Assembly (NCBI GenBank): GCA_038893495.1
Contig: JAWARJ010000001.1
Span: 1,477,824-1,541,823 of the forward strand
Reading direction: 5' to 3'
Origin: Thermoproteus sp.
Lineage (GTDB): Archaea > Thermoproteota > Thermoprotei > Thermoproteales > Thermoproteaceae
DNA: 64,000 nucleotides
Below are positions 1-64,000 of this stretch, piece by piece. The first letter of the stretch is position 1. Each line of letters opens with the position of its first letter. The notes below the pieces were generated by a model that ran no database searches, was not told where the DNA came from, and was given only the letters and a program-made list of their open reading frames with translations. Made by a program: the position numbers and the translations under genes.

Positions 1-233
1 GCGGGCTTAGGTAAAAAAGGAGAAATTGGGTAAGAAGAAACCAGAATCTAAATATATGTTAAAGCACCTCATCCGGTCAGGAAGTCGTGCGGCGTGGTGT
101 GGGCGCGGGCAAACGCTATGAGATAGCGGCCATATGTGACAAGGCGGAATGGACGGCGCGCCCGTGAGGAGGCCGTAGGCCTCTCTATGCGGTTCAGACA
201 GCATGCGCCGCGTCGAGCGGAGCTGGCGGTTGC

Positions 234-623
234 CTATTGCCTCTGCTTTAGGGCCTCTAGTATCGATCTGTGGATGTCCAGAAGGATCTTTTGGTTCTCC
301 ACCATCACCTTCTGAAGCTCCATAATCAGCCTGTTGGTTTCGTCTATTCGCTTATTTGTTTCGTCGATACGTTGGCTCAATTGCTGAAATACGTCGTCAA
401 TACGTTTGTTGGTCTCATCGATGCGCCTATTTATGGCGTTGAGCTGTTCGTACACTGCGTCGATACGCTTATTAGTCTCGTCGATACGCTTGTTCTGCTC
501 TCTCAGTATGGCGAGAGTCAAGAGGAATAGGTCTTCTGTCTTGAGCTTCTCGCCCTTCTCTACCTTCTTTAGGACTACCTCCAAAGACTTATCGAGGACG
601 GGGCCCAGCATAGACTCCACCAT
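234..623 (-). CDS. coiled-coil protein with RIDETNKR repeats
   Basis: A 129-aa protein made almost wholly of charged helix. Residues 1-40 form a short helical head; residues 43-110 carry five or six near-copies of an RID-ETNKR heptad-like unit, as in long parallel coiled coils. No enzyme motif, signal peptide or membrane segment is visible. The same type of coil is followed by a nuclease-like domain in the genes at 5997 and 10514, but here the protein stops after the coil and no nuclease piece follows. A TATA-like stretch at about 641-648 lies upstream. The start may be the ATG at 623 or the ATG four codons later. Function unknown; a scaffold or a truncated relative of the DUF3782-type proteins is possible. 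Confidence 0.75.
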   Translation of the reverse strand: MVESMLGPVLDKSLEVVLKKVEKGEKLKTEDLFLLTLAILREQNKRIDETNKRIDAVYEQLNAINRRIDETNKRIDDVFQQLSQRIDETNKRIDETNRLIMELQKVMVENQKILLDIHRSILEALKQRQ

Positions 624-914
624 GTAGTATCGCGGTCTATATAAAAAACTGACGTATGTGGCCTCCAGGCGGCGCCTATGGCAGCGTCCTGGGGCTTCGG
701 CTCGACATGTATCTCGACGAGGCGATATCCGTTACGGTCCTCCAGAACTTCCTCAAGTCTCCATCTCGCAGAGGTGCGTTCTCAACACGACCACGCCGCA
801 CCTGCAGGCCTCCTCCCTGTTGTATGGAAATAACTTGTCAGGACTCCGGCGTCTTCCTCAAATTCGACGACATCTCGCCCCCCGAACGTATGACGGGCGG
901 GGACAGGCGGCGCG
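624..914. other. intergenic stretch without a recognisable gene
   Basis: About 290 bases between the coiled-coil gene and the interrupted membrane-protein gene. It holds open frames on the plus strand, but their translations show no family motif and the composition is that of shadow frames. The only signal is the TATA-like element at 641-648 for the minus-strand gene to its left. Confidence 0.4.
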
Positions 915-1103
915 CTATTGGGTCCTCGACGTGAGGGCGTACACGACGAAGAAAATCGCGCTGAGGACCAGCTCGAGTATCGTCACCTCTAGGAATACCT
1001 TGTCCAGGCTGTACTTCTATCTGCCTATGTAGTAGGCCATTAAGCTCGTCGCGCCCGCTATCAGGAGGCCCACGGCGACGCCCCTAAAATAGTCCGCATT
1101 CAT
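915..1103 (-). pseudogene. small two-helix membrane protein interrupted by a TAG stop
   Basis: Reading leftwards from an ATG at 1103, the frame gives 28 residues with a hydrophobic helix (GLLIAGATSLMAYYIG), an in-frame TAG at 1019-1017, then 33 more residues with a second hydrophobic helix (LELVLSAIFFVVYAL) before the final TAG at 917-915. The continuity of two membrane helices around one stop suggests a small membrane protein broken by one substitution, or a sequencing error. The upstream half could still be made as a 28-aa peptide. No family is recognised. There is no reason to invoke pyrrolysine, as this lineage is not known to use it. Confidence 0.5.
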
Positions 1104-1318
1104 GTCGTCCCTCTAGCCGACCTATTGATGGGTTGCGGCCCCGCTGTGTCCCGGCCCTCGGCCGGCGGTTGGGGCAAGCTGCACGAGCGTTTTGACCTTT
1201 AAGGAGTCTGAATGCGGTATATCTCTAAGTGGCCCTATAAAAATTATTTAATCTATTTTTCTCATATTAATTGGGCCTAATTATTTATATATTTTGATAT
1301 CACATATATTAATGCCTA

Positions 1319-1328
1319 AAGTTTAATA
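1319..1328 (+). promoter_or_regulatory. TATA-like box for the 2-hydroxyacid dehydrogenase operon
   Basis: AGTTTAATA lies about 25 nt before the ATG at 1349, which fits a leaderless transcript and favours that ATG over the GTG at 1340. Further AT-rich sequence (1250-1315) lies upstream. Confidence 0.45.
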
Positions 1329-1348
1329 CGTCGCACATTGTGGCAAAT

Positions 1349-2353
1349 ATGGCGAAATATAAAGTCGTCGTGCTTTCTCCAATCCCCGAGGCTTTGATTA
1401 GGATGTGGGCCGTGCCTATAGCGCAGAAATATGGGATATCTCTCGAAGATGTAGAGGTCGTCACTTTCTTCGAGCCGAACTACGAGGAGATCGGGAGGCA
1501 GGTGGCCGATGCAGACGTGGTTGTGGGGGACTATACCTTTAGGATAAAGATAGATGCGTCTCTCTGCGAGAAGATGGGCAGGGCGAAGTTAATCCAGCAA
1601 CCTAGCACCGGCTACGACCATATAGACGTGGCCGCTTGCGCCAAGAGGGGCATCCCTGTGGCCAATATCGGCGGGGCTAACGCCATCTCTGTGGCTGAAC
1701 ACACCATAATGCTGGCCTTAATGTTATTAAAGAGGGCTATATATGCCCACAGCAGGCTGGTTGCCGGCCAGTGGGCTCAGGGGGAGCTCATGAACTTGGT
1801 GGGGGAGATATACGGCAAGACTTGGGGGGTATTGGGCATGGGGAGGGTCGGGAGGGAGGTCGCCGTTAGGGCTTTGGCCTTCGGCGCCAAGGTCATTTAC
1901 TACGACGTGGTTAGGCGCGAGGACGTGGAGAGGTTGGGTGTCGAATATAGGCCGTTCAATAGGCTGTTGGCGGAAAGCGATATTTTGAGTATCCACGTCC
2001 CTCTGACGCCTCAGACTAGAGGCATGTTGGGTGAGAGGGAGCTACGCCTCATGAGGCCCAACGCCATTGTGATAAACGTGTCTAGGGGCGAGGTGGCGGA
2101 CGAGGCGGCTCTGGCCAAGGCCGTGCGGGAGGGGTGGATCGCCGGGGTGGGCGTCGACGTATACGCGACGGAGCCTCCTCCGCCCGACCATCCGCTTCTA
2201 CAGGCCGCCAGAGAGGGCCTCAACGTCGTGGTGACTCCCCATATAGCTGGGGCGACCAACGAGGCGAGGATGCGTATCGTCAATATATCCCTAGAGAACG
2301 TCATTAGGGTCCTCGCGGGCCATAGGCCCGAGAATGTAGTCAATATGCCATGA
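1349..2353 (+). CDS. D-isomer-specific 2-hydroxyacid dehydrogenase
   Basis: A cytoplasmic NAD(P)-dependent dehydrogenase that interconverts 2-oxoacids and D-2-hydroxyacids. The 334-aa length is typical. The nucleotide-binding Rossmann motif GMGRVG is near residue 165. The catalytic arginine sits in NVSRGEV (about 246), the glutamate in ATEPP (about 275) and the histidine in TPHIAGAT (about 298). The substrate is not readable; phosphoglycerate, glyoxylate/hydroxypyruvate and lactate dehydrogenases share this fold. The stop codon overlaps the start of the ThDP enzyme (ATGA), so the two are probably translated together and act on related 2-oxoacids. An in-frame GTG at 1340 is an alternative start. 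Confidence 0.92.
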   Translation: MAKYKVVVLSPIPEALIRMWAVPIAQKYGISLEDVEVVTFFEPNYEEIGRQVADADVVVGDYTFRIKIDASLCEKMGRAKLIQQPSTGYDHIDVAACAKRGIPVANIGGANAISVAEHTIMLALMLLKRAIYAHSRLVAGQWAQGELMNLVGEIYGKTWGVLGMGRVGREVAVRALAFGAKVIYYDVVRREDVERLGVEYRPFNRLLAESDILSIHVPLTPQTRGMLGERELRLMRPNAIVINVSRGEVADEAALAKAVREGWIAGVGVDVYATEPPPPDHPLLQAAREGLNVVVTPHIAGATNEARMRIVNISLENVIRVLAGHRPENVVNMP

Positions 2354-3999
2354 ACGTCGCCGAGGTCGTCGTGGCTTGTTTGAAGGAGCTCGGCGTCAAG
2401 CGGGTCTACGGCCTCGTGGGGACCACTATATTGGACTTTGTGGACGCCTTGAGGGACAGCGGGATTAAATACATATCGACCCGCCACGAGCAGGTCGCCG
2501 TCTCTATGGCCGACGCGGAGGGCAGAATCTCCGGGAGGCCGGGCGTCGCGGCTGTCCACGCCGGCCCCGGCTTTTTGAACTCCCTCATATCGGTGGCCGC
2601 GGCCTATAAGGACTCGTCGCCCCTCTTGTTGATATCGGGCGCCGTCAAGCGCAGACTGGCGGGGCTCGACTCTTGGCTCGAAGTACCTCAAGTCCGCATA
2701 ATAGAGCCTCTGGTGAAGAGGGCCTATAGGGTGGAGAGGCCTCTCGACGCCGCGAAGATAATAGCCGAGGCGTATTCTCTAGCCGCATCTCCGCCTCAAG
2801 GCCCGGTCTTTGTGGAGGTGCCTGAGGACGTGTGGAGCGCGTCGTCCCAATTGGAGAGGTGCCAGCTAAACGCCGCAAGGCCCCCGACGGCGCCAGAAGA
2901 AGCCTTGAGACAAGTCGCCGAGCTTCTGGCGAGGTCCAAAAGGCCTCTGGTCTTGGCCGGAGGCGGAGTCAACAACGAGGCGGGGCGGAGGTTGCTCCTG
3001 GCGGTGGCCGAGAGGTGGAGGGTCCCCGTCGCCGTCACTGGGAACGGGAGGGGCGCCTTCCCGGAGGACCATCCGCTCTTTCTAGGCAGGGCGGGATTCG
3101 GCGGGGGCAACATAGTGGCCGACGGAGCCCTCCAGAGGGCCGACTTGGTGATCGCAGTGGGCGCCGGCCTTTCTGACTTGACGACATATGGATACAACTT
3201 CATGCCGAGGGGGGACATAGTCGTCGTGGACCTCGACCCCCTGGCGGAACGGAAGCCGGTCCCCTATACGTTACATGTGTATGCCGACGCCCTCGACTTC
3301 CTCGAGAGGCTCCTACGGCTCCCGTTGGGCTATCGGGCCGGCGAAGATTGGCTTAAAGAGATAGAGGGGCTGAGGGCCTCTTGGAGCGCAATACTCGCCG
3401 AGGCGCTATCCAGAAGGTATCAGGGCTTTGTCAACCCCTCGAAGTTCTTCTACGAGTTGGACAGAAGACTCCCGGAGGATTTCGTCATGGTGGGGGGACA
3501 GGGACTACATATAGTCTACACTTTCGCCTATGTGAAGGTCAGAGCGCCTCGGGGCTATCTGGCGGCCTTCAATTTGGGGGCTATGGGTTTCGCCTTTCCG
3601 GCGGCCCTAGGCGCAAAAGTCGCCGCGCCAGAGAGGGACGTCTACGCGGTGTTAGGCGACGGCGAGTTCATGATGACAGTACAAGACCTCGAGACGGCTG
3701 TGAGGGAAAAAATAGGCGTGAAGATCGTGGTGGTCAACGACAACTCGTATAGAGTCCTCTACGCCAGGCAGAAGGCCCAAAAGATGGGGCGGGTCTTCGG
3801 CACGACTCACGGAAATCCCGATTTCGTCAAGCTCGCCGAATCCTTCGGCGTAGAGTCTATGTCCATAAGCTCGGACGACGAGATAAAGAGGGCGGTGGAC
3901 TTCATCACGCGGCCGTCTGAAAGGCCTCTCCTGTTGGAAATAAAGATACATCCCGACGACTTGCCCCCTATGAATATAGAAGGCGCCCTAAGGTTCTGA
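2350..3999 (+). CDS. thiamine diphosphate-dependent enzyme (acetolactate synthase/decarboxylase-like)
   Basis: A 549-aa member of the pyruvate oxidase/acetohydroxyacid synthase family with the usual three domains: N-terminal PYR domain (1-165), central domain (190-330) and C-terminal PP domain (360-540). The cofactor-activating glutamate is in RHEQVA (E47). The ThDP/Mg motif runs from GDGEF (about 436) to VVVNDN. The presence of E47 argues against glyoxylate carboligase. It could be an acetolactate synthase-like carboligase or a 2-oxoacid decarboxylase; no regulatory small subunit lies beside it. It overlaps the dehydrogenase by ATGA, so a linked 2-oxoacid/2-hydroxyacid conversion is likely. 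Exact substrate unknown. Confidence 0.88.
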   Translation: MNVAEVVVACLKELGVKRVYGLVGTTILDFVDALRDSGIKYISTRHEQVAVSMADAEGRISGRPGVAAVHAGPGFLNSLISVAAAYKDSSPLLLISGAVKRRLAGLDSWLEVPQVRIIEPLVKRAYRVERPLDAAKIIAEAYSLAASPPQGPVFVEVPEDVWSASSQLERCQLNAARPPTAPEEALRQVAELLARSKRPLVLAGGGVNNEAGRRLLLAVAERWRVPVAVTGNGRGAFPEDHPLFLGRAGFGGGNIVADGALQRADLVIAVGAGLSDLTTYGYNFMPRGDIVVVDLDPLAERKPVPYTLHVYADALDFLERLLRLPLGYRAGEDWLKEIEGLRASWSAILAEALSRRYQGFVNPSKFFYELDRRLPEDFVMVGGQGLHIVYTFAYVKVRAPRGYLAAFNLGAMGFAFPAALGAKVAAPERDVYAVLGDGEFMMTVQDLETAVREKIGVKIVVVNDNSYRVLYARQKAQKMGRVFGTTHGNPDFVKLAESFGVESMSISSDDEIKRAVDFITRPSERPLLLEIKIHPDDLPPMNIEGALRF

Positions 4000-4002
4000 A
4001 GG

Positions 4003-4671
4003 CTAAGGCGTTTGTGGCGTAGAGGGCTTGCTCGCGGCTTCCCTATAGGCGAGCATCTCCACTACGTATTCCGCGAAGGCCAAGACAGCGCCCACCAACG
4101 ACACCAGGGGCAGGAAAGAGAGGATAAGCGCGATTATATAGAGGATATAGGCCATACGGAAGCCGCCCACTTTGGTGTAGTCGTGCAGGTCCCTCAGGAG
4201 GAGTATATGGGCTATCGATATAATTACGCCGAATATCGTAAGCACCACGAAGTAGCCCAACAGCGGACCTGAGGACGACAAAAGCGAGTAGGGGTTCGAC
4301 AGCACGGAGGGGGGCCGGCCCAGCTCCGCCAGCGCGGAGGAGTAATACAGGGCAATCACGGCGATGCCGACGAGGACAATGGCGATCAACGCCACGACGC
4401 CCCACGTCAGCCACCAGGCCCAACGGAATCCCAACTTGTAGAGGGCGTAGTAGCCTCTAAACACGAAGAGGAAGAAGACCGCTATTACGGCTATAGATAC
4501 GGCTATCAATAGGGCCGACGCGGCCAGTAGGGCGGAGAGCCCTACGCCTCCCCCCGGCTGGAGCGCAACAGAGAGTATGACCGCGACCGAGAGGAAGATT
4601 AGGGCTATTGCCAAAATTAGTTGGTACAAATAGCCCCTGTAGAGCGTCCTCATGGCCGTCTGGAAATCCAT
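4003..4671 (-). CDS. DUF973-like multi-pass membrane protein
   Basis: A 222-aa integral membrane protein with about five hydrophobic segments (roughly 18-38, 46-72, 86-110, 138-162, 175-205). An N-terminal YRGYLYQL stretch and a LRDLHDYTKVGGFRMAYILY stretch before the last helix resemble the crenarchaeal DUF973 family, whose role is unknown. It ends with a short Pro/Thr tail. It is convergent with the ThDP enzyme, only 3 bases away, and divergent from the gene at 4773. A TATA-like CATTTAAGA (about 4692-4700) lies 25 nt before the ATG. Confidence 0.75.
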   Translation of the reverse strand: MDFQTAMRTLYRGYLYQLILAIALIFLSVAVILSVALQPGGGVGLSALLAASALLIAVSIAVIAVFFLFVFRGYYALYKLGFRWAWWLTWGVVALIAIVLVGIAVIALYYSSALAELGRPPSVLSNPYSLLSSSGPLLGYFVVLTIFGVIISIAHILLLRDLHDYTKVGGFRMAYILYIIALILSFLPLVSLVGAVLAFAEYVVEMLAYREAASKPSTPQTP

Positions 4672-4750
4672 AGCGCGTATCTCCCATACTCTTAAATGTT
4701 TTCCACTTGGACTGGGGCTTTTGTGGAAAATTGTGATCTTTATGCGTAAG

Positions 4751-4760
4751 CCTTAAAAAT
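4751..4760 (+). promoter_or_regulatory. TATA-like box for the gene at 4773
   Basis: CCTTAAAAAT about 20-26 nt before the possible starts at 4773 (GTG) and 4779 (ATG). Confidence 0.5.
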
Positions 4761-4772
4761 AGGTGTGTTTTT

Positions 4773-5357
4773 GTGGCCATGAGCCAAAGGCGGGACAGAA
4801 TGAATATAGCAGTATCTAAAGAAGTTGCAGAGAACCTAGCAAATGTGGCAGACGAGCTGGGGATGACCCAATACGCTCTGGCCAACCAGATATTGAGCGT
4901 AGGGCTGGAGCTAATGAGGCAGGGCTACAGCGTTTCGCAAATCAGAGAGCTGGCCCAGTTCTATAAGGTCTTGATGGAGCTGGAGACCGTGCCGGTCCCG
5001 GGGAGGATACTGGACAGGATGATAGTCGAGATCTACAAGGCGAATCCCGACGCCGCCAACAAGGCGTGGTGTGAGGGGGGTAAGATGCTGGCGGGTTACA
5101 TAAGGGCGGTCTTCGGCGACCTTAAGGCCGCGGCGGCTCTCGCCCCGTATATAGCCAAAATGGTGCCCGCCCGCCGCTTCGACGTGAAGGTAGAAGGCGA
5201 CGAGTTCAGAATAGACACAATCGGCGTGGGCTACAGCATAGAGAGCGTCGAGGTGACGGCCAGCGCCGTCAGATGCATGTTGGAAGAACTGGGCTATGCC
5301 ATAGAGGAGGTCTCCACAGCGCCCGGCATACTCCGCGTAAAGGCCAAAAAGAAGTGA
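4773..5357 (+). CDS. ribbon-helix-helix-like protein with C-terminal alpha/beta domain
   Basis: A 194-aa soluble protein. Residues 8-50 (MNIAVSKEVAENLANVADEL followed by two helices) look like a CopG/ribbon-helix-helix DNA-binding segment with an IAVSK strand. The rest (about 60-194) is an uncharacterised domain ending in a small alpha/beta part (FDVKVEGDEFRIDTIGVGYS, then VEVTASAVRCMLEELGY). It may be a transcriptional regulator. I do not recognise a named family. The start is GTG 4773 or ATG 4779. It is divergent from the DUF973 gene. Confidence 0.75.
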   Translation: MAMSQRRDRMNIAVSKEVAENLANVADELGMTQYALANQILSVGLELMRQGYSVSQIRELAQFYKVLMELETVPVPGRILDRMIVEIYKANPDAANKAWCEGGKMLAGYIRAVFGDLKAAAALAPYIAKMVPARRFDVKVEGDEFRIDTIGVGYSIESVEVTASAVRCMLEELGYAIEEVSTAPGILRVKAKKK

Positions 5358-5401
5358 TGAGTCCTTCCGCTTTCGACCGGTGAGAGCCAGTTTTGGGCTG
5401 A
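5354..5401 (+). ncRNA. candidate C/D box sRNA overlapping a 3' gene end
   Basis: GTGATGA (5354-5360) matches a C box and CTGA (5398-5401) a D box, 48 nt apart, the length expected for an archaeal C/D guide RNA. The internal D' and C' boxes are weak (a TCGA and a GTGAGA-like motif around 5373-5385). The C box contains the TGA stop of the upstream gene; overlaps of C/D RNAs with gene ends are known in Pyrobaculum. No rRNA target was confirmed. Confidence 0.3.
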
Positions 5402-5477
5402 CGGCCGGCCCGCCCCGCGCCTCATATCGGTCGGCCGGCCCAGGCGCGCCTCCGCCTGCGATACATGAGTGTCCTCC

Positions 5478-5881
5478 TATAATCGCATAAATGGGGCCGA
5501 AAACGCCGTATACGGCACGCGGCTGTAGCTTGCCTGCGGGCCAGAGGGGGACCGCCCCTACGGCCAGACCGCCCTTGACGGGCCTCCCTCCAAGTCCAAC
5601 GGCAACAAAGCACAGCCTCCGCGCCTCGGCGAGCGCCTCTACCTCCCTACTGTCCACCTTGCCCCACGAGGACGCATAGGCCGCCCGTACGAACGCGCCT
5701 TCGTTGGGCACGTCGGTAAAGGGAATAGGTCTTTCCAACCCTCCCGGTCCCACCACGGCCAACGCGAGGCCCGGCTCCAAGGCGGCCGCCAGCTCCTCTC
5801 CACGACTTGCAACCTCTCACGGCGTAGCCACTCCTCTAGGCTCCCTAAAGTTCCACATAGGAAAGTCCTATAAGGTACCAC
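5478..5881 (-). pseudogene. unrecognised gene, probably frameshifted
   Basis: A GTG at 5881 opens about 30 residues with natural-looking composition (FLCGTLGSLEEWLRRERLQV). The sense continues in another frame around 5790 (ELAAALEPGLALAVVGPGG, then RPIPFTDVPNEGAFVRAAY) for about 100 residues. Joining them needs a single missing base. The 3' end is unclear because the second frame runs on antisense to the neighbour. No family is recognised. It fills an otherwise empty 640-base gap between 5358 and 5996. Confidence 0.35.
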
Positions 5882-5967
5882 GGGCTAGACGTTCGACAGT
5901 CCCTATAGCCTCAGGGCTCAGCGCCGGCGAGATTTCGGCGGGCGTCCGTCGGGGCGGCGAGGCTATA

Positions 5968-5977
5968 GGTTTTTAAT
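5968..5977 (+). promoter_or_regulatory. TATA-like box for the coiled-coil nuclease gene
   Basis: GGTTTTTAAT lies about 24 nt before GTG 5997, suggesting that codon rather than ATG 5976 as the leaderless start. Confidence 0.5.
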
Positions 5978-5996
5978 GCGGGGGAGAGGTAGATAT

Positions 5997-6908
5997 GTGG
6001 AGGAGCTTAAGGAGAGCCTCAAGAGACTCGTCGAGGAGGACAGACAGTTCTTCAGAGACCTAGTCTTGGAGGCTCTCGGCGAGGACGGAGAGGAGCTGGC
6101 AGACATCCTTTTGAGGAGCCCCAGAGCCAAGGCCCGGCTGGCCTCGGAGCTCGCCTCGATTTTGGCGGTGCCGCTGAATGTAGCCACCAAGGAGGACATT
6201 AGGAGGGTGGCAGACGCGGTAGAAGAGCTAAGAACCACGATGGCCACAAAAGAAGACCTAGAGAAGTTCGCCACAAAGGAAGACCTAAAGCAGTTTGCGA
6301 CGAAAGAGGACGTCAAGAGGATTGAAGGCGAAATTCAAGATGTCAAACAGACCATGGCCACGAAGGAGGATCTAAAGCAATACGCCACGAAAGAAGACCT
6401 GAGGAGGATCGAGGAGAGAATGGCCACTAAGGAGGACCTAAAGCAATTTGCGACGAAAGAGGACTTGAAGCAGTTCGCGACTAAGGAGGACCTCGCGCGG
6501 GAGGTCAGGAGGCTTGAAAACCTCATAACCGCCCTAGGCGCCAGATGGGGAGTAATGAGCGAGGAGGCCTTTAGGGAAGGGCTGAGGCAGATATTGAGGG
6601 AGGCCGGGTGGACCGTGGAGAGGGCCGTGTTGAGGGACGAAGAGGGCCTCGTCCACGGGGAGCCGGGCGACGTGGAGTACGACGTAGTGGTCAAAGACGG
6701 CGCCGTCATCCTCTTGGAGCTCACATCGGCGGTGAAGAGGGGGGACATCGCCATTGTGGACAGGAAGAGACAGCTGTACGAAAAGGCCACGGGGGCAAAA
6801 GTCGTAGCCGTCTATATCGTGACGCCGTTTATACACGACAAACAGCCGGAGAAAGTACTAGAAATGGCGGAGAGGAGGGGGATTAAGATCGTATATCCGA
6901 CCCCCTAG
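5997..6908 (+). CDS. coiled-coil protein with PD-(D/E)XK nuclease-like C-terminus (DUF3782-type)
   Basis: About 303 aa. Residues 1-60 are a helical head. Residues about 60-165 contain some ten ATKEDL-(K/E)-(Q/K)FATKEDLKR units, a repeat typical of DUF3782-like proteins of Thermoproteales. Residues 180-300 form an alpha/beta domain of the restriction-endonuclease-like type, with VEYDVVV (acidic residue), then LLELTS where the family normally shows ExK. The lysine of the motif is therefore replaced or moved, so catalysis is uncertain. Cytoplasmic, no membrane segment. An ATG at 5976 is an upstream in-frame alternative start. Related genes lie at 234 and 10514. Confidence 0.8.
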   Translation: MEELKESLKRLVEEDRQFFRDLVLEALGEDGEELADILLRSPRAKARLASELASILAVPLNVATKEDIRRVADAVEELRTTMATKEDLEKFATKEDLKQFATKEDVKRIEGEIQDVKQTMATKEDLKQYATKEDLRRIEERMATKEDLKQFATKEDLKQFATKEDLAREVRRLENLITALGARWGVMSEEAFREGLRQILREAGWTVERAVLRDEEGLVHGEPGDVEYDVVVKDGAVILLELTSAVKRGDIAIVDRKRQLYEKATGAKVVAVYIVTPFIHDKQPEKVLEMAERRGIKIVYPTP

Positions 6909-7064
6909 CGCCGTTGGGCTCCCGTAAAAACGCGGTGGGCCGGCCCGGGGCCGCGGCGCCCCCAAGCCGCGGAGACTGCCGGCGCGGGGCGGCCCAGAGG
7001 GCTGGCGTATAGCCGCCCCCGTCGGCCCGTAAAAGATAGCCGGTAAAAGGGGGTTGTTTTAGGC

Positions 7065-7643
7065 CTAGCTCTTCTTGAATATCTTAATTACTGTGCCCAC
7101 CAGCTGGTTGTTAGGCACCAGGATGGTATTTCCGTCTTTGTCCTCTATGGTGGTGAACATGGCGGTTATGTCCTTCACGACGCCTTCCTGGCCGGCCGCG
7201 TTTATCTTATCACCTATCTTGAAGGGCCTCGCCAACAATAAGAAGGTCCCGGCGACCGCCTGGCCCAACACCTGCTGTGTGGCGAAGCCTATAACGAGCC
7301 CTATGAAGCCGCCCAACGCGGCCGCCGCAGGGCCGCCCGAAACGGCCCCCGCTATGGAGGCCGCCAGGGCGCCTATGCCTAGTATCTTTATGAGATTGCT
7401 GACGGCCCTCCCGGCGGTCTCCCCCTGCCTTTTAGCTATAGGCGCCGATATTATCTCGGCGAAGGCGCTTATTATCTGCCAGCCGAAGAACAGAGCCAAC
7501 AAGATGTTGACATAGACCTGATAGTTCGCGGCTTGCGTCAAATTGAGCGGAGGCCCCTCCACCCAAGAGAAGACGAACTGCACCACTGCGGACACAATTA
7601 CGTATAGCACTATCCACATGACTAATCTTCCCACCGCGTGCAT
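7065..7643 (-). CDS. small mechanosensitive channel, MscS family
   Basis: A 192-aa membrane protein. Hydrophobic helices lie near residues 8-28, 45-68 and 88-110; the last (ILGIGALAASIAGAVSGG, then GFIGLVIGFATQQVLG) is the glycine/alanine-rich pore helix TM3 of MscS. The beta domain follows (PFKIGDKINAAGQEGVVKDI, then the NTILVPNNQLV motif). It is shorter than E. coli MscS (286 aa) because the C-terminal alpha/beta domain is missing. Its likely role is release of solutes on membrane tension. A TATA-like box near 7660-7668 serves it, divergent from nikR. Confidence 0.88.
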   Translation of the reverse strand: MHAVGRLVMWIVLYVIVSAVVQFVFSWVEGPPLNLTQAANYQVYVNILLALFFGWQIISAFAEIISAPIAKRQGETAGRAVSNLIKILGIGALAASIAGAVSGGPAAAALGGFIGLVIGFATQQVLGQAVAGTFLLLARPFKIGDKINAAGQEGVVKDITAMFTTIEDKDGNTILVPNNQLVGTVIKIFKKS

Positions 7644-7695
7644 GACCCAACAGAATTGAACTATATAAATACTTTACGTAGTGCCGACGCCTTGA

Positions 7696-7710
7696 TGTAT
7701 ATAGATTACA
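7696..7710. promoter_or_regulatory. inverted repeat between mscS and nikR
   Basis: TGTA-N7-TACA lies upstream of the nikR TATA box, between two divergent promoters. It could be an operator, but nothing in the sequence ties it to a given regulator. Confidence 0.25.
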
Positions 7711-7723
7711 AGAAGCGATGCAT

Positions 7724-7732
7724 CTTATAAAT
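7724..7732 (+). promoter_or_regulatory. TATA box of nikR
   Basis: CTTATAAAT about 23 nt before ATG 7751, which decides that start over the in-frame ATG at 7718. Confidence 0.6.
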
Positions 7733-7750
7733 CTCCCGCCACGTCATCAT

Positions 7751-8149
7751 ATGGTCAAGAGGATAAGCATTACTCTCGACGACTCCGTGTATAAACATCT
7801 AGACGCCGCCATGGCCTCGGCCGGCGAGACCAATAGGTCTAGGTTCATCGCGAATCTAGTGGAACAAGCCCTAGTGGAGTACGGGCGGGTGAAGGCCAAC
7901 TTCGCCTTGATAGTCCTCGTGTTCGACCACACAGTGGGCGAGGTGGACAAAGTCCTCACAGAGATACAACACGACTATAGGGACGTCATCAAGGTGACCA
8001 CCCATATACATCTAGACGAGAAGAACTGCGCCGAGGTCGTGCACGCGGCGGGAGATCCCGACAGGATAGAGGAGCTGGCGCGGCGCGTAAAACAGCTCAA
8101 GAGAGGCCTCAAGTTCGTTAGGGTTGTGCCGGTTGCCTATGGCGAATAG
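7751..8149 (+). CDS. nikR: nickel-responsive regulator NikR
   Basis: A 132-aa repressor of nickel uptake. Residues 1-45 are a ribbon-helix-helix (KRISITLDDSVYKHLD) that binds DNA as a dimer. Residues 50-130 form the ACT-like metal-sensing domain. The expected nickel ligands are visible: the histidine in QHDYRD, both histidines in THIHLD and the cysteine in KNCAEV. It lies just upstream of nikMNQO on the same strand, so it most likely represses that transporter when nickel is plentiful. The TATA box at 7724 supports ATG 7751 as the start. Confidence 0.93.
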   Translation: MVKRISITLDDSVYKHLDAAMASAGETNRSRFIANLVEQALVEYGRVKANFALIVLVFDHTVGEVDKVLTEIQHDYRDVIKVTTHIHLDEKNCAEVVHAAGDPDRIEELARRVKQLKRGLKFVRVVPVAYGE

Positions 8150-8159
8150 AAAGTGCGGA

Positions 8160-8172
8160 AATAATATTTATT
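8160..8172 (+). promoter_or_regulatory. promoter of nikMNQO
   Basis: AATAATATTTATT lies 22-34 nt before the GTG start of nikM, in the 44-base gap after nikR. A NikR operator would be expected here but no clear palindrome is seen. Confidence 0.5.
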
Positions 8173-8193
8173 TGAATTACTGTATTCCCATGT

Positions 8194-8841
8194 GTGCATA
8201 TCCCGGACGGCTATCTGGACCCCTACATCGCAGGGGCCACCTGGGCCGTTGCGGCAATATACCTCTTTTTCGCCGCCAGGAAGACGCCTAGAGACCTCCT
8301 GCCTAAAATCTCGGCGGTCGCTGGCGGCATATTCGTGGCGCAGATGCTCAACTGGCCCATCCCCGGCGGCACTTCGCTCCACTTCGTCGGCGGTGCCTTC
8401 GCCTCGATCTACCTAGGCAACCCCTGGGCCGGCTCGATGGCAATAGCCATGGTGCTGGCTGTACAGACCCTTTTGTTCCACGACGGGGGGATTACGACCT
8501 ACGGCGCCAACCTCATAAATATGGGCATTGTCGACGTCTGGATCGGCTGGGCCCTCTGGAGGCTCTTCGCCGAAAGGCGGCCTCTAGCGGGCGCCTTCCT
8601 GGGGGGATGGCTGAGCCTGTTCGCCGCAGGCATGGCCGCGGGGCTCGAGATAGGGCTCATGCCCACTATAGGCTTCCCGCTGTCGGTGACGGTGCCGGCG
8701 ATGGCCGTGCCCCATTTCCTCTTGGGGCTAGTTGAAGGCGCCATCACCGCCGCATTGACAGGCGCCTTGAGGCGCTACGGCCTCATCCCCACGAGGCCGC
8801 CCCTCGCGAGGCCCTCAGAGGCCCCGGCGGGGAGGCCATGA
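8194..8841 (+). CDS. nikM: nickel ECF transporter substrate-binding subunit NikM
   Basis: A 215-aa membrane protein, the S-component of an energy-coupling-factor transporter. The protein starts Met-His-Ile-Pro-Asp-Gly; the N-terminal Met1-His2 chelates the metal in NikM/CbiM, so the GTG at 8194 must be the start. About six membrane helices follow, with conserved GGTSLHFVGGAFASIYLG and ALLFHDGGITTYGAN-like motifs (the latter seen as TLLFHDGGITTYGANLINMG). Cobalt-type CbiM is very similar, but the adjacent nikR points to nickel. nikN overlaps its end by 4 bases. Confidence 0.93.
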   Translation: MHIPDGYLDPYIAGATWAVAAIYLFFAARKTPRDLLPKISAVAGGIFVAQMLNWPIPGGTSLHFVGGAFASIYLGNPWAGSMAIAMVLAVQTLLFHDGGITTYGANLINMGIVDVWIGWALWRLFAERRPLAGAFLGGWLSLFAAGMAAGLEIGLMPTIGFPLSVTVPAMAVPHFLLGLVEGAITAALTGALRRYGLIPTRPPLARPSEAPAGRP

Positions 8842-9119
8842 CTAAACGATATTTGATCTTGTTGTTGGCGCTCGTGTTGATCGCGCCGATATTCGGCGTG
8901 TGGCTCGCCAATATGGTCGGCTATGCGGAGCCGATAGACCACTTGGGAGACGCGTTGGGCCTAAAGGACATGAGATACCAGTGGAACTGGACTCCCCTTA
9001 TAGACTACACGGTGCCGGGACTGCCGGATTGGGCCGGGTACATAATAGCTGGCCTGATCGGCGTCGCCGTATTCGCCGCCCTGACCCTACTTTTGGAGAG
9101 GAGGCGCGGGGGAAGGTGA
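8838..9119 (+). CDS. nikN: nickel ECF transporter small subunit NikN/CbiN-like
   Basis: A 93-aa protein with an N-terminal hydrophobic helix (residues 5-28) and a C-terminal helix (65-86) joined by an outside loop (EPIDHLGDALGLKD, then WTPLIDYTVPGLPDW). This is the layout of the PDGLE/CbiN-type auxiliary subunit that helps load metal into NikM. It overlaps nikM by ATGA and nikQ by GTGA, indicating translational coupling. Confidence 0.82.
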   Translation: MTKRYLILLLALVLIAPIFGVWLANMVGYAEPIDHLGDALGLKDMRYQWNWTPLIDYTVPGLPDWAGYIIAGLIGVAVFAALTLLLERRRGGR

Positions 9120-9769
9120 AGGACTTCCTGTCGGAGCTACAGGGGTTCGTCCTTTCCATCGTGAGGGAGAGGTGGAGCCCCGCGTCGCCAATCTCCTTAC
9201 TGCTCGCGACAGCCGCCGCGGCCCTCTACGCCTTTAGGGCCGACCTCTATTCGCTCCTCGCCGCGGTCGCACTGTCGTTAGCCGTGGCGAGAAGCAAAGC
9301 CCGCGTCGTGGCCAACGCGGTCTTCACGGCCGGCATGTTCACTGCCGTCGTATATGCCCTGGGCCTCCTCATGGCCCGCGGAGTTCCGGCCGAGGCCCTC
9401 CCGACTCTATATAGGGCTCTGTCCTCAGCCGCGTTGATTGGGGCCTTTGTGGCCGAGAGGGGCTTCACGCCGTCTCTACTCTCCCTTTCCTGTCTCGGCA
9501 TAGACGGGACGCCCATAGCGGCCATGCTCAAATCGATCCTCCTCTCGCCCTCGGCGTTGAGGGACGCGGTAGTTGTATATAAGGCGCTTAAGGGGCGGCT
9601 CGACCTAGAGGGCGCCGCCTTCGCCGCCGCCTATATGTTGAGGCGCATAGAGTTGAGGTATAGAGAGGTGTACCTCGCCGCCAAATTGACTGCACCGAGC
9701 TGTAAGGCCGGGCTCTCGCTCTCCGATCTGGCCTTCGTAGCGGCCGTGGCCATATGGCTGTTCGTGTAG
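9116..9769 (+). CDS. nikQ: ECF transporter transmembrane (T) subunit NikQ/CbiQ
   Basis: A 217-aa membrane protein starting at GTG 9116, which overlaps the nikN stop. Four or five hydrophobic helices fill residues 22-125. The C-terminal half has the charged coupling helices of CbiQ proteins (LKGRLDLEG, then YMLRRIELRYREVYLAAKL), which contact the ATPase. It is weakly conserved, as is usual for archaeal T-subunits, and was recognised largely from its place between nikN and nikO. Confidence 0.8.
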   Translation: MKDFLSELQGFVLSIVRERWSPASPISLLLATAAAALYAFRADLYSLLAAVALSLAVARSKARVVANAVFTAGMFTAVVYALGLLMARGVPAEALPTLYRALSSAALIGAFVAERGFTPSLLSLSCLGIDGTPIAAMLKSILLSPSALRDAVVVYKALKGRLDLEGAAFAAAYMLRRIELRYREVYLAAKLTAPSCKAGLSLSDLAFVAAVAIWLFV

Positions 9770-10383
9770 AGGACCTCTGGGTGGAGCTAGACGGCAGGCC
9801 CGTCTTGAGGGGGGCCTCCGCCGAGTTCAGAGGGCCGTCTTTGCTTATGGGGCCCAACGGCTCCGGCAAGACCGTCCTCCTCCACACTATTGTGGGCATC
9901 TTGAAGCCGAAGCGGGGCCGCGTCGAGACGCAAGGCGTTTTGTCCATCATGTTCCAAGACCCCGAAGTCCACTTCGTGGCCGGCACGGTCTTGGAGAACG
10001 CCCTCCTCTGGAGCAACGGGAGGTCCACAGAGGCCGAGATAAAAGAGCTCGCCGGAGGGCTCGGCATAGCCGACCTCCTCGACAGCCCGCCCTTCCTGTT
10101 GAGCTGGGGCCAGAAGAAGCTGGCGGCCCTCCTCTGCGCCCTGGCCAGAAGGCCCGACGTCCTCCTGTTGGACGAACTCCCCGAAGGCCTCTCGCCCAAA
10201 GCCCTAAAGGCCGCCTTGAGGGTAGCCCTAGAGGCCGCCGAGACCATCATAATGACATCCCACCAGTTCTTGGAGCTAGGCTGGAGTTTCTACTTCCTAG
10301 ATGGGGGACTCCTATATTCAGGCCAAGAGGCCTTGAAGAAGGCAGAGGAAGAGGGATACGGCAACTGTAAGTGCGGCCTATAG
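9754..10383 (+). CDS. nikO: ECF transporter ATPase NikO/CbiO
   Basis: A 209-aa ABC ATPase that powers nickel uptake. Walker A is GPNGSGKT (about 33-40), the Q-loop SIMFQDPEVHF (about 66), the signature is LLSWGQKKL (near 112, a variant of LSGGQ), Walker B is VLLLDELPEG (about 130), and the H-loop is MTSHQF. It overlaps nikQ by 16 bases. The protein ends in Cys-Lys-Cys-Gly-Leu, a possible metal-binding tail unusual for the family. It is shorter than typical CbiO (about 270 aa), lacking a C-terminal extension. Confidence 0.9.
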   Translation: MAVRVEDLWVELDGRPVLRGASAEFRGPSLLMGPNGSGKTVLLHTIVGILKPKRGRVETQGVLSIMFQDPEVHFVAGTVLENALLWSNGRSTEAEIKELAGGLGIADLLDSPPFLLSWGQKKLAALLCALARRPDVLLLDELPEGLSPKALKAALRVALEAAETIIMTSHQFLELGWSFYFLDGGLLYSGQEALKKAEEEGYGNCKCGL

Positions 10384-10487
10384 CTTCGGCCCTGCGCCCT
10401 CCGAAGACGCACCGCGGCGCCCAACACGAGCCGAAAACGGGCGCCTAGGTCCAGCCCCTCAGAGGCTTTTCTTTGTCCGTGACAAGT

Positions 10488-10496
10488 GTTTTTATT
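10488..10496 (+). promoter_or_regulatory. TATA-like box for the frameshifted nuclease gene
   Basis: GTTTTTATT about 22 nt before GTG 10514; supports that start over TTG 10496. Confidence 0.45.
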
Positions 10497-10513
10497 TGGG
10501 TCTCATTATTTTT

Positions 10514-11118
10514 GTGGGCCTTAGTGTTGAGGAGAAGAAGAGGTTTCTCAAGGCTTTGGAGGAGGATGAGGAGTTCCGACTCGCCGTAGCTGGCCTTCTG
10601 GGCCTCCGGGAAGTCCTCGAGGAGATCAGAAAGCTCAGAGAAGACTTCAATAGGTACATCGCCGAAAGCGAAAAGAGATGGGAAGAAAGCGAACGCCTCT
10701 GGAGGGAAAACTTCAAGCGCTGGGAAGAAAACGACAAGGAGTGGGAGAAGACGTTGAGGAGACTAGCCAGAGTTGAGGAGACGTTAGGAGCCACCACTGA
10801 GGTCCAATTCGCCAGATATGTCTGGGAGGCCTGTCGGCCGAGTTAAAGGCGCGGGGAGAGGTCATATTGAGGAGAGCCAGAAACGCCGTTGTGGACGGCG
10901 TGGAGGTCGACCTCCTCGTGGAGACCGATAGAGCCGTCTACGTGGTCGAGGTCAAAATAAGGCCTAGGGTAGAGGACGTAGGGGCTCTGTTGGCTAAGGC
11001 CGAGGCGGCCGGGCGGGCCGTCGGGAAGCCGGCGGTGCCCGTGTTGGCGGGCGTGTGGATAGGCGACGACGTCGAGAAGTACGCCTCCTCTAAAGGCGTC
11101 TTGACGTATAGATACTAG
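10514..11118 (+). pseudogene. coiled-coil PD-(D/E)XK nuclease-like protein, frameshifted
   Basis: The first frame (10514-10846) gives a helical head and a charged coil (RWEESERLWRENFKRWEEND) and ends in ARYVWEACRPS and a stop. A second frame from about 10831 continues with LSAELKARGEVILRRA and the nuclease core VEVDLLVETDRAVYVVEVKI to 11118. The D...ExK triad is intact there. The switch fits one missing base near 10829-10831. It may be a pseudogene, a sequencing error or, less likely, programmed frameshifting. The 3' end overlaps the convergent nadE by 29 bases. It belongs to the same coil-plus-nuclease class as the gene at 5997. Confidence 0.7.
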
Positions 11119-11938
11119 GCCCGGCGGTGGTCCTCCTCCCCTTGAGGAGCTTGGCGACGGGGGGCGGCCTCCTCTTGTGTTCGTTCTCCTCGACTCTCGC
11201 CAGCACCTTCTTGACTACGTCGGGCGGCACGCCGGTGTTGGCCGGTATCGCGTCTGGGGGGATGCCAAGCTCGCGGGCGTAGAGGACTAGGTCTATATCG
11301 CTGTATTTGACCCCCAGCTCGCCCTCGGCCGTCTGCCCGACCCAGAGCCTGGGGCTGGAGGGCTTTAGGGCGATTTCGTCGGGGATGCCGAGATGTTTCG
11401 CCATCATCCTCACTTGGGTCTTGTAGAGGTCGCCTATGGGCAGTAGGTCCACCCCGCCGTCGCCGTACTTCGTGAAGTAGCCCAACATCAACTCGCTCTT
11501 GTCGCCGGTGCCCGCCACCAGGTAGTCGAGCCTATTGGCGTAGTAGTAGAGGGCCGCCATTCTGATCCTCGCCGTGAGGTTGCCCCTAGCTATTAGGTCG
11601 CCCCCGTCGTATTCCGGAAGGATCTGCTCGTAGGCCTTCAAGACCGGGTCCACCTCCACCACGCGGTACCTCACGCCGAGGCTCCTCGCCAGCCTCACCG
11701 CATCGTCCACATCCGATTGAGGCGTGGCCTTGCTCGGAAGTATAAGCGCCATGACCCTCTCGGGGCCCAACGCCCTCGCCGCGAGCGAGGCCGTCACGCT
11801 CGAGTCGACCCCGCCGCTGAGGCCCACCACGACCCCCTTGGCCCCCGCCTTGAGGACATAGGAAGAGAGGAACTCCTCTATCTCCCTCTCTGCCTCCGGG
11901 TAGTTGACCGCGTTGGCCACGTCCGAGAGAGTAATCAC
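11090..11938 (-). CDS. nadE: ammonia-dependent NAD+ synthetase NadE
   Basis: A 282-aa enzyme that amidates nicotinic-acid adenine dinucleotide to NAD+ using ATP. The ATP-pyrophosphatase P-loop SGGVDSS is at about residues 40-46 and the GTGDKSELMLGYFTKYGDGG motif at about 143-162. There is no N-terminal glutaminase domain, so it must use free ammonia. Its start overlaps the glnK stop by ATGA, and glnK overlaps amt the same way, placing NAD synthesis in one operon with ammonium uptake. Length and motifs are normal. Confidence 0.95.
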   Translation of the reverse strand: MITLSDVANAVNYPEAEREIEEFLSSYVLKAGAKGVVVGLSGGVDSSVTASLAARALGPERVMALILPSKATPQSDVDDAVRLARSLGVRYRVVEVDPVLKAYEQILPEYDGGDLIARGNLTARIRMAALYYYANRLDYLVAGTGDKSELMLGYFTKYGDGGVDLLPIGDLYKTQVRMMAKHLGIPDEIALKPSSPRLWVGQTAEGELGVKYSDIDLVLYARELGIPPDAIPANTGVPPDVVKKVLARVEENEHKRRPPPVAKLLKGRRTTAGPSIYTSRRL

Positions 11939-12264
11939 GTGTAGACCTCAGAAGTCCTAATCCTTATAGCTTTATCTACCCTATAGACGAAAATCCTCCC
12001 GTCCCCCACGGCGCCCGTCCTGGCGCTCTTCATAATGGCCTCCACGGCCCTATCGGCCTCCTTCTCGTCTGTAACCACCTCCACGACGGCCCTAGGCAGT
12101 AGAACCGGCACGTGCCTCCCGCCCACCTCCACCACGCCACCCTCTCCCCCCATGCCCCTCGCCGTATAGACCGTAGCGCCCACGAAGCCCGCCTCCACGA
12201 GAGCCTTGAGGACCTCCGCCAGTCTGTCCTCCCTAATTATGGCCCTCACCATCACGAGCGTCAT
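11935..12264 (-). CDS. glnK: PII nitrogen regulatory protein GlnK
   Basis: A 109-aa trimeric signal protein that gates the ammonium channel and senses ATP/ADP and 2-oxoglutarate. The C-terminal signature GDGRIFVYRVDKAIRIRT is present, and the N-terminal MVRAIIREDRLAEVLKAL strand-helix is typical. The T-loop (ARGMGGEGG to VPVLLPR) has no tyrosine at the bacterial uridylylation position, so control is probably by ligand binding alone. It sits between amt and nadE with 4-base overlaps on both sides. Confidence 0.93.
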   Translation of the reverse strand: MTLVMVRAIIREDRLAEVLKALVEAGFVGATVYTARGMGGEGGVVEVGGRHVPVLLPRAVVEVVTDEKEADRAVEAIMKSARTGAVGDGRIFVYRVDKAIRIRTSEVYT

Positions 12265-13499
12265 ATCCTCTCAACGCCGTGGTCCACCACGTCGAGACCC
12301 ACCAGCTCCTCCTCGAGGGAGGCGCGGAGACCGAGAGCCGTCAGCGCCTTGAAGAAGCCGTAGGTAGTAGCCGACACGAAGCCCAACGCCACAGCCATGC
12401 CCAAAAGCTGTGTCGCGACCCAGCCGGGGCTACCGCCGTATATGAGACCGGCCGCGCCGGCCAGCGGCGGGTAGGCCAACACGGACACCAGCGCCGAGCC
12501 CAAAACCCCATTGAATCCGTGGACCGGCAGAGAGCCGACGGGGTCGTCGACGGAGTAGTACCTCTCCACGAACTTAGTCCCGAAGTAGGTCGTCAAGGCT
12601 GCCAAGGCCCCCACGAGGAAGGAAAAAGGCACGTCTATGAAGCCCGCCAGCGGAGTTATGGCCACAAGGCCCCCAAGGAGGCCCCCCACGAGAGCCACCG
12701 GGCTCCAAACGCCGTCGAACAGCTTAGAGAGAGCCACCGAGAGAGCACCCGCCAGAGAGCCCGCCACGGCGGTGTTGACTAGGGCATAGGCCATCTGGAC
12801 GTTGGGGGCCAAGGCAGAGCCGGCGTTAAAGCCAAACCAGCCGAAATACAGAAGGGCCGTGCCCACCAGGCCGTAGGGGAGCTCCGAGTACTTATACTCC
12901 AGAGACTCCTTATAGGCGAAGGCCTTCTGCACGCCGTCGCCCGCCCTCCTCCTCAGAGAAGGCCCCAAGACCAGAGTGGCCATGAGGCCGGCCAGGCCGG
13001 CGTAGGCGTGGACCACAGTGCCCCCCGCGAAGTCCCTAACGCCGAGGCCCGGCGCCCAGCCCGTAATGGAGCCGAGACGGGCAAGGAAGCCCCCGCCCCA
13101 TATCCAGCTGGCCACTAGGGGCCACTGGACCGCCGAGAAGAATATAGAGAAGAGGACCCATCCCCCAAACTTCAACCTCTCGGGCGCCCCCACCGCAATC
13201 AGCGCCAGAGTCACAGCGCCGAAGACGCCCAGGAAGAAGGCGTAGACAGGCCACGGAATCCCCGCGTCGGCGCCGGTGGGGTAGAACCCGTCCACCAACA
13301 CGCCACCGAAGTAGAGCGGAAATACGGCGAACCATATGGGGAGGAACACAGCGAAGGCCAGAAGGCCCTTGCTAAGCGCACTTATGGCGTTGACTCTCCT
13401 CACAAAGCCCGCCTCCAACATCCCTATAGCCGGAATCATCAAGAACACCAGCACACCGCCCACCGCCGTCCATATTGTTGCGGTCTGGTCCACCTGCAT
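12261..13499 (-). CDS. amt: ammonium transporter Amt
   Basis: A 412-aa membrane protein with about 11 helices. The pore twin histidines are in VVHAYAGLAG (about 165) and PVHGFNGVLGS (about 325); ASWIWGGGFLARLGS and the DFAGGTVVHAYAG motif are typical of Amt/Mep proteins. It starts Met-Gln-Val-Asp-Gln with no signal peptide. First gene of the amt-glnK-nadE operon; a TATA-like TTCTAAAGTT at about 13520-13530 lies upstream. Confidence 0.95.
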   Translation of the reverse strand: MQVDQTATIWTAVGGVLVFLMIPAIGMLEAGFVRRVNAISALSKGLLAFAVFLPIWFAVFPLYFGGVLVDGFYPTGADAGIPWPVYAFFLGVFGAVTLALIAVGAPERLKFGGWVLFSIFFSAVQWPLVASWIWGGGFLARLGSITGWAPGLGVRDFAGGTVVHAYAGLAGLMATLVLGPSLRRRAGDGVQKAFAYKESLEYKYSELPYGLVGTALLYFGWFGFNAGSALAPNVQMAYALVNTAVAGSLAGALSVALSKLFDGVWSPVALVGGLLGGLVAITPLAGFIDVPFSFLVGALAALTTYFGTKFVERYYSVDDPVGSLPVHGFNGVLGSALVSVLAYPPLAGAAGLIYGGSPGWVATQLLGMAVALGFVSATTYGFFKALTALGLRASLEEELVGLDVVDHGVERI

Positions 13500-13850
13500 A
13501 AGGCGCGGACCAGAGAACTTTAGAAAACTTGCTGGAACAAAATACCGCAGGCCCGGCGAACAGAAGAGATATAGCGCCTAACATCCGCAGAAATATACGA
13601 AAATTTTCGACAGAGCTGGAGCGGAGGCCGGCCTTACTTCCAACACGGTTTACCACAATGAAGTTAAGAATAAATTATAGTTTATACACCTCGCAGAACT
13701 TCTATATACAGCCGCCCCACAGCCCTATAAAGAAGGCTTAGGCGCACCCCGCCGGGTATAGTACACAATGTACATATGTCTTTATGTTGCCTCCGTTAGT
13801 TAAAGAACAGCGCAACGTAAAATATATATACCCGGACCCTTCAGGGGACA
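13500..13850. other. divergent promoter region between amt and the pilin gene
   Basis: A 351-base gap. It holds the amt promoter (near 13525, minus) and the pilin TATA box (13821-13830, plus). A short palindrome GTACA-CAA-TGTAC sits at 13761-13773 and could be an operator. The middle is AT-rich (13655-13730) with no gene seen. Confidence 0.5.
13821..13830 (+). promoter_or_regulatory. TATA box of the pilin gene
   Basis: AATATATATA centred about 26 nt before ATG 13851, one of the strongest TATA matches in the window. Confidence 0.6.
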
Positions 13851-14276
13851 ATGAAAGGCCTAACCTCAATCGAGCTGGCGATACTGCTGGCAATAATAAT
13901 AGTGATAGCGGTGGCAGTCGGCTGGTACATGTACACCACATTCACCGCCTCCACATCGGCCCAAGCCAAACTAATAATATCACAAGCCACATATGCGGTT
14001 AGTAGTAGCAGTAGTAGCGGCGGTACGCTCACGCTGGTCGTTAGTAACCCAGGCCCCGTACAACAGATAACTATTCAGTCTATATATTTATCTGGTCAAC
14101 CGTGTGGATCGAGTAGCAACACTGTAACCGTTATAACGAGCACTGGCACATTTCCTGTAAGTGTTCAATGTCCCGTAAGCGCTACTCCTGGCACTACGCT
14201 ACAGGGCTATGTAGTGCTTAGCACGGGTACCACCTTCCCGTTCACCGCGGTGGTAACTACTGCTGCACAATCATAA
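13851..14276 (+). CDS. type IV pilin-like protein with class III signal peptide
   Basis: A 141-aa secreted/pilus protein. The N-terminus Met-Lys-Gly-Leu-Thr-Ser-Ile-Glu fits the archaeal prepilin peptidase site, with cleavage after Gly3 and Glu at +5. A 20-residue hydrophobic helix follows (ELAILLAIIIVIAVAVGW). The rest is Ser/Thr/Val-rich beta structure with two cysteines (about 84 and 107), as in surface pilins. Base composition after 14000 is less GC-rich than the neighbours. It could be an adhesive pilin or a minor archaellum-like subunit; no assembly ATPase lies beside it, but a RecA-like ATPase follows. Confidence 0.8.
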   Translation: MKGLTSIELAILLAIIIVIAVAVGWYMYTTFTASTSAQAKLIISQATYAVSSSSSSGGTLTLVVSNPGPVQQITIQSIYLSGQPCGSSSNTVTVITSTGTFPVSVQCPVSATPGTTLQGYVVLSTGTTFPFTAVVTTAAQS

Positions 14277-14308
14277 TAAAACCGCAAACCAATTTTTTCC
14301 ATAATATT

Positions 14309-14317
14309 ATTTATATT
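14309..14317 (+). promoter_or_regulatory. TATA box of the RecA-like ATPase gene
   Basis: ATTTATATT about 24 nt before GTG 14337. Confidence 0.5.
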
Positions 14318-14336
14318 CTGGTCTTGTCTCTTTATT

Positions 14337-15449
14337 GTGGATTTTAGCGGCTTTACTGCGATATATGGGGGGCCTGGGACGGGCAAGACCGCGCTCGCCG
14401 CGTCTATAGCGCATAGGCGCCTTGCCGATGGCCAGAGGGTCCTCTGGGTCACTTTTTACGAGGATAAACAGACACTTATCGACTCTATGGCGAAACTGGG
14501 CTACGACCTGAACGGCGCGGACATATGGGAGGCCGTCTTGGCGGACCCCACATCTACCTTCAACCAGATTTCGCATTTGGTCTCCCACAGCCCGCCTAAC
14601 CTCTTTGTTTTGGACTCGATCTCCCAGCTCCAGATGCCCGACGTGAGGCAGAACCTCACGAACCTCTTCTATAGGGCCTTTAAGTTCGCCGGGATAGACG
14701 CCATTGTGATTTCCGAAGAGCCGCCGGGGCCTCTGGCCCATATAGCCGACAATCTGATTAGGCTGTCTCTTGAGTTCACCGAGAGGGGGGTCCCCGTCAG
14801 GAGGATGTATGTACAGAAGGCGAGGGGCCGCCCTGCGGGGTACGTGAGAGAGTTCGAAATGGTCGAGGGGGTCGGGATAGTCTTTCTGGATGAGCTGGCG
14901 CCGAGGCCTAGGGGCGCCTCTGCCCTCCAGATGGGCGTCTCGAAGCTGGACGAATTCGTGGCCGGCGCCAAGTCGGCCTTGGTTGTGGGCGACTCCTCGG
15001 CTGACCTCCTCGCGGCCGAATGGGCCGCCTCGCTGGCTAGGTCGGGGAGGAAGGTCCTCTTTAGGACCTATAGGGGCCAGGCCCCTCCGGCCGTCAAGTC
15101 GGCCGACGTCGCCGTGGACTTCCTCTCGGCCGACCCTGCGCGCTACGGCGTCCATATATACGACCTCGTGAGGAGGGTCGACGAGGTCGGCGCCGATGTG
15201 GTGTTCTACGAGGGCGTGGAGGTGGAGGCTCTGGCCTACGGCAGGCGCCTCGCCTACGAGCTGAACGCGAAGAAGCTCTCGGCGCTCCGGAAGGCCGGAG
15301 TGGCGTTGGTGCTGGTGGGCGCCCGGAGCTACGGCTTGGAGTCCCTAGTGGACGTGAGGGCCGTCGCGAGGAGGAGCGCGGTTGTATTCATAAGGCCCTT
15401 CGCGCCGCCCATATCCTGTAAGCTGTCCGGCGGCGTCCCCACCTGCTGA
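14337..15449 (+). CDS. RecA/KaiC-like ATPase with degenerate second half
   Basis: A 370-aa protein with two RecA-like halves. The first (1-190) has Walker A GGPGTGKT at about 11-18, a Walker-B-like LFVLDSIS near 98 and an EDK motif after the second strand (VTFYED). The second half (about 205-350) has the fold pattern but VVGDSSAD in place of a P-loop, so it probably does not bind ATP. It resembles archaeal KaiC/RadA-like proteins and FlaH-type regulators. It has its own promoter downstream of the pilin gene. Role unknown; a link to pilus control is only suggested by position. Confidence 0.75.
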   Translation: MDFSGFTAIYGGPGTGKTALAASIAHRRLADGQRVLWVTFYEDKQTLIDSMAKLGYDLNGADIWEAVLADPTSTFNQISHLVSHSPPNLFVLDSISQLQMPDVRQNLTNLFYRAFKFAGIDAIVISEEPPGPLAHIADNLIRLSLEFTERGVPVRRMYVQKARGRPAGYVREFEMVEGVGIVFLDELAPRPRGASALQMGVSKLDEFVAGAKSALVVGDSSADLLAAEWAASLARSGRKVLFRTYRGQAPPAVKSADVAVDFLSADPARYGVHIYDLVRRVDEVGADVVFYEGVEVEALAYGRRLAYELNAKKLSALRKAGVALVLVGARSYGLESLVDVRAVARRSAVVFIRPFAPPISCKLSGGVPTC

Positions 15450-15542
15450 TTCGCGCCGACGCTGTTGCGGGGCGGCTGACGGCCGCGGCCCTCTACGGCC
15501 TTGGGGGCCGTTACGGCGCGCCTAATGTGCGGGTCGACGCAC

Positions 15543-15552
15543 GAGTATTTAA
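15543..15552 (+). promoter_or_regulatory. TATA-like box of the PaREP1-ATPase pair
   Basis: GAGTATTTAA about 20 nt before ATG 15567; the in-frame upstream codons at 15501-15561 are then not needed. Confidence 0.45.
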
Positions 15553-15566
15553 ACTGCAGAGTGGAC

Positions 15567-16124
15567 ATGGACGTGTACGAAATTATCGAGAAGCCGCTCC
15601 CAAAGCCCACGGCGGAGGAATACGTCTCGGCGAGGTTGCTGGAGGCACTTGTCGAGGCCGCCCTCGCCCTTGAGTTTCTCGAGAGGGGGCTAGTGAGGAA
15701 CGCCGCCGGTAAGGCCTTTCAGGCTTGGCGCGCAGTGCTGGCGGCCCTCCTTAGGCTGGAGCTCGACAGGCTCAGGGCTGTCGCGAAGACAGAAGAGGAG
15801 AGGCGTTGGCTCGAGGAGAGGGCAGTCCCTAGGGTGCCGACGAGCAGAATGGTTTCCCTATCGTTGGCGCTAGAGCAGTTGGGCTATGTCGATATTTCAT
15901 ACATCACGGACCGAGCCCTGAACCTACACGACTATCAATACAATGGGCCGGATCCGGATATGGCCCTTTCGAAATATAGGACTAGGGGCGAGGCGGCCGC
16001 GAGCGTCAAAAGCCTTGTGGGGACGGTCGTGAGGTACGTCGAACAGCTAAAGGCCAAGGCCAAGTGGGCAGAGGAGCACGAAAAGGCGCTAAGTGAAGTC
16101 AAGAGGAGGCTCGGCAACCCATGA
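15567..16124 (+). CDS. PaREP1 family protein
   Basis: A 185-aa helical protein of the PaREP1 family, first named from repeats in Pyrobaculum aerophilum. Seen here are the YVSARLLEALVEAALALEFL helix, the AAGKAFQAWRAVLAALLRLE helix and the VPTSRMVSLSLALEQLGY segment typical of the family, followed by a Lys/Glu-rich tail. The family resembles HEPN-like helical bundles, but no RNase motif (Rx4-6H) is clear. Its end overlaps the start of an ATPase gene by ATGA, so the two are co-translated and probably form one system. Confidence 0.82.
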   Translation: MDVYEIIEKPLPKPTAEEYVSARLLEALVEAALALEFLERGLVRNAAGKAFQAWRAVLAALLRLELDRLRAVAKTEEERRWLEERAVPRVPTSRMVSLSLALEQLGYVDISYITDRALNLHDYQYNGPDPDMALSKYRTRGEAAASVKSLVGTVVRYVEQLKAKAKWAEEHEKALSEVKRRLGNP

Positions 16125-17158
16125 AGAGAGTGAAGGTTCAATTCGCCAGGCGGGAGGTCGAGTTCGTAGACCGCGAAGCGGCCATCAAGCAGTTCGAAAA
16201 ACTTGCCGAAGAGGGGACGTGGTGGCCCATCGTGGTCTATGGGCCTGAGGGATGCGGCAAGTCTGCTCTTTTGAGACAGGGAATGGAAGTATTGAAAGAG
16301 CATGGCTACTCCGTTACTTACGTCAGTCCTCTTGTGGATAAGGAGCGCGACCGCCTGCTGTACACAGAGGATTTGGTAGAGGCCGTCAAGGAGGTGTTGG
16401 GCGAGATCGTGAGCAGATTTCCGGATCCCTTCAACAACGCTCGCGTGTTGATAGACATAGCCGTGGAGACCCTCTATCGTATCGTCGAGAGGGGCAAGAA
16501 TAGAAAAATCGCAGTGCTGGCAGACGACGTATTTCAGGCAATCGGCCTCGACAAGGCAGAGCTCCTCGTAAAGCAGTTTTTGAATATGATAGAGTATCCC
16601 TCCGTGAGGTACGACAAGATTGTCATCGTGGTGGCGTCAAGCGAGGGGGTTACTTGGGAGAGAGTTGGTCGGCATAGGTGGGCCGACATTGTGAGCATGT
16701 GGAATATGTCGCGTGACGGCTTCCGCCAGCTCTACGACTTGTTGCCGGAGCCGAAGCCTCCCTTCGAGGAGGTTTGGAGGTGGACCGGCGGGAATCCGGA
16801 GGCTTTGGAGAGGCTGTACCTCGTCGATTGGAAGGTAGATGACGTGGTGAACGCGTTTATTAGATCCCGCGGCTTGGTGGATAAGGCGGCTGAGCTCAGC
16901 GATGTGGAGAGGGAGGTGTTGAGGGAGGCTCTTGACGACCCGGACGCCCTCTTCCACAACATTAGGAGGGCGCCGGACCTTAGGAAGAAGTTGATTGAGT
17001 GGAACCTCATCGCTTTTGTCTACGATAAGAGCTCGCGCTTCTGGGTCGATGCGCCTCCGCCGGAGAAAGATCCCGAGTTGGGGATTGGGAAGTACTACGC
17101 CTGGCAGACGCCACTCCATAGGGAGGCCGTCAGGAGGGCCTTGGAGACGTCTAGGTGA
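16121..17158 (+). CDS. archaeal STAND/AAA-type ATPase paired with PaREP1
   Basis: A 345-aa P-loop protein of the archaeal ATPase family. An N-terminal FVDREAAIKQFEKL box (about 14-27) precedes Walker A GPEGCGKS (about 43-50). Walker B is KIAVLADDV (about 133), a sensor-like IVIVVASSEG is near 175, and WRWTGGNPEALERLY (about 225) is a typical C-lid motif. The C-terminus has a winged-helix-like region. It starts inside the PaREP1 stop codon (ATGA). Role unknown; related ATPases are often linked to mobile or defence modules. Confidence 0.85.
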   Translation: MKRVKVQFARREVEFVDREAAIKQFEKLAEEGTWWPIVVYGPEGCGKSALLRQGMEVLKEHGYSVTYVSPLVDKERDRLLYTEDLVEAVKEVLGEIVSRFPDPFNNARVLIDIAVETLYRIVERGKNRKIAVLADDVFQAIGLDKAELLVKQFLNMIEYPSVRYDKIVIVVASSEGVTWERVGRHRWADIVSMWNMSRDGFRQLYDLLPEPKPPFEEVWRWTGGNPEALERLYLVDWKVDDVVNAFIRSRGLVDKAAELSDVEREVLREALDDPDALFHNIRRAPDLRKKLIEWNLIAFVYDKSSRFWVDAPPPEKDPELGIGKYYAWQTPLHREAVRRALETSR

Positions 17159-17199
17159 GGCCGTGGGCGTAACAAATTAGTGAGGATTTCGGCCTTTTC

Positions 17200-17631
17200 G
17201 TGGTCCCGCTCGGCGTGGATTCCTTTAGGCCTTTTGCGGCGAGGGCCAGGCGGGGGAGGTTTAGGGAGGAGACTAACTTCGAGCTTTACCTCGGCGGCAG
17301 GCTTGTGGGCGTGGTCAAGGCCTTCGCCGGGCGTCCGCCGTACTACGGGCCTTGGGTCGAGGTGTTTAACTTGGACCCGAGGCTTGTGGGGACCGACTTG
17401 GAGAGGCACCTCTTCTGCGTCCTCTATAGGCATATGGAGTCGGGTGAGGTCCTCTATGTGGAGTACATACACGATGGGGAGACCTACTTCCAGCTCCAGA
17501 GGGGCGTCCTGCCGGGCAGGACGAGGCTGGGCGCGGTCCTTGAGGCTTGCGGCTTCGAGGTGGTCAAGGACTGGTACTTCCCCGAGGGGTGGCTGGAGGG
17601 AGGGCCGAAGCTACAGGCGGTTAGGCGTTAG
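17200..17631 (+). CDS. DUF1122-like protein
   Basis: A 143-aa protein starting at GTG 17200. It reads FELYLGGRLVGVVKAFAGRP, PWVEVFNLDPRLVGTDLE, VLYVEYIHDGETYFQL, and ends RLGAVLEACGFEVVKDWYFPEGW. This pattern matches the archaeal DUF1122 family, which has an acetyltransferase-like fold by structure of relatives; no acetyl-CoA site is proven here. It follows the ATPase gene by 41 bases and may share its transcript. Assignment is from memory of the family. Confidence 0.6.
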   Translation: MVPLGVDSFRPFAARARRGRFREETNFELYLGGRLVGVVKAFAGRPPYYGPWVEVFNLDPRLVGTDLERHLFCVLYRHMESGEVLYVEYIHDGETYFQLQRGVLPGRTRLGAVLEACGFEVVKDWYFPEGWLEGGPKLQAVRR

Positions 17632-17642
17632 GAGGGCCCTCG

Positions 17643-18008
17643 CTACTTTAAGTTCCTCATTAGCTTTTGCCTCGTCGCGTCGTCGAGGAGGCCCATGACC
17701 CTATTGACTATCTTGGCGTCGCGGTCTGCAAGCCTCTTGTCGAGACTGGCTACAGCCCTCGCCCTGAGGGCCAGGCCCGCCTTTACGACTTCGTCGGGGT
17801 AGGAGGCCAAGATCTTCATGGTTGTCTTGCACCAGTTGGTGTACTCCTCGTCGGATGCCCTCTCGGCCAGCGCGGATATGACGGACCTGAGGGCTTGGAG
17901 GGCTTGGTCTTCCCTCATGGAGAAGAGGCCCTGCAGTATTCCCCTTATCGCCTCCTCCCTCTGTCTTTCGGGCAGTCTCGCTATTGAGATCGGATCTATT
18001 TGGCTCAT
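17643..18008 (-). CDS. hypothetical helical protein
   Basis: A 121-aa, all-helical soluble protein with no recognised family. It starts MSQIDPISIARLPERQREEA and has one cysteine (NWCKTTMKILASY). A TATA-like ATATTTAAATA at about 18030-18039 sits 25 nt before the ATG. It converges on the DUF1122 gene with 11 bases between the stops. Confidence 0.6.
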   Translation of the reverse strand: MSQIDPISIARLPERQREEAIRGILQGLFSMREDQALQALRSVISALAERASDEEYTNWCKTTMKILASYPDEVVKAGLALRARAVASLDKRLADRDAKIVNRVMGLLDDATRQKLMRNLK

Positions 18009-18030
18009 ATGTCTTCCCCGTTCGGCGTAT

Positions 18031-18567
18031 TTAAATATTGGGGTAGAGCCGGGAGTTGTAGGGCAACCTGGGCAGTAGGGCCATGGCCACGGCGTAGAGG
18101 TTCAAGTCGAGCCTCGTTATCCTCCCCCTGGAGAGCTGGCCCACCAGCCCCTCCCTGTAGCCCACAGCCGGCCGCCCGAAATGGCGCTCGGCCAGCGCCC
18201 CCAGCTCGGCGCCCCTCAACACGTCCTCCAGGAACAGATGGGGCACCTCGAAGCCTGGCCCCGCTCCGAGGGTCACGCGGCCCCTCCTATCGGCAATTGC
18301 GGCCACTGTGAGGTCCAACTTGAAGCCTCCGGCGTCCACTACGCCCGCCTCTATGCCGACGCCGTGCTCCGCGCCGGCCACAATAGAGACGGCGTGTCTC
18401 GCCCTCTCCACGGCTCCCCCCACCACCTCGGCAATGCCGACCGGCTGGGGCCTCAAGGCGGGGGGCTTCTCGGCGGGCACCACGAGGGCCTTGAGGCCAA
18501 AGGCCCTATATGCCTCCTCCACGGCTCTGAGCTTATTGGGGTTCCTAGAGGCCACCGCCACGATCAC
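18031..18567 (-). CDS. inosine/xanthosine triphosphatase (DUF84/YjjX family)
   Basis: A 178-aa house-cleaning nucleotidase that removes non-canonical purine nucleotides such as ITP or XTP. The N-terminal ASRNPNKLRAVEEAYR loop binds the triphosphate; further motifs are PQPVGIAEVVGGAVERA, EHGVGIEAGV and VGYREGLVGQLSRGRITR. Length is normal. It is divergent from the macro-domain gene, and the two share a 75-base promoter region with a TATA-like CTTTAAAGG near 18588. Confidence 0.88.
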   Translation of the reverse strand: MIVAVASRNPNKLRAVEEAYRAFGLKALVVPAEKPPALRPQPVGIAEVVGGAVERARHAVSIVAGAEHGVGIEAGVVDAGGFKLDLTVAAIADRRGRVTLGAGPGFEVPHLFLEDVLRGAELGALAERHFGRPAVGYREGLVGQLSRGRITRLDLNLYAVAMALLPRLPYNSRLYPNI

Positions 18568-18642
18568 AAAGCCCCGGAGGCCGCCCCTTTAAAGGTTATT
18601 CGCCGTCGGCGCAAGCTTAAAGTACCGGGCATACGTCTGGAC

Positions 18643-19188
18643 ATGGAGAGGTTTGTAGTGGGCCCCGTCTCGGTGGAGCTGACGATGGGCGATATAACCG
18701 AGCTGGAGGCCGACGCCATAGTCAACGCGGCGAATTCCTATTTGGAGCACGGCGGGGGCGTAGCCGGGGCCATTGTGAGGAAGGGGGGCTACATAATACA
18801 GGAGGAGAGTAGGGAGTGGGTCCGCCGCCACGGGCCGGTGCCGGTGGGCGGCGTCGCGGTGACCACCGCCGGGAGGCTCAAGGCCAAGTACGTGATACAC
18901 GCGGTGGGCCCTAGGTGCGGCTCGGAGCCCATAGAGAAGATAGGGGAGGCCGTTAGGAACGCGGTCCTCAAGGCCGACGAGCTTGGCCTCAAGAGCGTGG
19001 CCCTGCCGGCCATAAGCACCGGCATCTTCGGCTGTCCCTACTCCGAGGCGGCCAGACTGACGGCGTCGGCCATAAAGGAGGTCGCGCCCGCCCTCAAGAA
19101 CGTGAGGAGGGTCGTGGTGTGTCTCTACGGGGAGGAGGCCTATAGGGCCTTCGTCCAGGCCTTTAGGGAGGTGTTGGGAGGCCGATAG
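18643..19188 (+). CDS. macro domain (ADP-ribose-binding) protein
   Basis: A 181-aa stand-alone macro domain. Key motifs are GDITELEADAIVNAANSYLE (about 15-34), HGGGVAGAIVRKGG and LPAISTGIFGCPYSEAA (about 121-137), which form the ADP-ribose pocket. The relatives of this type act on ADP-ribose-1-phosphate or O-acetyl-ADP-ribose, or bind ADP-ribosylated proteins. The start is ATG 18643, 25 nt after the TATA-like GCTTAAAGTA at 18615; upstream in-frame codons are shadow of the divergent gene. Confidence 0.92.
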   Translation: MERFVVGPVSVELTMGDITELEADAIVNAANSYLEHGGGVAGAIVRKGGYIIQEESREWVRRHGPVPVGGVAVTTAGRLKAKYVIHAVGPRCGSEPIEKIGEAVRNAVLKADELGLKSVALPAISTGIFGCPYSEAARLTASAIKEVAPALKNVRRVVVCLYGEEAYRAFVQAFREVLGGR

Positions 19189-19216
19189 GCTTTTTAAGCC
19201 CCGTCGAGGCCCCTAC

Positions 19217-19462
19217 GTGAATCCCATCAGGAGCCTTCTGAACAAGCTCAAGTGGACCGGCGCGAGGGGCTATATCGTCTACGTCAATAGGGGCTCTCCC
19301 GGCGACCTCGCCGAGATATCTACCGACGAGCTGGAGGAAGTTGGGCACGACGGCTTTACGACCAAATCGGGGGCCTACATACCCTACCATAGAGTCGTCG
19401 AGGTGAGGGACGAGGCTGGCGCCGTCCTCTTGAGGCGGAGGGGCCCCCGGCCGCGGGGCTAG
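19217..19462 (+). CDS. UPF0248 (DUF504) protein
   Basis: An 81-aa basic protein of the archaeal UPF0248 family. It shows the typical order: helix with RSLLNKLKWTG, strand YIVYVNRGSPGDLAEIS, then IPYHRVVEVRDEAGAVLLRR. The family is often near RNA-related genes and its role is unknown. The start is GTG 19217, 20 nt after a TTTTTAAG box at 19191. The end overlaps the convergent methyltransferase gene by 4 bases. Confidence 0.85.
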   Translation: MNPIRSLLNKLKWTGARGYIVYVNRGSPGDLAEISTDELEEVGHDGFTTKSGAYIPYHRVVEVRDEAGAVLLRRRGPRPRG

Positions 19463-20457
19463 CCCCTACAGACCTCCCCCACAATTATGTGGCTGTAGAG
19501 GCCCCCCTGGTAGATAGTCCTCTCGAGCAATACCTCTCCCCCCACTTGGCTCTTGAAGGTCTTGTGGCGCGGCGTGATGGCGACATATTTGGCGCAGCTA
19601 CCTCTGGCGAGCCTCCTCATGGCGGCGCCCAACAGGCCGTAGAGCCTCCCTATACGGCCCGGCATCCTGAAGCCGTATGGGGGGTTGAAGACGTATTTGT
19701 CGCATATAGGCCTCAAGAGGCGGTGCAACTTCGTGGAGTCGAACCAGAGAACGTCGACTTGGGGAAACCGCCTCGTGTTGGCCAGGGCGCCCCTCACGTG
19801 CCTCAGCTCTATGTCGACACATATGTAGCGGGCCTGGGGCGCGGCCTCGGCGGCCTCGGCAACTATGGTGCCTCCCCCGCAGGTCAAGTCGCAGAGGACC
19901 TCGCCGGGCCTGGGCCCCGCCAGTCTGACCATCGCCTGGGCTATTATGGGGTTGAGGCCGGCGTAGTGCTCGTAGGCCCTCCAGGGCCTGTCCTTAAGGC
20001 TCCTCCTGGCCACCGTTACCCAGACCGCCACGTAGCTTCCCACCACGTCCACGTTGACCTCCACGTCGGGCTCCACGAGGCTTATGACGTAGCCCCTCTC
20101 CTTGAAGAGTCTCCCCGCCTCCCGCTCCACGTCTTGCGAAGTGAAGGCGTGCTCGCCGACCCTCTCGCACCTCACGCCGACGGTCGTGCTGGGCGATAGG
20201 TACCTCTCGGCCGCAGGCAACGCCGCCCGGACCACCTCCACCACCTCCCTTAAGGCCCCCGCCGAACCGTCGCCGAGGAAGATCCCGAACCTCTCGGCGG
20301 TCTTCAGCCCGAAGAGTGCTGGGGGCTCTGCGTCCACCTCGGCCACGACCCGCCCCGTCAGGTACTGCGCACGGGCCTTCGCGACTGGCAGACGCTCGGC
20401 CAGCTCCTCTACGACGAAGTCCTCAAGTCCCGGCACTGTGGTGATTAAATACTGCAC
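19459..20457 (-). CDS. THUMP-domain tRNA guanine-N2 methyltransferase (Trm14/TrmG10-like)
   Basis: About 332 aa. Residues 1-155 contain the ferredoxin-like and THUMP RNA-binding domains. Residues 165-332 are a Rossmann SAM methyltransferase: CDLTCGGGTIVAEAA binds SAM (about 195), and the catalytic NPPYGFRM motif (about 265) is typical of N2-methylguanosine enzymes. It probably modifies tRNA G6 or G10. GTG 20457 lies 27 nt from a TATA-like AAAGATAAAATT (20479-20490), so it is preferred to the longer frame from 20478. Confidence 0.9.
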   Translation of the reverse strand: MQYLITTVPGLEDFVVEELAERLPVAKARAQYLTGRVVAEVDAEPPALFGLKTAERFGIFLGDGSAGALREVVEVVRAALPAAERYLSPSTTVGVRCERVGEHAFTSQDVEREAGRLFKERGYVISLVEPDVEVNVDVVGSYVAVWVTVARRSLKDRPWRAYEHYAGLNPIIAQAMVRLAGPRPGEVLCDLTCGGGTIVAEAAEAAPQARYICVDIELRHVRGALANTRRFPQVDVLWFDSTKLHRLLRPICDKYVFNPPYGFRMPGRIGRLYGLLGAAMRRLARGSCAKYVAITPRHKTFKSQVGGEVLLERTIYQGGLYSHIIVGEVCRG

Positions 20458-20520
20458 GTTCGGAGCCGGCGCGCCCAATTTTATCTTTTGGGCTGGTGCC
20501 GATAGTAAATAGGGCCAAAA

Positions 20521-20530
20521 CTTATAAATG
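20521..20530 (+). promoter_or_regulatory. TATA box of the broken MFS gene
   Basis: CTTATAAATG about 23 nt before ATG 20548. Confidence 0.55.
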
Positions 20531-20547
20531 AAATGTTTCCAGAATAC

Positions 20548-21817
20548 ATGATCGATAAAGAGTCGATATTAAGTAAAAAGTGGAGATATATAATGCCGGT
20601 TATATGGATTGCATATCTATTGGCCTTCATAGACAGAGTTAATATAGGCGTGGCGTCCCTCACGATGCAGAAGGACTTAGGCCTCACTCAAGCGGAGCTG
20701 GGCTTTGCCGCTGGCATCTTCTTCATTGGCTACTTCATATTGGAGATACCGGGGACCTACATAGTCGAGAGGTGGAGCGCGAGGAAGTGGACGGCGCGTA
20801 TATTGATAACTTGGGGCGTCGTGGCGGCCCTTACGGGGCTCTACAGGACAAAGTCCAGCTCTATATAGCCAGATTCGTACTGGGCCTCGCTGAGGCCTCC
20901 TTCTTCCCCGGCATAATTGTGTATCTAACCCACTGGTTCCTCCAAGAAGAGAGGGCCAGGGCCGTGGGCCTCTTCATGAGCGCTCTGGCCGTCGCGAATG
21001 TGGTCCAGTCGCCGCTGTCGGGCTGGCTGTTGACGCAGAACTGGCTGGGCCTGGCCGGATGGCGTTGGGTCTTCATCATCGAGGGAATTCCGGCGGTCCT
21101 CTGGGGCCTCGTGGTCCTCTTCGCCATGCCCGACCGGCCGAGGGAGGCCGGATGGCTCACCCAAGAGGAGAAGGCCTGGCTGGAGGCCGAGCTGACCAAG
21201 GAGAGGGAGGCCCATCCACCAGAGCGGATAAACTGGAGGGCCGGCCTCAAGCACCCCGGCCCGTGGCTTCTGGCCGCCATATACTTCACAGCCACCACGG
21301 CCTCTACGGCATTACGGTCTGGTCCCCCACTGTGGTCAAGGCGCTTACCGGCGGGAATCCCGTCCTTGTGGGTGTCCTCAACGCGGTCCTCTACGCCTTC
21401 GCGCTGGCCGCCATGCTTATAGTGGGCCGCTCCTCTGACAGGAGGAACGAACGCTTCCTCCACACGGCCCTGCCTCTGCTCTTCGCGGCTGTCGGCTACA
21501 TCGCAGTGGGCTACTCGGCCCCCATCGCGCCGCTTCTGGCCTTCCTCGCGCTGGTTCTAGCCGCCATGGGGCAGTACGGCTTCTATCCGCCCTTCTGGCC
21601 CATCCAACAGGGCATGTTAGCCGGAGAGGCCAGGGCCGTCGCGGTGGGGCTTGTGAACTCCGTGGGCAATCTCGGCGGCTACCTGGGGCCGTATATGGTG
21701 GGCTGGATAAACCAGACCACCGGCTCCAGCTACGCTGGGCTGTTGTTCCTAGCGGGCTCGGTGGTGCTCTCGTCCATATTGATATTTATAGCCAGGAGGC
21801 TGTACGGCAGGGCCTAA
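20548..21817 (+). pseudogene. MFS transporter (anion:cation symporter type), two frameshifts
   Basis: Three frames give one continuous 12-helix transporter. Piece 1 (20548 to about 20845) has WIAYLLAFIDRVNIGVASL and GYFILEIPGTYIVERW; piece 2 (about 20845-21290) has ARFVLGLAEASFFPGIIVYL and WRWVFIIEGIPAVLWG; piece 3 (about 21290-21817) has YGITVWSPTVVKAL and the last six helices. Both junctions fit single missing bases. The motifs match the organic-anion symporters (phthalate/hydroxyphenylacetate permease type). Sequence between the breaks is well preserved, so decay is recent or the breaks are sequencing errors. An FAD oxidoreductase follows with its own promoter. Confidence 0.85.
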
Positions 21818-21855
21818 CCGCAGATAATTAATACCCCCATCCCTCTCTCCTTTAT

Positions 21856-22818
21856 GTGAGAATTGTCGTTGTGGGGGGAGGCGTGGCGGGGCTTTATTTC
21901 ACCTACAGGTTGCTCCAACGGGCCAGCGCCGAGGTCGTCGTTATAGACGACAAGGACTTCCACGAATTTACTATAGGCATCCCCATGGCCTTCGCCGGCC
22001 TCGTGGAGTTTCGAGATCTCGCATTTCCCCTAAAAGAGCTCAGAAGGGCGCAGTTCATCAGGGGGAGGGCCGTGGCGGTCGAGGGCAGATGCGTCAGGAT
22101 CTCCACAGGGGCCGCCTCCTCCATATGTGGCGACTATGTGGTGCTCGCGCCGGGCGGCTATAAGGTCGGGAGCGCCGAGTATTGGAGCGTAGGCGGCGCG
22201 CAGGAGCTCTACAGGAGGGTCTCGGAGGCCCGCGGAGTCAGGTTCATAGTAAACGACTTCAACCCAGTGATAGGGTTCCAGGAGATAGCCTACTCCATAA
22301 AGACTAGGTTTCCCGATAAGGAGGTGTCGGTCCACCTGGTCTATATAGGCGACTACTACGCGCCTCTGCTAGCGGCGTGGCGCAAATGGGCAGAACAGAT
22401 AGGAATCGAGGTGTCCGAGGAGCTCCCCCGCACGGGCGAAGACATCCTTGTCATCTCTGTGCCTGTTTTGCGTCCTCATCCTCTTGCGGTTGGCCTTGAG
22501 GTTGATCCGGCTACCTTCGAGACTCAATATAGGGGTGTCTACCTCATTGGCGACTCTTCGCTGGTCAAGTTGGGCCTTCCGCCCATCGGGTGGGGCGCTC
22601 TATGGCAAGCCTCTATTCTAGCCAAGGCGCTGGCGCGAGAAATAGAAACCGGCGTGTTCGAAATCGAAATGGACGAATGGACAGCGCTAGGCGACAAGGA
22701 CCGCTTCTACAAGTGGCTGACATACAGGATGACCACCGGCACCCCACTGGCCCACCTCAAAGGCCTATACGACTTGTGGAGAGAATCTGTCTGGAAGTTC
22801 CTGACGAGAAGCGGCTAA
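21856..22818 (+). CDS. FAD-dependent pyridine nucleotide-disulfide oxidoreductase (NDH-2/SQR-like)
   Basis: A 320-aa flavoprotein. The FAD-binding motif GGGVAGLY is at residues 7-14, CGDYVVLAPGGYK at about 93-105, and the second FAD motif GVYLIGDSS at about 240. No redox-active cysteine pair is visible, so it resembles type II NADH dehydrogenase-like or sulfide:quinone oxidoreductase-like proteins in outline only. The C-terminus (KFYKWLTYR-like region to WRESVWKFL) is amphipathic and might touch the membrane. A decayed paralogue lies at 36721. Start is GTG 21856, after an ATAATTAATA box at about 21824. Confidence 0.8.
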   Translation: MRIVVVGGGVAGLYFTYRLLQRASAEVVVIDDKDFHEFTIGIPMAFAGLVEFRDLAFPLKELRRAQFIRGRAVAVEGRCVRISTGAASSICGDYVVLAPGGYKVGSAEYWSVGGAQELYRRVSEARGVRFIVNDFNPVIGFQEIAYSIKTRFPDKEVSVHLVYIGDYYAPLLAAWRKWAEQIGIEVSEELPRTGEDILVISVPVLRPHPLAVGLEVDPATFETQYRGVYLIGDSSLVKLGLPPIGWGALWQASILAKALAREIETGVFEIEMDEWTALGDKDRFYKWLTYRMTTGTPLAHLKGLYDLWRESVWKFLTRSG

Positions 22819-23343
22819 CGGGCGCGATCCTCCTCCGCGCCTCTAACTACATGAAGACGACCCTAGGCGCCGCGCTCAACCTGCTTTCGGCCGCCACGAA
22901 ACCGCTTTCCGCTCTCGACGTCAAGTCTCGTAGATATGGGGCGTCTGGACTTCCGGCCGACGAGGCCGCGGCGCTTACGCTGGGTGTTCGCTGTAGGTCC
23001 GCCTTAAATGGCGCAGAACTTTGAAGTTTCGCTGGGGAAAGTCCGGCGCGGCTCTCTCTGTTGGAACTCGGCCCAACTCTTAACTGCAACTAGGGCTTTT
23101 GTGCGCATTTTGGGCGGCGTAAATTTTTATTTTTCCGCCGGGAACTACGGCGGATTTTTCTAAGTTTCGGAGTTCTATTCCGGCCGGTCCTCCCCGTCGT
23201 GTTAGCTGGCACGGACTAACACGACGTATGTCATTCCATATTTGTAAAGAGAGTGTCAGACGCCGTTAACCTGTATTATTTCAACTGTCTTCGCGCCGGT
23301 AAATACGCAGATAGTTGAAATATCGGCGTTAACTCGGCGTGTG
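22819..23343. other. 525-base intergenic region with palindromes
   Basis: No gene is supported. The left part (22850-23100) has open frames on both strands without motifs. The right part (23100-23352) is AT-richer and holds three inverted repeats, listed separately. Confidence 0.5.
23196..23225. repeat. perfect 10-bp inverted repeat
   Basis: GTCGTGTTAG (23196-23205) and CTAACACGAC (23216-23225) are exact reverse complements around a 10-nt loop. It could be a hairpin or an operator for a dimeric regulator. Confidence 0.6.
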
Positions 23344-23352
23344 TTAACGGCG
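23261..23352. repeat. nested inverted repeat ending at a gene stop
   Basis: CGCCGTTAAC (23261-23270) pairs with GTTAACGGCG (23343-23352). Inside, ATTTCAACT (23278-23286) pairs with AGTTGAAAT (23313-23321), and a third related copy CGGCGTTAAC is at 23324-23333. The TAA stop of the minus-strand gene lies in the right arm. It may be a small palindromic element or a transcription-end structure. Confidence 0.5.
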
Positions 23353-23760
23353 GCCTAGAAGGTCCGCTAGGGATATAGACGGCGGGGCGCATATGAGCCA
23401 CTTCTTGAGGAGCCTCTCGGCCGCCAGCCTGAAGAGGTCCGGATAGCACGCCTTGGCCCAGACCCTGACCCTACTGCCGTCTAGTACCAGCGCCGCCGCG
23501 CCCAACGCGTAGAAGTCCCGCTCCTCTGGGAACATCCGCATGATCTCGACGCACCTCTTCAGCCACTTCTTCTCGCCGTCCAGAAGGGCCTTTAGGTCCT
23601 CCGCGAAGGCCTCGGGGTCTAGGCCGTTGGCTCTAGCCACTTGATATGCTATGAGGGGCGCCTCCGCCTCGTCGCTGGTATAAATGCGATATATGGCTCT
23701 CCCCAAGGCGTAGAGCCACGCCTCGCCGATAGGCGCCGAGTTCAACTTCGGACAGCTCAC
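23344..23760 (-). CDS. hypothetical protein
   Basis: A 138-aa helical protein with four cysteines (residue 3, the one in LKRCVEIM, AKACYPDLF and LICAPP). No family is recognised. The GTG at 23760 is preceded by a TATA-like GGTTTTATAG at about 23775-23784. It lies between the palindromic region and the tRNA gene. Codon use is like its neighbours. Confidence 0.6.
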   Translation of the reverse strand: MSCPKLNSAPIGEAWLYALGRAIYRIYTSDEAEAPLIAYQVARANGLDPEAFAEDLKALLDGEKKWLKRCVEIMRMFPEERDFYALGAAALVLDGSRVRVWAKACYPDLFRLAAERLLKKWLICAPPSISLADLLGRR

Positions 23761-23820
23761 ATTCCGTATGGCGCTATAAAACCAACTTCTCCAGGTAGAA
23801 AAGACGGCGGGGCCGGATAG

Positions 23821-23918
23821 TAGCGGGGCCGGGATTTGAACCCGGGACCTCGGGGTCCCACAGGGGGAGGCAATCCCCCCTATGAGCCCCGCGGCCTACC
23901 TGGCTGGCCTACCCCGCT
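23821..23918 (-). tRNA. initiator tRNA-Met (CAU) with a 24-nt intron
   Basis: The minus strand folds into a full cloverleaf: acceptor AGCGGGG/CCCCGCT, D-stem GGCC/GGCC, anticodon stem CGGGG/CCCCG, variable loop AGGTC and T-arm CCGGG-TTCAAAT-CCCGG, discriminator A, no encoded CCA. The anticodon is CAT (23884-23882). A1-U72 and the G-C pairs in the anticodon stem are marks of archaeal initiator tRNA. The 24-nt intron (23880-23857) lies at the usual place 37/38 and can form the GC-rich bulge-helix-bulge needed by the splicing endonuclease. Mature length is 74 nt. Confidence 0.9.
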
Positions 23919-23938
23919 CCGTCTCCTACGAGGACCCG

Positions 23939-23950
23939 GCCTTATAAATC
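23939..23950 (-). promoter_or_regulatory. promoter of the initiator tRNA gene
   Basis: On the minus strand GATTTATAAGGC lies about 25 nt before the tRNA 5' end, a good BRE/TATA match. Confidence 0.6.
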
Positions 23951-24338
23951 TTTCTCCGACGTGTCCAGCCGCACGCGGAGGCCTGCCGAACGCTCCAGCC
24001 TCGAGGCGCCTCGGAGGATGTGGTCATAGCCGGAGGCGGTCTGCGCCTGCCGATGAACAGTTTTGCGCTGGAGGTCCGAGATGGCATCGCCAACCGCACC
24101 CTTGGGGCCAGCTCCCCTACATAGAGCCGGTTGGGGAGCGATATGGAATCTCGCCGGCGGTCTTCTCCCATCTATGTAGCTGTGTATGTGGAAGTCCTGT
24201 CTTTTCAACGATGGGGCTTCCTCCTCGTCGATACTTCTTGTGGAGGTTCTATAGGGCTCGACAACGTCTCGGTATAGAGATACGGCGATGGGGGCGGCTA
24301 TTTGGATTCTGATATCTCGCTTTCGGCTTTAGCTAATC
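23951..24338. other. gap with a possible degenerate PHP-domain fragment
   Basis: A 390-base stretch upstream of the tRNA. On the minus strand from ATG 24208 the frame begins MKRQDFHIHSYIDGRR, which resembles the N-terminal metal motif of PHP phosphoesterases (DxHxHxxxSDG). The following residues do not continue convincingly and frames change. If real it is a remnant. Nothing else is seen here. Confidence 0.25.
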
Positions 24339-24364
24339 TATTTAAAGGGTGATCGAAAAGGGGC

Positions 24365-24868
24365 GTGTTGATCGGCGTCATCTCGGACACTCACGACGAC
24401 TGGGTCGCCATACGCAACGCCGGGAGGGCCTTCAGAGAGGCGGGAGCCGCCTATGTTATCCACGCTGGGGACTGGACCTCGCCGTTCTCCATGTTGAAGT
24501 TGAGGAGGGCCCTAGGCGACGGGGTCAAGGTAGTCACTGTGTTCGGCAACAACGACGGAGATCGATACAATTTCGCCAAGAGGGCTCTAGAGGCCAAGGT
24601 GGAGATTCTGGGCGAGGCGGGCCTCGTGGAGGTCGGAGGGAGGCATATAGGCGTCTACCACGGCACCTCAGAGCTGTTGGTGGAGGCGGCGGCCAGGTCT
24701 GGCATGTTCGACGTGTTGATATACGGCCATACCCACAAGGTCGACGTGAGGAGGGTCAACGGCACCCTCCTGTTGAACCCAGGCGAGGCTTGTGGATGCG
24801 CGACTGAGAGAAAGACAGCCGCTCTGTTGGACCTCGAAAATTTAGAAGTGACCCTAGTGGAACTTTAG
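24365..24868 (+). CDS. calcineurin-like phosphodiesterase (YfcE/MJ0936 family)
   Basis: A 167-aa metallophosphoesterase. All metal-binding motifs are present in order: SDTHDD (about 7-12), HAGDW (about 33), FGNNDGD (about 59), YHGTSE (about 98) and YGHTHK (about 119). Relatives hydrolyse phosphodiesters such as bis-pNPP or cyclic nucleotides; the true substrate is unknown. The start is GTG 24365 (or TTG 24368), following CTATTTAAAG at about 24337. Confidence 0.93.
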   Translation: MLIGVISDTHDDWVAIRNAGRAFREAGAAYVIHAGDWTSPFSMLKLRRALGDGVKVVTVFGNNDGDRYNFAKRALEAKVEILGEAGLVEVGGRHIGVYHGTSELLVEAAARSGMFDVLIYGHTHKVDVRRVNGTLLLNPGEACGCATERKTAALLDLENLEVTLVEL

Positions 24869-25061
24869 AGCGGGCTGGCGTCTATTTCAAATCCGCCACA
24901 TAGCCCAACGACGTCACCCTACGTTGTCGAGACTCATTGGAGCAGCCGTAGACCCTCCTCTACGGCCAGTTCGACTATCTACAAGGAGCTAGGCCGCCTC
25001 TCTTCTCTTAGCGGCAGACGTCGTTGCCGTAGTTGTATGCAAAGATGTCATCGTACCTCTA

Positions 25062-25070
25062 GGCTTATAT
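25062..25070 (+). promoter_or_regulatory. TATA box of the pirin gene
   Basis: CTTATATTC about 25 nt before ATG 25091, deciding against the upstream in-frame start at 25037. Confidence 0.5.
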
Positions 25071-25090
25071 TCTCATATCGACTTGTATGT

Positions 25091-25993
25091 ATGACTTCAG
25101 TCAAATATATTCTGAGGGGGAATTGGACACGCGATGGAGCTGGCGTTAAGCTGTATAGAGTCTTCGGCGGGATGGAGTTGGCCGAGCTTACAGACCCCTT
25201 CCTTCTCCTCGACCACTTCGGCTCTCGATACCCCCATGAGTACCTAATGGGCTTCCCCTGGCACCCCCATAGGGGCATCGAAACAGTAACCTATCTGCTG
25301 AAGGGCGAGGTGAGACATGCGGACTCCACTGGAGTGGAGGGCGTGATTGGGACTGGCGACATACAGTGGATGACGGCGGGTAGCGGGATATTCCACGAGG
25401 AGATGCCGCGGCCATCTACAGTGAGGCGAGTCGACGTGGAGGAGGTCGACCCTGAGGTGTTGGGCTTCCAGCTCTGGGTGAACTTGCCTCGCGCCAAGAA
25501 GATGGTGGATCCCCGCTATAAGAACCTCAGGAGGGAGCACGTGCCTAGGGTTAGGACCGACGGGGGCGCCGAGGTGGTCCTCGTCGCCGGTAAGGTCTAC
25601 GAGCCTGGCACCGGCGTCGTGGAGGGCCCCGCCTCGGGCCTACACGTCCCTGTGGTCTACATGGACGTGAGGCTCGCCGAGGGCACCTTCTTCGCCTTCA
25701 CGGCCAGGGAGGGACACACGGTGCTTGCCTACGTCTACGAGGGCCGCGTGTCCCTCAACGGGAGGGAGGTGGGGCGGGGTGAGCTGGCCATCTTAGACAG
25801 GTCTGGCGGCGAGGTCAAGGCGGGGGGCGAGGGCAAGTTCCTCCTACTCTCCGGCAGGCCGTTGGAGGAGCCCATAGCATGGAGGGGGCCTATAGTCATG
25901 AACAGCTGGGAGGAGATATGGCAGGCCTTTAGGGAGCTCGAAGAGGGCACCTTCGTGAAGAAGAGGGCGGTGGACTATGACTACTTCAAGTGA
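25091..25993 (+). CDS. pirin family protein
   Basis: A 300-aa bicupin. The N-terminal cupin has the pirin metal motif: DHFGSR, then FPWHPHRGIETVTYLLKGEV with the first histidines, QWMTAGSGIFHEE with the last histidine and glutamate. The C-terminal cupin (about 180-290) lacks metal ligands, as usual. Some pirins are quercetin dioxygenases and others are redox regulators; the role here is open. It has its own promoter and lies between a phosphodiesterase and coxG. Confidence 0.92.
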   Translation: MTSVKYILRGNWTRDGAGVKLYRVFGGMELAELTDPFLLLDHFGSRYPHEYLMGFPWHPHRGIETVTYLLKGEVRHADSTGVEGVIGTGDIQWMTAGSGIFHEEMPRPSTVRRVDVEEVDPEVLGFQLWVNLPRAKKMVDPRYKNLRREHVPRVRTDGGAEVVLVAGKVYEPGTGVVEGPASGLHVPVVYMDVRLAEGTFFAFTAREGHTVLAYVYEGRVSLNGREVGRGELAILDRSGGEVKAGGEGKFLLLSGRPLEEPIAWRGPIVMNSWEEIWQAFRELEEGTFVKKRAVDYDYFK

Positions 25994-26112
25994 CGTGTCT
26001 CTTGGGCGTGTGAGGTCTCTTTTGACCTATGCCGAAGGCCTGCCGTAACGTCAATTGGCTACGGCGAGTTGGCGGCTTTGGCCGTCGGCAGATACGTGCA
26101 TAATTCGCAATT

Positions 26113-26121
26113 CTTTTATAC
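26113..26121 (+). promoter_or_regulatory. TATA box of the coxG operon
   Basis: CTTTTATAC about 24 nt before ATG 26141. Confidence 0.5.
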
Positions 26122-26140
26122 TCGGCGGTAAGAGGCGCAC

Positions 26141-26581
26141 ATGAGGGTCACAGAGTCGGGCGAATTCTTCGTGGATAGGCCGCCCAACGAGGTGGTCGCG
26201 ATGTTGAAAAACCCCGAGGTGGCGGCCAGGTTGATCCCCGGCTTGTCTAGGGTGGAGAAGTCCGGCGATGAGTACGTCGGCGAGGCCTCCATCAAGCTGG
26301 GCCACCTCTCGGGCAAGATGACGGTTAGATTTAGGTACTCTAAGGTGGAGAGTAACTACGTCGAGGTGGCGGGCAGAGCCACCGGGCTTCAGACAACCGC
26401 CGACTTCAAGATATCGGCCGAGGTGAACGCCCAGGGCTCCGGCTCGATTGTGAAGTGGCGATTCGATGGCGAGGCTAGAGGCTTGGCGGCCTCTCTGGCG
26501 CCTTCTATAGTCAGAACCGCCTTGAGGAGTATGGCCGAAGACGCCGCGCGGAATCTTGCCGAGACCCTCAAGCGGGGCTAG
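26141..26581 (+). CDS. coxG: CoxG-like SRPBCC protein
   Basis: A 146-aa START-like protein of the CO dehydrogenase subunit G family. It begins with GEFFVDRPPNEVVAMLKNPE and has LIPGLSRVEKSGDEYVGE and KMTVRFRYSKVESN, all family hallmarks, and ends in a long C-terminal helix. CoxG proteins are thought to help molybdenum hydroxylases, for instance by membrane recruitment, but no CO dehydrogenase genes are in the window. The next gene (flavin reductase) starts 3 bases after its stop, so they share a transcript. Confidence 0.85.
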   Translation: MRVTESGEFFVDRPPNEVVAMLKNPEVAARLIPGLSRVEKSGDEYVGEASIKLGHLSGKMTVRFRYSKVESNYVEVAGRATGLQTTADFKISAEVNAQGSGSIVKWRFDGEARGLAASLAPSIVRTALRSMAEDAARNLAETLKRG

Positions 26582-26584
26582 GCG

Positions 26585-27325
26585 ATGGCCCTGAAGGAGG
26601 TCAGACTCAACGACTTTCACTACATCTTGTACCCGGCCACGGTGCCCATCATAGCGGCTAGGGCCGGCGGCGAGGTCGGGGCCATGCCGGCCGTGTGGAC
26701 CACCTCGATATCGATTTCTCCGCCCCTGTTGATGACCGCGTTGGCGCCGGAGCGTAGGACTTATAGGCTGGTCAGAGAGAGCGGATATTTCACCGTGAAC
26801 CTCCTCGACTTCTCGAGGGCTGGCGCCTTGGCCTTTATAGGCGACGTGTCGGCCAGGTTCGTCCCCGACAAGCTCGAGAGGGCGAATTTAAAGCTGGTGC
26901 CCGCCAAGAGGGTTCCCAGCGTCTATGTCGAGGAGGCGTCGGCGGTAATCGAGTGCGAATTGAAGGAGGTCTTGGACGTCGGCGGCGACCACGACATATT
27001 TGTGGGCAGAGTCGTAGCGGCCTACGCGTCGGAGGACTTCACGGAGGGGGGATGGCGCTTGGAGAGGTATAAGCCCGTGCTGTACGTTGGGAGGACTCGC
27101 CGCCCCGGCCCCGTGAGGAGACGTTTCGCCACGACCGGCGAGGTGGCCGAATTCGAATACGCGCGGGGCATGTCTCAGGCGGTCGAGGAGCGGAGAAAGG
27201 CCCGGGAGGCCGCAGAGAGCGCTGTGAGGGATTTAGCTGAGAAGTTGGGTAGAAGTCAAAGGGATGCCGCATATCTCCTCCTCGACGTGTTGAAGAGCTT
27301 GCTGGGCCCCGACTGGAAGGCGTAG
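26585..27325 (+). CDS. flavin reductase-like FMN-binding protein with C-terminal helical extension
   Basis: A 246-aa protein. Residues 1-165 are the FMN-binding split barrel of the flavin reductase/FlaRed family (VPIIAARAGGEVGAMPAVWT, LMTALAPERRTYRLVRESG, YFTVNLLD). Residues 170-246 are an extra helical tail with no known domain. It may reduce flavins or ferric iron. It follows coxG by 3 bases. merA begins 26 bases after it, with a TATA-like run between. Confidence 0.85.
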   Translation: MALKEVRLNDFHYILYPATVPIIAARAGGEVGAMPAVWTTSISISPPLLMTALAPERRTYRLVRESGYFTVNLLDFSRAGALAFIGDVSARFVPDKLERANLKLVPAKRVPSVYVEEASAVIECELKEVLDVGGDHDIFVGRVVAAYASEDFTEGGWRLERYKPVLYVGRTRRPGPVRRRFATTGEVAEFEYARGMSQAVEERRKAREAAESAVRDLAEKLGRSQRDAAYLLLDVLKSLLGPDWKA

Positions 27326-27351
27326 CTTTTTTATTGGCAATCGGAGATCGC

Positions 27352-28746
27352 ATGGAGTACGACTTGGTGGTTGTGGGCGGAGGCTCTGCTGGATTTGCGG
27401 CGGCCATAAAGGCGGCCGAGCTTGGCGCGAAGGTCGCGATGGTGAACTCGGGCCTCCCTCCGGGAGGCACATGCGTCAACGTGGGCTGTGTGCCCACTAA
27501 ATTCCTCGTGCGCGCGGCCGAGGCGGTCCGTCGCGTCAAGGCCTTCATGCCCAAGGCCGAGATAAAGGCCTCGCTAAGGGAGTTGTTGAAGGAGGCCGCC
27601 GAAGTCTCGGCCGAGTTACGTAAGGAGAAATATGTCGACCTCCTCGACTATTACGACATAAAGTACATAGAGGCTAGGGGGCTGTTGGCCGGACCTAGAG
27701 CCGTCAAGGCCAGCGGAGACGTGGTCGAGGGGAGAGGCGTGATCTTGGCGACGGGGTCCCGCCCGGTCGTCCCTAAACTTAAGGGCATCGATGAGGTGGT
27801 CTTTTACACCAACGAGAGGCTGTTCGATCTGGGCGAGCCGTCTAGCGTCGTCTTCATCGGCGGCGGCGCCGTGGCCGTCGAGTTGGGCCAAGCTCTAAAC
27901 AGGCTGGGCATTAAGGTCTCGATTGTAGCCCGGGGGAGGCTCTTGAAGCATGAAGAAGAAATTGCGTCCAGCTTCGTCGAGGACGTATTGAGGGAGGAGG
28001 GCGTGGAGGTCCTGCACGACGAGGCCGTGGCCGTGAGGAGGGCCGACGGGGGCGTGGAAGTCGTCACTAGGGGCGGTGCACGCGCGTTCGGTGAGGCGTT
28101 ATTTCTGGCCGTGGGCAGAGCGCCGAACTCAGAGGTCGCCGGAGGCCTGTTGGACCTCAATCCCGACGGCTCCATAAAGGTGAACAACAAACTGGAGACC
28201 TCTATGCCGGGCGTATATGCCGCTGGCGATGTGGCGGGAGGCGTGACGCTACGAGGAGGCCGTTACGCCGAAAACGCAGCGGCCAGGCAGGGCGTCGTGG
28301 CGGCCGTTAATGCCTTAGGCGGAAGCGCTGACTACGACCCGCTGGTCGTCCCCAGAGTGGTCTTTACAGACCCGCCAGTGGCCTCTGTGGGCATGTTAGA
28401 GGAGGAAATGTTGGCATCGGGCATAGGCTGTAGGTGCTCCGCGGTGCCTGTGCGCCTGGTCGCCTTGGCCCGCACCTCCAAGAGACTTGAGGGCTTCATA
28501 AAGATAAACACCTTCCCCGAGACTTGGCGCGTCTCAATGAGGGGAGGCAGAATAGCCGGAGCTATCGTGGCCGCGCCCAACGGCGAGGAGTTGATACACG
28601 TATTCGCCCTGGCGATAGCTAAAGGCATGCACACGGGCGATATAGCCGAGTTAGTTCCTGCGTTCCCCTCCTTCGGCGAGGCCTTAAGGCTGGCCGCCCT
28701 CTCCTTCGAGAAAGACGTGGCTAAATTGAGCTGTTGCGCCGGATAG
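27352..28746 (+). CDS. merA: mercuric reductase-like flavoprotein MerA
   Basis: A 464-aa disulfide oxidoreductase. It has the FAD motif GGGSAGFAAA (about 8-17), the redox pair CVNVGCVP (about 38-45), the NAD motif GGGAVAVELG (about 170), AAGDVAGG (about 287) and the C-terminal dimerisation domain. It ends in LSCCAG, the paired cysteines that hand Hg(II) to the active site in mercuric reductases, which dihydrolipoamide dehydrogenases lack. The N-terminal mercury-binding domain is absent, as in many archaeal MerA. It reduces Hg(II) to Hg(0) with NAD(P)H. No merR or transport gene is adjacent. ATG 27352 fits the GCTTTTTTA box at 27325. Confidence 0.9.
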   Translation: MEYDLVVVGGGSAGFAAAIKAAELGAKVAMVNSGLPPGGTCVNVGCVPTKFLVRAAEAVRRVKAFMPKAEIKASLRELLKEAAEVSAELRKEKYVDLLDYYDIKYIEARGLLAGPRAVKASGDVVEGRGVILATGSRPVVPKLKGIDEVVFYTNERLFDLGEPSSVVFIGGGAVAVELGQALNRLGIKVSIVARGRLLKHEEEIASSFVEDVLREEGVEVLHDEAVAVRRADGGVEVVTRGGARAFGEALFLAVGRAPNSEVAGGLLDLNPDGSIKVNNKLETSMPGVYAAGDVAGGVTLRGGRYAENAAARQGVVAAVNALGGSADYDPLVVPRVVFTDPPVASVGMLEEEMLASGIGCRCSAVPVRLVALARTSKRLEGFIKINTFPETWRVSMRGGRIAGAIVAAPNGEELIHVFALAIAKGMHTGDIAELVPAFPSFGEALRLAALSFEKDVAKLSCCAG

Positions 28747-28910
28747 CGGCATCTCCTCCCTATAAATCAACATGAGGCTCGGCCTACCCGCCCGTAACGT
28801 CCATCCTAAAGACGCCTCCACGTCGATAGCCGAGGCGGCCTCCTCGCCGAATCCCCTTAGGCGGCCAAGCGGCGTATTGCCGCGCCGACGTGCCCAGCGG
28901 ACATTATTGG

Positions 28911-28919
28911 TATTAATAG
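28911..28919 (+). promoter_or_regulatory. TATA-like box of the SDR gene
   Basis: ATTAATAGG-like AT-rich element about 20 nt before ATG 28936. Confidence 0.4.
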
Positions 28920-28935
28920 GAATCGATATAGAGAC

Positions 28936-29658
28936 ATGAGATTGAACGGGAGAAACGTCGTGGTGGTCGGCGTAGGGCCCGGCTTGGGGTCGGCCGTGGT
29001 CTACCTCGCCTTGAGGGAAGGCGCGTCCGTCTACGCCTTCGCGAGGAACAGACAGTTCCTAGAGGAGCTACGTGCGGCCATGTCTAGCTACGGCCCTCTC
29101 CGCATCGGCGCCCATGACTTCTCCAAGCTAGAGGAGGCCCTCGCGGCGGCGGAGGAGGTCAAGAGGGCCCTCGGGCAGATACATGGCTTGGTGGTCACTG
29201 CCGGCGGCTACGTGGCCGGAGGCGTGGAGGAGCTGGACGAAAGTTCTCTCGAGGACATGCTGTCGCGGAACTTGAAGGCCCACCTATATGCGGTTAAGGC
29301 GTTCCTCCCGCTGATGGGCAGGGGCTCCTCTATAGTCCTGACGGCCGCCACTGGCGGCACCTATGCCCTATGGCGCAACCACCTGGCCTATGTTGCCTCT
29401 AAGGCCGCCTTGGCCAAAGCCGCCGAGGCGCTGGCTAGAGACCTACTGGAGAGAGGGATAAGAGTCAACGCGGTGGCTCCCGGAGGGATGGCCAAAGACT
29501 TCAGGCCGGGTAGGCAGTACGCCGCGCCGCCGTTGGGCTCTCCGCAAGTCCCGCCGGAAGAGGTGGCGAAGGTGATTGTCTGGTTGCTCACAGACGAGGC
29601 CAGTTGGGTCACGGGGGCGGTAATCCCTGTAGACGGCGGGAGGAGACTTAAGGAGTAG
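28936..29658 (+). CDS. short-chain dehydrogenase/reductase
   Basis: A 240-aa classical SDR. The cofactor motif is GVGPGLGSA (about 12-20, a variant of TGxxxGxG), the catalytic serine region is VLTAATGG, where the usual serine is an alanine/threonine, and the YxxxK motif is YVASKAALAKAA (about 155). The C-terminus has GAVIPVDGGRR. NAD(P)H-dependent; substrate unknown. The changed serine position may lower activity. Confidence 0.88.
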   Translation: MRLNGRNVVVVGVGPGLGSAVVYLALREGASVYAFARNRQFLEELRAAMSSYGPLRIGAHDFSKLEEALAAAEEVKRALGQIHGLVVTAGGYVAGGVEELDESSLEDMLSRNLKAHLYAVKAFLPLMGRGSSIVLTAATGGTYALWRNHLAYVASKAALAKAAEALARDLLERGIRVNAVAPGGMAKDFRPGRQYAAPPLGSPQVPPEEVAKVIVWLLTDEASWVTGAVIPVDGGRRLKE

Positions 29659-29776
29659 GACCTAGCCGACGGCCGGCCGAAAGCGAGATGCAACTCCACG
29701 CAACGTATTCGTGCCTAACCGCAGGGATGTGCGCATAGCGCTTACTCGTCCATAAGTTTTATGGGAAAAGAATAAA

Positions 29777-30142
29777 ATGACAGCCCTATCGCTCTCCGTG
29801 GGCCTCACGTTTGCCGAAGTGGAAATCAACGGGAGGCGGTACTACGCCTTGGTTGACACCGGCTTCAACGGAGAGGTTTTGGTCAGCTCTAGAGTGGCTA
29901 AGGAGCTGGGCCTCGCGCCGGTGGGCGAAGCCGAGAGGGTTTTGGCGGATGGGCGCAAGATAAAAGTGGCCGTGGCTCCTGCGAGGCTGTCCCTATTTGG
30001 CGAGTCTGCATATGTGTGGGTGGAGGTGTTGGAGTCTCCCCCCTTTGATGTGTTGGTCGGAGTAATTGCGCTAGAGAGGCTCGGCTTCGCGGTGGATCCC
30101 AGTAGCGGCCGTATTATAAGGGTAGGCCAGCTCATCGTCTAG
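29777..30142 (+). CDS. retropepsin-like aspartic protease domain protein
   Basis: A 121-aa single-domain protein. LVDTGFNGEVLVSS (about 28-41) carries the catalytic Asp-Thr-Gly and PPFDVLVGVIALERLGF (about 88-104) is the matching hydrophobic strand of clan AA proteases. No signal peptide or retroelement is near it, so it is probably a cellular dimeric protease like archaeal COG5550-type proteins. A TATA-like AGTTTTATG at 29755 precedes ATG 29777. Confidence 0.8.
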   Translation: MTALSLSVGLTFAEVEINGRRYYALVDTGFNGEVLVSSRVAKELGLAPVGEAERVLADGRKIKVAVAPARLSLFGESAYVWVEVLESPPFDVLVGVIALERLGFAVDPSSGRIIRVGQLIV

Positions 30143-30264
30143 ATTTGTGTTGACGACGCAGTGCGGCGGCCGTGTCCATACGCCTTACTGCTTGTTTTCC
30201 CGCCAGCGGCTCCGATGTGGCGTACAGAGACAACGCAACTGCGGCTTGCCCCCTGAGGGCGGCC

Positions 30265-30822
30265 TTACAAATACTTCTCCACGGCGAATCTGACCACGGG
30301 GTCCGGTATGGAGTACGTCACCCCTCGTCTCTCTAATTACCATGTAGAGGAGTGGATGAAGTTATGGCCGTCGATTTCGGCGTCTTCCACAGCACTTTTG
30401 GGCTCGCTTTACCCATGGGCCTGATAGCGGCCGCCCCCAATATGGCTTCGTACCTCCTTTCAGCTCTGGACTTGGCGAAGAGCCGCCTAAGTTCAGCCGC
30501 CTCTCGTCTGGCAATGGCGTCCACTATTTTCTCTAGCGTCTTGGCCCCGGTCACCCTAGCCCAGCCGTAGTGGGTAGGCCAGCCGACAATCCATCTATCT
30601 ACGGCCCTCTCCAGCCCCTCGGCACGTCCACCCCGGCCGCGGCGAAGCCCCTCCTAAGGTCCACGTAGATGTGAGGTATCTAATACGCATTGAGGAACGT
30701 CTTTGCAGGCCAGACTTCCCCATCCTCCTAATCGCGACGACGCAAGCGTCTCCGTAGCTGGCTTTGAGCCTCCGCAACTCCTCCTCGAAGTCATAGAGTT
30801 CCTCCACTCTCTTTGGGCTCTA
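30265..30822 (-). pseudogene. remnant of an archaeal AAA-type ATPase
   Basis: The minus strand keeps recognisable parts in changing frames: EELYDFEEELRRLKASYGD with VVAIRRMGKSGL (P-loop region, shortened), then KTFLNAY, a stop, HIYVDLRRGFAAAG, ERAVDRWIVGWPTHYG, TGAKTLEKIVDAIARREAAE and finally YSIPDPVVRFAVEKYL. This is the order seen in archaeal ATPases, but the sum is about 185 codons against some 340 in the family, so internal parts are lost. It is a decayed copy. The 30143-30264 sequence before it holds nothing else. Confidence 0.65.
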
Positions 30823-30879
30823 ACTTGAAGTAGACTAGTGATACCACCAGTAACTGGGGTAATCTCAAAAAAGTTTGGT

Positions 30880-31365
30880 TTAGGAGCTGGCTATCTTCTC
30901 GGCTTCTTTGACCACCTCGTCGTAAGGCGGCTCGTTCCTCGGGTCGTCGCTGTACCATACATACCTAATGACGCCGTCCTTATCGATGATGTAGACGGCG
31001 CGTTTGGCCATATGGTATAGCGGTAGTCCCAGCAAGTTGGCTTGCACCACGTCGTACATGCCTATCACGATCCTATTGTAGTCCGAGAGCAACGGGAAGT
31101 TCAGCCTGTTGGCGTCCTTGAAGGCCTTTAGCGCGAAGGGGCTGTCTACCGAGATCGCTAAGACCTCGGCGTTGGCCTTGTTGAGGAGCGCCATCTTGTC
31201 CCTAAACGTGCACAGCTCCTTAGTGCATACAGATGTGAACGCGCCTGGGAAGAACAGCAGTATCACTGGCCTCCCTCTCTTGAGCACCTCAGATAGCCTC
31301 ACTGGTTTGAGCTCTTCATTTAGCAGTTCGAAATCCGGAGCTTTTGTCCCTATTGGGAGGGGCAT
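30880..31365 (-). CDS. peroxiredoxin (AhpC/TSA, Bcp-like)
   Basis: A 161-aa thiol peroxidase. The peroxidatic cysteine is in FFPGAFTSVCTKELC (about 47), with a second cysteine five residues later in the same motif. PLLSDYN and AVYIIDKDGVIRYVW are typical. It reduces hydrogen peroxide or organic peroxides using a thioredoxin-like donor. ATG 31365 is preceded by ACTTAAATT at about 31386-31394. Confidence 0.92.
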   Translation of the reverse strand: MPLPIGTKAPDFELLNEELKPVRLSEVLKRGRPVILLFFPGAFTSVCTKELCTFRDKMALLNKANAEVLAISVDSPFALKAFKDANRLNFPLLSDYNRIVIGMYDVVQANLLGLPLYHMAKRAVYIIDKDGVIRYVWYSDDPRNEPPYDEVVKEAEKIASS

Positions 31366-31410
31366 GTGCCTTTCTCGAAATGCGAATTTAAGTCTTTCTG
31401 GAAGTATATT

Positions 31411-31800
31411 TCATGTTGAATTAAGTATATTTTCGAAATCTGCAGGGTTTTCCTTTATGTATTTTTCGAGGAACTCCACTTGGATCGGGTCCACGTAGAG
31501 CATCTTGACGCCCTGCGAGGAGAAGTAGTTGTGGCTGGTCTGGCAGGCCCCCGCGGCTATTATGGCGTCGACGTCGGGCAGGATCCTCTCCCTAAGCCAC
31601 GCGTATTTAGCAGGCCCGTGCATATGTCCCCCGTGGGGCTCTACGTCCACGTCCGGGACATCGCCTAGCGGGTTCTTTCGTTCCTCTACAAGCCTCAACT
31701 GGCCGCCGCCCTCGTAGAGGTATATCCTATATATGGGCGCGTGGGCGAAGTGCCCCTCGAATACATAGCCCTCTTTAGTCGAGGCGATTGCTATCTTCAT
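31411..31800 (-). CDS. NifX/NifB-type dinitrogenase cofactor-binding domain protein
   Basis: A 129-aa protein of the dinitrogenase iron-molybdenum cofactor family. It reads MKIAIASTKEGYVFEGHFAHAP, YRIYLYE, and IIAAGACQTSHNYFSSQG, with a His-rich insertion DVEPHGGHMHGP (about 52-63) that could bind metal. Archaea without nitrogenase carry such proteins in metal-cluster handling. It is divergent from the YedY-like gene and shares its AT-rich promoter region (TATA-like CATTTATATA at about 31820). Confidence 0.85.
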   Translation of the reverse strand: MKIAIASTKEGYVFEGHFAHAPIYRIYLYEGGGQLRLVEERKNPLGDVPDVDVEPHGGHMHGPAKYAWLRERILPDVDAIIAAGACQTSHNYFSSQGVKMLYVDPIQVEFLEKYIKENPADFENILNST

Positions 31801-31838
31801 TATGAATTTGTCGATAGATGTATATAAATGTTTCCAAA

Positions 31839-31847
31839 ATCTTAAAA
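31839..31847 (+). promoter_or_regulatory. TATA-like box of the molybdopterin oxidoreductase gene
   Basis: TCTTAAAAT about 26 nt before GTG 31869; a palindromic TATATAAAT-type box at 31820-31828 lies further upstream and suits the divergent gene. Confidence 0.4.
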
Positions 31848-31868
31848 TGGACCTATCGGGGCTCTGCA

Positions 31869-32483
31869 GTGGAGTGTCCCGAAGTTAAGGTCGAAAGGCC
31901 TTGGCCTCCCAACCAAGTCAAGGCGCGCCGCTTCGTCATATACGACGTATTCGACCCGCCGGACGTCCCGCCGGAGAGACACGTCATCAAGATAGTGGGC
32001 ATGGTGGAGAAGCCGTTGGAGATTCCGCTACCAGAACTACAAAGGAGGTACCCATGCGTAGATGTCGTCGCGCCGTTCCACTGCGTGACGGGCTGGTCGA
32101 TAGAGAGAGTGGTCTGGAGGGGAGTCCAGACCAGAGTCCTGCTGGAGGAGGCGAGGCCCTACGGCCCCTACGCGTTGGCGTGGGGCATAGACGGCTACAG
32201 CGCATCGCTTCCGCTAGAGGCGCTGTTGGAGGAGGGCAGCGTCGTCGCGTGGACCATGAACGGGGCGCCTCTGCCCAAGAAGCACGGCGCACCCGCGAGG
32301 CTTGTGGTGCCTACCCGTTACGCGTGGAAGAGCGTGAAGTATTTCGGCGCCCTCGAGGTGTTAGAACAGCCGACGCCAGGATATTGGGAGGCCTTCGGCT
32401 ACGCGCTGAACGCAGACCCCTGGAGGGAGGAGAGGTTCGACTTCGGGGCGCCGCAAATGAGAGGCAGGAAGGTCGGCCTCTAG
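31869..32483 (+). CDS. sulfite oxidase/YedY-like molybdopterin oxidoreductase
   Basis: A 204-aa catalytic domain that binds molybdopterin. The cysteine ligand of molybdenum is in PFHCVTGWS (about 75), followed by WRGVQTRVLLEEA, and GAPARLVVPTRYAWKSVKYFG (about 157) is the typical cofactor-binding stretch. No Tat signal peptide is present, unlike periplasmic YedY (MsrP), so it appears cytoplasmic. Substrate unknown. GTG 31869 is chosen because upstream codons from ATG 31818 overlap the promoter. Confidence 0.85.
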   Translation: MECPEVKVERPWPPNQVKARRFVIYDVFDPPDVPPERHVIKIVGMVEKPLEIPLPELQRRYPCVDVVAPFHCVTGWSIERVVWRGVQTRVLLEEARPYGPYALAWGIDGYSASLPLEALLEEGSVVAWTMNGAPLPKKHGAPARLVVPTRYAWKSVKYFGALEVLEQPTPGYWEAFGYALNADPWREERFDFGAPQMRGRKVGL

Positions 32484-32527
32484 AGGGTTTCTCCTACAGG
32501 AAACCGCAACGCCGCTTTGAGTTTCAG

Positions 32528-32538
32528 CAAAGGCTTAT
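32528..32538 (+). promoter_or_regulatory. TATA box of the Trp/Gly-rich small protein gene
   Basis: AGGCTTATACG about 25-30 nt before ATG 32562. Confidence 0.45.
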
Positions 32539-32561
32539 ACGGTAATGACGAATAGTACCCC

Positions 32562-32807
32562 ATGAAGAGGTGGACAATCGGGATAGTCGCGTTGGCGTTG
32601 CTACCCGCATTAGCGCGCGCCCAAATGTGCCCGTGTATGTGGTGGAGGTGGGGATGGTGGGGACCGTGGGGAGGGCCTTGGTGGGGAGGAGGCTTCCTCT
32701 GGGCTCTATTTGGCATTGTCGTATTCGTGCTTTTCCTGGCTGTGATAATTATGGCGATTGTGTGGCTCTATAGGCAGCTGGTCAAGGGGCCGCAACACCA
32801 ACACTAA
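32562..32807 (+). CDS. small Trp/Gly-rich membrane protein with Cys-Pro-Cys-Met motif
   Basis: An 81-aa protein with a signal peptide (KRWTIGIVALALLPALARA). Mature sequence starts near MCPCMWW, then a run of tryptophans and glycines and one long hydrophobic helix (FGIVVFVLFLAVIIMAIVW), ending in a His-containing tail (GPQHQH). The topology would put the Met-Cys-Pro-Cys-Met site outside and the His tail inside. Its place next to copper genes suggests metal binding. Its 3' end overlaps the convergent gene by 102 bases. No family is recognised. Confidence 0.7.
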   Translation: MKRWTIGIVALALLPALARAQMCPCMWWRWGWWGPWGGPWWGGGFLWALFGIVVFVLFLAVIIMAIVWLYRQLVKGPQHQH

Positions 32808-33206
32808 CCTGCCGGACCTTTTTTCTATACCTATCAAATTCTTTTCTGCAAGCCTCTGGGCCGCCCTCCAAGCTCTGAGCTTTCTCAAGCCGAGCTCTTT
32901 GGCTATTTCGGCCAACTGCGCCTCTCCGCCCTTCTCGTAGAGCTTGAGGTATATGGAGCGGTCCGGCTCTTTAAGCAGATCCGCCACGACTCTATAGAGC
33001 CCGCTAGGCCGGCTCTCCACCGGCCTATAGCTGTAATACATATATAAAACAACGGCGGCGGCTATCGTCGATGTGAGGAATATTGGGAACATTAAGGAGG
33101 GAAATCCACACATGTGCCCCATCATGGGACACATCAACGACACATGTATATAGTCGAGCGCCAGCGCTATGACCGCCGCTAAAACCAACAAAAAGATGAG
33201 ACGCAT
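32706..33206 (-). CDS. membrane-anchored winged-helix regulator with metal-like loop
   Basis: A 166-aa protein with two membrane helices (about 3-20 and 39-58) joined by a short loop rich in Met, Cys and His: SLMCPMMGHMCGFPSLM. Residues 66-140 form a winged helix (AQLAEIAKELGLRKLRAWRA is the recognition region). The tail is charged and rich in His/Asn. This looks like a one-component sensor with an outside metal site and an inside DNA-binding domain; copper is the best guess from the loop and the nearby copA. ATG 33206 is served by ACTTAATAT at about 33227-33235. Confidence 0.75.
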   Translation of the reverse strand: MRLIFLLVLAAVIALALDYIHVSLMCPMMGHMCGFPSLMFPIFLTSTIAAAVVLYMYYSYRPVESRPSGLYRVVADLLKEPDRSIYLKLYEKGGEAQLAEIAKELGLRKLRAWRAAQRLAEKNLIGIEKRSGRLVLVLRPLDQLPIEPHNRHNYHSQEKHEYDNAK

Positions 33207-33278
33207 AGACTGTTTATGTCGCGTCTATATTAAGTTTCACTAGAGGGAAACGAAAGTCCGGCGTCGGTTTCACGACGG

Positions 33279-33287
33279 GTTTATTGC
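33279..33287 (+). promoter_or_regulatory. TATA-like box of the PepSY-like gene
   Basis: GGTTTATTG about 22-30 nt before ATG 33309, which favours that start over GTG 33294. Confidence 0.4.
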
Positions 33288-33308
33288 CCGCTTGTGCTAC
33301 ACCTCCCC

Positions 33309-33929
33309 ATGAAGTCGAAGATATTGGTTGTAGGGATTATTGTAGGGATCGCAGTTCTAGTAGCCATATATCTGGCGTTCATAATTGGCGCCAATACGTG
33401 GGCCTGGGCTACGACATATCCAGTCGCCACTTCCTATCCATCTCCTGGAGCCGCCGTTGGGATCTGCCCAATGGCGGCGGGATGGGGCTACGGGGGATAT
33501 ATCGTAAATGACGGCAACGTCGTTGAGTATGTGGCCGAGAAGACCGGCTATAAGGTCCTCGACGTGGAGAAATACGAGTATAACTACTACGTGATAGTAG
33601 GCGACGCCGATGGGAGGCCCGTCGCGGAGCTCTTGGTGTACTCCAACGGACTGATACATCCAGAGCCCCAGTCTATGATGTGGAGGGGAGAACCCATGAG
33701 GCTCTCCCTAAATGACGCCTACAAGATCGCGGAGAGCTGGCTGGCACAGAACTTCCCCGGGGCTGAGATTGTAGAGAACTACACCTTCCCGGGCTACTAC
33801 ACGTTCCACTTCATGTGGAACGGCGACATGCAAATGCTCAGCGTTAATGCCTACAACGGCGCCGTGTGGTTCCACACTTGGCACGGGAGGTATCTAGGCG
33901 AGATAGAAGTTCCGAATGGGTCCAGCTAA
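33309..33929 (+). CDS. membrane-anchored protein with PepSY-like domain
   Basis: A 206-aa exported protein. An N-terminal anchor helix (KILVVGIIVGIAVLVAIYLA) is followed by a Tyr/Pro-rich stretch with ICPMAAGWGYGG, then alpha/beta repeats. The last part (AYKIAESWLAQNFPG to MQMLSVNAYNGAVWFH) has the PepSY/YpeB-like pattern, and it contains several Met, His and Trp residues. The Cys-Pro-Met site echoes the neighbouring membrane regulator. Probably a surface protein of the copper cluster; exact role unknown. A hairpin follows its stop codon. Confidence 0.7.
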   Translation: MKSKILVVGIIVGIAVLVAIYLAFIIGANTWAWATTYPVATSYPSPGAAVGICPMAAGWGYGGYIVNDGNVVEYVAEKTGYKVLDVEKYEYNYYVIVGDADGRPVAELLVYSNGLIHPEPQSMMWRGEPMRLSLNDAYKIAESWLAQNFPGAEIVENYTFPGYYTFHFMWNGDMQMLSVNAYNGAVWFHTWHGRYLGEIEVPNGSS

Positions 33930-33938
33930 ACCGTTTGG

Positions 33939-33960
33939 ACCAAAAAAAGACCTTTTTGGT
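33939..33960 (+). terminator. hairpin after the PepSY-like gene
   Basis: ACCAAAAA (33939-33946) pairs with TTTTTGGT (33953-33960) around a 6-nt loop; the T-run in the right arm fits archaeal transcription ends. Confidence 0.45.
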
Positions 33961-34016
33961 TACGAGGGCCGGTTTCAGTTTTGACCCACTAGGGCCGAGG
34001 TAGATGTGAAGGATTT

Positions 34017-34026
34017 GTTTTTATAC
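34017..34026 (+). promoter_or_regulatory. TATA box of the YHS-copA operon
   Basis: GTTTTTATAC about 20-28 nt before ATG 34046. Confidence 0.55.
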
Positions 34027-34045
34027 GAGAATTTTAGAGAGGTCT

Positions 34046-34216
34046 ATGGAGATAGATCCTGTATGTGGGATGCAGGTGGATCCAGCCACAGCTAGGTACA
34101 AGACGTTGTATAGGGGTAGGGTGTATTACTTCTGTTCGGCTATGTGTAAGGAGGAGTTCGAGAAGAGGCCGGAGTTCTATTTGACTCACGGGCCTCAGGG
34201 GATGCCGCACCGTTAG
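34046..34216 (+). CDS. small YHS-domain metal-binding protein
   Basis: A 56-aa protein that is almost only a YHS domain: MEIDPVCGMQVDPATARY, then GRVYYFCSAMCKEEFEKRPE. The cysteines in VCGM and FCSAMC are metal ligands in related TRASH/YHS domains. It stops 14 bases before copA, so it is probably a copper chaperone or a detached copA domain. It is too short for routine gene calling and easily missed. Confidence 0.88.
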   Translation: MEIDPVCGMQVDPATARYKTLYRGRVYYFCSAMCKEEFEKRPEFYLTHGPQGMPHR

Positions 34217-34230
34217 CTAAAAGCCGTTTC

Positions 34231-36609
34231 ATGGAGGGGCTCGGCGGGATTAAGATAGGCGTAAAGGTAGAGGGGCGGGAGGTCGTCCTCAAGATATTGG
34301 GGATGCACTGCGCCACTTGTTCGTTGACTGTGCAGAAGGCCCTTCTCTCCGTCAGAGGCGTCAAGTGGGCCGAGGCGTCGCTGGCCAGCAACGAGGCTAA
34401 GGTGGTGGTGGATCCCTCTGCCTTGGACTACAGCGAACTGCTCAGAGCGGTGAGGCGCGCCGGCTACGACGTATATAGAGAGTCTGCCCATATAGCGCTG
34501 GCGGGCTTTCGGCCCGAGGAGGCGGCCGCTGTGGAGAGGGCGGCGAGGATCTGGGGGGTGTTCAGCGCCTCAGTCAATCCGGCCGCAGGAGTGCTCCACG
34601 TCGAGTACAACCCCCTGGAGGTCACCGCGGAGGAGGTCGCCAAGGCGGTCGAGAAGGCCGGCTATAGGGTCCGCGGGATCGAGAAGGGGGAGGTCGATGT
34701 GGATATAGACAGGAGGGTAGTCGAGGAGGAGGTCAGAGAGCTCAGGAGGAGGCTGGTGCCGGCAGTTCCCATTACCGCCCTCCTGATGGCCTCTATGTTC
34801 TTCCCCATCGCGCCTCTGGCCCAGTTGGCTCTGGCCTCTGTGGTCCAGTTCTATTCGGGCTGGAGGTTCATTTCGGGCGCGGCGCGGGCGTTTAGGAACA
34901 AGACGGGCAATATGGACACGCTGGTGGCTCTCGGCACTTTGAGCACTTTCATCTACAGCGTGGCTTCCGCCATGACGGGTGGACCTACGTTCTTCGAGGC
35001 GTCGGCCGCCGTGATCACCTTCGTGCTGGCTGGGAGATATGCAGAGAGCCTAATGAGGCTCCGCACTGGTGACGCCGTGAGGAAGCTGGCCGGGCTACAG
35101 CCACCGAGGGCTAGAGTCCGCAGAGGGTCCGACTGGGTCGAGGTCGACACCTCGAGCGTCAGCCCCGGCGATATAGTGGAGGTCAGAGAGGGGGAGCTGG
35201 TGCCCGTAGACGGGTATGTGGACGAGGGCTTTGGGGTCGTAGACGAGTCGGCCTTCACCGGCGAGCCGATGCCCGTCGAGAAGAAGCAAGGCGATTTGGT
35301 GCTAGCGGGGACCCGCCTGATAAGGGGGAGGTTCGCCGTGAGGACCACCAGGGCGGGAAGACACACCTTCCTCGCCGAAATGATCAGACTCGTTAGGAGA
35401 GCCCAAAACGCGAGGTTGCCAGTACAGAACTTGGCAGATAGAGTCGCCGGGATCTTCACGTGGGTCGTCGTAGCCGTTGCCGTCGCTACGTTCTCCGCGT
35501 GGATGGCTCTCGGCGCCCCTCTGCCCCTCGCCATCATGTTCATGGCGTCTGTCCTAGTCGTCGCCTGTCCTTGCGCCCTCGGCTTGGCTACGCCTCTCGC
35601 CGTAGTCGTAGGGGTCGGGAGGGCCGCCGAGAGGGGGCTTCTTGTGAAGAACGTAGACGCCATGGAGAAGGCGTTGAGGGCCAAATACATAGTTTTCGAC
35701 AAGACCGGGACTTTGACTCTAGGGTCTCCCAAAGTCGTGAAGTACATAGGCGACGAGGGGGCGTTGGCGCTGGCGGCGTCGGCGGAGTCCAAGTCCCTCC
35801 ACCCCCTAGCGCGGGCTGTAGTAGAATACGCCAGGGCGCTCGGCCTCGTCGTGAGGGAGCCGGAGTTCTACGACTCGTTTCCCGGCATGGGCGTCTACGC
35901 CAAGGTCGACGGCCGCGTGGTGGCTGTGGGCAACGAGAAGCTCGTAGAGAACATGGGCGCCGAAGTGCCGGCCGAGTTGAAAGAGGCCGCACAGGCCTTT
36001 CGGTCTCAAGGGTGCGTGGCGGTCTACGTGGTGGTCGACGGCTCCGTGAGGGGCTTAATCGCAGTCGGCGACGAGCTGAGGCCCGAGGTCTCCGACGTCT
36101 TGCGGAGGCTTAGGTCGTTGGGCTTGGAGCCCGTAGTTCTGTCCGGCGACGATAGGAGGACCGTAGAGCTCGTATCGAAGTCTCTAGGCATAGGTAGGTT
36201 TTACGGAAACGCCGATCCTGAGGCCAAGGCGAAAATATTGGCGGACCTCAAAAGGGAGGGACCTGTCATCTTCGTGGGCGACGGCGTGAACGACGCGCCT
36301 GCACTCGCGGCAGCCGACGTGGGCATAGCCGTCTCGAACAGCGCGGAGGTCGCCAAGGAGGCGGGAGACGTCGTGATCAAACAAGGCGATCTGGGCAAGG
36401 TGTTGGAGTTCCTGGAGCTCTCTAAGAAGGTCTTGAGGACAGCCCGTTTCAACCTCCTTTGGGCCTTCGCCTACAACGCCGTGTTGATGCCGATAGCCGC
36501 CGGCTTGTTCTACCCGGCCCTATATTTGAGGCCAGAGTTCGCCGGACTTGCCATGTCGCTGAGTAGCATTACAGTCACGCTAAATGCCTTAAGGCTCAGA
36601 AAGGCCTAG
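34231..36609 (+). CDS. copA: copper-translocating P1B-type ATPase CopA
   Basis: A 792-aa copper pump. The N-terminal heavy-metal domain has GMHCATC (about 24-30); a second HMA-like domain (about 88-150) lacks cysteines. Then come eight membrane helices, the CPC site in VVACPCALGLATPL (about 444), the phosphorylation motif DKTGTLT (about 490), the SLHPLA motif (about 530), GDGVNDAP (about 683), and Tyr-Asn and MSLSSIT motifs in the last two helices, which mark Cu(I)-type (P1B-1) pumps. It exports Cu(I) from the cell. It follows the YHS gene in one transcript. Confidence 0.95.
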   Translation: MEGLGGIKIGVKVEGREVVLKILGMHCATCSLTVQKALLSVRGVKWAEASLASNEAKVVVDPSALDYSELLRAVRRAGYDVYRESAHIALAGFRPEEAAAVERAARIWGVFSASVNPAAGVLHVEYNPLEVTAEEVAKAVEKAGYRVRGIEKGEVDVDIDRRVVEEEVRELRRRLVPAVPITALLMASMFFPIAPLAQLALASVVQFYSGWRFISGAARAFRNKTGNMDTLVALGTLSTFIYSVASAMTGGPTFFEASAAVITFVLAGRYAESLMRLRTGDAVRKLAGLQPPRARVRRGSDWVEVDTSSVSPGDIVEVREGELVPVDGYVDEGFGVVDESAFTGEPMPVEKKQGDLVLAGTRLIRGRFAVRTTRAGRHTFLAEMIRLVRRAQNARLPVQNLADRVAGIFTWVVVAVAVATFSAWMALGAPLPLAIMFMASVLVVACPCALGLATPLAVVVGVGRAAERGLLVKNVDAMEKALRAKYIVFDKTGTLTLGSPKVVKYIGDEGALALAASAESKSLHPLARAVVEYARALGLVVREPEFYDSFPGMGVYAKVDGRVVAVGNEKLVENMGAEVPAELKEAAQAFRSQGCVAVYVVVDGSVRGLIAVGDELRPEVSDVLRRLRSLGLEPVVLSGDDRRTVELVSKSLGIGRFYGNADPEAKAKILADLKREGPVIFVGDGVNDAPALAAADVGIAVSNSAEVAKEAGDVVIKQGDLGKVLEFLELSKKVLRTARFNLLWAFAYNAVLMPIAAGLFYPALYLRPEFAGLAMSLSSITVTLNALRLRKA

Positions 36610-36675
36610 CCCCGCCGCCAGCTCAACACACGTGCCGCGGCGACTCTCGCCGTTTTTATATCCCGCTTAAAAATC

Positions 36676-36696
36676 TTACGTAGCGCTACTACGTAA
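36676..36696. promoter_or_regulatory. operator-like palindrome before the decayed oxidoreductase
   Basis: TTACGTAG (36676-36683) and CTACGTAA (36689-36696) form a perfect inverted repeat with a 5-nt spacer, just upstream of an AT-rich TATA-like run (36697-36709). Confidence 0.45.
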
Positions 36697-36726
36697 AATT
36701 TTTATTTTACGAAAACCTAGGTGCGC

Positions 36727-37605
36727 ATGAGAATCGTCATGGCCGCAGGAGACGTAGAGCTCGTGCTGATAGACGGGAGACTCACCCATGAGCTCGTAAT
36801 GGGAGCCCCGCTGGCCACAAGGGGCCTCGTCGGCTTTAACGACTTGAAGTTCCCCTCCCCCACCTCTCGGCCGTTAGGTTCGTGGAGGGGCACGTGGCCG
36901 GCATAGAGGGCAGTTGCGTAAGGCTTGAGGGAGGCGGAGAGATCTGCGGCGACTATGTCCTTCTGGCGCCCGGCTCCTATAGGGGGCGAGGCGGCCGCCT
37001 TCTGGAGTCTAGACGGAATCGAGAGGACATACAAGCTGGCCTCCTCAGCCAGAGCCGTCCGCTTCGTCATAAACGACATACATCCCGTAAAGGGCCTCCA
37101 AGACGTCGCCCGCACCCTCAAGAGGAAGTTCCCCAGCCTGGAGGTCTCAATACATGCGGTCTCCATGACTAATGACGTCAAGGCCTTCCTCAAGCCCTAT
37201 ATCGACCACGCCGCTAAGATCGGCATCTACGTGACTGACGAGCCCCCCCCATGAGGCCCGGCGAGGTCCACGTACCGGTCTCCTCGGCCAAGCCCCATCC
37301 GCTGGTAGTAAAGTTGGACCCAGACCGGCGACCTTCGAGACCCGCTTCGAGGGCGTAACGCAGTCGGCGAGGCCGCACTTACAGCTATCGGCATGCCTCC
37401 AAGCGGCATGATCTCCCTAAGGCAGACCGCCAAAGTAGTCGATATAATCCTAGAGGGCGCCCTCAAGGGCTACGTCGAGGCCGAGCCGCTCTGGGAATTC
37501 GAAGACTTTGAGATCTACTATAAATATCCTGCTTGCACTCCCGTGAAGGAACTTTTTGATTTTTACGAGCTTTGGCGCAATAGCGTAATAGTTACACTAG
37601 CCTAA
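36727..37605 (+). pseudogene. decayed FAD oxidoreductase, paralogue of the gene at 21856
   Basis: Pieces in several frames align in order with the intact protein at 21856: HELVMGAPLATRGLVGFNDL, GEICGDYVLLAPGSY, VRFVINDIHPVKGLQDVART with RKFPSLEVSIHAVS, then KPHPLVVKL, ATFETRFEGV and KELFDFYELWRNSV. The FAD-binding Gly-x-Gly-x-x-Gly segment near the N-terminus is deleted (MRIVMAAGDVELVLIDG), and at least three frameshifts follow. It cannot make a working enzyme. An intact MFS gene follows, mirroring the broken MFS/intact oxidoreductase pair at 20548-22818. Confidence 0.85.
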
Positions 37606-37656
37606 TATAAATTTCCCTTTTACCTACATATATTCGGAAAAAATCTGAATAATTGT

Positions 37657-37666
37657 AATAAATATC
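37657..37666 (+). promoter_or_regulatory. TATA-like box of the MFS gene
   Basis: TAATAAATAT about 20-27 nt before ATG 37684, in a 78-base AT-rich gap. Confidence 0.45.
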
Positions 37667-37683
37667 TTTTATCTCGCTGGTTT

Positions 37684-39006
37684 ATGAATGAACATGAAGT
37701 TAGATGGACTGCAGATGCCGTAAAGGCCATAGTCTCTCAATTTATCGGCTTCATGATGGACGCCTACGACTTATTGTTAGTCACCGCCATGACGAACCTA
37801 TTGGCCAAGGTGTTCTTGCCCCCGTCGACGCCGGCTTGGCTCAGCTACTTCCAGTTGCTTTTTGGATATGCCTTTACCCTAATAGGGAGACCTGTCGGGA
37901 GCGCCATATTCGGCAACCTCGGCGACAAGATAGGGAGGAGAGACACCCTTATCATCACAATCGCCGGGTTCTCCGCCATGAGTGCGCTGACCGGCGCTCT
38001 GCCTACATACGCGCAGATAGGCATATCGGCCTACATCATCTTTTCCGCCATGAGGTTCATACAGGGCATATTCATCGGCGGCGAATACGCCGTGGGCCAC
38101 ACATTTTCTATGGAGTATGCGCCTATACATAGGAGGGGACTCGCCAGCGGGATCGTCCAGGGGGCTTTCAGCTGGGGCACGGCGCTGTCCGCAGGAGTCG
38201 TGGCGGCGTTCTACGCGTTGTTGGGAGACCAAGCTATGTTGAGCTATGGCTGGCGCCTCGTCTTCCTGACAGGCTTAATACCTGCGGCCGTGGCACTCTA
38301 TATACGTTTCGGGATGAAGGAGTCGCCACTCTTCGAGAACATCAAGACAGCTGGGAAGGTCGAGAAGGCGCCTTTCTTCTCCATATTCAAGCCCCCGACC
38401 CTCTATACCTTCCTACAGGTCTTTGTGCTCATGACGGGACTCTTTTTCAGTAGCTACTCCCTCTTCAACTACGCCAATGGCATACTCACAGGCGCGGGCC
38501 TCAGCGGGGGCCAAGCCGCGTTCTACTACTCCATGGCCGGCATCTTCGCCGCAATAGCGGCGACCTTCACCGGCTTCATATCGGACTACATCGGCAGGCG
38601 GAAGGCCTTCCTGATCGCCGCCGCAGTGACTTTTGTCATGGCGGTCCCCACGTTCTACCTGTGGTACATAGGCGCCAAGACGGGCAACCTGGCCTACCTG
38701 TGGATAGGGACCGTGCTGGCCGGCTGGATGACACAGTGGCCCTGGGGCCTCGTGCCGACCTACCTCTCCGAGAGGTTCCCCACGAACAAGAGGTCGAGCG
38801 GCGTGGGGTTCGGCTACAGCTCGGGCCTCTTCATATCGGCCTGGATGTCCATATACTCCATATGGCTGGCCCCCGTCTTTAAGCCCATACAGGGATACGT
38901 GCCGTGGTTCACCGCAGCCTTCTTCTTGATGTTGGCGTCGGTGCTCTACGGCATAGCGGCGGCCATAGGGCCGGAGACTAAAGGCATAAGGCTGAGCGAA
39001 ATCTAA
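37684..39006 (+). CDS. MFS transporter (metabolite:H+ symporter type)
   Basis: A 440-aa, 12-helix transporter. GRPVGSAIFGNLGDKIGRRDTL (about 79) is the MFS loop 2-3 motif, RFIQGIFIGGEYAVG (about 123) is motif B of metabolite:H+ symporters, and FISDYIGRRKAFLI (about 300) is its C-half repeat. The N-terminus has the FMMDAYDLLLVTAM pattern. The family moves organic acids, phosphate or sugars; the substrate cannot be read. It follows the decayed oxidoreductase. Confidence 0.92.
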   Translation: MNEHEVRWTADAVKAIVSQFIGFMMDAYDLLLVTAMTNLLAKVFLPPSTPAWLSYFQLLFGYAFTLIGRPVGSAIFGNLGDKIGRRDTLIITIAGFSAMSALTGALPTYAQIGISAYIIFSAMRFIQGIFIGGEYAVGHTFSMEYAPIHRRGLASGIVQGAFSWGTALSAGVVAAFYALLGDQAMLSYGWRLVFLTGLIPAAVALYIRFGMKESPLFENIKTAGKVEKAPFFSIFKPPTLYTFLQVFVLMTGLFFSSYSLFNYANGILTGAGLSGGQAAFYYSMAGIFAAIAATFTGFISDYIGRRKAFLIAAAVTFVMAVPTFYLWYIGAKTGNLAYLWIGTVLAGWMTQWPWGLVPTYLSERFPTNKRSSGVGFGYSSGLFISAWMSIYSIWLAPVFKPIQGYVPWFTAAFFLMLASVLYGIAAAIGPETKGIRLSEI

Positions 39007-39011
39007 CACGC

Positions 39012-39037
39012 CCGAAAAACCTACCTCTTTTTTTCGG
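39012..39037. terminator. bidirectional terminator-like hairpin
   Basis: CCGAAAAA (39012-39019) pairs with TTTTTCGG (39030-39037). It lies between the convergent MFS and thiC-partner genes and gives a U-run in either direction. Confidence 0.45.
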
Positions 39038-39078
39038 TCGAGTAAACGGTTCATAAGAGTGGGGTCCTTAGGGTAGCT

Positions 39079-39576
39079 TTAACATCTGAGGGCCTCCGCG
39101 TACTCAAGGCTGTGTTTCTTTAACTCCTCTAGGACTTCCGGCCTCTTTTTGATCAGTTCATCGACTATATGTAGATACCTCGCGACCCTTACCGCATCAG
39201 GCGAGATCTCCCTCAACTCCCTCCCGTCCACCACGACGAAGTGCCTCTTGGGGATCTTCCCGCCCAAGATGTACTCGGCCTCGTTGGCCGAGGCATGTAG
39301 GAGGAGGCAGTGGGGACTGCCCTCGATCGAGACCACGGTAAGAGATCTAGGCCGCGACGATTTGAACATACTCGCCATCTTGCCGTAGAGCGCCGGATGT
39401 TCTCTTTCCGGACAAGCCAAAAGCGCCACCTTCCCCTTAACCACCTCCTCGTAGAGTTTTGGATTTACAAACTTCAAACAGGCGGCCACTACGACCACAT
39501 CGGCGTCTTTCAGGGGAGGCGCCTTGACCCAAGTGCTCCAAAGCCAAGGCCCTCCCTCTCCGACAGGCTCACTCAT
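39079..39576 (-). CDS. unknown protein co-translated with ThiC
   Basis: A 165-aa soluble protein. Its ATG (39576) overlaps the thiC stop in ATGAGTGA. The Rossmann-like N-half reads [20 protein letters not shown] and [20 protein letters not shown]; further on are [21 protein letters not shown] and [14 protein letters not shown]. Cysteines in AACLK, ACPE and PHCLL might bind a metal or cluster. I do not recognise a family. The tight coupling suggests a role in HMP-phosphate synthesis, thiamine regulation or support of the ThiC iron-sulfur cluster. Confidence 0.75.
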
Positions 39577-40861
39577 GGCCGGCCTTTTTTGCTTGTTGTA
39601 CGGCCATAAGCATGGGGCAGTAGCCTCCGCACATAGTGCAACTGGCGACCTTGGGCTCTCCATATTGAGTGTATACGGCCCAGGCCCTCTCCGGGTCAAT
39701 CAAGCCCCTTATCATTTCCCTCCACGCCAGCCTGCCCCTATGGGCGCTGACCTCGTCGTCGCGGGCCCTGGCCCTACGGCCGAGCTTAATTGTGTCCGCT
39801 ATATGTGCGGCCACCTTAAAGGCGATGGCGCCCTCCTCGACCTGCTTCGGCGTGGGGAGGGCGAGGTGTTCTGCAGGCGTCAAGTAGCACAAAAGGTCGG
39901 CCCCGGCGGCTCCGGCCAGCGCGGCCCCTATGGCGCCCGCTATGTGGTCGTAGGGGGCCGCTATGTCGGTGGGCAGAGGGCCCAGGACGTAGTAGGGAGC
40001 TCCGCCCGTCAGCCTCTTCATGAGCTTCACGTCCCACATGATCTCGTCTAGAGGCACGTGGCCGGGGCCCTCCACCATGACCTGCACGCCGGCCTTTCTG
40101 GCCCTCTTGACGAGCCTCGCCGCCTCTATCAGCTCGGCCACGTGGAGTTCGTCGTGGGCGTCCGCCGTGGCGCCCGGCCTCAAGGCGTCGCCTATTGAAA
40201 TCACGGCATCGTACTCCTTAAAGAGCTCTAACACGTAGTCCCATCTGGCGTATAGGGGATTTTCGGCGTTGTTGTGGAGCATCCAGCCTATCAACATGTC
40301 GCCGCCCCGCGAGACGACCTTTATGACTCTGCCGCTCCTAAGGGCCCTCAAGGCCAGATCTCTCGTCACGGCGGCGTGTATGGTCATAAAAGCCACCCCG
40401 TCCCTCAAGTGCCTCTCGACGACGTCGAACAGCTCGTCCTCAGTGAAGTAGGCGCCGCCGCCCCTCCTCCTCAAGGCGTCTATGAAGGCTTGGTACGTGG
40501 GCACCGTGCCGACAGGTATTTTCGACTCCCTGAGGACCGCCCGCCTGATCTCGTCCAGATCTCCCCCAACAGATAGGTCCATGAGGGTGTCTCCCCACCT
40601 ATTGGCGATCTTGACCTTCTCCAGCTCTGCAGAGATGTCGGAGACCTCGCCGGAGGTCCCAAGGTTTATGTTGACCTTAGTGGCTAGGCCGAGGCCCACG
40701 CCGACGATTTTGTCGGGCACCTTCACGTTCCTAACCACGATGGCCCTCCCCGAGGCGATCCTCCGGCACAATTTAGCCGGATCTACGCCCTCCCTCCCGG
40801 CGACTACGCGCACTTCGTCGGGAATCCTGCCCTCCCTACATTCCCCTATCACTCCTTCCAT
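39569..40861 (-). CDS. thiC: phosphomethylpyrimidine synthase ThiC
   Basis: A 430-aa radical-SAM-type enzyme that turns aminoimidazole ribotide into HMP phosphate, the pyrimidine part of thiamine. The 4Fe-4S motif [10 protein letters not shown] is near the C-terminus (about 410). Also seen are [12 protein letters not shown] (about 61), [42 protein letters not shown] and [21 protein letters not shown]. Length fits the shorter archaeal form. No TPP riboswitch is seen upstream; instead GATAA half-sites overlap the promoter. Thiamine diphosphate is needed by the enzyme at 2350. Confidence 0.96.
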
Positions 40862-40868
40862 AAGTTAT

Positions 40869-40895
40869 TTATCTAATACGGATAAAAATATTATC
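40869..40895 (-). promoter_or_regulatory. thiC promoter with repeated GATAA/TTATC half-sites
   Basis: TTATC-N7-GATAA (40869-40885) and GATAA-AAATA-TTATC (40881-40895) alternate over the minus-strand TATA box (ATATTTTTATCC). The first palindrome sits between the TATA box and the ATG, where a repressor would block transcription. An archaeal ThiR-like regulator is a possible binder. Confidence 0.4.
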
Positions 40896-41160
40896 TGCAT
40901 AAAGAGACGAAGCAAGATATGCTAGCTGGCGCAATAGTTCGTGAGGTACAGCCCTAGTCTCGCCGCTGGAGGCGCCAAGCTCTTAAGGCCTAGATGGGCA
41001 GTCGGAACTAGAGGGGCCACGATAGACGAAGTGCACTAAGACCAGAGGCCGTCGGGCTTTTGCCTGAAGAACTGTCAGAACACTTGGAGAGCGCTCCTTC
41101 GCGATTATAACAGTACGTCCAGCGCCCCCTCAAAACATTAATGAATTAATGATATACTAA
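40896..41160. other. intergenic stretch between thiC and the glycosyltransferases
   Basis: No gene is supported here. The plus-strand sequence near 40930-41120 has a short open frame without a family motif. Confidence 0.4.
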
Positions 41161-42162
41161 TTATTGCCCGCTTGAGGTGCTACTGTAAGCGGTTGTCATT
41201 GTAGTTATATTGTATCGTTTACCTACGCTGTCTATCACTTCCGTCGAAAGAGTGTATAAGAAAGAGAGAAGTTTAGGAAGGGGGTCTCTTCTCATGTTGG
41301 CGAGAGTGGCGGCGATATACGCCAGGGGGCTCAACTTTACGCCTAGTCTCCTGAGCCTAAAATACAGCTTCTCGCGGTCGTAGTATAGCCAGAACCTATC
41401 GAAGAACTTACTCCTCCTGGTCAGCGAGTCCTTATGACTCTCTATATGCCAACTTAATGGCGCTATGTCTTTATCCACCACGTGGTATGTATTAAAGCCT
41501 CGTAAGACGGCATTTACTGCTAATAAAAACTCGAATGCATATGCCTTACGGCTCCTCTTGTAGAGCTCTGTAAGGGAGAGCTCCCCTATCGCATCCGCCC
41601 TAAACCCCATATTGTTTCCGCTCAGCAATACGGACTTTATCATCGGGCTGTGGCAAGGCTTGGAGCCGGGATATCCACTTATGGAAATCCACCTACAATA
41701 ATCAGAGAGTTGCGGGATGGGACGCCTATAGAAAACGTCCCTTGTACCCTCATTGCCGAATAAGGAGTCGTCCGTTGTCACAAGCCTTCCATTTACTAGA
41801 TATCCCTTTAACGTCAAGCCTCCTATCGCGCCTGCGTCTTTTAATTTCTCGAAGAGCCGTAGGTATCGCTCAACCCATTCGTTGTGGGGTACCGCGTCGT
41901 CGTCGATAAAGAGCAAAACGTCGCCTTCGGCCTTCTTAATGGCCATCTCGTAGGCATGTATCGCGTAGCCCTCTTCCTGTATGTAGAGCCTAATCGGCAA
42001 TACGTTCTGGTATTCCCCTATTATCTTCTCGCTCCCGTCGCCGCTGGGCTTCAGGACCACCACGACCTCGTCCGGCTGCACAGTCTGTCTGACAAGCCCC
42101 TCGAATAGAAGTGGAAGGGACCACGCCCTCCTATAGGTGACGATCAAGACCGACGCCCTCAT
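41161..42162 (-). CDS. family 2 glycosyltransferase
   Basis: A 333-aa GT-A enzyme. ASVLIVTYRRAWSLPLLFEG at the N-terminus and DVLLFIDDDAVPHNEWVERY (about 82) with the nucleotide-sugar/metal DDD motif are typical. Later sections (LSGNNMGFRADAIGELSL, about 170) carry the acceptor region. A helical C-terminus may associate with the membrane. Its start overlaps the upstream gene stop by ATGA. It probably builds surface glycans or N-glycans. Confidence 0.9.
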   Translation of the reverse strand: MRASVLIVTYRRAWSLPLLFEGLVRQTVQPDEVVVVLKPSGDGSEKIIGEYQNVLPIRLYIQEEGYAIHAYEMAIKKAEGDVLLFIDDDAVPHNEWVERYLRLFEKLKDAGAIGGLTLKGYLVNGRLVTTDDSLFGNEGTRDVFYRRPIPQLSDYCRWISISGYPGSKPCHSPMIKSVLLSGNNMGFRADAIGELSLTELYKRSRKAYAFEFLLAVNAVLRGFNTYHVVDKDIAPLSWHIESHKDSLTRRSKFFDRFWLYYDREKLYFRLRRLGVKLSPLAYIAATLANMRRDPLPKLLSFLYTLSTEVIDSVGKRYNITTMTTAYSSTSSGQ

Positions 42163-42995
42163 GACCAGTTGGCAAGATTCCTCAAGAAGGAGAGGAGATA
42201 CTTGATTTTATATCTGTAGAATTCGCCGCGGCCGAATTCCTCAACTAGGCCGCTTGCGAATTGGTAGTGGGCCATGGCCACAAGCGGCTTGACGGCCCTC
42301 GGCGGGGTGGAGCCGTGGTGGTAGTGGTGGCTCGCTACTATCCACGGCACCTCCCGTATGCCGGATAGGTAGGCCAACACGCCGAGGACTGTCTCGTCGC
42401 TGATATAGTTCCTGAGGTCCTTTGCGACCCTGTTGAAGGCCCTCTCGACTTTCTCTACGATGTCGACCTCGGGCGGAGTCTTGAAGTAGACCGCCTGCTT
42501 CGGCCCTATGAAGAAGAGGGAGCCGCCCCTAAATATGGCGGAAATTGAGGGGTCGTAGACCCGATATAGATAGACGTCTCTATCCCCTATTTTCCTCCCG
42601 CCGGACCTACTCCTAGATAGGAACTGGCGCGCGTTGTTGGTCCAAGCCTCCTCGTCGAGGACTGTATATATGGGATCTGCTGAGGCCTCTGCATGTATTT
42701 TGGCGAAGTCGTGATCTAAAATATTGTCGCTGTCAACGAACAAGGCGCCGTCCGACAGTTGATGAAGGTCTCGCAACATGGCAAACCAAGTTCCCCCTCT
42801 ACTCCTCCAATTGCCTGTCTTGACCTCTATATATTCAGGAATTAACTTATTTAATATATTTATTTGTTTATCAGTATAGATATTATCTATATAAACAATT
42901 GAGTATTTTGGCTTCAATATGTCTATATTTCTCTGGAAGTAGTCCAACAACTCATGGACCCTGTAGAAGGGGAGGTATGTTATCAAGGCGACCAC
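42159..42995 (-). CDS. glycosyltransferase-like protein (GT-A fold)
   Basis: A 278-aa protein. KYSIVYIDNIYTDKQINILNKL and YIEVKTGNWRSRGGTWFAML precede GALFVDSDNILDHDF, a DxD-type motif (DSD) of GT-A transferases. VPWIVASHHYHHGSTPPR near the C-terminus could bind metal or substrate. I cannot assign a CAZy family. GTG 42995 is chosen since a TATA-like TTTTATTA lies 25 nt upstream (43016-43023); ATG 43052 and longer in-frame starts to 43136 are possible but collide with the divergent gene. It overlaps the GT2 gene by 4 bases. Confidence 0.7.
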   Translation of the reverse strand: MVALITYLPFYRVHELLDYFQRNIDILKPKYSIVYIDNIYTDKQINILNKLIPEYIEVKTGNWRSRGGTWFAMLRDLHQLSDGALFVDSDNILDHDFAKIHAEASADPIYTVLDEEAWTNNARQFLSRSRSGGRKIGDRDVYLYRVYDPSISAIFRGGSLFFIGPKQAVYFKTPPEVDIVEKVERAFNRVAKDLRNYISDETVLGVLAYLSGIREVPWIVASHHYHHGSTPPRAVKPLVAMAHYQFASGLVEEFGRGEFYRYKIKYLLSFLRNLANWS

Positions 42996-43030
42996 AAAGC
43001 AGAGGAACTTCCGGGTAATAAAATTTCGAA

Positions 43031-43040
43031 ACTTATTTAT
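43031..43040 (+). promoter_or_regulatory. TATA box of the GT4 pair
   Basis: ACTTATTTAT about 22-29 nt before GTG 43060. Confidence 0.55.
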
Positions 43041-43059
43041 CCCATAAACCATAAATCGC

Positions 43060-44271
43060 GTGCCTACCGCCATAGTCGCACATAGATACTGGGGTAGCCC
43101 CGGCGGCGGACAGCTGGTTTCTGCGGCCGCCGCCACGGCTTTGGCCGACTTTGGCTATTCCGTACATTTGGCTTCCATATTCCCATTCGACAAGAGCAAG
43201 TACGTTGAATGGTATGGGCTAGATATATCTAAATTCCCCGTGTCGACATTGCTCCCATACGACCTCAAGGCCTTCGGCGTCTTGGCTAGGCTCTACATCT
43301 GGAGGCCCGTGGAGAAGATAGTACAGAGGGAGGGGGCGGACCTCCTCTTTATAGACGAGCCCACATATGGGCCCTTGACCAGGCGGAAGGACATAAAGAT
43401 AGTTGAGTATATACACTTCCCACTTGAGGTCTACACCAACCCCAAATGGCTGGAAATGGGGCTCAGCGGAGGCGAAGACCCCTATATAGCAGAGAGGTAC
43501 AGCAAATTCCCCCTAAACATCTACTGGAAGACGTTTCTCTACCTCCTCCCGAGATATATCAGAAAGAACCCCTTCGCCGATGCCGACCTCGTATTGACCA
43601 ACTCTAACTGGACCGCGAAGGTAGCGAAAATAGTATATGGCGAGGAGCCAAAAGTCTTAAACCCGCCCATTGCCCCCAACGTTGAAATAGTGAAGGAGCC
43701 TAGGCCTTTTGAGGAGAGGAGGCCCGTCGTGGTGATGCTGGGCCGCTTCTCGCAGGAGAAGCGCTACCACTGGGTGGTAGCCGAGGTGGTGCCCCGCCTA
43801 TTGAGGGAGGTGCCTGAGGCCAAGGTCGTGATCTTCGGCGGCGCGGCGACGCCTACCCAGAAGGCATATATGGAGGAGGTAAGGAGGCTGGCCGAGAGGG
43901 CCGGCGTGGCTAAGGCGATGGAGTTGAGGCCAAGCGCACCGCGTTCCGAGATCAACATAGCTATGGATGAAGCGCGCGTATTTCTACACGCTACGATAAA
44001 TGAACATTGGGGCATTGCGGTGGCCGAGGCCATGGCGAGGGGCTTACCTATTGTGGTTCACAAGAGTGGCGGCGCCTGGAGTGACTTGGCCGGACAAGGG
44101 GCGACTGGGCTGGGGTATGAAGGCGTAGACGAAGCAGTAGAACAGATGGCGAAGCTCATGACGGATAGCCGCATATGGAGTCGCTATTCTACTCTCTCGA
44201 TCGAAAAGGTGAAAGATTTATCTATCAATAACTTTGCAAATAAACTATATGAATATTTAAAGGATATTTAA
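43060..44271 (+). CDS. family 4 glycosyltransferase
   Basis: A 403-aa GT-B enzyme. The N-half begins AIVAHRYWGSPGGGQLVSAA with the glycine-rich acceptor loop, and LTNSNWTAKVAKIVYG lies near 183. The C-half has MLGRFSQEKRYHWVVAEVVP (about 227) and the nucleotide-sugar motif EHWGIAVAEAMARGLPIVVH (about 308) with the paired glutamates. It uses an activated sugar with retention. The 3' part becomes AT-rich. The next gene starts 5 bases on and is related. Confidence 0.92.
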   Translation: MPTAIVAHRYWGSPGGGQLVSAAAATALADFGYSVHLASIFPFDKSKYVEWYGLDISKFPVSTLLPYDLKAFGVLARLYIWRPVEKIVQREGADLLFIDEPTYGPLTRRKDIKIVEYIHFPLEVYTNPKWLEMGLSGGEDPYIAERYSKFPLNIYWKTFLYLLPRYIRKNPFADADLVLTNSNWTAKVAKIVYGEEPKVLNPPIAPNVEIVKEPRPFEERRPVVVMLGRFSQEKRYHWVVAEVVPRLLREVPEAKVVIFGGAATPTQKAYMEEVRRLAERAGVAKAMELRPSAPRSEINIAMDEARVFLHATINEHWGIAVAEAMARGLPIVVHKSGGAWSDLAGQGATGLGYEGVDEAVEQMAKLMTDSRIWSRYSTLSIEKVKDLSINNFANKLYEYLKDI

Positions 44272-44276
44272 TTTTC

Positions 44277-45338
44277 ATGAGAAAATCTCTTATTATTTAC
44301 AGAGATAGACTTGGAATAGGAGGTTCTGAACGCGTGTTGTCTGCTCTTGTGGAGTTGTTTAGATCTCTGGGGTTTCATGTAACTGTATTAAGTTTTGGTG
44401 GACTGTGGGACACCAATTACCATGGACAAAAGCCACACCAAATAATTAATATATTAGACTATAGATATATAGATATGTTACCTAGTTATAAATATTCCAG
44501 ATTTATAAGAAATATATACACATTATTCTATGAATTTATTGCAAAATACTCTTATGATATAATTATAGATTCTGCATATAACGATTTAAGGGGAACTGTA
44601 GATCTAGGATATGTCCACTATCTATATAGGAGATATCTATGTGGCGACTATAAGTTCAAGCTAAATGATATGATATCATATTTGCTTGATATATATTATT
44701 CAGCTCCAAAATCTGCAAAAATAATAGCGGCCAATTCGAGCTGGACATTAAAGAAAATCATGGAGTGCGGCTTCAGCGGCGTTATTGTACATCCGCCAGT
44801 AGACCCAGTGGACTGTCCGGCCACAGCAGATAAAGACGACTTGGTCGTCGGCCTGGGTAGATTAGGTAAGCCGTGGGAGGAATTCATAGAGATAGCTAAG
44901 AGGGTCAAGACCACGAGGCCTAGCGTTAGCTTCGTCATAATGGGCTCAACGGAGGATCCTCATAGAGCTAAATATCTAGAATCCCTAGGTGGAGGCGCGG
45001 TCAAGATAATGCCGAATGTAGATGAAAAGACTAAGAGGGAGGTCTTATGTAAAGCCAAGGTGTTACTCCACACGCATCCCGCCGAGCATTTCGGGATAGC
45101 GGTGGTCGAGGCTATGTATGCAGGTGCCGTGCCTGTAGTACATAGAAATGGGGGCGCTTGGTACGACATAGTTGCTGAAGGGAGGTATGGCTATGGCTAT
45201 GACGATATCGAGGAGGCTACTGTAGCCGTGTTAGATGCATTGAACAACGAACAGTTAAGATGTGAGGTAAGGGATAGAGCTAAAAAGTTTAGTAAAAATT
45301 CATTTAAACAAAAAATACAAAATTTACTTAAATTATAA
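44277..45338 (+). CDS. family 4 glycosyltransferase, AT-rich
   Basis: A 353-aa GT-B enzyme related to the preceding gene. GIGGSERVLSALVELFRSLG (about 13) is the acceptor-side loop, VVGLGRLGKPWEEFIEIAKR lies near 188, and AEHFGIAVVEAMYAGAVPVVH (about 264) holds the catalytic EX7E pattern. The first 480 bases are markedly richer in A+T, with many ATA codons, than the rest of the window, which suggests import from another genome. The gene starts 5 bases after its neighbour. Confidence 0.9.
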   Translation: MRKSLIIYRDRLGIGGSERVLSALVELFRSLGFHVTVLSFGGLWDTNYHGQKPHQIINILDYRYIDMLPSYKYSRFIRNIYTLFYEFIAKYSYDIIIDSAYNDLRGTVDLGYVHYLYRRYLCGDYKFKLNDMISYLLDIYYSAPKSAKIIAANSSWTLKKIMECGFSGVIVHPPVDPVDCPATADKDDLVVGLGRLGKPWEEFIEIAKRVKTTRPSVSFVIMGSTEDPHRAKYLESLGGGAVKIMPNVDEKTKREVLCKAKVLLHTHPAEHFGIAVVEAMYAGAVPVVHRNGGAWYDIVAEGRYGYGYDDIEEATVAVLDALNNEQLRCEVRDRAKKFSKNSFKQKIQNLLKL

Positions 45339-45576
45339 AAATAAATTGTCCAGAAATTGCTTATATGAAAAGAAACCGGCCAATTTGTAAAACCCTAACA
45401 AGTTTCGATTTCTTCTAGTGGCAGATCCTCTTGTTATCCCCTACGTTAAAAAGACTAGAGGACCTCTACGGTGTAGAAGGCTCTGCCCAGCTATGCTGGG
45501 CGCCATCGAAGCGACGAAAAATTGGAAAAGCTTAATGAGGGACTACACGATTTTAGGGCCTAGCCGCGCGTGGAGC
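45339..45576. other. convergent gap with a hairpin
   Basis: Between the GT4 gene and ilvD. It holds the perfect hairpin GCCCAGC-TAT-GCTGGGC at 45485-45501. No gene is supported. Confidence 0.4.
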
Positions 45577-47277
45577 CTAGAAGTCCGGCATGTAGGGCTC
45601 CGGCGTGGTGACCGCCCCCTTGTCGGCTTGAGCCACCAATGCGGCGTATTTAGCCAGCAGGCCGCCTCTGTATTTCGGCCTCGGGGGCTCCCACCTCTTC
45701 CTCCTCCGCTCAAGCTCCTCCGGAGTCGCGTCGAGCTTCAACAGCCCGGCCTCTCCGTCTATTACGATCTTGTCGCCGTTTTCCACCAGCGCTATGGGGC
45801 CCCCGACCGCGGCTTCGGGCGCCACGTGGCCCACCATTATCCCCCTAGTGGCGCCGGAGAACCTCCCGTCGGTCACCAGAGCCACCGACTCCCCGAGTCC
45901 CGCCCCCACTATGGCCGCCGTCACCTTCAACATTTCGGGCATGCCGGGGGCGCCCTTAGGCCCCTCGTATCTAATCACCACCACGTGGCCCGGCTTCACC
46001 TCGCCGGAGGTTACCGCCTTGAAGGCCTCGGCCTCCCCGTCGAAGACTAGGGCCCTCCCCTCAAACTTCAAGACGTCAGCCGCGCCTATCTTCATGACGG
46101 CGCCGTCGGGGGCCAAGTTGCCCCAGAGGATGCGTATCCCGCTGTAGGGCTTGTAGGGCTTCTCCACGTCGTAGATGACTCCTGACTCCGGCACGGCGGG
46201 GGGTTGCCAGCGCTCTAGCAATTTGCCTATGGGCTCGCCCTCGACGGTGAGGGCGTCGGGCCTCAAGAGCCCGGCCCTATGGAGCTTCTTCAAGATGCGG
46301 GGGACACCCCCGACTCTCTCCAGGTCCTGCATGGCGTACGGCCCCGCCGGCCTGAGGGCGGCTATTACGGGCACCTTCCTGCTTATCTCGTCGAAGTCCC
46401 TCAACGTGAACTTGACGCCGGCCTCATGGGCGATGGCCAGTAGGTGCAATATGGCGTTTGTGGAGCCGGCCGTGGCGAATAGGGCCACCGCGGCGTTGTA
46501 GAGGGCGTCATAGGTGACTACGTCCCTGGGCTTTATCCCCAGCTCCGCCGCCTTTAGGGCGGCTCTGCCGGACTCAACGGCGTATTTCCTCCTTCTGGCC
46601 GAAGTCGCCGGGGGCGAGGCGGAGCCGAGGAGCGAAATGCCGAGGGCCTCGCCCAGAAGGGCCATGGTGTTTGCTGTGAACATGCCCTGGCAGGTGCCGT
46701 ATGTGGGAAAGGACAGCTCCTCCACGCGTTTAAGCTCCTCCAACGTGATCTTCCCCGCGTGGTAGGCGCCCACGGCCTCGAAGACGTCCTCGATGGTGAG
46801 CTCCCTGTCGCCCAGCCACCCGGCCTCGGCCGAGCCGCCGTAGAGGTAGACAGCCGGCAGGTTCAGCCGCACCATGGCCATCATTATGCCCGGCTGCGTC
46901 TTGTCGCACCCGCCTATCCCCACCCAAGCGTCGACGCCATGGGCGTTGATCTGGGCCTCGACGGTGTCGGCTATCAGGTCCCTACTGATCAACGAATACC
47001 TCATCCCGGGCGTCCCCATATTTATCCCGTCGTTGACCACGATAGTGGGCGCCGCAAGCGCCACGCCTCCCGCCTCCTTCACTCCCTCCTTGACGTAGCG
47101 GACTAGGTCTAGGTTGTGGAAGTTGCAGGGGCCGAGCTCAGACCACGAGACCAGAACGCCCACAAGCGGCTTGCCGAAATCCTCCTCGGTGAACCCGACG
47201 GCCCGCAGATAGGGCCTGTGGGGGGCGTTGTCGACCCCGTCGTACCACTGCGCCGACCTCACCTTCACCCTAACCAT
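45577..47277 (-). CDS. ilvD: dihydroxy-acid dehydratase IlvD
   Basis: A 566-aa iron-sulfur dehydratase of valine and isoleucine synthesis. The cluster cysteines are in LGPCNFH (about 51), [11 protein letters not shown] (about 123) and [14 protein letters not shown] (about 194). The catalytic region [22 protein letters not shown] lies near 470. Length is normal. ATG 47277 is preceded by AGTATTTAAAC at about 47299-47309. Cytoplasmic; no other ilv gene is adjacent. Confidence 0.96.
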
Positions 47278-47527
47278 AACACACGGCCGGGACCTGTTTA
47301 AATACTTCTCTGGCCATACGACCCGGCTAATCGCTCCACGTAGGGCACAGCCCGGGGCGGCTGGCTCAGTTCCGCCGACATGCGCGCCCTGGCGCCAGCA
47401 GATCGGGCGGGTGCGACAAACGTCTCGAACTGCGCTCAGTGGTTAAAATGTAGGCGTGGTTCCGGCCGCCTACAGGGTCTGATCGAGGAGGCCCTCAGGT
47501 TCCTCGTGAAGACGTCGAGCCGGCCAA

Positions 47528-48433
47528 TCAACCCCTACGCGCCGCGATGGGACGAGTCTTGAAGACTTCCCTCAACATCGTGCCTATGCCTATTATGCCC
47601 ACGACCGATAGGACTAGGATGGTGCCTATGTTTATCGAGTCGAGATTGGGCACGGGGACTCCGGTGGCGAGCCCCCAGCTGTCTATGGCTGGGAGCGCCA
47701 AGATCAAGGCGCCTGCGGCTACGAACAAAATCCCGCCGTAGTATAGGGTGAAGCCCGCCGTACGCCTCGCTATCTTGGTTATCTGCTCCTCGGAGAGCCC
47801 CCTCATCCTCATAATGGAGCCGAAGAGGGCGCCCAACGCTACCTGTAGGGCCATGGTGCCGAGCCCGAAGAAGAGGCCGGGGAGCGGCGCATAGGCCAGA
47901 GAGCCCACCTGCGGGGCCAAGACGAAGGTTAGCACGCTCGCATAGGCCCCGAAGCCGAACCCCGCGATGAGGCCGTGGACGACGGTCATGCCCAGAGGGA
48001 CGTCGCGCTCCTCGAGCTCGTGCATGGGGACTCCGCCCACGTGGTCGCTGTGGTGCCTATGGCCGCCTAGAGCTACATCTATGGGGATGTGTATATATCG
48101 GCCCTTGAGGACGTACGACCCTGCGGCCGCCATGGCTATGCCGACGGCCACGTAGACCGGCCCGTCTAGATTATATTGGTTGTATATCTGGGCGAGTCCG
48201 AGGTAGCCTAGAGTGGTCAAGAAGGCCCTTTGGATCGTGAAGCCCAACGAGAACAAAAAGCCTGCCTTCATCCCGCCTCTAGTGCTGTATTTGCCCACGG
48301 CGTAGCTGAAGGTTATGGGCCACGTGTGTTCGTCTGGCGTCGCCCCGTGGAGGACCCCCAATACGAAAGAAATGAGGAGTATCTCGCCTAGGTGCAACCC
48401 GCTCGGCGGCTGTAAGAGCCAACTTAAATTCAC
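47528..48433 (-). CDS. NicO/UreH-like nickel or cobalt permease
   Basis: A 301-aa membrane protein with about seven helices. LGVLHGATPDEHTWPITFSY (about 26) is a variant of the HxxxxDxxH metal motif of NiCoT-type carriers, and a cytoplasmic loop HRHHSDH (about 124) is His-rich. VVHGLIAGFGFGAYASVL (about 150) repeats the motif. Likely imports or exports nickel or cobalt. The start is GTG 48433, about 24 nt after ATTTTTATG. It lies downstream of fdhD with a 47-base gap and a separate promoter. Confidence 0.75.
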   Translation of the reverse strand: MNLSWLLQPPSGLHLGEILLISFVLGVLHGATPDEHTWPITFSYAVGKYSTRGGMKAGFLFSLGFTIQRAFLTTLGYLGLAQIYNQYNLDGPVYVAVGIAMAAAGSYVLKGRYIHIPIDVALGGHRHHSDHVGGVPMHELEERDVPLGMTVVHGLIAGFGFGAYASVLTFVLAPQVGSLAYAPLPGLFFGLGTMALQVALGALFGSIMRMRGLSEEQITKIARRTAGFTLYYGGILFVAAGALILALPAIDSWGLATGVPVPNLDSINIGTILVLSVVGIIGIGTMLREVFKTRPIAARRG

Positions 48434-48451
48434 GTCCCTCTATCGTTTTCC

Positions 48452-48462
48452 GCATAAAAATT
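48452..48462 (-). promoter_or_regulatory. TATA-like box of the metal permease gene
   Basis: On the minus strand AATTTTTATGC lies 20-29 nt before GTG 48433. Confidence 0.45.
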
Positions 48463-48480
48463 TTGTGCACGGAGCTACGT

Positions 48481-49197
48481 CTATTTCTCCGAATTGACCC
48501 ACCCGCCGTGCATAGGCCCTTCGACCCTCCAGGGATTGCAGAGAGGCAATAGGCCGCGCCCCCTCACGTTGGCCACTAACGTAACGCCAAGCCTACAGGC
48601 GGCCTCCACGCCGCTGTATAGGGGACCCCTTATGCTGACCACTATAGACGCGCCAGCGGCCGCGGCCCTTTCCACTAAGTCCGAAGAGGCCCTGCCCGTA
48701 GTGAACGCTATCCCGCCCCTCCTCCCCGCCTTGAGCGCCTTCCCCACCAGCTTCAACATGGAACTGTGTCTACTCACGTCGTGGGCTATTATCCACTCGC
48801 CGTTAAGTAAGGCGGAGGTGTGCATGGCGAGACTCGGCTCTACGGACGGCATGGTGAACTTGCCGAACTCGGACACCAGAGACCTCAGCTTCTCCATGTC
48901 CACCTTGGCCTCCACCAATGCCCAACGGCGCTCTCCCTCGATGCCTCCGCACTCCTCGAGCAACCTTCCAGTAGACTTGGCGTCGCCTCTGATCCTCGCC
49001 CTTATCCTCCTCCCCGACACCTCTAGCTCTAACACGTCGTCAAGGCCCTCTATGTACCCCTCCGCATATAGGAAGCCGAGGGCCAACTCGTCGAGGTCTG
49101 AGGGAGACGCCACTAGAGTCGCCTCTAAGTTCCCGTTAACGTAGATCTGAAATAATTGGTCGACGGCTACCTTTATGCCGTTAACGTCGCGCCACAT
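48481..49197 (-). CDS. fdhD: formate dehydrogenase accessory sulfurtransferase FdhD
   Basis: A 238-aa protein that carries sulfur to the molybdopterin of formate dehydrogenase. DELALGFLYAEGYIEG (about 35) and AMHTSALLNG with AHDVSRHSSMLKLVGKAL (about 140) are family motifs; TTGRASSDLVERAA (about 170) is conserved too. The sulfur-carrying loop has only one cysteine (LLEECGGIEGE, about 83) instead of the CxxC of E. coli FdhD. It overlaps fdhE by 17 bases and is the last gene of the formate dehydrogenase operon. Confidence 0.92.
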   Translation of the reverse strand: MWRDVNGIKVAVDQLFQIYVNGNLEATLVASPSDLDELALGFLYAEGYIEGLDDVLELEVSGRRIRARIRGDAKSTGRLLEECGGIEGERRWALVEAKVDMEKLRSLVSEFGKFTMPSVEPSLAMHTSALLNGEWIIAHDVSRHSSMLKLVGKALKAGRRGGIAFTTGRASSDLVERAAAAGASIVVSIRGPLYSGVEAACRLGVTLVANVRGRGLLPLCNPWRVEGPMHGGWVNSEK

Positions 49198-49756
49198 AGC
49201 CCGCCAAGATCCTAAGCCCGTATTCGTCCTCCTCGTCGAGCTCGCCCTGGATCTCCACTTGCGCGAAGCCGCAACGCCTACATCTCAAAATCGTAACTCC
49301 GTCGAGGCCCTCCTTGAAGAACACGTCGAAGTTCTCGCGGCCCTCGGAGCCGCAGGACGGACAGCGCCACCAGACGTAACGCCACGTGAAGCCGCAGACG
49401 CACTTGGCAACTTTCTCCCTGCCCTCGAAGAACGCCCCGGGCCTAGGCCTCACTAGGAAGAGGCTTGGCGTGTTCCCGCAGATCGGACACCTATCGCCAG
49501 TCCAGTCACTAAACTTAACGCCGTATCTGGCGGCCAGCCTAGCCGCCACTAGGAGCTTCGCCAGATGCCCGTCGCCGATGGCCTCCGTTATTTCGCCTAT
49601 GTTCTCCACTCTATCCACGAGGGGTGGGACTTCTGACGACAGTTTGGGCTGGGGTATCTCCATTGAAAAAAGGGCCTTGATTTCCCTTACGGCGGACTTC
49701 ACCTCCTCTACGCAATTGGCGTCGCCGCTACAGATCGCCTCAAGTCTTCTGGACAC
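49181..49756 (-). CDS. fdhE: FdhE-like zinc-ribbon accessory protein
   Basis: A 191-aa protein related to FdhE, an assembly factor for respiratory formate dehydrogenase. The C-terminal half has four CxxC pairs: RCPICGN, KCVCGF, WRCPSCGSE and RCRRCGF, which form rubredoxin-like metal sites. The N-terminal half is helical. GTG 49756 is the likely start and overlaps the fdnI stop by 17 bases; the longer frame to 49816 reads inside fdnI. Confidence 0.88.
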   Translation of the reverse strand: MSRRLEAICSGDANCVEEVKSAVREIKALFSMEIPQPKLSSEVPPLVDRVENIGEITEAIGDGHLAKLLVAARLAARYGVKFSDWTGDRCPICGNTPSLFLVRPRPGAFFEGREKVAKCVCGFTWRYVWWRCPSCGSEGRENFDVFFKEGLDGVTILRCRRCGFAQVEIQGELDEEDEYGLRILAGYVARR

Positions 49757-50465
49757 GGCTGAGGTATTTCGCCATGTTCTTCTTGGCCCACTCCACAGGC
49801 ACTTTGCCGTATCCAAACATGGCCACTAGGAGCGGCCTATTAGCTGGATGCAACGAGGCGAAGAGGTGTAGGAAGACGAATATCAAGCTCAAATAGAAGC
49901 CTATGTCGTGTAGCAACAGGAAAATCCTATATTGATCTATCGTAAGGCCTAGGGCGTTGCTATAGGCCAGGAACACCCCGCTGATCGACAACAGGACTAG
50001 CCCTATCACGAGCAGTATGGTCATGTATGCCACCAACACGTTGTGGCGCTCCAATTCGTTGGCCACGTCGTCGGGTAGGGGCTCGCCTGTGGTGTAATGC
50101 CGCAAGAGCGCCGAGGCTTCCCTCATCTGTTTGCTAAACGGCTTTTTGAGCGCGTCGAACATTCTTATCCGCCTAAACGCCAATAGGTATATCGCATAGA
50201 CTATCAAGAAGAGGCCGTATATCTCGCCGAGGAACCTATGGCTTGTACGCGCTAGCTCCTCGCCTATAGTGACCGGGTTCGAGACGCCCATGGCGGCGGC
50301 CAGCGGGACGCCTACCGCATAGGAAAGCCAACTCATAAGCGCAGGGAATAACAACATGGAGCCCGTTATCGCCATTAGCGTAAAGAGGACCAAGTTTAAA
50401 GTATGTGCAATTTTGTACCCAATAGATGCAACTTCAATTTCTTCCTCAGATTTTACACTAGACAT
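49740..50465 (-). CDS. fdnI: formate dehydrogenase cytochrome b subunit (FdnI-like)
   Basis: A 241-aa membrane protein. Helices lie near 20-45, 75-95, 142-168 and 178-205. Histidines in the first helix (IAHTLNLVLF), between (TSHRFLGEIY), and in the last helices (LLHDIGFYLSLIFVFLHLFASLHP) fit the two b-type hemes of FdnI. It passes electrons from the iron-sulfur subunit to quinone. It starts 30 bases after fdnH ends. Confidence 0.88.
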   Translation of the reverse strand: MSSVKSEEEIEVASIGYKIAHTLNLVLFTLMAITGSMLLFPALMSWLSYAVGVPLAAAMGVSNPVTIGEELARTSHRFLGEIYGLFLIVYAIYLLAFRRIRMFDALKKPFSKQMREASALLRHYTTGEPLPDDVANELERHNVLVAYMTILLVIGLVLLSISGVFLAYSNALGLTIDQYRIFLLLHDIGFYLSLIFVFLHLFASLHPANRPLLVAMFGYGKVPVEWAKKNMAKYLSRVQKT

Positions 50466-50495
50466 GTTATAAATAAAGGGCAGTAGTTTAAAAAT

Positions 50496-51335
50496 TTAAC
50501 GGGCCTTAGCCTCTTCAGTTCTCGCCTTGCGCCAAGCCGCTATGCCCAACACGGTGAGCCCCACTGCGGCTATAGGCGCCACGTACATCGCGATATCTTT
50601 GAGGTACTCCCTTATGGAGTTCGAGACGACGACGGCGGACTTGGGGAAGTGTTGCTGTATGGCGAAGCTCTTCCTGTCCGAGGCCACGTATATCCACCTC
50701 ACTTGTCCGCCCACATAGGGGTCTAGGTTGAGGCCGTAGACGGTCCTGCCGTTGGCCTCCTCGGCCTTGGCCATCTGTATTATGTCGGAGGCGTTGCCGA
50801 AGGTAAAGACGCCGGTGGGACAGACCTCGACGCATGCAGGGGCGCGGCCGTTTTGTATCCTGTCCACACAGAAGGTGCACTTGTAGTACCGTCCGTCGCT
50901 TCCCCTTCTCGGCACGTCGAAGGGACAGGCGTTTTCGCAATAGCCGCACCCTATACACTGGTCCTTGTTTATGACGACGGCGCCCTCGGGAGTCACGTTT
51001 ATGGCGCCGGCTGGACAGGCCCTGGCGCAGGGGGCGGCGGCGCAGTGGAGACAGTTGTAGGGCAGAGGCGCTATGTCCACCTGCGAGAAGGCCACCTCGC
51101 CGGCCGGAGTTTTCAAGCCCTTCTGCACGACGCCCTCGTAGTAGAACACCACCTTCCAGTCTTGAGCCGTGAGGGATTGCGGCTCCGTGAAAGTGGGGCT
51201 GAAGGAGGTCTTGGTGGGCTGTAGCCCGTTCCAGTCCTTACAGGCCAGCTGACACGCCCTACAGCCGATACACTTGTCCAAATCCACCAATACCGCGAAG
51301 CCTTGTGTGGCCGGAGGGAAGTTGACGGGGGCCAT
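50496..51335 (-). CDS. fdnH: formate dehydrogenase iron-sulfur subunit (FdnH-like)
   Basis: A 279-aa protein with four 4Fe-4S clusters. Cysteine groups are CIGCRACQLACKDWN (about 19), CLHCAAAPCARACPAG (about 95), CIGCGYCENACPFDVP (about 128) and CTFCVDRI with CVEVCPTG (about 150-165). A C-terminal helix (YVAPIAAVGLTVLGIAAW) anchors it to the membrane. It sits 2 bases after fdnG and transfers electrons to the cytochrome b subunit. Confidence 0.93.
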   Translation of the reverse strand: MAPVNFPPATQGFAVLVDLDKCIGCRACQLACKDWNGLQPTKTSFSPTFTEPQSLTAQDWKVVFYYEGVVQKGLKTPAGEVAFSQVDIAPLPYNCLHCAAAPCARACPAGAINVTPEGAVVINKDQCIGCGYCENACPFDVPRRGSDGRYYKCTFCVDRIQNGRAPACVEVCPTGVFTFGNASDIIQMAKAEEANGRTVYGLNLDPYVGGQVRWIYVASDRKSFAIQQHFPKSAVVVSNSIREYLKDIAMYVAPIAAVGLTVLGIAAWRKARTEEAKAR

Positions 51336-51337
51336 GG

Positions 51338-54300
51338 CTACACGGACGGCGCCTTCCTTATTGCTCCTAGCCAGGCCTTAGACTCTTGTATTGTCGTCAC
51401 CACGTCGCCGACATCGGGCACCAAGAAGTTGCCTTCGGGACCTGTGTCGTAGCCCTCGAAGCTGAAGGCCCATATCACGTTCACCACAGGCACGGTCTGG
51501 CCGGCCACCGTGACGTAGGCCTCGCCGTCCGTCACGAAGGCCCTCATCTTTAGGCCCCCTCTAGCGGTCCAGAGCTCCACATAGTCGCCACTGTTAACGC
51601 CCAGCTGTTGCGCCAAGCTCTTAGGCACATAGACGAAGGGCTCCGGCACGAGCTCCACTAGGAAGGGCACGTTGCGCGACATAGAGCCGCTGTGCCAAGT
51701 CTCAGTAAGCCTATTGGTGGTCATGGCTACTATCACGGCGTCTGTTATGCCCCACTGGCTTAACAGCGCCTGGAGCTCCTTGGGCTCCAACGCGACGCCC
51801 ACAGGGTTGTTGTCCACCGCACTGGGCTGGTTCTGGAGGACCATTAGATTGTAGGGATTGAGCCAAGCTATGGTGGGGTACTGTATGGCCATAGAGACTA
51901 CAGGCGACTCCACGGGCTCTGCATGTATCGGCCACTGGAAGTTATAGCCGGCGTACCACCCGCCCATGTCCTGTATGACCTTCAACGTCGCTGCCTTGAG
52001 GTCGCCGAGCTGGTTGTAATATTGCTGTAGGAGAGACCTCATCTTGTCGTAGTTGGGCTTGAATTGAGCCCAGCCGCCGCCGGAGTAGAACGGCCTCTTC
52101 AACGCCGCCTTTAGCGACAAGGCGTCTTGGTCCCAATACAGCGCGTCGTTGGCCCATAGGTACTTCATGCCGGTCGACGCGGCGAATTGGTCGAAAGACA
52201 TCACGTTTACGCCTTGGTCCGTCTCCACCACGAACTTTCCGGGGAAGGCCAGCTGGCCCGTCCTTATGAACTCTATTATGTCCAAGCCGCCGAACACGTC
52301 GGCTATTCCGCTCAGCCTCCTCTTGAAGCTCTTGGGAGCCCAGAAGTTGTGGCCGGGCACGAAGGCCGGCCTGTAGTCGCCGGTGTATTCGTCTATGATT
52401 TCGCCCGTCTCTCCCGTCACGGTCCACTGTTGGCCCGCCGCCGTGACCACATCGGGCTTGCCTAACACCGCCACAAGCGAGTCGTAGTTGTACATAAAGC
52501 GCACGTTCATAGGCCACGACCAGCCCCAGTTCTTATACACGCCGAATTGAGAGCTGAACGTGCCGTCTATCTCCCCCGGCTGTCTCAACCTGTTGCTCCT
52601 CCTCATAGTCGTAAACTCGTCCCTCACCGGGTCGTAGATGCCTTGGTATATCAACACGGCATAGTTGATCTCCTTGTTAATTATACGCGGGTTGACTTGC
52701 GCCTCTATGTCCGCTATGGGCTCGGCCTGTCCGGTCCCGCCCGAGTAGTCCCAAGAGCGGTCCGGCTTCAACGGCCTTTCGTATACGAACACAACCTGGC
52801 CCTTCTTTCTGAACTTCACCTGCTCGCTCGAGACGCCGGCGGCCTCGCTGGGCAACAACACCGCGCCGGCCCTCCTCAAATACTGGTAGAGCTGAGCCAT
52901 TATCCAGTAGTCGGGCCTGGACTCGCCTACTGGCGGGACGGCCCTCCAAGTCCATTGTATCACCCTATTGCCGTCGGTCCTGGTGCCCTCCTTCTCCGCG
53001 AAAGAAGCGCCGGGAAGCACAACATCGGCGAACCAGGCGGTCTCAGTCTCGAAGATGTCCGTAACGACTAGGAGGTCTAGGCTGGCAAGCCCGGCCATAA
53101 CCATCTTAGCGTTGGGGTTGGTTACTGCAGGATTTTCGCCGAAGACAAACGCCGCCTTGATATTGCCCGCCAGGGCGTATCTGGGGAACGTGACCTCAGA
53201 GGCGCCGGCGCCGAACGGTATGTCGCATACCACAGTCCCGTTCTGGGGGTCGTCCTCGGGTATGGTGCCGCAGAAGATGCCCCAGGTCAGCTCCAAGCGG
53301 CGCCAGCCGTAGAACTCGAAGACTTCCAGAACTTTGGTCAGGTCGGCTTGGCCCCTAGAGGGGGCTGTTGTGGAGAAGTTCTTGAGGGCCCACTGCGGCA
53401 CCTCCCAACTCCAAGCGTCGGGCATCCCTTGTAGCTTCCAGTCTTGGTACAACCTCACGTCAAATGTGGTGGCCGGTTGCGTGTAGTAGCTGGGCAACAC
53501 GCCGAGGCCTCCTCCTTGCATATCGGTGGCCCCCTGCACGTTGCTGTGGCCTCTAAACGGATGCGTCCCGCCTCCGGGATAGCCCACGTTGCCCAACAAC
53601 AACTGCGCTATGGCAGCCGCCCTAATTATGTTTATAGTAGCATCGGTGTGTTGCGTGAAGCCCATGGCCCACTGTATCACTCCGTGCTTCTTGTGGCCTG
53701 TCACGACGCCGCTGTTCTCCACATAGAGCTGCGCCGCGGTCCTCAAGAGGTCTTTCGAGGCCCCCGTTATGTTGGAGACCGTATCTATGTCGTATTCTTG
53801 GACAAGCGCCTTTAAGTCTTGTAGGTCGCTCTGAGTTATATTCCAACGGGACATGAGCCTTTGGAATTCGGGGAGCTGGTCTATGGGCGGGTTCCTCTCG
53901 AAGAAGGCGTAGTGGAGGAAGTAGAGCAATATGGCCGCGTCGGTGCCCGGCCTGAAGGGGACCCACAAGTCGCTGGCCTCGGCAGTCCTGCTGTAACGAG
54001 GGTCGAACGTGATGAGTATGGTGCCGCGCTCCCGTTTGCCCTTGAGGAAGTAGTAGAACGATAGGGGATGCGCCTCGGCCGGGCTTGAGAAGAACAACAC
54101 CACGTCCGCCAGTGCCACGTCCTCTATAGAGGCGGTCTCGGCGCCCCAGCCGTAGGTCACAGCCAGCGAGGTGACCGTCGACGAGTGGCACTTACGGTAC
54201 TGGGAGTCGGTGTTGGAGGTGCCCAAAAACGCAGCTAACTTCCTAGAGAGGTATGCCTCCTCGTTGGTGAGTATCGAAGAGCCTATGACCATAAACGGAT

Positions 54301-54871
54301 TGGCGCCGCCGACGTAGTAGTAGCCGTCTTTCTGCTTCGGCGCGCCCGTCTGATTACGCCAAGAGTTCAATATGTCCGCCGCCTTGTTCGCTATATAGTT
54401 AAAGGCTTCCTCCCACGACACTCTCCTCCATTGCGGTGGGTATTTCTTGACGACGGCCACTAGGTCGTCCCAAGTCTTGGCGGCCAGTATCTCGTCCACA
54501 GGCGGCTTGGGCCCCGTCCTGATCATCGGGTACATCAGACGCCGCTGGTTGTTGACGAGCTGGAACGCCGCCTTGCCCTTAGGGCATAGAGCGCCCCAGT
54601 TTATGTAGGAGTCGGGCGATCCGGCGGACCAAAGCACCGTCTGGCCGTTTGTGTACATGTCTATGGAGCAACCCATGGAGCAGTAAGGACAAATAGTTGG
54701 GGTGACCCTTGCTTGTTGTAGGCCGGTCTTGCCTCCTATCTCGCCGAGAGCCCAGCTGGTCTTGCCCGTGACGAAAGGCAACTGTACCTGCGCCGAGGAG
54801 GGCAACCCAAGCGCCAAAGCGGCCAGGGCCGATATCTTCAAGAAGGTCCTCCTAGTGGTCGTTACGGTCAT
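51338..54871 (-). CDS. fdnG: formate dehydrogenase catalytic subunit, Mo/W type (FdnG-like)
   Basis: A 1177-aa molybdopterin enzyme exported by the Tat route. The N-terminus has a Tat signal (TTTRRTFLKISALAALALG). CPYCSMGCSIDMY (about 62) binds a 4Fe-4S cluster. RKCHSSTVTSLAVTYGWGAE (about 226) has cysteine where bacterial FdnG has selenocysteine, so no recoding is needed. The rest carries the molybdopterin-guanine binding domains. ATG 54871 overlaps the stop of the small upstream gene (ATGA); an in-frame TTG at 54892 is less likely. The enzyme oxidises formate outside the membrane and feeds electrons to quinone through FdnH and FdnI. Confidence 0.93.
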   Translation of the reverse strand: MTVTTTRRTFLKISALAALALGLPSSAQVQLPFVTGKTSWALGEIGGKTGLQQARVTPTICPYCSMGCSIDMYTNGQTVLWSAGSPDSYINWGALCPKGKAAFQLVNNQRRLMYPMIRTGPKPPVDEILAAKTWDDLVAVVKKYPPQWRRVSWEEAFNYIANKAADILNSWRNQTGAPKQKDGYYYVGGANPFMVIGSSILTNEEAYLSRKLAAFLGTSNTDSQYRKCHSSTVTSLAVTYGWGAETASIEDVALADVVLFFSSPAEAHPLSFYYFLKGKRERGTILITFDPRYSRTAEASDLWVPFRPGTDAAILLYFLHYAFFERNPPIDQLPEFQRLMSRWNITQSDLQDLKALVQEYDIDTVSNITGASKDLLRTAAQLYVENSGVVTGHKKHGVIQWAMGFTQHTDATINIIRAAAIAQLLLGNVGYPGGGTHPFRGHSNVQGATDMQGGGLGVLPSYYTQPATTFDVRLYQDWKLQGMPDAWSWEVPQWALKNFSTTAPSRGQADLTKVLEVFEFYGWRRLELTWGIFCGTIPEDDPQNGTVVCDIPFGAGASEVTFPRYALAGNIKAAFVFGENPAVTNPNAKMVMAGLASLDLLVVTDIFETETAWFADVVLPGASFAEKEGTRTDGNRVIQWTWRAVPPVGESRPDYWIMAQLYQYLRRAGAVLLPSEAAGVSSEQVKFRKKGQVVFVYERPLKPDRSWDYSGGTGQAEPIADIEAQVNPRIINKEINYAVLIYQGIYDPVRDEFTTMRRSNRLRQPGEIDGTFSSQFGVYKNWGWSWPMNVRFMYNYDSLVAVLGKPDVVTAAGQQWTVTGETGEIIDEYTGDYRPAFVPGHNFWAPKSFKRRLSGIADVFGGLDIIEFIRTGQLAFPGKFVVETDQGVNVMSFDQFAASTGMKYLWANDALYWDQDALSLKAALKRPFYSGGGWAQFKPNYDKMRSLLQQYYNQLGDLKAATLKVIQDMGGWYAGYNFQWPIHAEPVESPVVSMAIQYPTIAWLNPYNLMVLQNQPSAVDNNPVGVALEPKELQALLSQWGITDAVIVAMTTNRLTETWHSGSMSRNVPFLVELVPEPFVYVPKSLAQQLGVNSGDYVELWTARGGLKMRAFVTDGEAYVTVAGQTVPVVNVIWAFSFEGYDTGPEGNFLVPDVGDVVTTIQESKAWLGAIRKAPSV

Positions 54872-55077
54872 AGGCCCGTCGAGGAGCCCCAATTCTTATC
54901 CCGCTTCCCGAAGAGCTTTTTTGCCGTCATACAGGTGTAGTCCTCCTCGCCTGCTATGAGGCTGTAGAGGCCGCCGTAGCTCTCGCCCATTAGTCTCAAC
55001 TCCTTCTCGAAGACTTCTAGGAACTCTTGATGGCGCTTCTTGGCGCTCTCGTAAACTGCTTGAAAGTCTATTGCCAT
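54868..55077 (-). CDS. small leader protein of the formate dehydrogenase operon
   Basis: A 69-aa soluble, helical protein (DFQAVYESAKKRHQEFLEVF, GLYSLIAGEEDYTCMTAKKL). Its stop overlaps the fdnG start, so the two are co-translated. There is no signal peptide; it could be a dedicated chaperone for the Tat substrate fdnG or a small regulator. No family is recognised. A TATA-like GCTTAATATA lies at about 55101-55110, so it is the first gene of the operon. Confidence 0.8.
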   Translation of the reverse strand: MAIDFQAVYESAKKRHQEFLEVFEKELRLMGESYGGLYSLIAGEEDYTCMTAKKLFGKRDKNWGSSTGL

Positions 55078-55100
55078 TGACGGTAACTGTGGAAACTATA

Positions 55101-55110
55101 TTAAGCCTTA
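55101..55110 (-). promoter_or_regulatory. promoter of the formate dehydrogenase operon
   Basis: GCTTAATATA on the minus strand, about 28 nt before ATG 55077. It overlaps the last codon of the regulator gene by a few bases. Confidence 0.5.
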
Positions 55111-55725
55111 TTCGGGACCTCTCCGAATAAAATTTTTAAGGACGACGCCCAGCCGCTCGCACCGGCCCAGAAGGGGGCCTTTGCAATGTTGACACACGCC
55201 GAAGAACCACAACTCGCCGGACCTGTCTATTAGGACAATGCCCTTATGTCCGTCGAAGTTCACGGCGGGGAATTGAGTTGCTATTATTTGCGCCAAAAGC
55301 TCCACGAGCCCGCGGTCTAGAGAGAGTAGTTTCTCCAGGCTTATGGGGGCGCCCAATAGGCGCAACGTGGCGGCCAATAGGTCGTCGTCTAGCTCCTCTT
55401 GGTGCCCCTTAAGTCTCTCCAGAAATTCGCATATGCTCTTGCGGTCCACCTCCACCTTTATGCCTAACTTCTGGCCGATATATCTCCTAAAGGCCGAAAC
55501 CAGGGCAGAGGTGCAGCCCCACAGCTCCACATATCTAACGAGCCCCTTGAGGCTCGGCCGCAAACTCGCGGCCTTGTCCTCCACGACGTAGCCCTCCTTA
55601 ACTAACCTACCCACTTCGTAATAGACAGTGGAAGTAGGTATAGAGAGCTCTCTAGAGAGTCCATATCTCGATATGGGAAAGAGCTCGACTACAGACCTCA
55701 ATACGACTAACCGTCTGTTCTCCAC
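55108..55725 (-). CDS. winged-helix transcriptional regulator next to formate dehydrogenase
   Basis: About 205 aa. Residues 5-65 form a winged helix (ELFPISRYGLSRELSIPTST with YYEVGRLVKEGYV). The middle (70-165) is helical. The C-terminus reads GIVLIDRSGELWFFGVCQHC, then KGPLLGRC, a Cys-x2-Cys...Cys site for zinc, iron or a cluster. It lies directly upstream of the formate dehydrogenase operon on the same strand and probably controls it. A TATA-like GTTTTTATA at about 55746-55755 suits the GTG at 55725; ATGs at 55734 and 55746 are alternatives. Confidence 0.75.
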   Translation of the reverse strand: MENRRLVVLRSVVELFPISRYGLSRELSIPTSTVYYEVGRLVKEGYVVEDKAASLRPSLKGLVRYVELWGCTSALVSAFRRYIGQKLGIKVEVDRKSICEFLERLKGHQEELDDDLLAATLRLLGAPISLEKLLSLDRGLVELLAQIIATQFPAVNFDGHKGIVLIDRSGELWFFGVCQHCKGPLLGRCERLGVVLKNFIRRGPE

Positions 55726-55789
55726 TATGATCATCGTCATTTGCATATAAAAACAATAACATTTTGAGACCCACCGAGCGTCGCGCGGG

Positions 55790-56140
55790 TTAGATGTCCA
55801 CCTCTATCCAGCCTCCGTTATTCCTGACGGGGTACGTCTTCAAGCCCAGTCTCTCCTTGGGGGCGTTGGGGGCCACGTAGGGCGGCTCTAACATTGCCCC
55901 GGTCTTTAGGTCGAATACGGCGTGGTGGCACGGACATTTGACCGTCAGCCGCTCCTCGTCTAGAATCCCGAGTATACATTTGGCGTGGGTGCATACGGCG
56001 TCTATTCCGTAGAGCTGTCCGCCGATATTCGCTATGAATACCACCTTGCTTTCCGTCCTATCGCCCTCCTTATAGTCTATTTTGACCGAGACGGCCTTGG
56101 CCTTCTCCAGCGCGGCCGCCGATATGGTTCTGCGCCACAT
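55790..56140 (-). CDS. Rieske [2Fe-2S] ferredoxin
   Basis: A 116-aa soluble Rieske protein. The cluster motifs are CTHAKC (about 54), where the histidine and first cysteine are ligands, and CPCHHAVFDLKTG (about 73). No signal peptide or membrane helix, so it is a cytoplasmic electron carrier or a subunit of a reductase or oxygenase rather than a bc1 protein. ATG 56140 is preceded by CTTTATTTATAG at about 56157-56168. Confidence 0.92.
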   Translation of the reverse strand: MWRRTISAAALEKAKAVSVKIDYKEGDRTESKVVFIANIGGQLYGIDAVCTHAKCILGILDEERLTVKCPCHHAVFDLKTGAMLEPPYVAPNAPKERLGLKTYPVRNNGGWIEVDI

Positions 56141-56266
56141 GGCGAATTCGAATCTACTATAAATAAAGGAACACGAAAAGAATTTATGCACCTCGGAGGT
56201 AAAAGCTAGGGCAGGATCGGCCGCTGAGGGGGCCGAAGAGCCCGCGATGAGGGCGGCTCCGGTTCC

Positions 56267-57808
56267 CTACGGCTTTCCATATCCCCCTCCCCCCGGTGTC
56301 TCTATTATAACCTCGTCGCCTTCGTCCAGCTGGACCGTATCGCTACCTACCTCCTCCACCTTCCCGTCGCGCCTCCTCACGGCCACCCTCCCCGGCCTCC
56401 CCGGCTCTCCTCCCTCCAGCCCCCAAGGCCCCAGCTGGAGCCTCGTCGCTATGATGGAGAGCGTGGTGGGCGCGAGGACCTTAAAGGCCCTCACGATTCC
56501 GTCCCCACCTCTATGCCGCCCGCGGCCGCCGCTCCCCTCCCTAATCCTATATACAGTGAACTTCAGGGGGTATTCCCTCTCGGCTATCTCTATGGGGGTA
56601 TTTAAGGTGTTGGTCATGCCGGAGTGGACTCCCGACACGCCGGGGCCGTTGGGCCTGCCGCCGGTGCCGCCGCCGATAGTCTCGTAGTAAGACCAATAGC
56701 GGCCTTGCCAGACGCCTCCCATCATGACGTTCATCATGGTCCCCGAATCGGCGGCGGGTATCCTGCCCGGCAGGGCCTTGGAGAGCGCCAGGAAGGTCAC
56801 GTCGGCAACCCTACGGCTCGTCTCCAAATTGCCGGCGCCCACCGCGGCGGGCTTTATGGGGTTAACTATAGTGCCGAGGGGGGCCTTCACCTCGACCACA
56901 CTGTAGAAGCCGTAGTTGGTGGGTATGTCGCCCCCTATGGCCGACCTGACGGCGAAGGAGACCGCCGAGAACGTCACTCCGAACACCGCGTTGAGGGGCG
57001 CCTCCACCTGTCCGCTCGTGCCGGTGAAATCCGCCGAGACGCCCCTCTCCGATATCTCCAGCTCCACCCTCACCGGCAACAGCTTGCCGGACCAGTCGAG
57101 GTAGTCCTCGGCCCTGTAGCGCCCCGCCGGCCACTTGCCTATCTCGTTGAGGGCTAACCTCCTGCCGTACTCCACAGCCTCGCCCCACTGCTCCGAGACG
57201 TCGCCGAACCTATCGAAGAGGTCTCTGACCCTAGCCGCGCCGACCCTAGAGGCCGCCAGCTGGGCCTCCAGGTCGCCCCGCGCATATAGAGGCGTCTTGA
57301 AGTTCTCTAGGAGGAAGCTCAGCGCCTCTTTGTTCATGGAGCCGCGTCTCAATATTTTGACCGGCGGGATTACCACCCCCTCCTCGTATATGGTCTTCGC
57401 CCTGGGGTTCAGCGAGGCGGGCAGAGGGCCGCCTACGTCCACGTAGTGGGCCTTAGACGCTATATAGGCCACGAGCCTCCCGCGCCAGTAGACCGGATAG
57501 AGGACCATGACGTCGTTGAGGTGGGTGCCCGATATGTAGGGGTCGTTGGTCAGCACGGCGTCTCCCTCCTCCAGCTCGACGCCCTCCCTGGCCAGGTAGT
57601 CCAGTAGGCTCTTCACGCCTACGTGGAAAGACCCCAAGTGGACCGGTATGTGTTCCGCCTGGGCTACTATCCTCCCCTCAGAGTCCACGACCGCCACGCT
57701 GTGGTCCATACGCTCCCTTATGTTCGGCGAGAACGCGGAGTTCCTAAGGGCTATCCCCGCCTCCTCAGCTATATATTCGGTGGCCCTATGTACGATTTCC
57801 CACCTCAT
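56267..57808 (-). CDS. hyuB: hydantoinase/acetone carboxylase subunit B (HyuB family)
   Basis: A 513-aa protein of the HyuB family. [20 protein letters not shown] (about 13), [35 protein letters not shown] (about 85) and the metal-linked region near [11 protein letters not shown] are typical. The glycine-rich C-terminus has [11 protein letters not shown] and ends [13 protein letters not shown]. It works with HyuA to hydrolyse hydantoins or 5-oxoproline using ATP. It overlaps hyuA by ATGA. The reaction in this organism is not known. Confidence 0.93.
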
Positions 57809-59751
57809 AGCCTCATCTCAATCACGCCGTACTTGCCTACCTTCGCCTCCCAACGCGGCGGCACGACTGTCGTGGAGAAGTCCTCCACTATCAACGCGGG
57901 GCCCCTTACCCTATAGCCCATAGGCAACTCAGACCTCTTGAAGACGGCCGCCTTGACCCAACCGCCGAAAAACGCCTCTTTTTCTCCCTGGGAGGGGGAG
58001 CCCTCGTGCGGCGGGTCCTTGAGGGCCGGCTTGGCCCTCCTGACCACGGCGAAGGCCCGTATTGTCACGACCTCTATGTCTCTATCCAGCTTGAAGCCGT
58101 ATGTGGCGAGGTGTTTCTCCTCGAAGGCGCGTCTGACGGCATCAAGCGAGGCGTCTGCCCCCACCGGGACGGTCAGCTCCCATCCCTGTCCGACATATCT
58201 GACGTCGGCATATCTGACGTAATAGTCGGGCTTGTATCTCGCCAATGCCGTCTCTAGCTCCTTGAAGCCGGCCTCGAGGTCCTTGGGGTACGCCATACGG
58301 GCCTCGAACTTGAAGTCAGCCATCAACATGCCCAGCGACGTGAAGACGCCGGGCATCGGCGGGATTAAAACCCTCCCTATTCCCAACTCCTCTGCGACCT
58401 CCGCGGCGTGTTGGGGCCCGGCGCCTCCGAAGGCCATAAGCGAGAACGACGCGGGGTCCAGCCCCCTCTCGACCGTCACGAGCCTGATGGCTCTAGCCAT
58501 CTCCAAGTTCACCAGCTGGATAGCCGTGGAAGCCACGTCGACGGGATCTCCCAGCTTGGCCAAAGCCCTCTCGGCGGCCTTTACGTCGAGCTTCATGCGG
58601 CCTCCTATCAAGGCGTCTGGAATCCTCCCCAACGCCAAATTGGCGTCTGTGATTGTGGGCTCGACGCCGCCCCTGCCGTAACAGACGGGGCCCGGGTCGG
58701 CCCCCGCGCTTATGGGGCCGGCCCTCAAAGCCCCGCCGGGGTCCCTCCATATGATGGTGCCGCCTCCCGCCGACACCTCGGCGAGGTCGACAAAGGGGAA
58801 GCGAACTGGATAGCCGGACCCCTTGACCAACCTGCCCCTATGGCTCTCCCCACCTACCTCATACTCGGTGGTGACCGCCGGCTCGAAGTCAACCACAGTG
58901 CCCGCTTTGGCCGTCGTGCCGCCCATGTCGAACGAGATGATCCGCCTCTCGCCTATCAGCCTCGCCAGCTCGGCGGCGGCCACTACGCCACCGGCGGGGC
59001 CCGACTCTATGAGCTGAACCGGCCTCCGCGAGGCCTCTTCGACCGTGACCAGACCGCCGGAGCTCGCCATGACGTACATCTTCCCGCCCCGCGAGGCCAC
59101 ATATTGGCCTAGCCTCGCCAAATACCTCCCCACTAGCGGCATCAACGCGGCGTTCACCACAGCCGTCGAGAAGCGCTCGTATTCTCTAGGCTCCCAAGCC
59201 ACTTCGTGAGATGCAGTGACGTACTCGAAGTGGGCCTTCAGCCTCTCGGCCGCGGCCCTCTCGTTGGCCGGATTTGCATAGGAGTGTAGAAACCCCACGG
59301 CGACGCTGACGGCGCCCGCGGCCTTTGCCTTCCCGGCAAACGCGTCGATTTCGGCGGGGTCGACGGCCTTCTCCACAGTTCCGTCGGGCAGAGTCCTCTC
59401 ATCCACCTCGAACCTCAACTCCCTAGGCACTATCTGCCTGGGCTTCTGGAAGAAGAGGTCGTAGAGCCTCGACCTGTTCTGGCGGCCTATCTCCAAGACG
59501 TCCCTAAAGCTCTTCGTAGTGAAGAACGCCACTTTGGGGATCTCCAGGCCTACTTGCCCTAGCAGGGCGTTGGTGCCTATCGTGGACGCGTGCAGGACCT
59601 CCGTTATCCCCGACAGGGCCTCAAGCCCGGCAACTACGGCCTCCTCGGGGGCCTTCGGCGTGGTCAAAACCTTGAAGGCTTGTATGTTTCCCCTCTCGTC
59701 TACAGCCACAAAATCAGTGAAGGTCCCCCCTACGTCTACTGCTACTATCAT
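57805..59751 (-). CDS. hyuA: hydantoinase/oxoprolinase subunit A (HyuA family)
   Basis: A 648-aa ATP-dependent subunit of the actin-like fold. [13 protein letters not shown] (about 5) binds phosphate, [15 protein letters not shown] (about 52), [14 protein letters not shown] (about 270) is the second phosphate motif, and [20 protein letters not shown] (about 430) is conserved. It partners HyuB. Its start overlaps the MFS stop by ATGA, so transporter and enzyme are one operon for uptake and cleavage of a cyclic amide such as a hydantoin or pyroglutamate. Confidence 0.94.
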
Positions 59752-60989
59752 CTACGTCTGTATATGGACACCAATATTACAGTTAACACGCAGAGGGCGG
59801 CGACGTAGAGGGACGCCACGTAGAGGCCATATCCGCTGTACAGCACGGTCATTATCGAAGGCGCGGTTGCTGCAAAGATGGCGTTGCCGAATTGATAGGC
59901 GACCGAGAGGCCGGTGGTGCGGGCCAGAGTGGGGTAGAGCTCGGCTATATAGGCGGCCTCCGCCGTGTATATAATCCCGTGGGCCAGCCCGGCGAGCACG
60001 GCTACCGTCAAAAGCCCCTGGAACCCGTTCAGTATCATCCCTATGAGGGCTATCGGCACTAGCGAAAGCACATTGCCGGCTATTATGGTGGCCCTAGGCC
60101 CTATGGACTCCGCCAAGACTCCGCTGAGCAGAACTCCGAAGAACTCCACAACAGCGAAGGCAATTACGGCGAGGAACTGCTGTTGTGAGGTCACGGCCTT
60201 CAGGCTGACGGCGAGATTGGGGGCGAAGGTGTTGCCGTAGAAGAAGACCGCGCCTGCGGCGCCGGCCAGCACTATACTGACTATAGTCCCGAAGAGGTAC
60301 TTCACGAAGACCTCGCTCAGGGGGCTTCTCGGGCTCCTCTCGGCGAGCTTGGCTTCTATGTATTCCAACGTCTCTCCGAATCTAAGCCTAAAGAGCAGGC
60401 CGACTATTACGACTATTGCGGCCAGCCAATAGGCGATCCTCCAGCCCCAAGAGGCCACGGCGGCGCCCATGGCGTCCTCCAATATTAAAAACACGGCGGC
60501 CGCTAGGAGCAACCCTAGAGCCACGGTGGACTGGACCAACGACAGGAGGAGCCTCCTGCGGCGTCTTAAGTTCTCGAAGATGTAGTTGACCGCGCCGCCC
60601 CACTCGCCGCCTAACGAGAAGCCCTGGATTATCCTAAGGATCGCCACAAGTATAGGCGCGGCTATCCCTATAGACGTATAGTTGGGCACGAAGCCTATTA
60701 AGACTGTCGCTATTCCGCCCAACGATAGAGTCCAGAGCATGACGTGGCTTCTGCCTCTCCTATCTCCGACCCATCCCCAGAAGATCGCGCCGAAGGGCCT
60801 TGCGGCGAACCCTATGGCGAAGACTATGAAGGTGGAGAGCAGAGAGACTATTGGGTTCTTCGAGGGGAAGAAGGCATTGCCTATATATCTAGCGCCCACG
60901 GAGAAAAGCCAAGCTTCGTACCACTCGAGGAGCGTGCCGGCCATGGCGCCAGCCGCAAGGCCTGGCCCGAATTTAGGTTGTTGTTGCAT
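59748..60989 (-). CDS. MFS transporter (metabolite:H+ symporter type) linked to hyuAB
   Basis: A 413-aa, 12-helix transporter. FAARPFGAIFWGWVGDRRGR (about 60) and RIIQGFSLGGEWGGAVNYIF (about 112) are the family motifs. It begins MQQQPKFGPG at ATG 60989, and the TTG at 61004 is a weaker choice; a TTGTTATTAAG box lies near 61010. It likely imports the substrate of HyuAB. It is related in type to the MFS gene at 37684. Confidence 0.9.
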   Translation of the reverse strand: MQQQPKFGPGLAAGAMAGTLLEWYEAWLFSVGARYIGNAFFPSKNPIVSLLSTFIVFAIGFAARPFGAIFWGWVGDRRGRSHVMLWTLSLGGIATVLIGFVPNYTSIGIAAPILVAILRIIQGFSLGGEWGGAVNYIFENLRRRRRLLLSLVQSTVALGLLLAAAVFLILEDAMGAAVASWGWRIAYWLAAIVVIVGLLFRLRFGETLEYIEAKLAERSPRSPLSEVFVKYLFGTIVSIVLAGAAGAVFFYGNTFAPNLAVSLKAVTSQQQFLAVIAFAVVEFFGVLLSGVLAESIGPRATIIAGNVLSLVPIALIGMILNGFQGLLTVAVLAGLAHGIIYTAEAAYIAELYPTLARTTGLSVAYQFGNAIFAATAPSIMTVLYSGYGLYVASLYVAALCVLTVILVSIYRRR

Positions 60990-61026
60990 AGCTGTTGGGC
61001 TCAACTTCTTAATAACAATTCACATG

Positions 61027-61036
61027 AACTTTATAT
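61027..61036 (+). promoter_or_regulatory. TATA box of surE
   Basis: ACTTTATATT about 22-30 nt before ATG 61057; the divergent hyu operon promoter is next to it. Confidence 0.55.
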
Positions 61037-61056
61037 TTACTTGACGTAATGGTTCC

Positions 61057-61872
61057 ATGAACATCCTAGTCACAAATGACGACGGGATATATTCGCCGGG
61101 CCTCAAGCTTTTGTACTCCTTCGTGAAAGATCTAGGTGAGGTCTACGTCGTGGCGCCCGAGACGCCCAAATCTGCGTCCGGCCTCGGCATCACCCTCCAC
61201 AAGCCGTTAAGGGTCTCCAAATTGGAGCTGGAAGGGATACAGGTATACGCCACGTCGGGCACCCCGTCGGATACGGTATATCTAGCGGCGTTGGAGATAG
61301 TCAACAAGATAGACTTGGTGCTCTCCGGCATAAACGTCGGCGACAACACCTCGCTACAGGTCATATTGTCCTCCGGCACTATAGGAGCCGCCATGCAGGC
61401 CGCCCTACTGGGCATCCCGGCCGTCGCGTTCTCCGTCGACGCCAACGAGCCGGAGGAGCTACTCGAAGACCCCGCCTTGCTGTCGGCCATAAGGAACATC
61501 GCGAGGGCCGTCGTTGAGTACATCTCGCGGGAGGGCATGCCGGGCGGTGTCGACGTGATCAGCCTCAACTTCCCCCGTAGGTTTAAGCCCGACGTGGAGG
61601 TGAAACTGGCGCCTGCCGCCAAGATCAAATTCTCCCAGAAGATAGACAAGAGGGTAGACCCCAGGGGGTCGGCCTATTATTGGCTCTACGGCGAGCTGGT
61701 CGCGGCGGAGCCGGGCACCGACGTCTATATAGTGCATGAGGAGGGCAACATCGCACTTACCCCCCTCAGCTTCAACATGAACGTGCTGGGGCCTAGGCCC
61801 GAGGCGGACCTCAAGGCGCTGGGCGAGCTGGTGGGGCTGCTCAACAGCTCCATAAGGCCCGCGCGGAGGTAG
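61057..61872 (+). CDS. surE: 5'/3'-nucleotidase SurE
   Basis: A 271-aa phosphatase of nucleoside monophosphates. ILVTNDDGIYSPG (about 3) holds the two metal-binding aspartates, APETPKSASGLGITLH (about 33) the serine loop, and LVLSGINVGDN (about 87) the asparagine ligand. STDxxGTxxAAxxA appears as SSGTIGAAMQAALLG (about 106). Length and motifs are complete. Confidence 0.95.
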   Translation: MNILVTNDDGIYSPGLKLLYSFVKDLGEVYVVAPETPKSASGLGITLHKPLRVSKLELEGIQVYATSGTPSDTVYLAALEIVNKIDLVLSGINVGDNTSLQVILSSGTIGAAMQAALLGIPAVAFSVDANEPEELLEDPALLSAIRNIARAVVEYISREGMPGGVDVISLNFPRRFKPDVEVKLAPAAKIKFSQKIDKRVDPRGSAYYWLYGELVAAEPGTDVYIVHEEGNIALTPLSFNMNVLGPRPEADLKALGELVGLLNSSIRPARR

Positions 61873-61925
61873 TGCACTGCCTGCACGCATCAAGCCGTTT
61901 TTAAGGCGGCGGGTAGAAGCCATAC

Positions 61926-62069
61926 ATGATGGAGTTGAAGAAATACGTAACGTCGGCCCATCTGGTCGCGGCGCCCTTCCTAGACGTAAAGCAGTTCTGT
62001 CTCGACAAGGAGATGTGTACCGACAGAAAAGAGGTGAGACTCGTGAGGTATTCCCACCTAAAGAACTAG
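61926..62069 (+). CDS. small hypothetical protein
   Basis: A 47-aa open frame with a promoter-like GTTTTTAAGG at about 61899-61908, 20-27 nt before ATG 61926. It reads ELKKYVTSAHLVAAPFLDVK with two cysteines (FCLDKEMC). No family is recognised. Its stop overlaps the convergent DUF998 gene by 4 bases. The clean spacing of promoter and start supports a true gene. Confidence 0.55.
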   Translation: MMELKKYVTSAHLVAAPFLDVKQFCLDKEMCTDRKEVRLVRYSHLKN

Positions 62070-62632
62070 CCCCATTTTACCGCTAGATATATCCCGTATA
62101 TAGCCGCATATATCAATATGGGATAGGCCACAGGCCTTTCGACTATGGGGGGCTCGCCCAATGCTATATACGCCACGAGCGAGACGAGAGACAAGACCCC
62201 CATAACCACTCCCAACAGCCTCAAGGGCTTTGGCGCGGCCGTGTATACCCCAAGGAAAGCCACGGCGAGTCCGCCGAATAGGAACGCGATGAGTGCGGAT
62301 ATCGTGTGGAGGCCCATTGGCGAGCCCTCTGGGAACAAACCCACCCCCAGGGCGCCTATACCGGAAAGAGCCAGTAGGGCGGTGCACAGCGTCCTCCTAT
62401 TTGTGATCTTGCCGATGCCGTACGATGACGCCAGGACCAATATGCCCAACACAACGGCCGAGGTGTTGAATATAGTCGACACTAGGGGGCCGGCGAGGGC
62501 TCGATTGCCCAAATCGCTTATGTAGTTCCTCCATATGTTATAGCCGGGGTAGAGCCACTGCGCTATTTGGACGGCCGCGATGAACTGTAGAGCCGCTATG
62601 GCCAGGATCAGGCCGTAAAGTCTTGCCGACAT
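62066..62632 (-). CDS. DUF998 membrane protein
   Basis: A 188-aa protein with about six membrane helices. PGYNIWRNYISDLGNRALAG (about 30) is the hallmark of DUF998, and GVGLFPEGSPMGLHTISALI (about 96) the second conserved part. Role unknown. ATG 62632 is preceded by AATAAAAAAC at about 62648-62657. Confidence 0.88.
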   Translation of the reverse strand: MSARLYGLILAIAALQFIAAVQIAQWLYPGYNIWRNYISDLGNRALAGPLVSTIFNTSAVVLGILVLASSYGIGKITNRRTLCTALLALSGIGALGVGLFPEGSPMGLHTISALIAFLFGGLAVAFLGVYTAAPKPLRLLGVVMGVLSLVSLVAYIALGEPPIVERPVAYPILIYAAIYGIYLAVKWG

Positions 62633-62657
62633 AAAAATAGGGAGATGCGTTTTTTAT

Positions 62658-64000
62658 TTAACAGTAGCGACAAATAGTTTCTCTTATAGTGCTCAACTTA
62701 TTCTTTAAGATAGTAAATTCTAATATCAATACGGCTATTATGGAGGCCGAGAAGAGGTAGAGCATAATTGGGGCCAAGATGGAGTAGTAGAATGTTGTGG
62801 CGAGCAACGCGGCTCCCAACACCGCCACTATCTTGCCTCCTACAGGCGCTATCTTGAAGGCCGAGGCGGCTAAAATCACTAGGGAGGCTACATAATATAG
62901 GGAGTCTAGGGCATAGGCGTACTCCATGGCGTTATATGTGAGGGATATGGGCTCCGTATAGCCGCTGAAATATGAGGCCAAATAGGCCCCGATGGCGGTG
63001 AGCGCGGCGAGAGCCGTGCTCAAATAGAGCGCCTTGGCCGGCGCCTTGAACCTATTGGTCTCGGCGTAGGCCCCCGGCATTAATCCGTCGCGGGCCATGC
63101 CGTAGATCATCCTGGCCGTGGCGTTGAGCGTCGCGAGGTAACAACTATACACGCTCACTATCACCGCCGCCGCGAAGAGCGCCTCGACGACGGGGCCTAG
63201 GTAGCTCCCGATCAGGCCGAATATGGGGTTGACGCCCGACTGGGCTTGATTCACGTAGTTGTTTATGGCAGACTGCGAGTAGCCCAAATCGGCAACTATG
63301 GAGTAGGTCACGGCGACATATAGAAGGCCCATGGCGAGCGTCGCCAAGAGCGTGCCTACAGGCACGTCGCGGCGGGGGCTCGACGTCTCCTCCGCTATTT
63401 GTGTGGACACCTCGAACCCCATGAAGTAAGTAATGGAGAAGAGCAGGCCGCCGGACAGCGCCGCGAGGACGGGCAGAAGGCCCTGCGCGAAGGTCCCTTG
63501 GGGCGTAAAGGGCAGAAGCGAAAGCCTCCCCCAATTGGTATATATGCTAAGTCCCACGAAGGCCACCAATATGGCTATCTCCGCGCTGGTCAGCACGACC
63601 TCTGTCTTTATGCTGGGCCTAATGCCCAATACGGCAGGCACTAAGGCCAGTACCATAGGTATGGGCACTAGGTATATGGGATTTATGGCAATTCCCGTGA
63701 GCGCCATTACGCTCTGGGCCGCGAGGTAGCCGAAGGCGATAGCCACAGAGCCGAGACCCAACGTGGCGCTGTAGAACAGCGTATATACCACCCCGTTGAG
63801 GAAGCCCACCTTAGAGCCCAGGGAGTTGGTCGCATAGGCGTAAAAACTAGCGGCGTGGGGGTACCTCTTGGCCAGGAGGAAAATAGAATAAACTATCGCC
63901 ATAACTCCAAGCGTAGTTAACAGCATGGCGAGAGGCGACGCGGCGGCGGCATACTGCATTATATACGCCGCGCCGCCGGCGATGCTGTAGGCCGGAGCTT
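62658..64000 (-). CDS. amino-acid permease (APC superfamily), cut by the window end
   Basis: The open frame continues past ATG 63959 to the window edge (upstream codons read APAYSIAGGAAYIMQYAAAA), so the true N-terminus lies outside. About 447 residues with 12 or so helices are visible. The first helix has the APC pattern SIAGGAA; LSGGLLFSITYFMGFEVSTQ with AEETSSPRRDVP (about 180-210) is the family signature of helix 6 and the following loop. It probably imports amino acids or amines by proton or sodium symport. Confidence 0.9.
   Translation of the reverse strand, partial: APAYSIAGGAAYIMQYAAAASPLAMLLTTLGVMAIVYSIFLLAKRYPHAASFYAYATNSLGSKVGFLNGVVYTLFYSATLGLGSVAIAFGYLAAQSVMALTGIAINPIYLVPIPMVLALVPAVLGIRPSIKTEVVLTSAEIAILVAFVGLSIYTNWGRLSLLPFTPQGTFAQGLLPVLAALSGGLLFSITYFMGFEVSTQIAEETSSPRRDVPVGTLLATLAMGLLYVAVTYSIVADLGYSQSAINNYVNQAQSGVNPIFGLIGSYLGPVVEALFAAAVIVSVYSCYLATLNATARMIYGMARDGLMPGAYAETNRFKAPAKALYLSTALAALTAIGAYLASYFSGYTEPISLTYNAMEYAYALDSLYYVASLVILAASAFKIAPVGGKIVAVLGAALLATTFYYSILAPIMLYLFSASIIAVLILEFTILKNKLSTIRETICRYC

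Follow-up and report, generated by a model that had tools for sequence, protein, structure and literature searches.

What does a 69-residue protein do when it is encoded directly in front of a formate dehydrogenase (FDH) catalytic subunit, and what controls the operon that contains both? The question is raised by a 64,000-nucleotide stretch of Thermoproteus sp. DNA (the window), part of a 1,995,394-base archaeal chromosome (G000). An earlier note had read in it the order regulator, 69-residue protein, fdnG, fdnH, fdnI, fdhE, fdhD, and we found every gene in its place on the minus strand. The small gene (54868–55077) overlaps the start of fdnG, as the note had stated; the overlap is four bases once the fdnG start is corrected to the conserved ATG at 54871 (MTVTTTRRTFLKIS...), which places the gene at 51338–54871 and gives a product of 1177 residues. 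The longest open reading frame would begin earlier, at TTG 54892. Downstream lie fdnH (50496–51335), encoding the Fe-S subunit (TIGR01582, E 1e-46, below the model cut-off), and fdnI (49740–50465), encoding the cytochrome b subunit (PF01292, E 6.5e-13; TIGR01583, E 5.5e-7). The next gene (49181–49816, start uncertain) encodes a putative FdhE-like maturation protein, an assignment with weak profile support (TIGR01562, E 0.009, far below cut-off) and based on synteny and on BLAST matches to the same position in relatives. The last gene is certainly fdhD (48481–49197; PF02634, E 2.5e-32), encoding the FDH maturation sulfurtransferase.

The best models for the window FdnG are FDH alpha subunits, and among solved structures FDHs stand closest to it. 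Its TIGR01553 score of 384.8 bits falls below the equivalog cut-off of 814.2, which marks it as a divergent relative. In an alignment with E. coli FdnG, residues Sec196, His197 and Arg446 correspond to C, H and R, both for the window protein and throughout its clade. Together with four 4Fe-4S cluster cysteines at positions 61, 64, 68 and 96 and a twin-arginine (Tat) signal, it has the features of an FDH-N catalytic subunit. The accessible part of the T. tenax genome paper mentions the FDH alpha subunit only as a predicted Tat substrate.

The small protein belongs to a conserved family that is present in 20 of 398 Thermoproteota genomes by profile search, which answers the earlier note's reservation that it might not be conserved. 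Within the taxonomic family, homologues occur in 11 other genomes at E 3e-8 to 2e-29; thus 12 of 19 genomes carry it at E 3e-8 or better, and all 12 also have fdnG. Weak matches in G017 and G010 and second matches in G016, G012 and G005 were set aside in this search, the G017 protein being accepted later by profile. A profile search of the class found it in 18 of 81 genomes, the weak G011 and G047 matches, and the second ones of G005 and G048, being set aside. Carriers include three Thermoproteus records and Pyrobaculum oguniense (genus g1 is Thermoproteus-like, genus g2 Pyrobaculum); plasmids gave no match. Members are 56–72 residues long. Over 18 of them L40, D46 and C49 are invariant, with L37, K53 and G57 nearly so. 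Conservation beyond chance at the level of sequence marks the small protein as a real family. The literature search, which included PMC3189178, PMC8105010, PMC10609526 and PMC7171172, seen in part, and had most subscription papers outside its scope, found no mention of the small protein or of the operator described below.

An open reading frame in this position might also act as a leader, with its translation rather than its product controlling fdnG expression. It is the first gene of the presumed transcript, and its stop codon and the fdnG start share the bases ATGA, a four-base overlap, in 12 of 12 Thermoproteus/Pyrobaculum-type loci. Several distant genomes that retain the protein do not keep this overlap, however, and amino-acid conservation spans four families. 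The dN/dS ratio is 0.10–0.32 in four of ten pairs, the remaining pairs having saturated synonymous sites and giving no value. Because conservation is at the protein level, we reject a leader peptide and regard control of this kind as very improbable.

The small gene lies directly upstream of fdnG in all 20 carrier genomes, the context having been read in each; its linkage to fdnG, the check suggested by the earlier note, is strongly supported. The 18 FdnG proteins with a small-protein partner that entered our tree form one clade, with support of 1.000 against outgroups; the tree omits G012, whose fdnG is in three frames, G017, whose fdnG is cut by the contig end, and G270, which is outside the small-protein set. 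More distant FDHs, in seven genomes of the phylum, have no small-protein match. In all five distant FDH regions scanned, each with intact upstream DNA (G098, G257, G313, G388 and G096), the protein is absent (hmmsearch --max, E<=10); the missing match in G043 says little, because its fdnG is cut at the 5′ end. G011 has no FDH, but what is left of its small gene, in decayed form, adjoins an fdhD remnant. The 69-residue protein would thus be a dedicated partner of one archaeal FDH-N clade.

To which kind of partner protein might it belong? As the earlier note had held, it has no known family: no known chaperone or subunit matched its sequence in Pfam or the PDB. The NapD, TorD and NarJ profiles do not match it. 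Chaperones of the NarJ/TorD/DmsD group have about 200 residues, and membership of this group is rejected for lack of a profile match and for the small protein's length. An AlphaFold model, of low confidence (pLDDT 70.8, pTM 0.40, five sequences), predicts a long helix, a loop carrying a DYTC motif and a second helix, with no strands. NapD membership is likewise rejected, there being no profile match and the low-confidence model having two helices rather than a ferredoxin-type fold.

The closest functional parallel is FdsD of the NAD-dependent FDHs, as in Rhodobacter capsulatus. FdsD is an FDH-specific protein of 71 residues that forms a helical four-helix bundle, promotes insertion of bis-MGD and stays on the catalytic subunit (PMC7171172). 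Both proteins have about 70 residues and are confined to FDH operons; the low-confidence model of the small protein is helical as well. Against this, the small protein is predicted to have two helices, carries a conserved DYxC motif and a basic C-terminus that distinguish it from FdsD, and accompanies mostly exported FDH-N, whereas FdsD belongs to cytoplasmic NAD-linked FDHs. It does not fall within the FdsD family by sequence: when 18 members were compared with Pfam-A, the matches at E<=1 never included that family, and a PDB sequence search at E<=10, with the profile or a single small protein, matched no FdsD chain. Inspection by eye found nothing distinctive in the way of a clade-specific FdnG cap loop comparable to the FdsA loop. 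We also considered an FdnG cysteine as a partner for Cys49 of the small protein and rejected it; within the clade the only conserved FdnG cysteines are the four cluster cysteines and the active-site cysteine, which outgroups have too, and none is clade-specific.

A natural variant bears directly on the role of export. Eighteen of the 20 FdnG partners carry a Tat signal; those of G017 and G018 (genus g3) have none, their FdnG beginning at the mature enzyme, with the small gene still in place before fdnG. The small protein of these genomes retains its core EDYSC and has lost the C-terminal AKKLxGKRDK stretch with its GKRDK motif. FdhD is present in g3 at 56% identity. A query that recovered FdhE from both comparison genomes did not find it in G017 or G018 at E<=10, and no fdnI was seen after fdnH at the G018 locus. 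FdhE is a factor associated with periplasmic FDHs (PMC10609526). Loss of the Tat signal is probably derived, because G018 is nested in the clade and the Tat-bearing G091 and G236 branch near the base; it happened once, in one genus, represented by two genomes that are 80% and 91% complete. The pattern would set apart two functions, one of the core, linked to FdnG, and one of the C-terminus, linked to export or to attachment at the membrane.

The earlier note had proposed a dedicated chaperone for a Tat substrate. The linkage to fdnG agrees with a dedicated partner, but a role restricted to the Tat signal does not fit G017 and G018, where the small protein is kept with a signal-less FdnG and is therefore not simply a signal-peptide chaperone. 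We accordingly find it unlikely that the protein, in the manner of NapD, delays export by binding nothing but the signal peptide of FdnG. The position of the gene recalls napD, which lies directly before its partner napA, and the genomes without the Tat signal are also those without the C-terminal motif, in a family whose other partners carry Tat signals. NapD itself is the signal-peptide chaperone of periplasmic nitrate reductase and has a ferredoxin-type fold (PMC10609526). The two proteins are alike in being small and in sharing an operon with a Tat-exported molybdoenzyme; they differ in predicted fold, in the lack of a Pfam match and in the small protein's persistence without a signal peptide. 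With FdhE the small protein has FDH specificity and the operon in common; the two are separate genes, and in G017 and G018 the small protein is kept where FdhE was not found.

A possible reading, though a doubtful one, is that the protein is a permanent non-catalytic subunit, exported with FdnG–FdnH as a hitch-hiker, its basic C-terminus contacting FdnI or the membrane. The strict one-to-one pairing of the small gene with fdnG speaks for it, as does the g3 pattern, in which the protein outlasts the Tat signal and decay is limited to its C-terminus, with no fdnI seen after fdnH. FdsD, about equally small, also stays in its enzyme as a subunit (PMC7171172). The annotation of E. coli fdnGHI, however, has no such gene between its neighbours, outgroup archaeal FDHs lack the small protein, and its place first before fdnG, in an operon with FdhD and FdhE, fits a maturation role equally well. 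We rank this reading next in likelihood after that of an assembly factor.

On balance, and with about as much confidence as doubt, we take the small protein to be an assembly factor of the FdsD kind whose C-terminus is linked to export, the regulator acting as the operon's local transcription factor. Translation of the protein would immediately precede that of FdnG, and the two are probably coupled. Like FdsD, the protein would most likely act in the cytoplasm, binding the FdnG chain while cofactor is inserted and the enzyme assembled, and possibly staying bound. Its core (E32, G36–L37, L40, D46–Y47–C49) would serve the catalytic subunit itself, and the basic stretch AKKLxGKRDK the exported, membrane-bound form.

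The regulator gene (55108–55746, minus strand) encodes about 205–212 residues. The earlier note had started it at GTG 55725; the frame may instead start at ATG 55746. An AlphaFold model (pLDDT 82.9, pTM 0.81), with helices 11–51 and strands 54–64 in its confident part, places a winged-helix DNA-binding domain in the protein. No fold match reached E<=0.001; the best matches are mostly winged-helix regulators, though at E>=0.005 and TM 0.2–0.3. Pfam likewise gave matches below gathering scores, to TrmB (18.6 against 25.6 bits) and Fe_dep_repress (16 against 26 bits). The protein thus resembles TrmB, DtxR-MntR and IclR regulators in its N-terminal winged helix, with weak profile and fold similarity. 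Unlike them, it has its own C-terminal C-x2-C...C plus His site, and it reaches no family cut-off. The note had pointed to a cysteine site CQHC...C. This site is conserved, but it is larger than described: C78, C106, H167, C185, C188 and C196 are invariant in three aligned regulators and visible in a wider set, except in an unlinked G012 copy. Such conservation is consistent with the note's suggestion of a redox or metal sensor.

Of 12 FDH loci of the Thermoproteus/Pyrobaculum type, 10 have the regulator upstream of the operon. Of the other two, G014 has the regulator and the small gene on separate contigs, the former at a contig's end and the latter at a contig's start; the G012 contig starts within the small gene, and the sole regulator homologue of that genome is elsewhere and lacks the C-terminal cysteine site. 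This unlinked copy, and paralogues matching the N-terminal part only, were not counted as linked. Linkage wherever Thermoproteus and Pyrobaculum contigs allow a check is therefore strongly supported. The five Pyrobaculum genomes without FDH have no regulator homologue better than E 1e-3; the earlier note's reservation that the regulator might occur mostly without FDH does not hold. The G017 upstream DNA contains no regulator by BLAST. In G002 the regulator is frameshifted near a G-run. In Pyrobaculum other than G002, fdhD lies between the regulator and the small gene.

In front of the small gene we found an operator-like palindrome of the type TTCGR-N7-YCGAA, 17 bp in length, some 50 bp ahead of that gene's start codon and just upstream of a TATA-like box. 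In the window the palindrome, TTATTCGG-N7-CCGAATAA (55108–55130), shares bases with the regulator stop codon; its 17-bp core TTCGG...CCGAA has its first base at −50 from the start of the small gene. The earlier note's guess of a DNA site at 55080–55115 was close. The TATA-like box, TTAATATA (55097–55104, minus strand), lies about 20–27 bases upstream of the small gene's ATG, a position that would fit a leaderless transcript. Across promoters the first base of the palindrome falls at −48 to −53, with the TATA-like box immediately after.

Among regulator-bearing genomes (11 promoters, with G014 and the frameshifted G002 included and G012 left out), the relaxed pattern TTC[GA]-N9-[CT]GAA occurs in the last 100 bases of 10 promoters (0.082 expected) and the strict pattern in nine (0.001 expected), and the relaxed pattern occurs in none of eight promoters from genomes without the regulator (0.043 expected; dinucleotide shuffles); these counts describe rather than test the pattern, because it was drawn from the same promoters. 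Stronger points are that the palindrome is present behind two different upstream genes and absent without the regulator. In Pyrobaculum other than G002 it sits at or after the fdhD end, at the same distance from the small gene. G014 has one arm only, and G002 keeps the palindrome despite its frameshifted regulator. Genome-wide, in 19 genomes, the strict pattern is no commoner than a reversed control and most other matches lie inside open frames, so the regulator appears to be local. A wider regulon is rejected, the one intergenic site in its own genome not being kept in orthologues. The winged-helix protein would then be the operon's local transcription factor, binding the palindrome that immediately precedes the TATA box. 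Placement directly 5′ of BRE/TATA fits an activator, the more likely sign, with the Cys/His site perhaps sensing metal, Fe-S or thiol state; a repressor blocking TFB is possible.

Somewhat more tentatively than for the assembly role itself, we suggest that the small protein is a third maturation factor peculiar to archaeal FDH-N. The core of the small protein would drive or lock cofactor insertion into FdnG, as an FdsD analogue of independent origin, and its basic C-terminus would be a detachable export or membrane module, lost with the Tat signal. A dedicated transcription factor with a Cys/His site would run the operon through essentially one 17-bp operator per genome. How bis-MGD enters FDHs, and how export waits until then, is a standing question on which such a small factor bears. 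A factor confined to one FDH clade, together with a natural variant without the export signal, would allow cofactor insertion and export to be studied apart in a direct way. The regulator and its operator, in turn, are a simple candidate for the switch that turns on formate respiration in Thermoproteus and Pyrobaculum.

The gene immediately after fdhD, in the same orientation (window positions 47528-48433), encodes a membrane protein of 301 aa that matches LysE weakly, and just upstream of the winged-helix regulator gene, on the regulator's strand, lies a gene for a sulredoxin (Rieske) protein (NF041174; 55790-56191). By BLAST, neither was matched at any of the 21 related loci (0/21 for each). 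Elsewhere in the window, a second operator-like palindrome, TTCGGAAAAAATCTGAATA (37633-37651), sits upstream of a gene encoding an MFS protein resembling metabolite/H+ symporters (37684-39006), at position -51 and followed by a TATA-like stretch. The palindrome is absent at the orthologues of this gene in three compared genomes (G013, G016 and G015). The site is possibly a second target of the regulator in the window genome, or it may have arisen by chance.

The formate dehydrogenase operon of the Pyrobaculum genome G002 has the Thermoproteus gene order (region L038, 5757-12933), and its FdnG clusters with Thermoproteus in our tree; together these suggest that the whole operon, with its regulator, was likely acquired by horizontal transfer. 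The regulator gene (L038, 12330-12933) has its reading frame interrupted at a G-run and so lies in two frames, which may reflect a pseudogene, a sequencing error or a switchable run; despite this split, the operator and operon are intact. In G012, fdnG is itself divided over three frames (L044, 208-3717), and because this is a metagenome assembly, the disruption could represent either an error or a pseudogene.

Genome G011, which lacks formate dehydrogenase, retains the small gene and fdhD only as degraded, adjacent remnants (L098, 1-635), an arrangement that points to recent loss of the operon.

The formate dehydrogenase catalytic subunit of genus g3 carries no Tat signal (L097, 6573-10759, and L051, 1-475). 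FdhE was not found in either g3 genome (G017 and G018), and fdnI was not seen at the G018 locus. From these features, the genus g3 enzyme appears to be cytoplasmic and to derive from a formate dehydrogenase that was exported.
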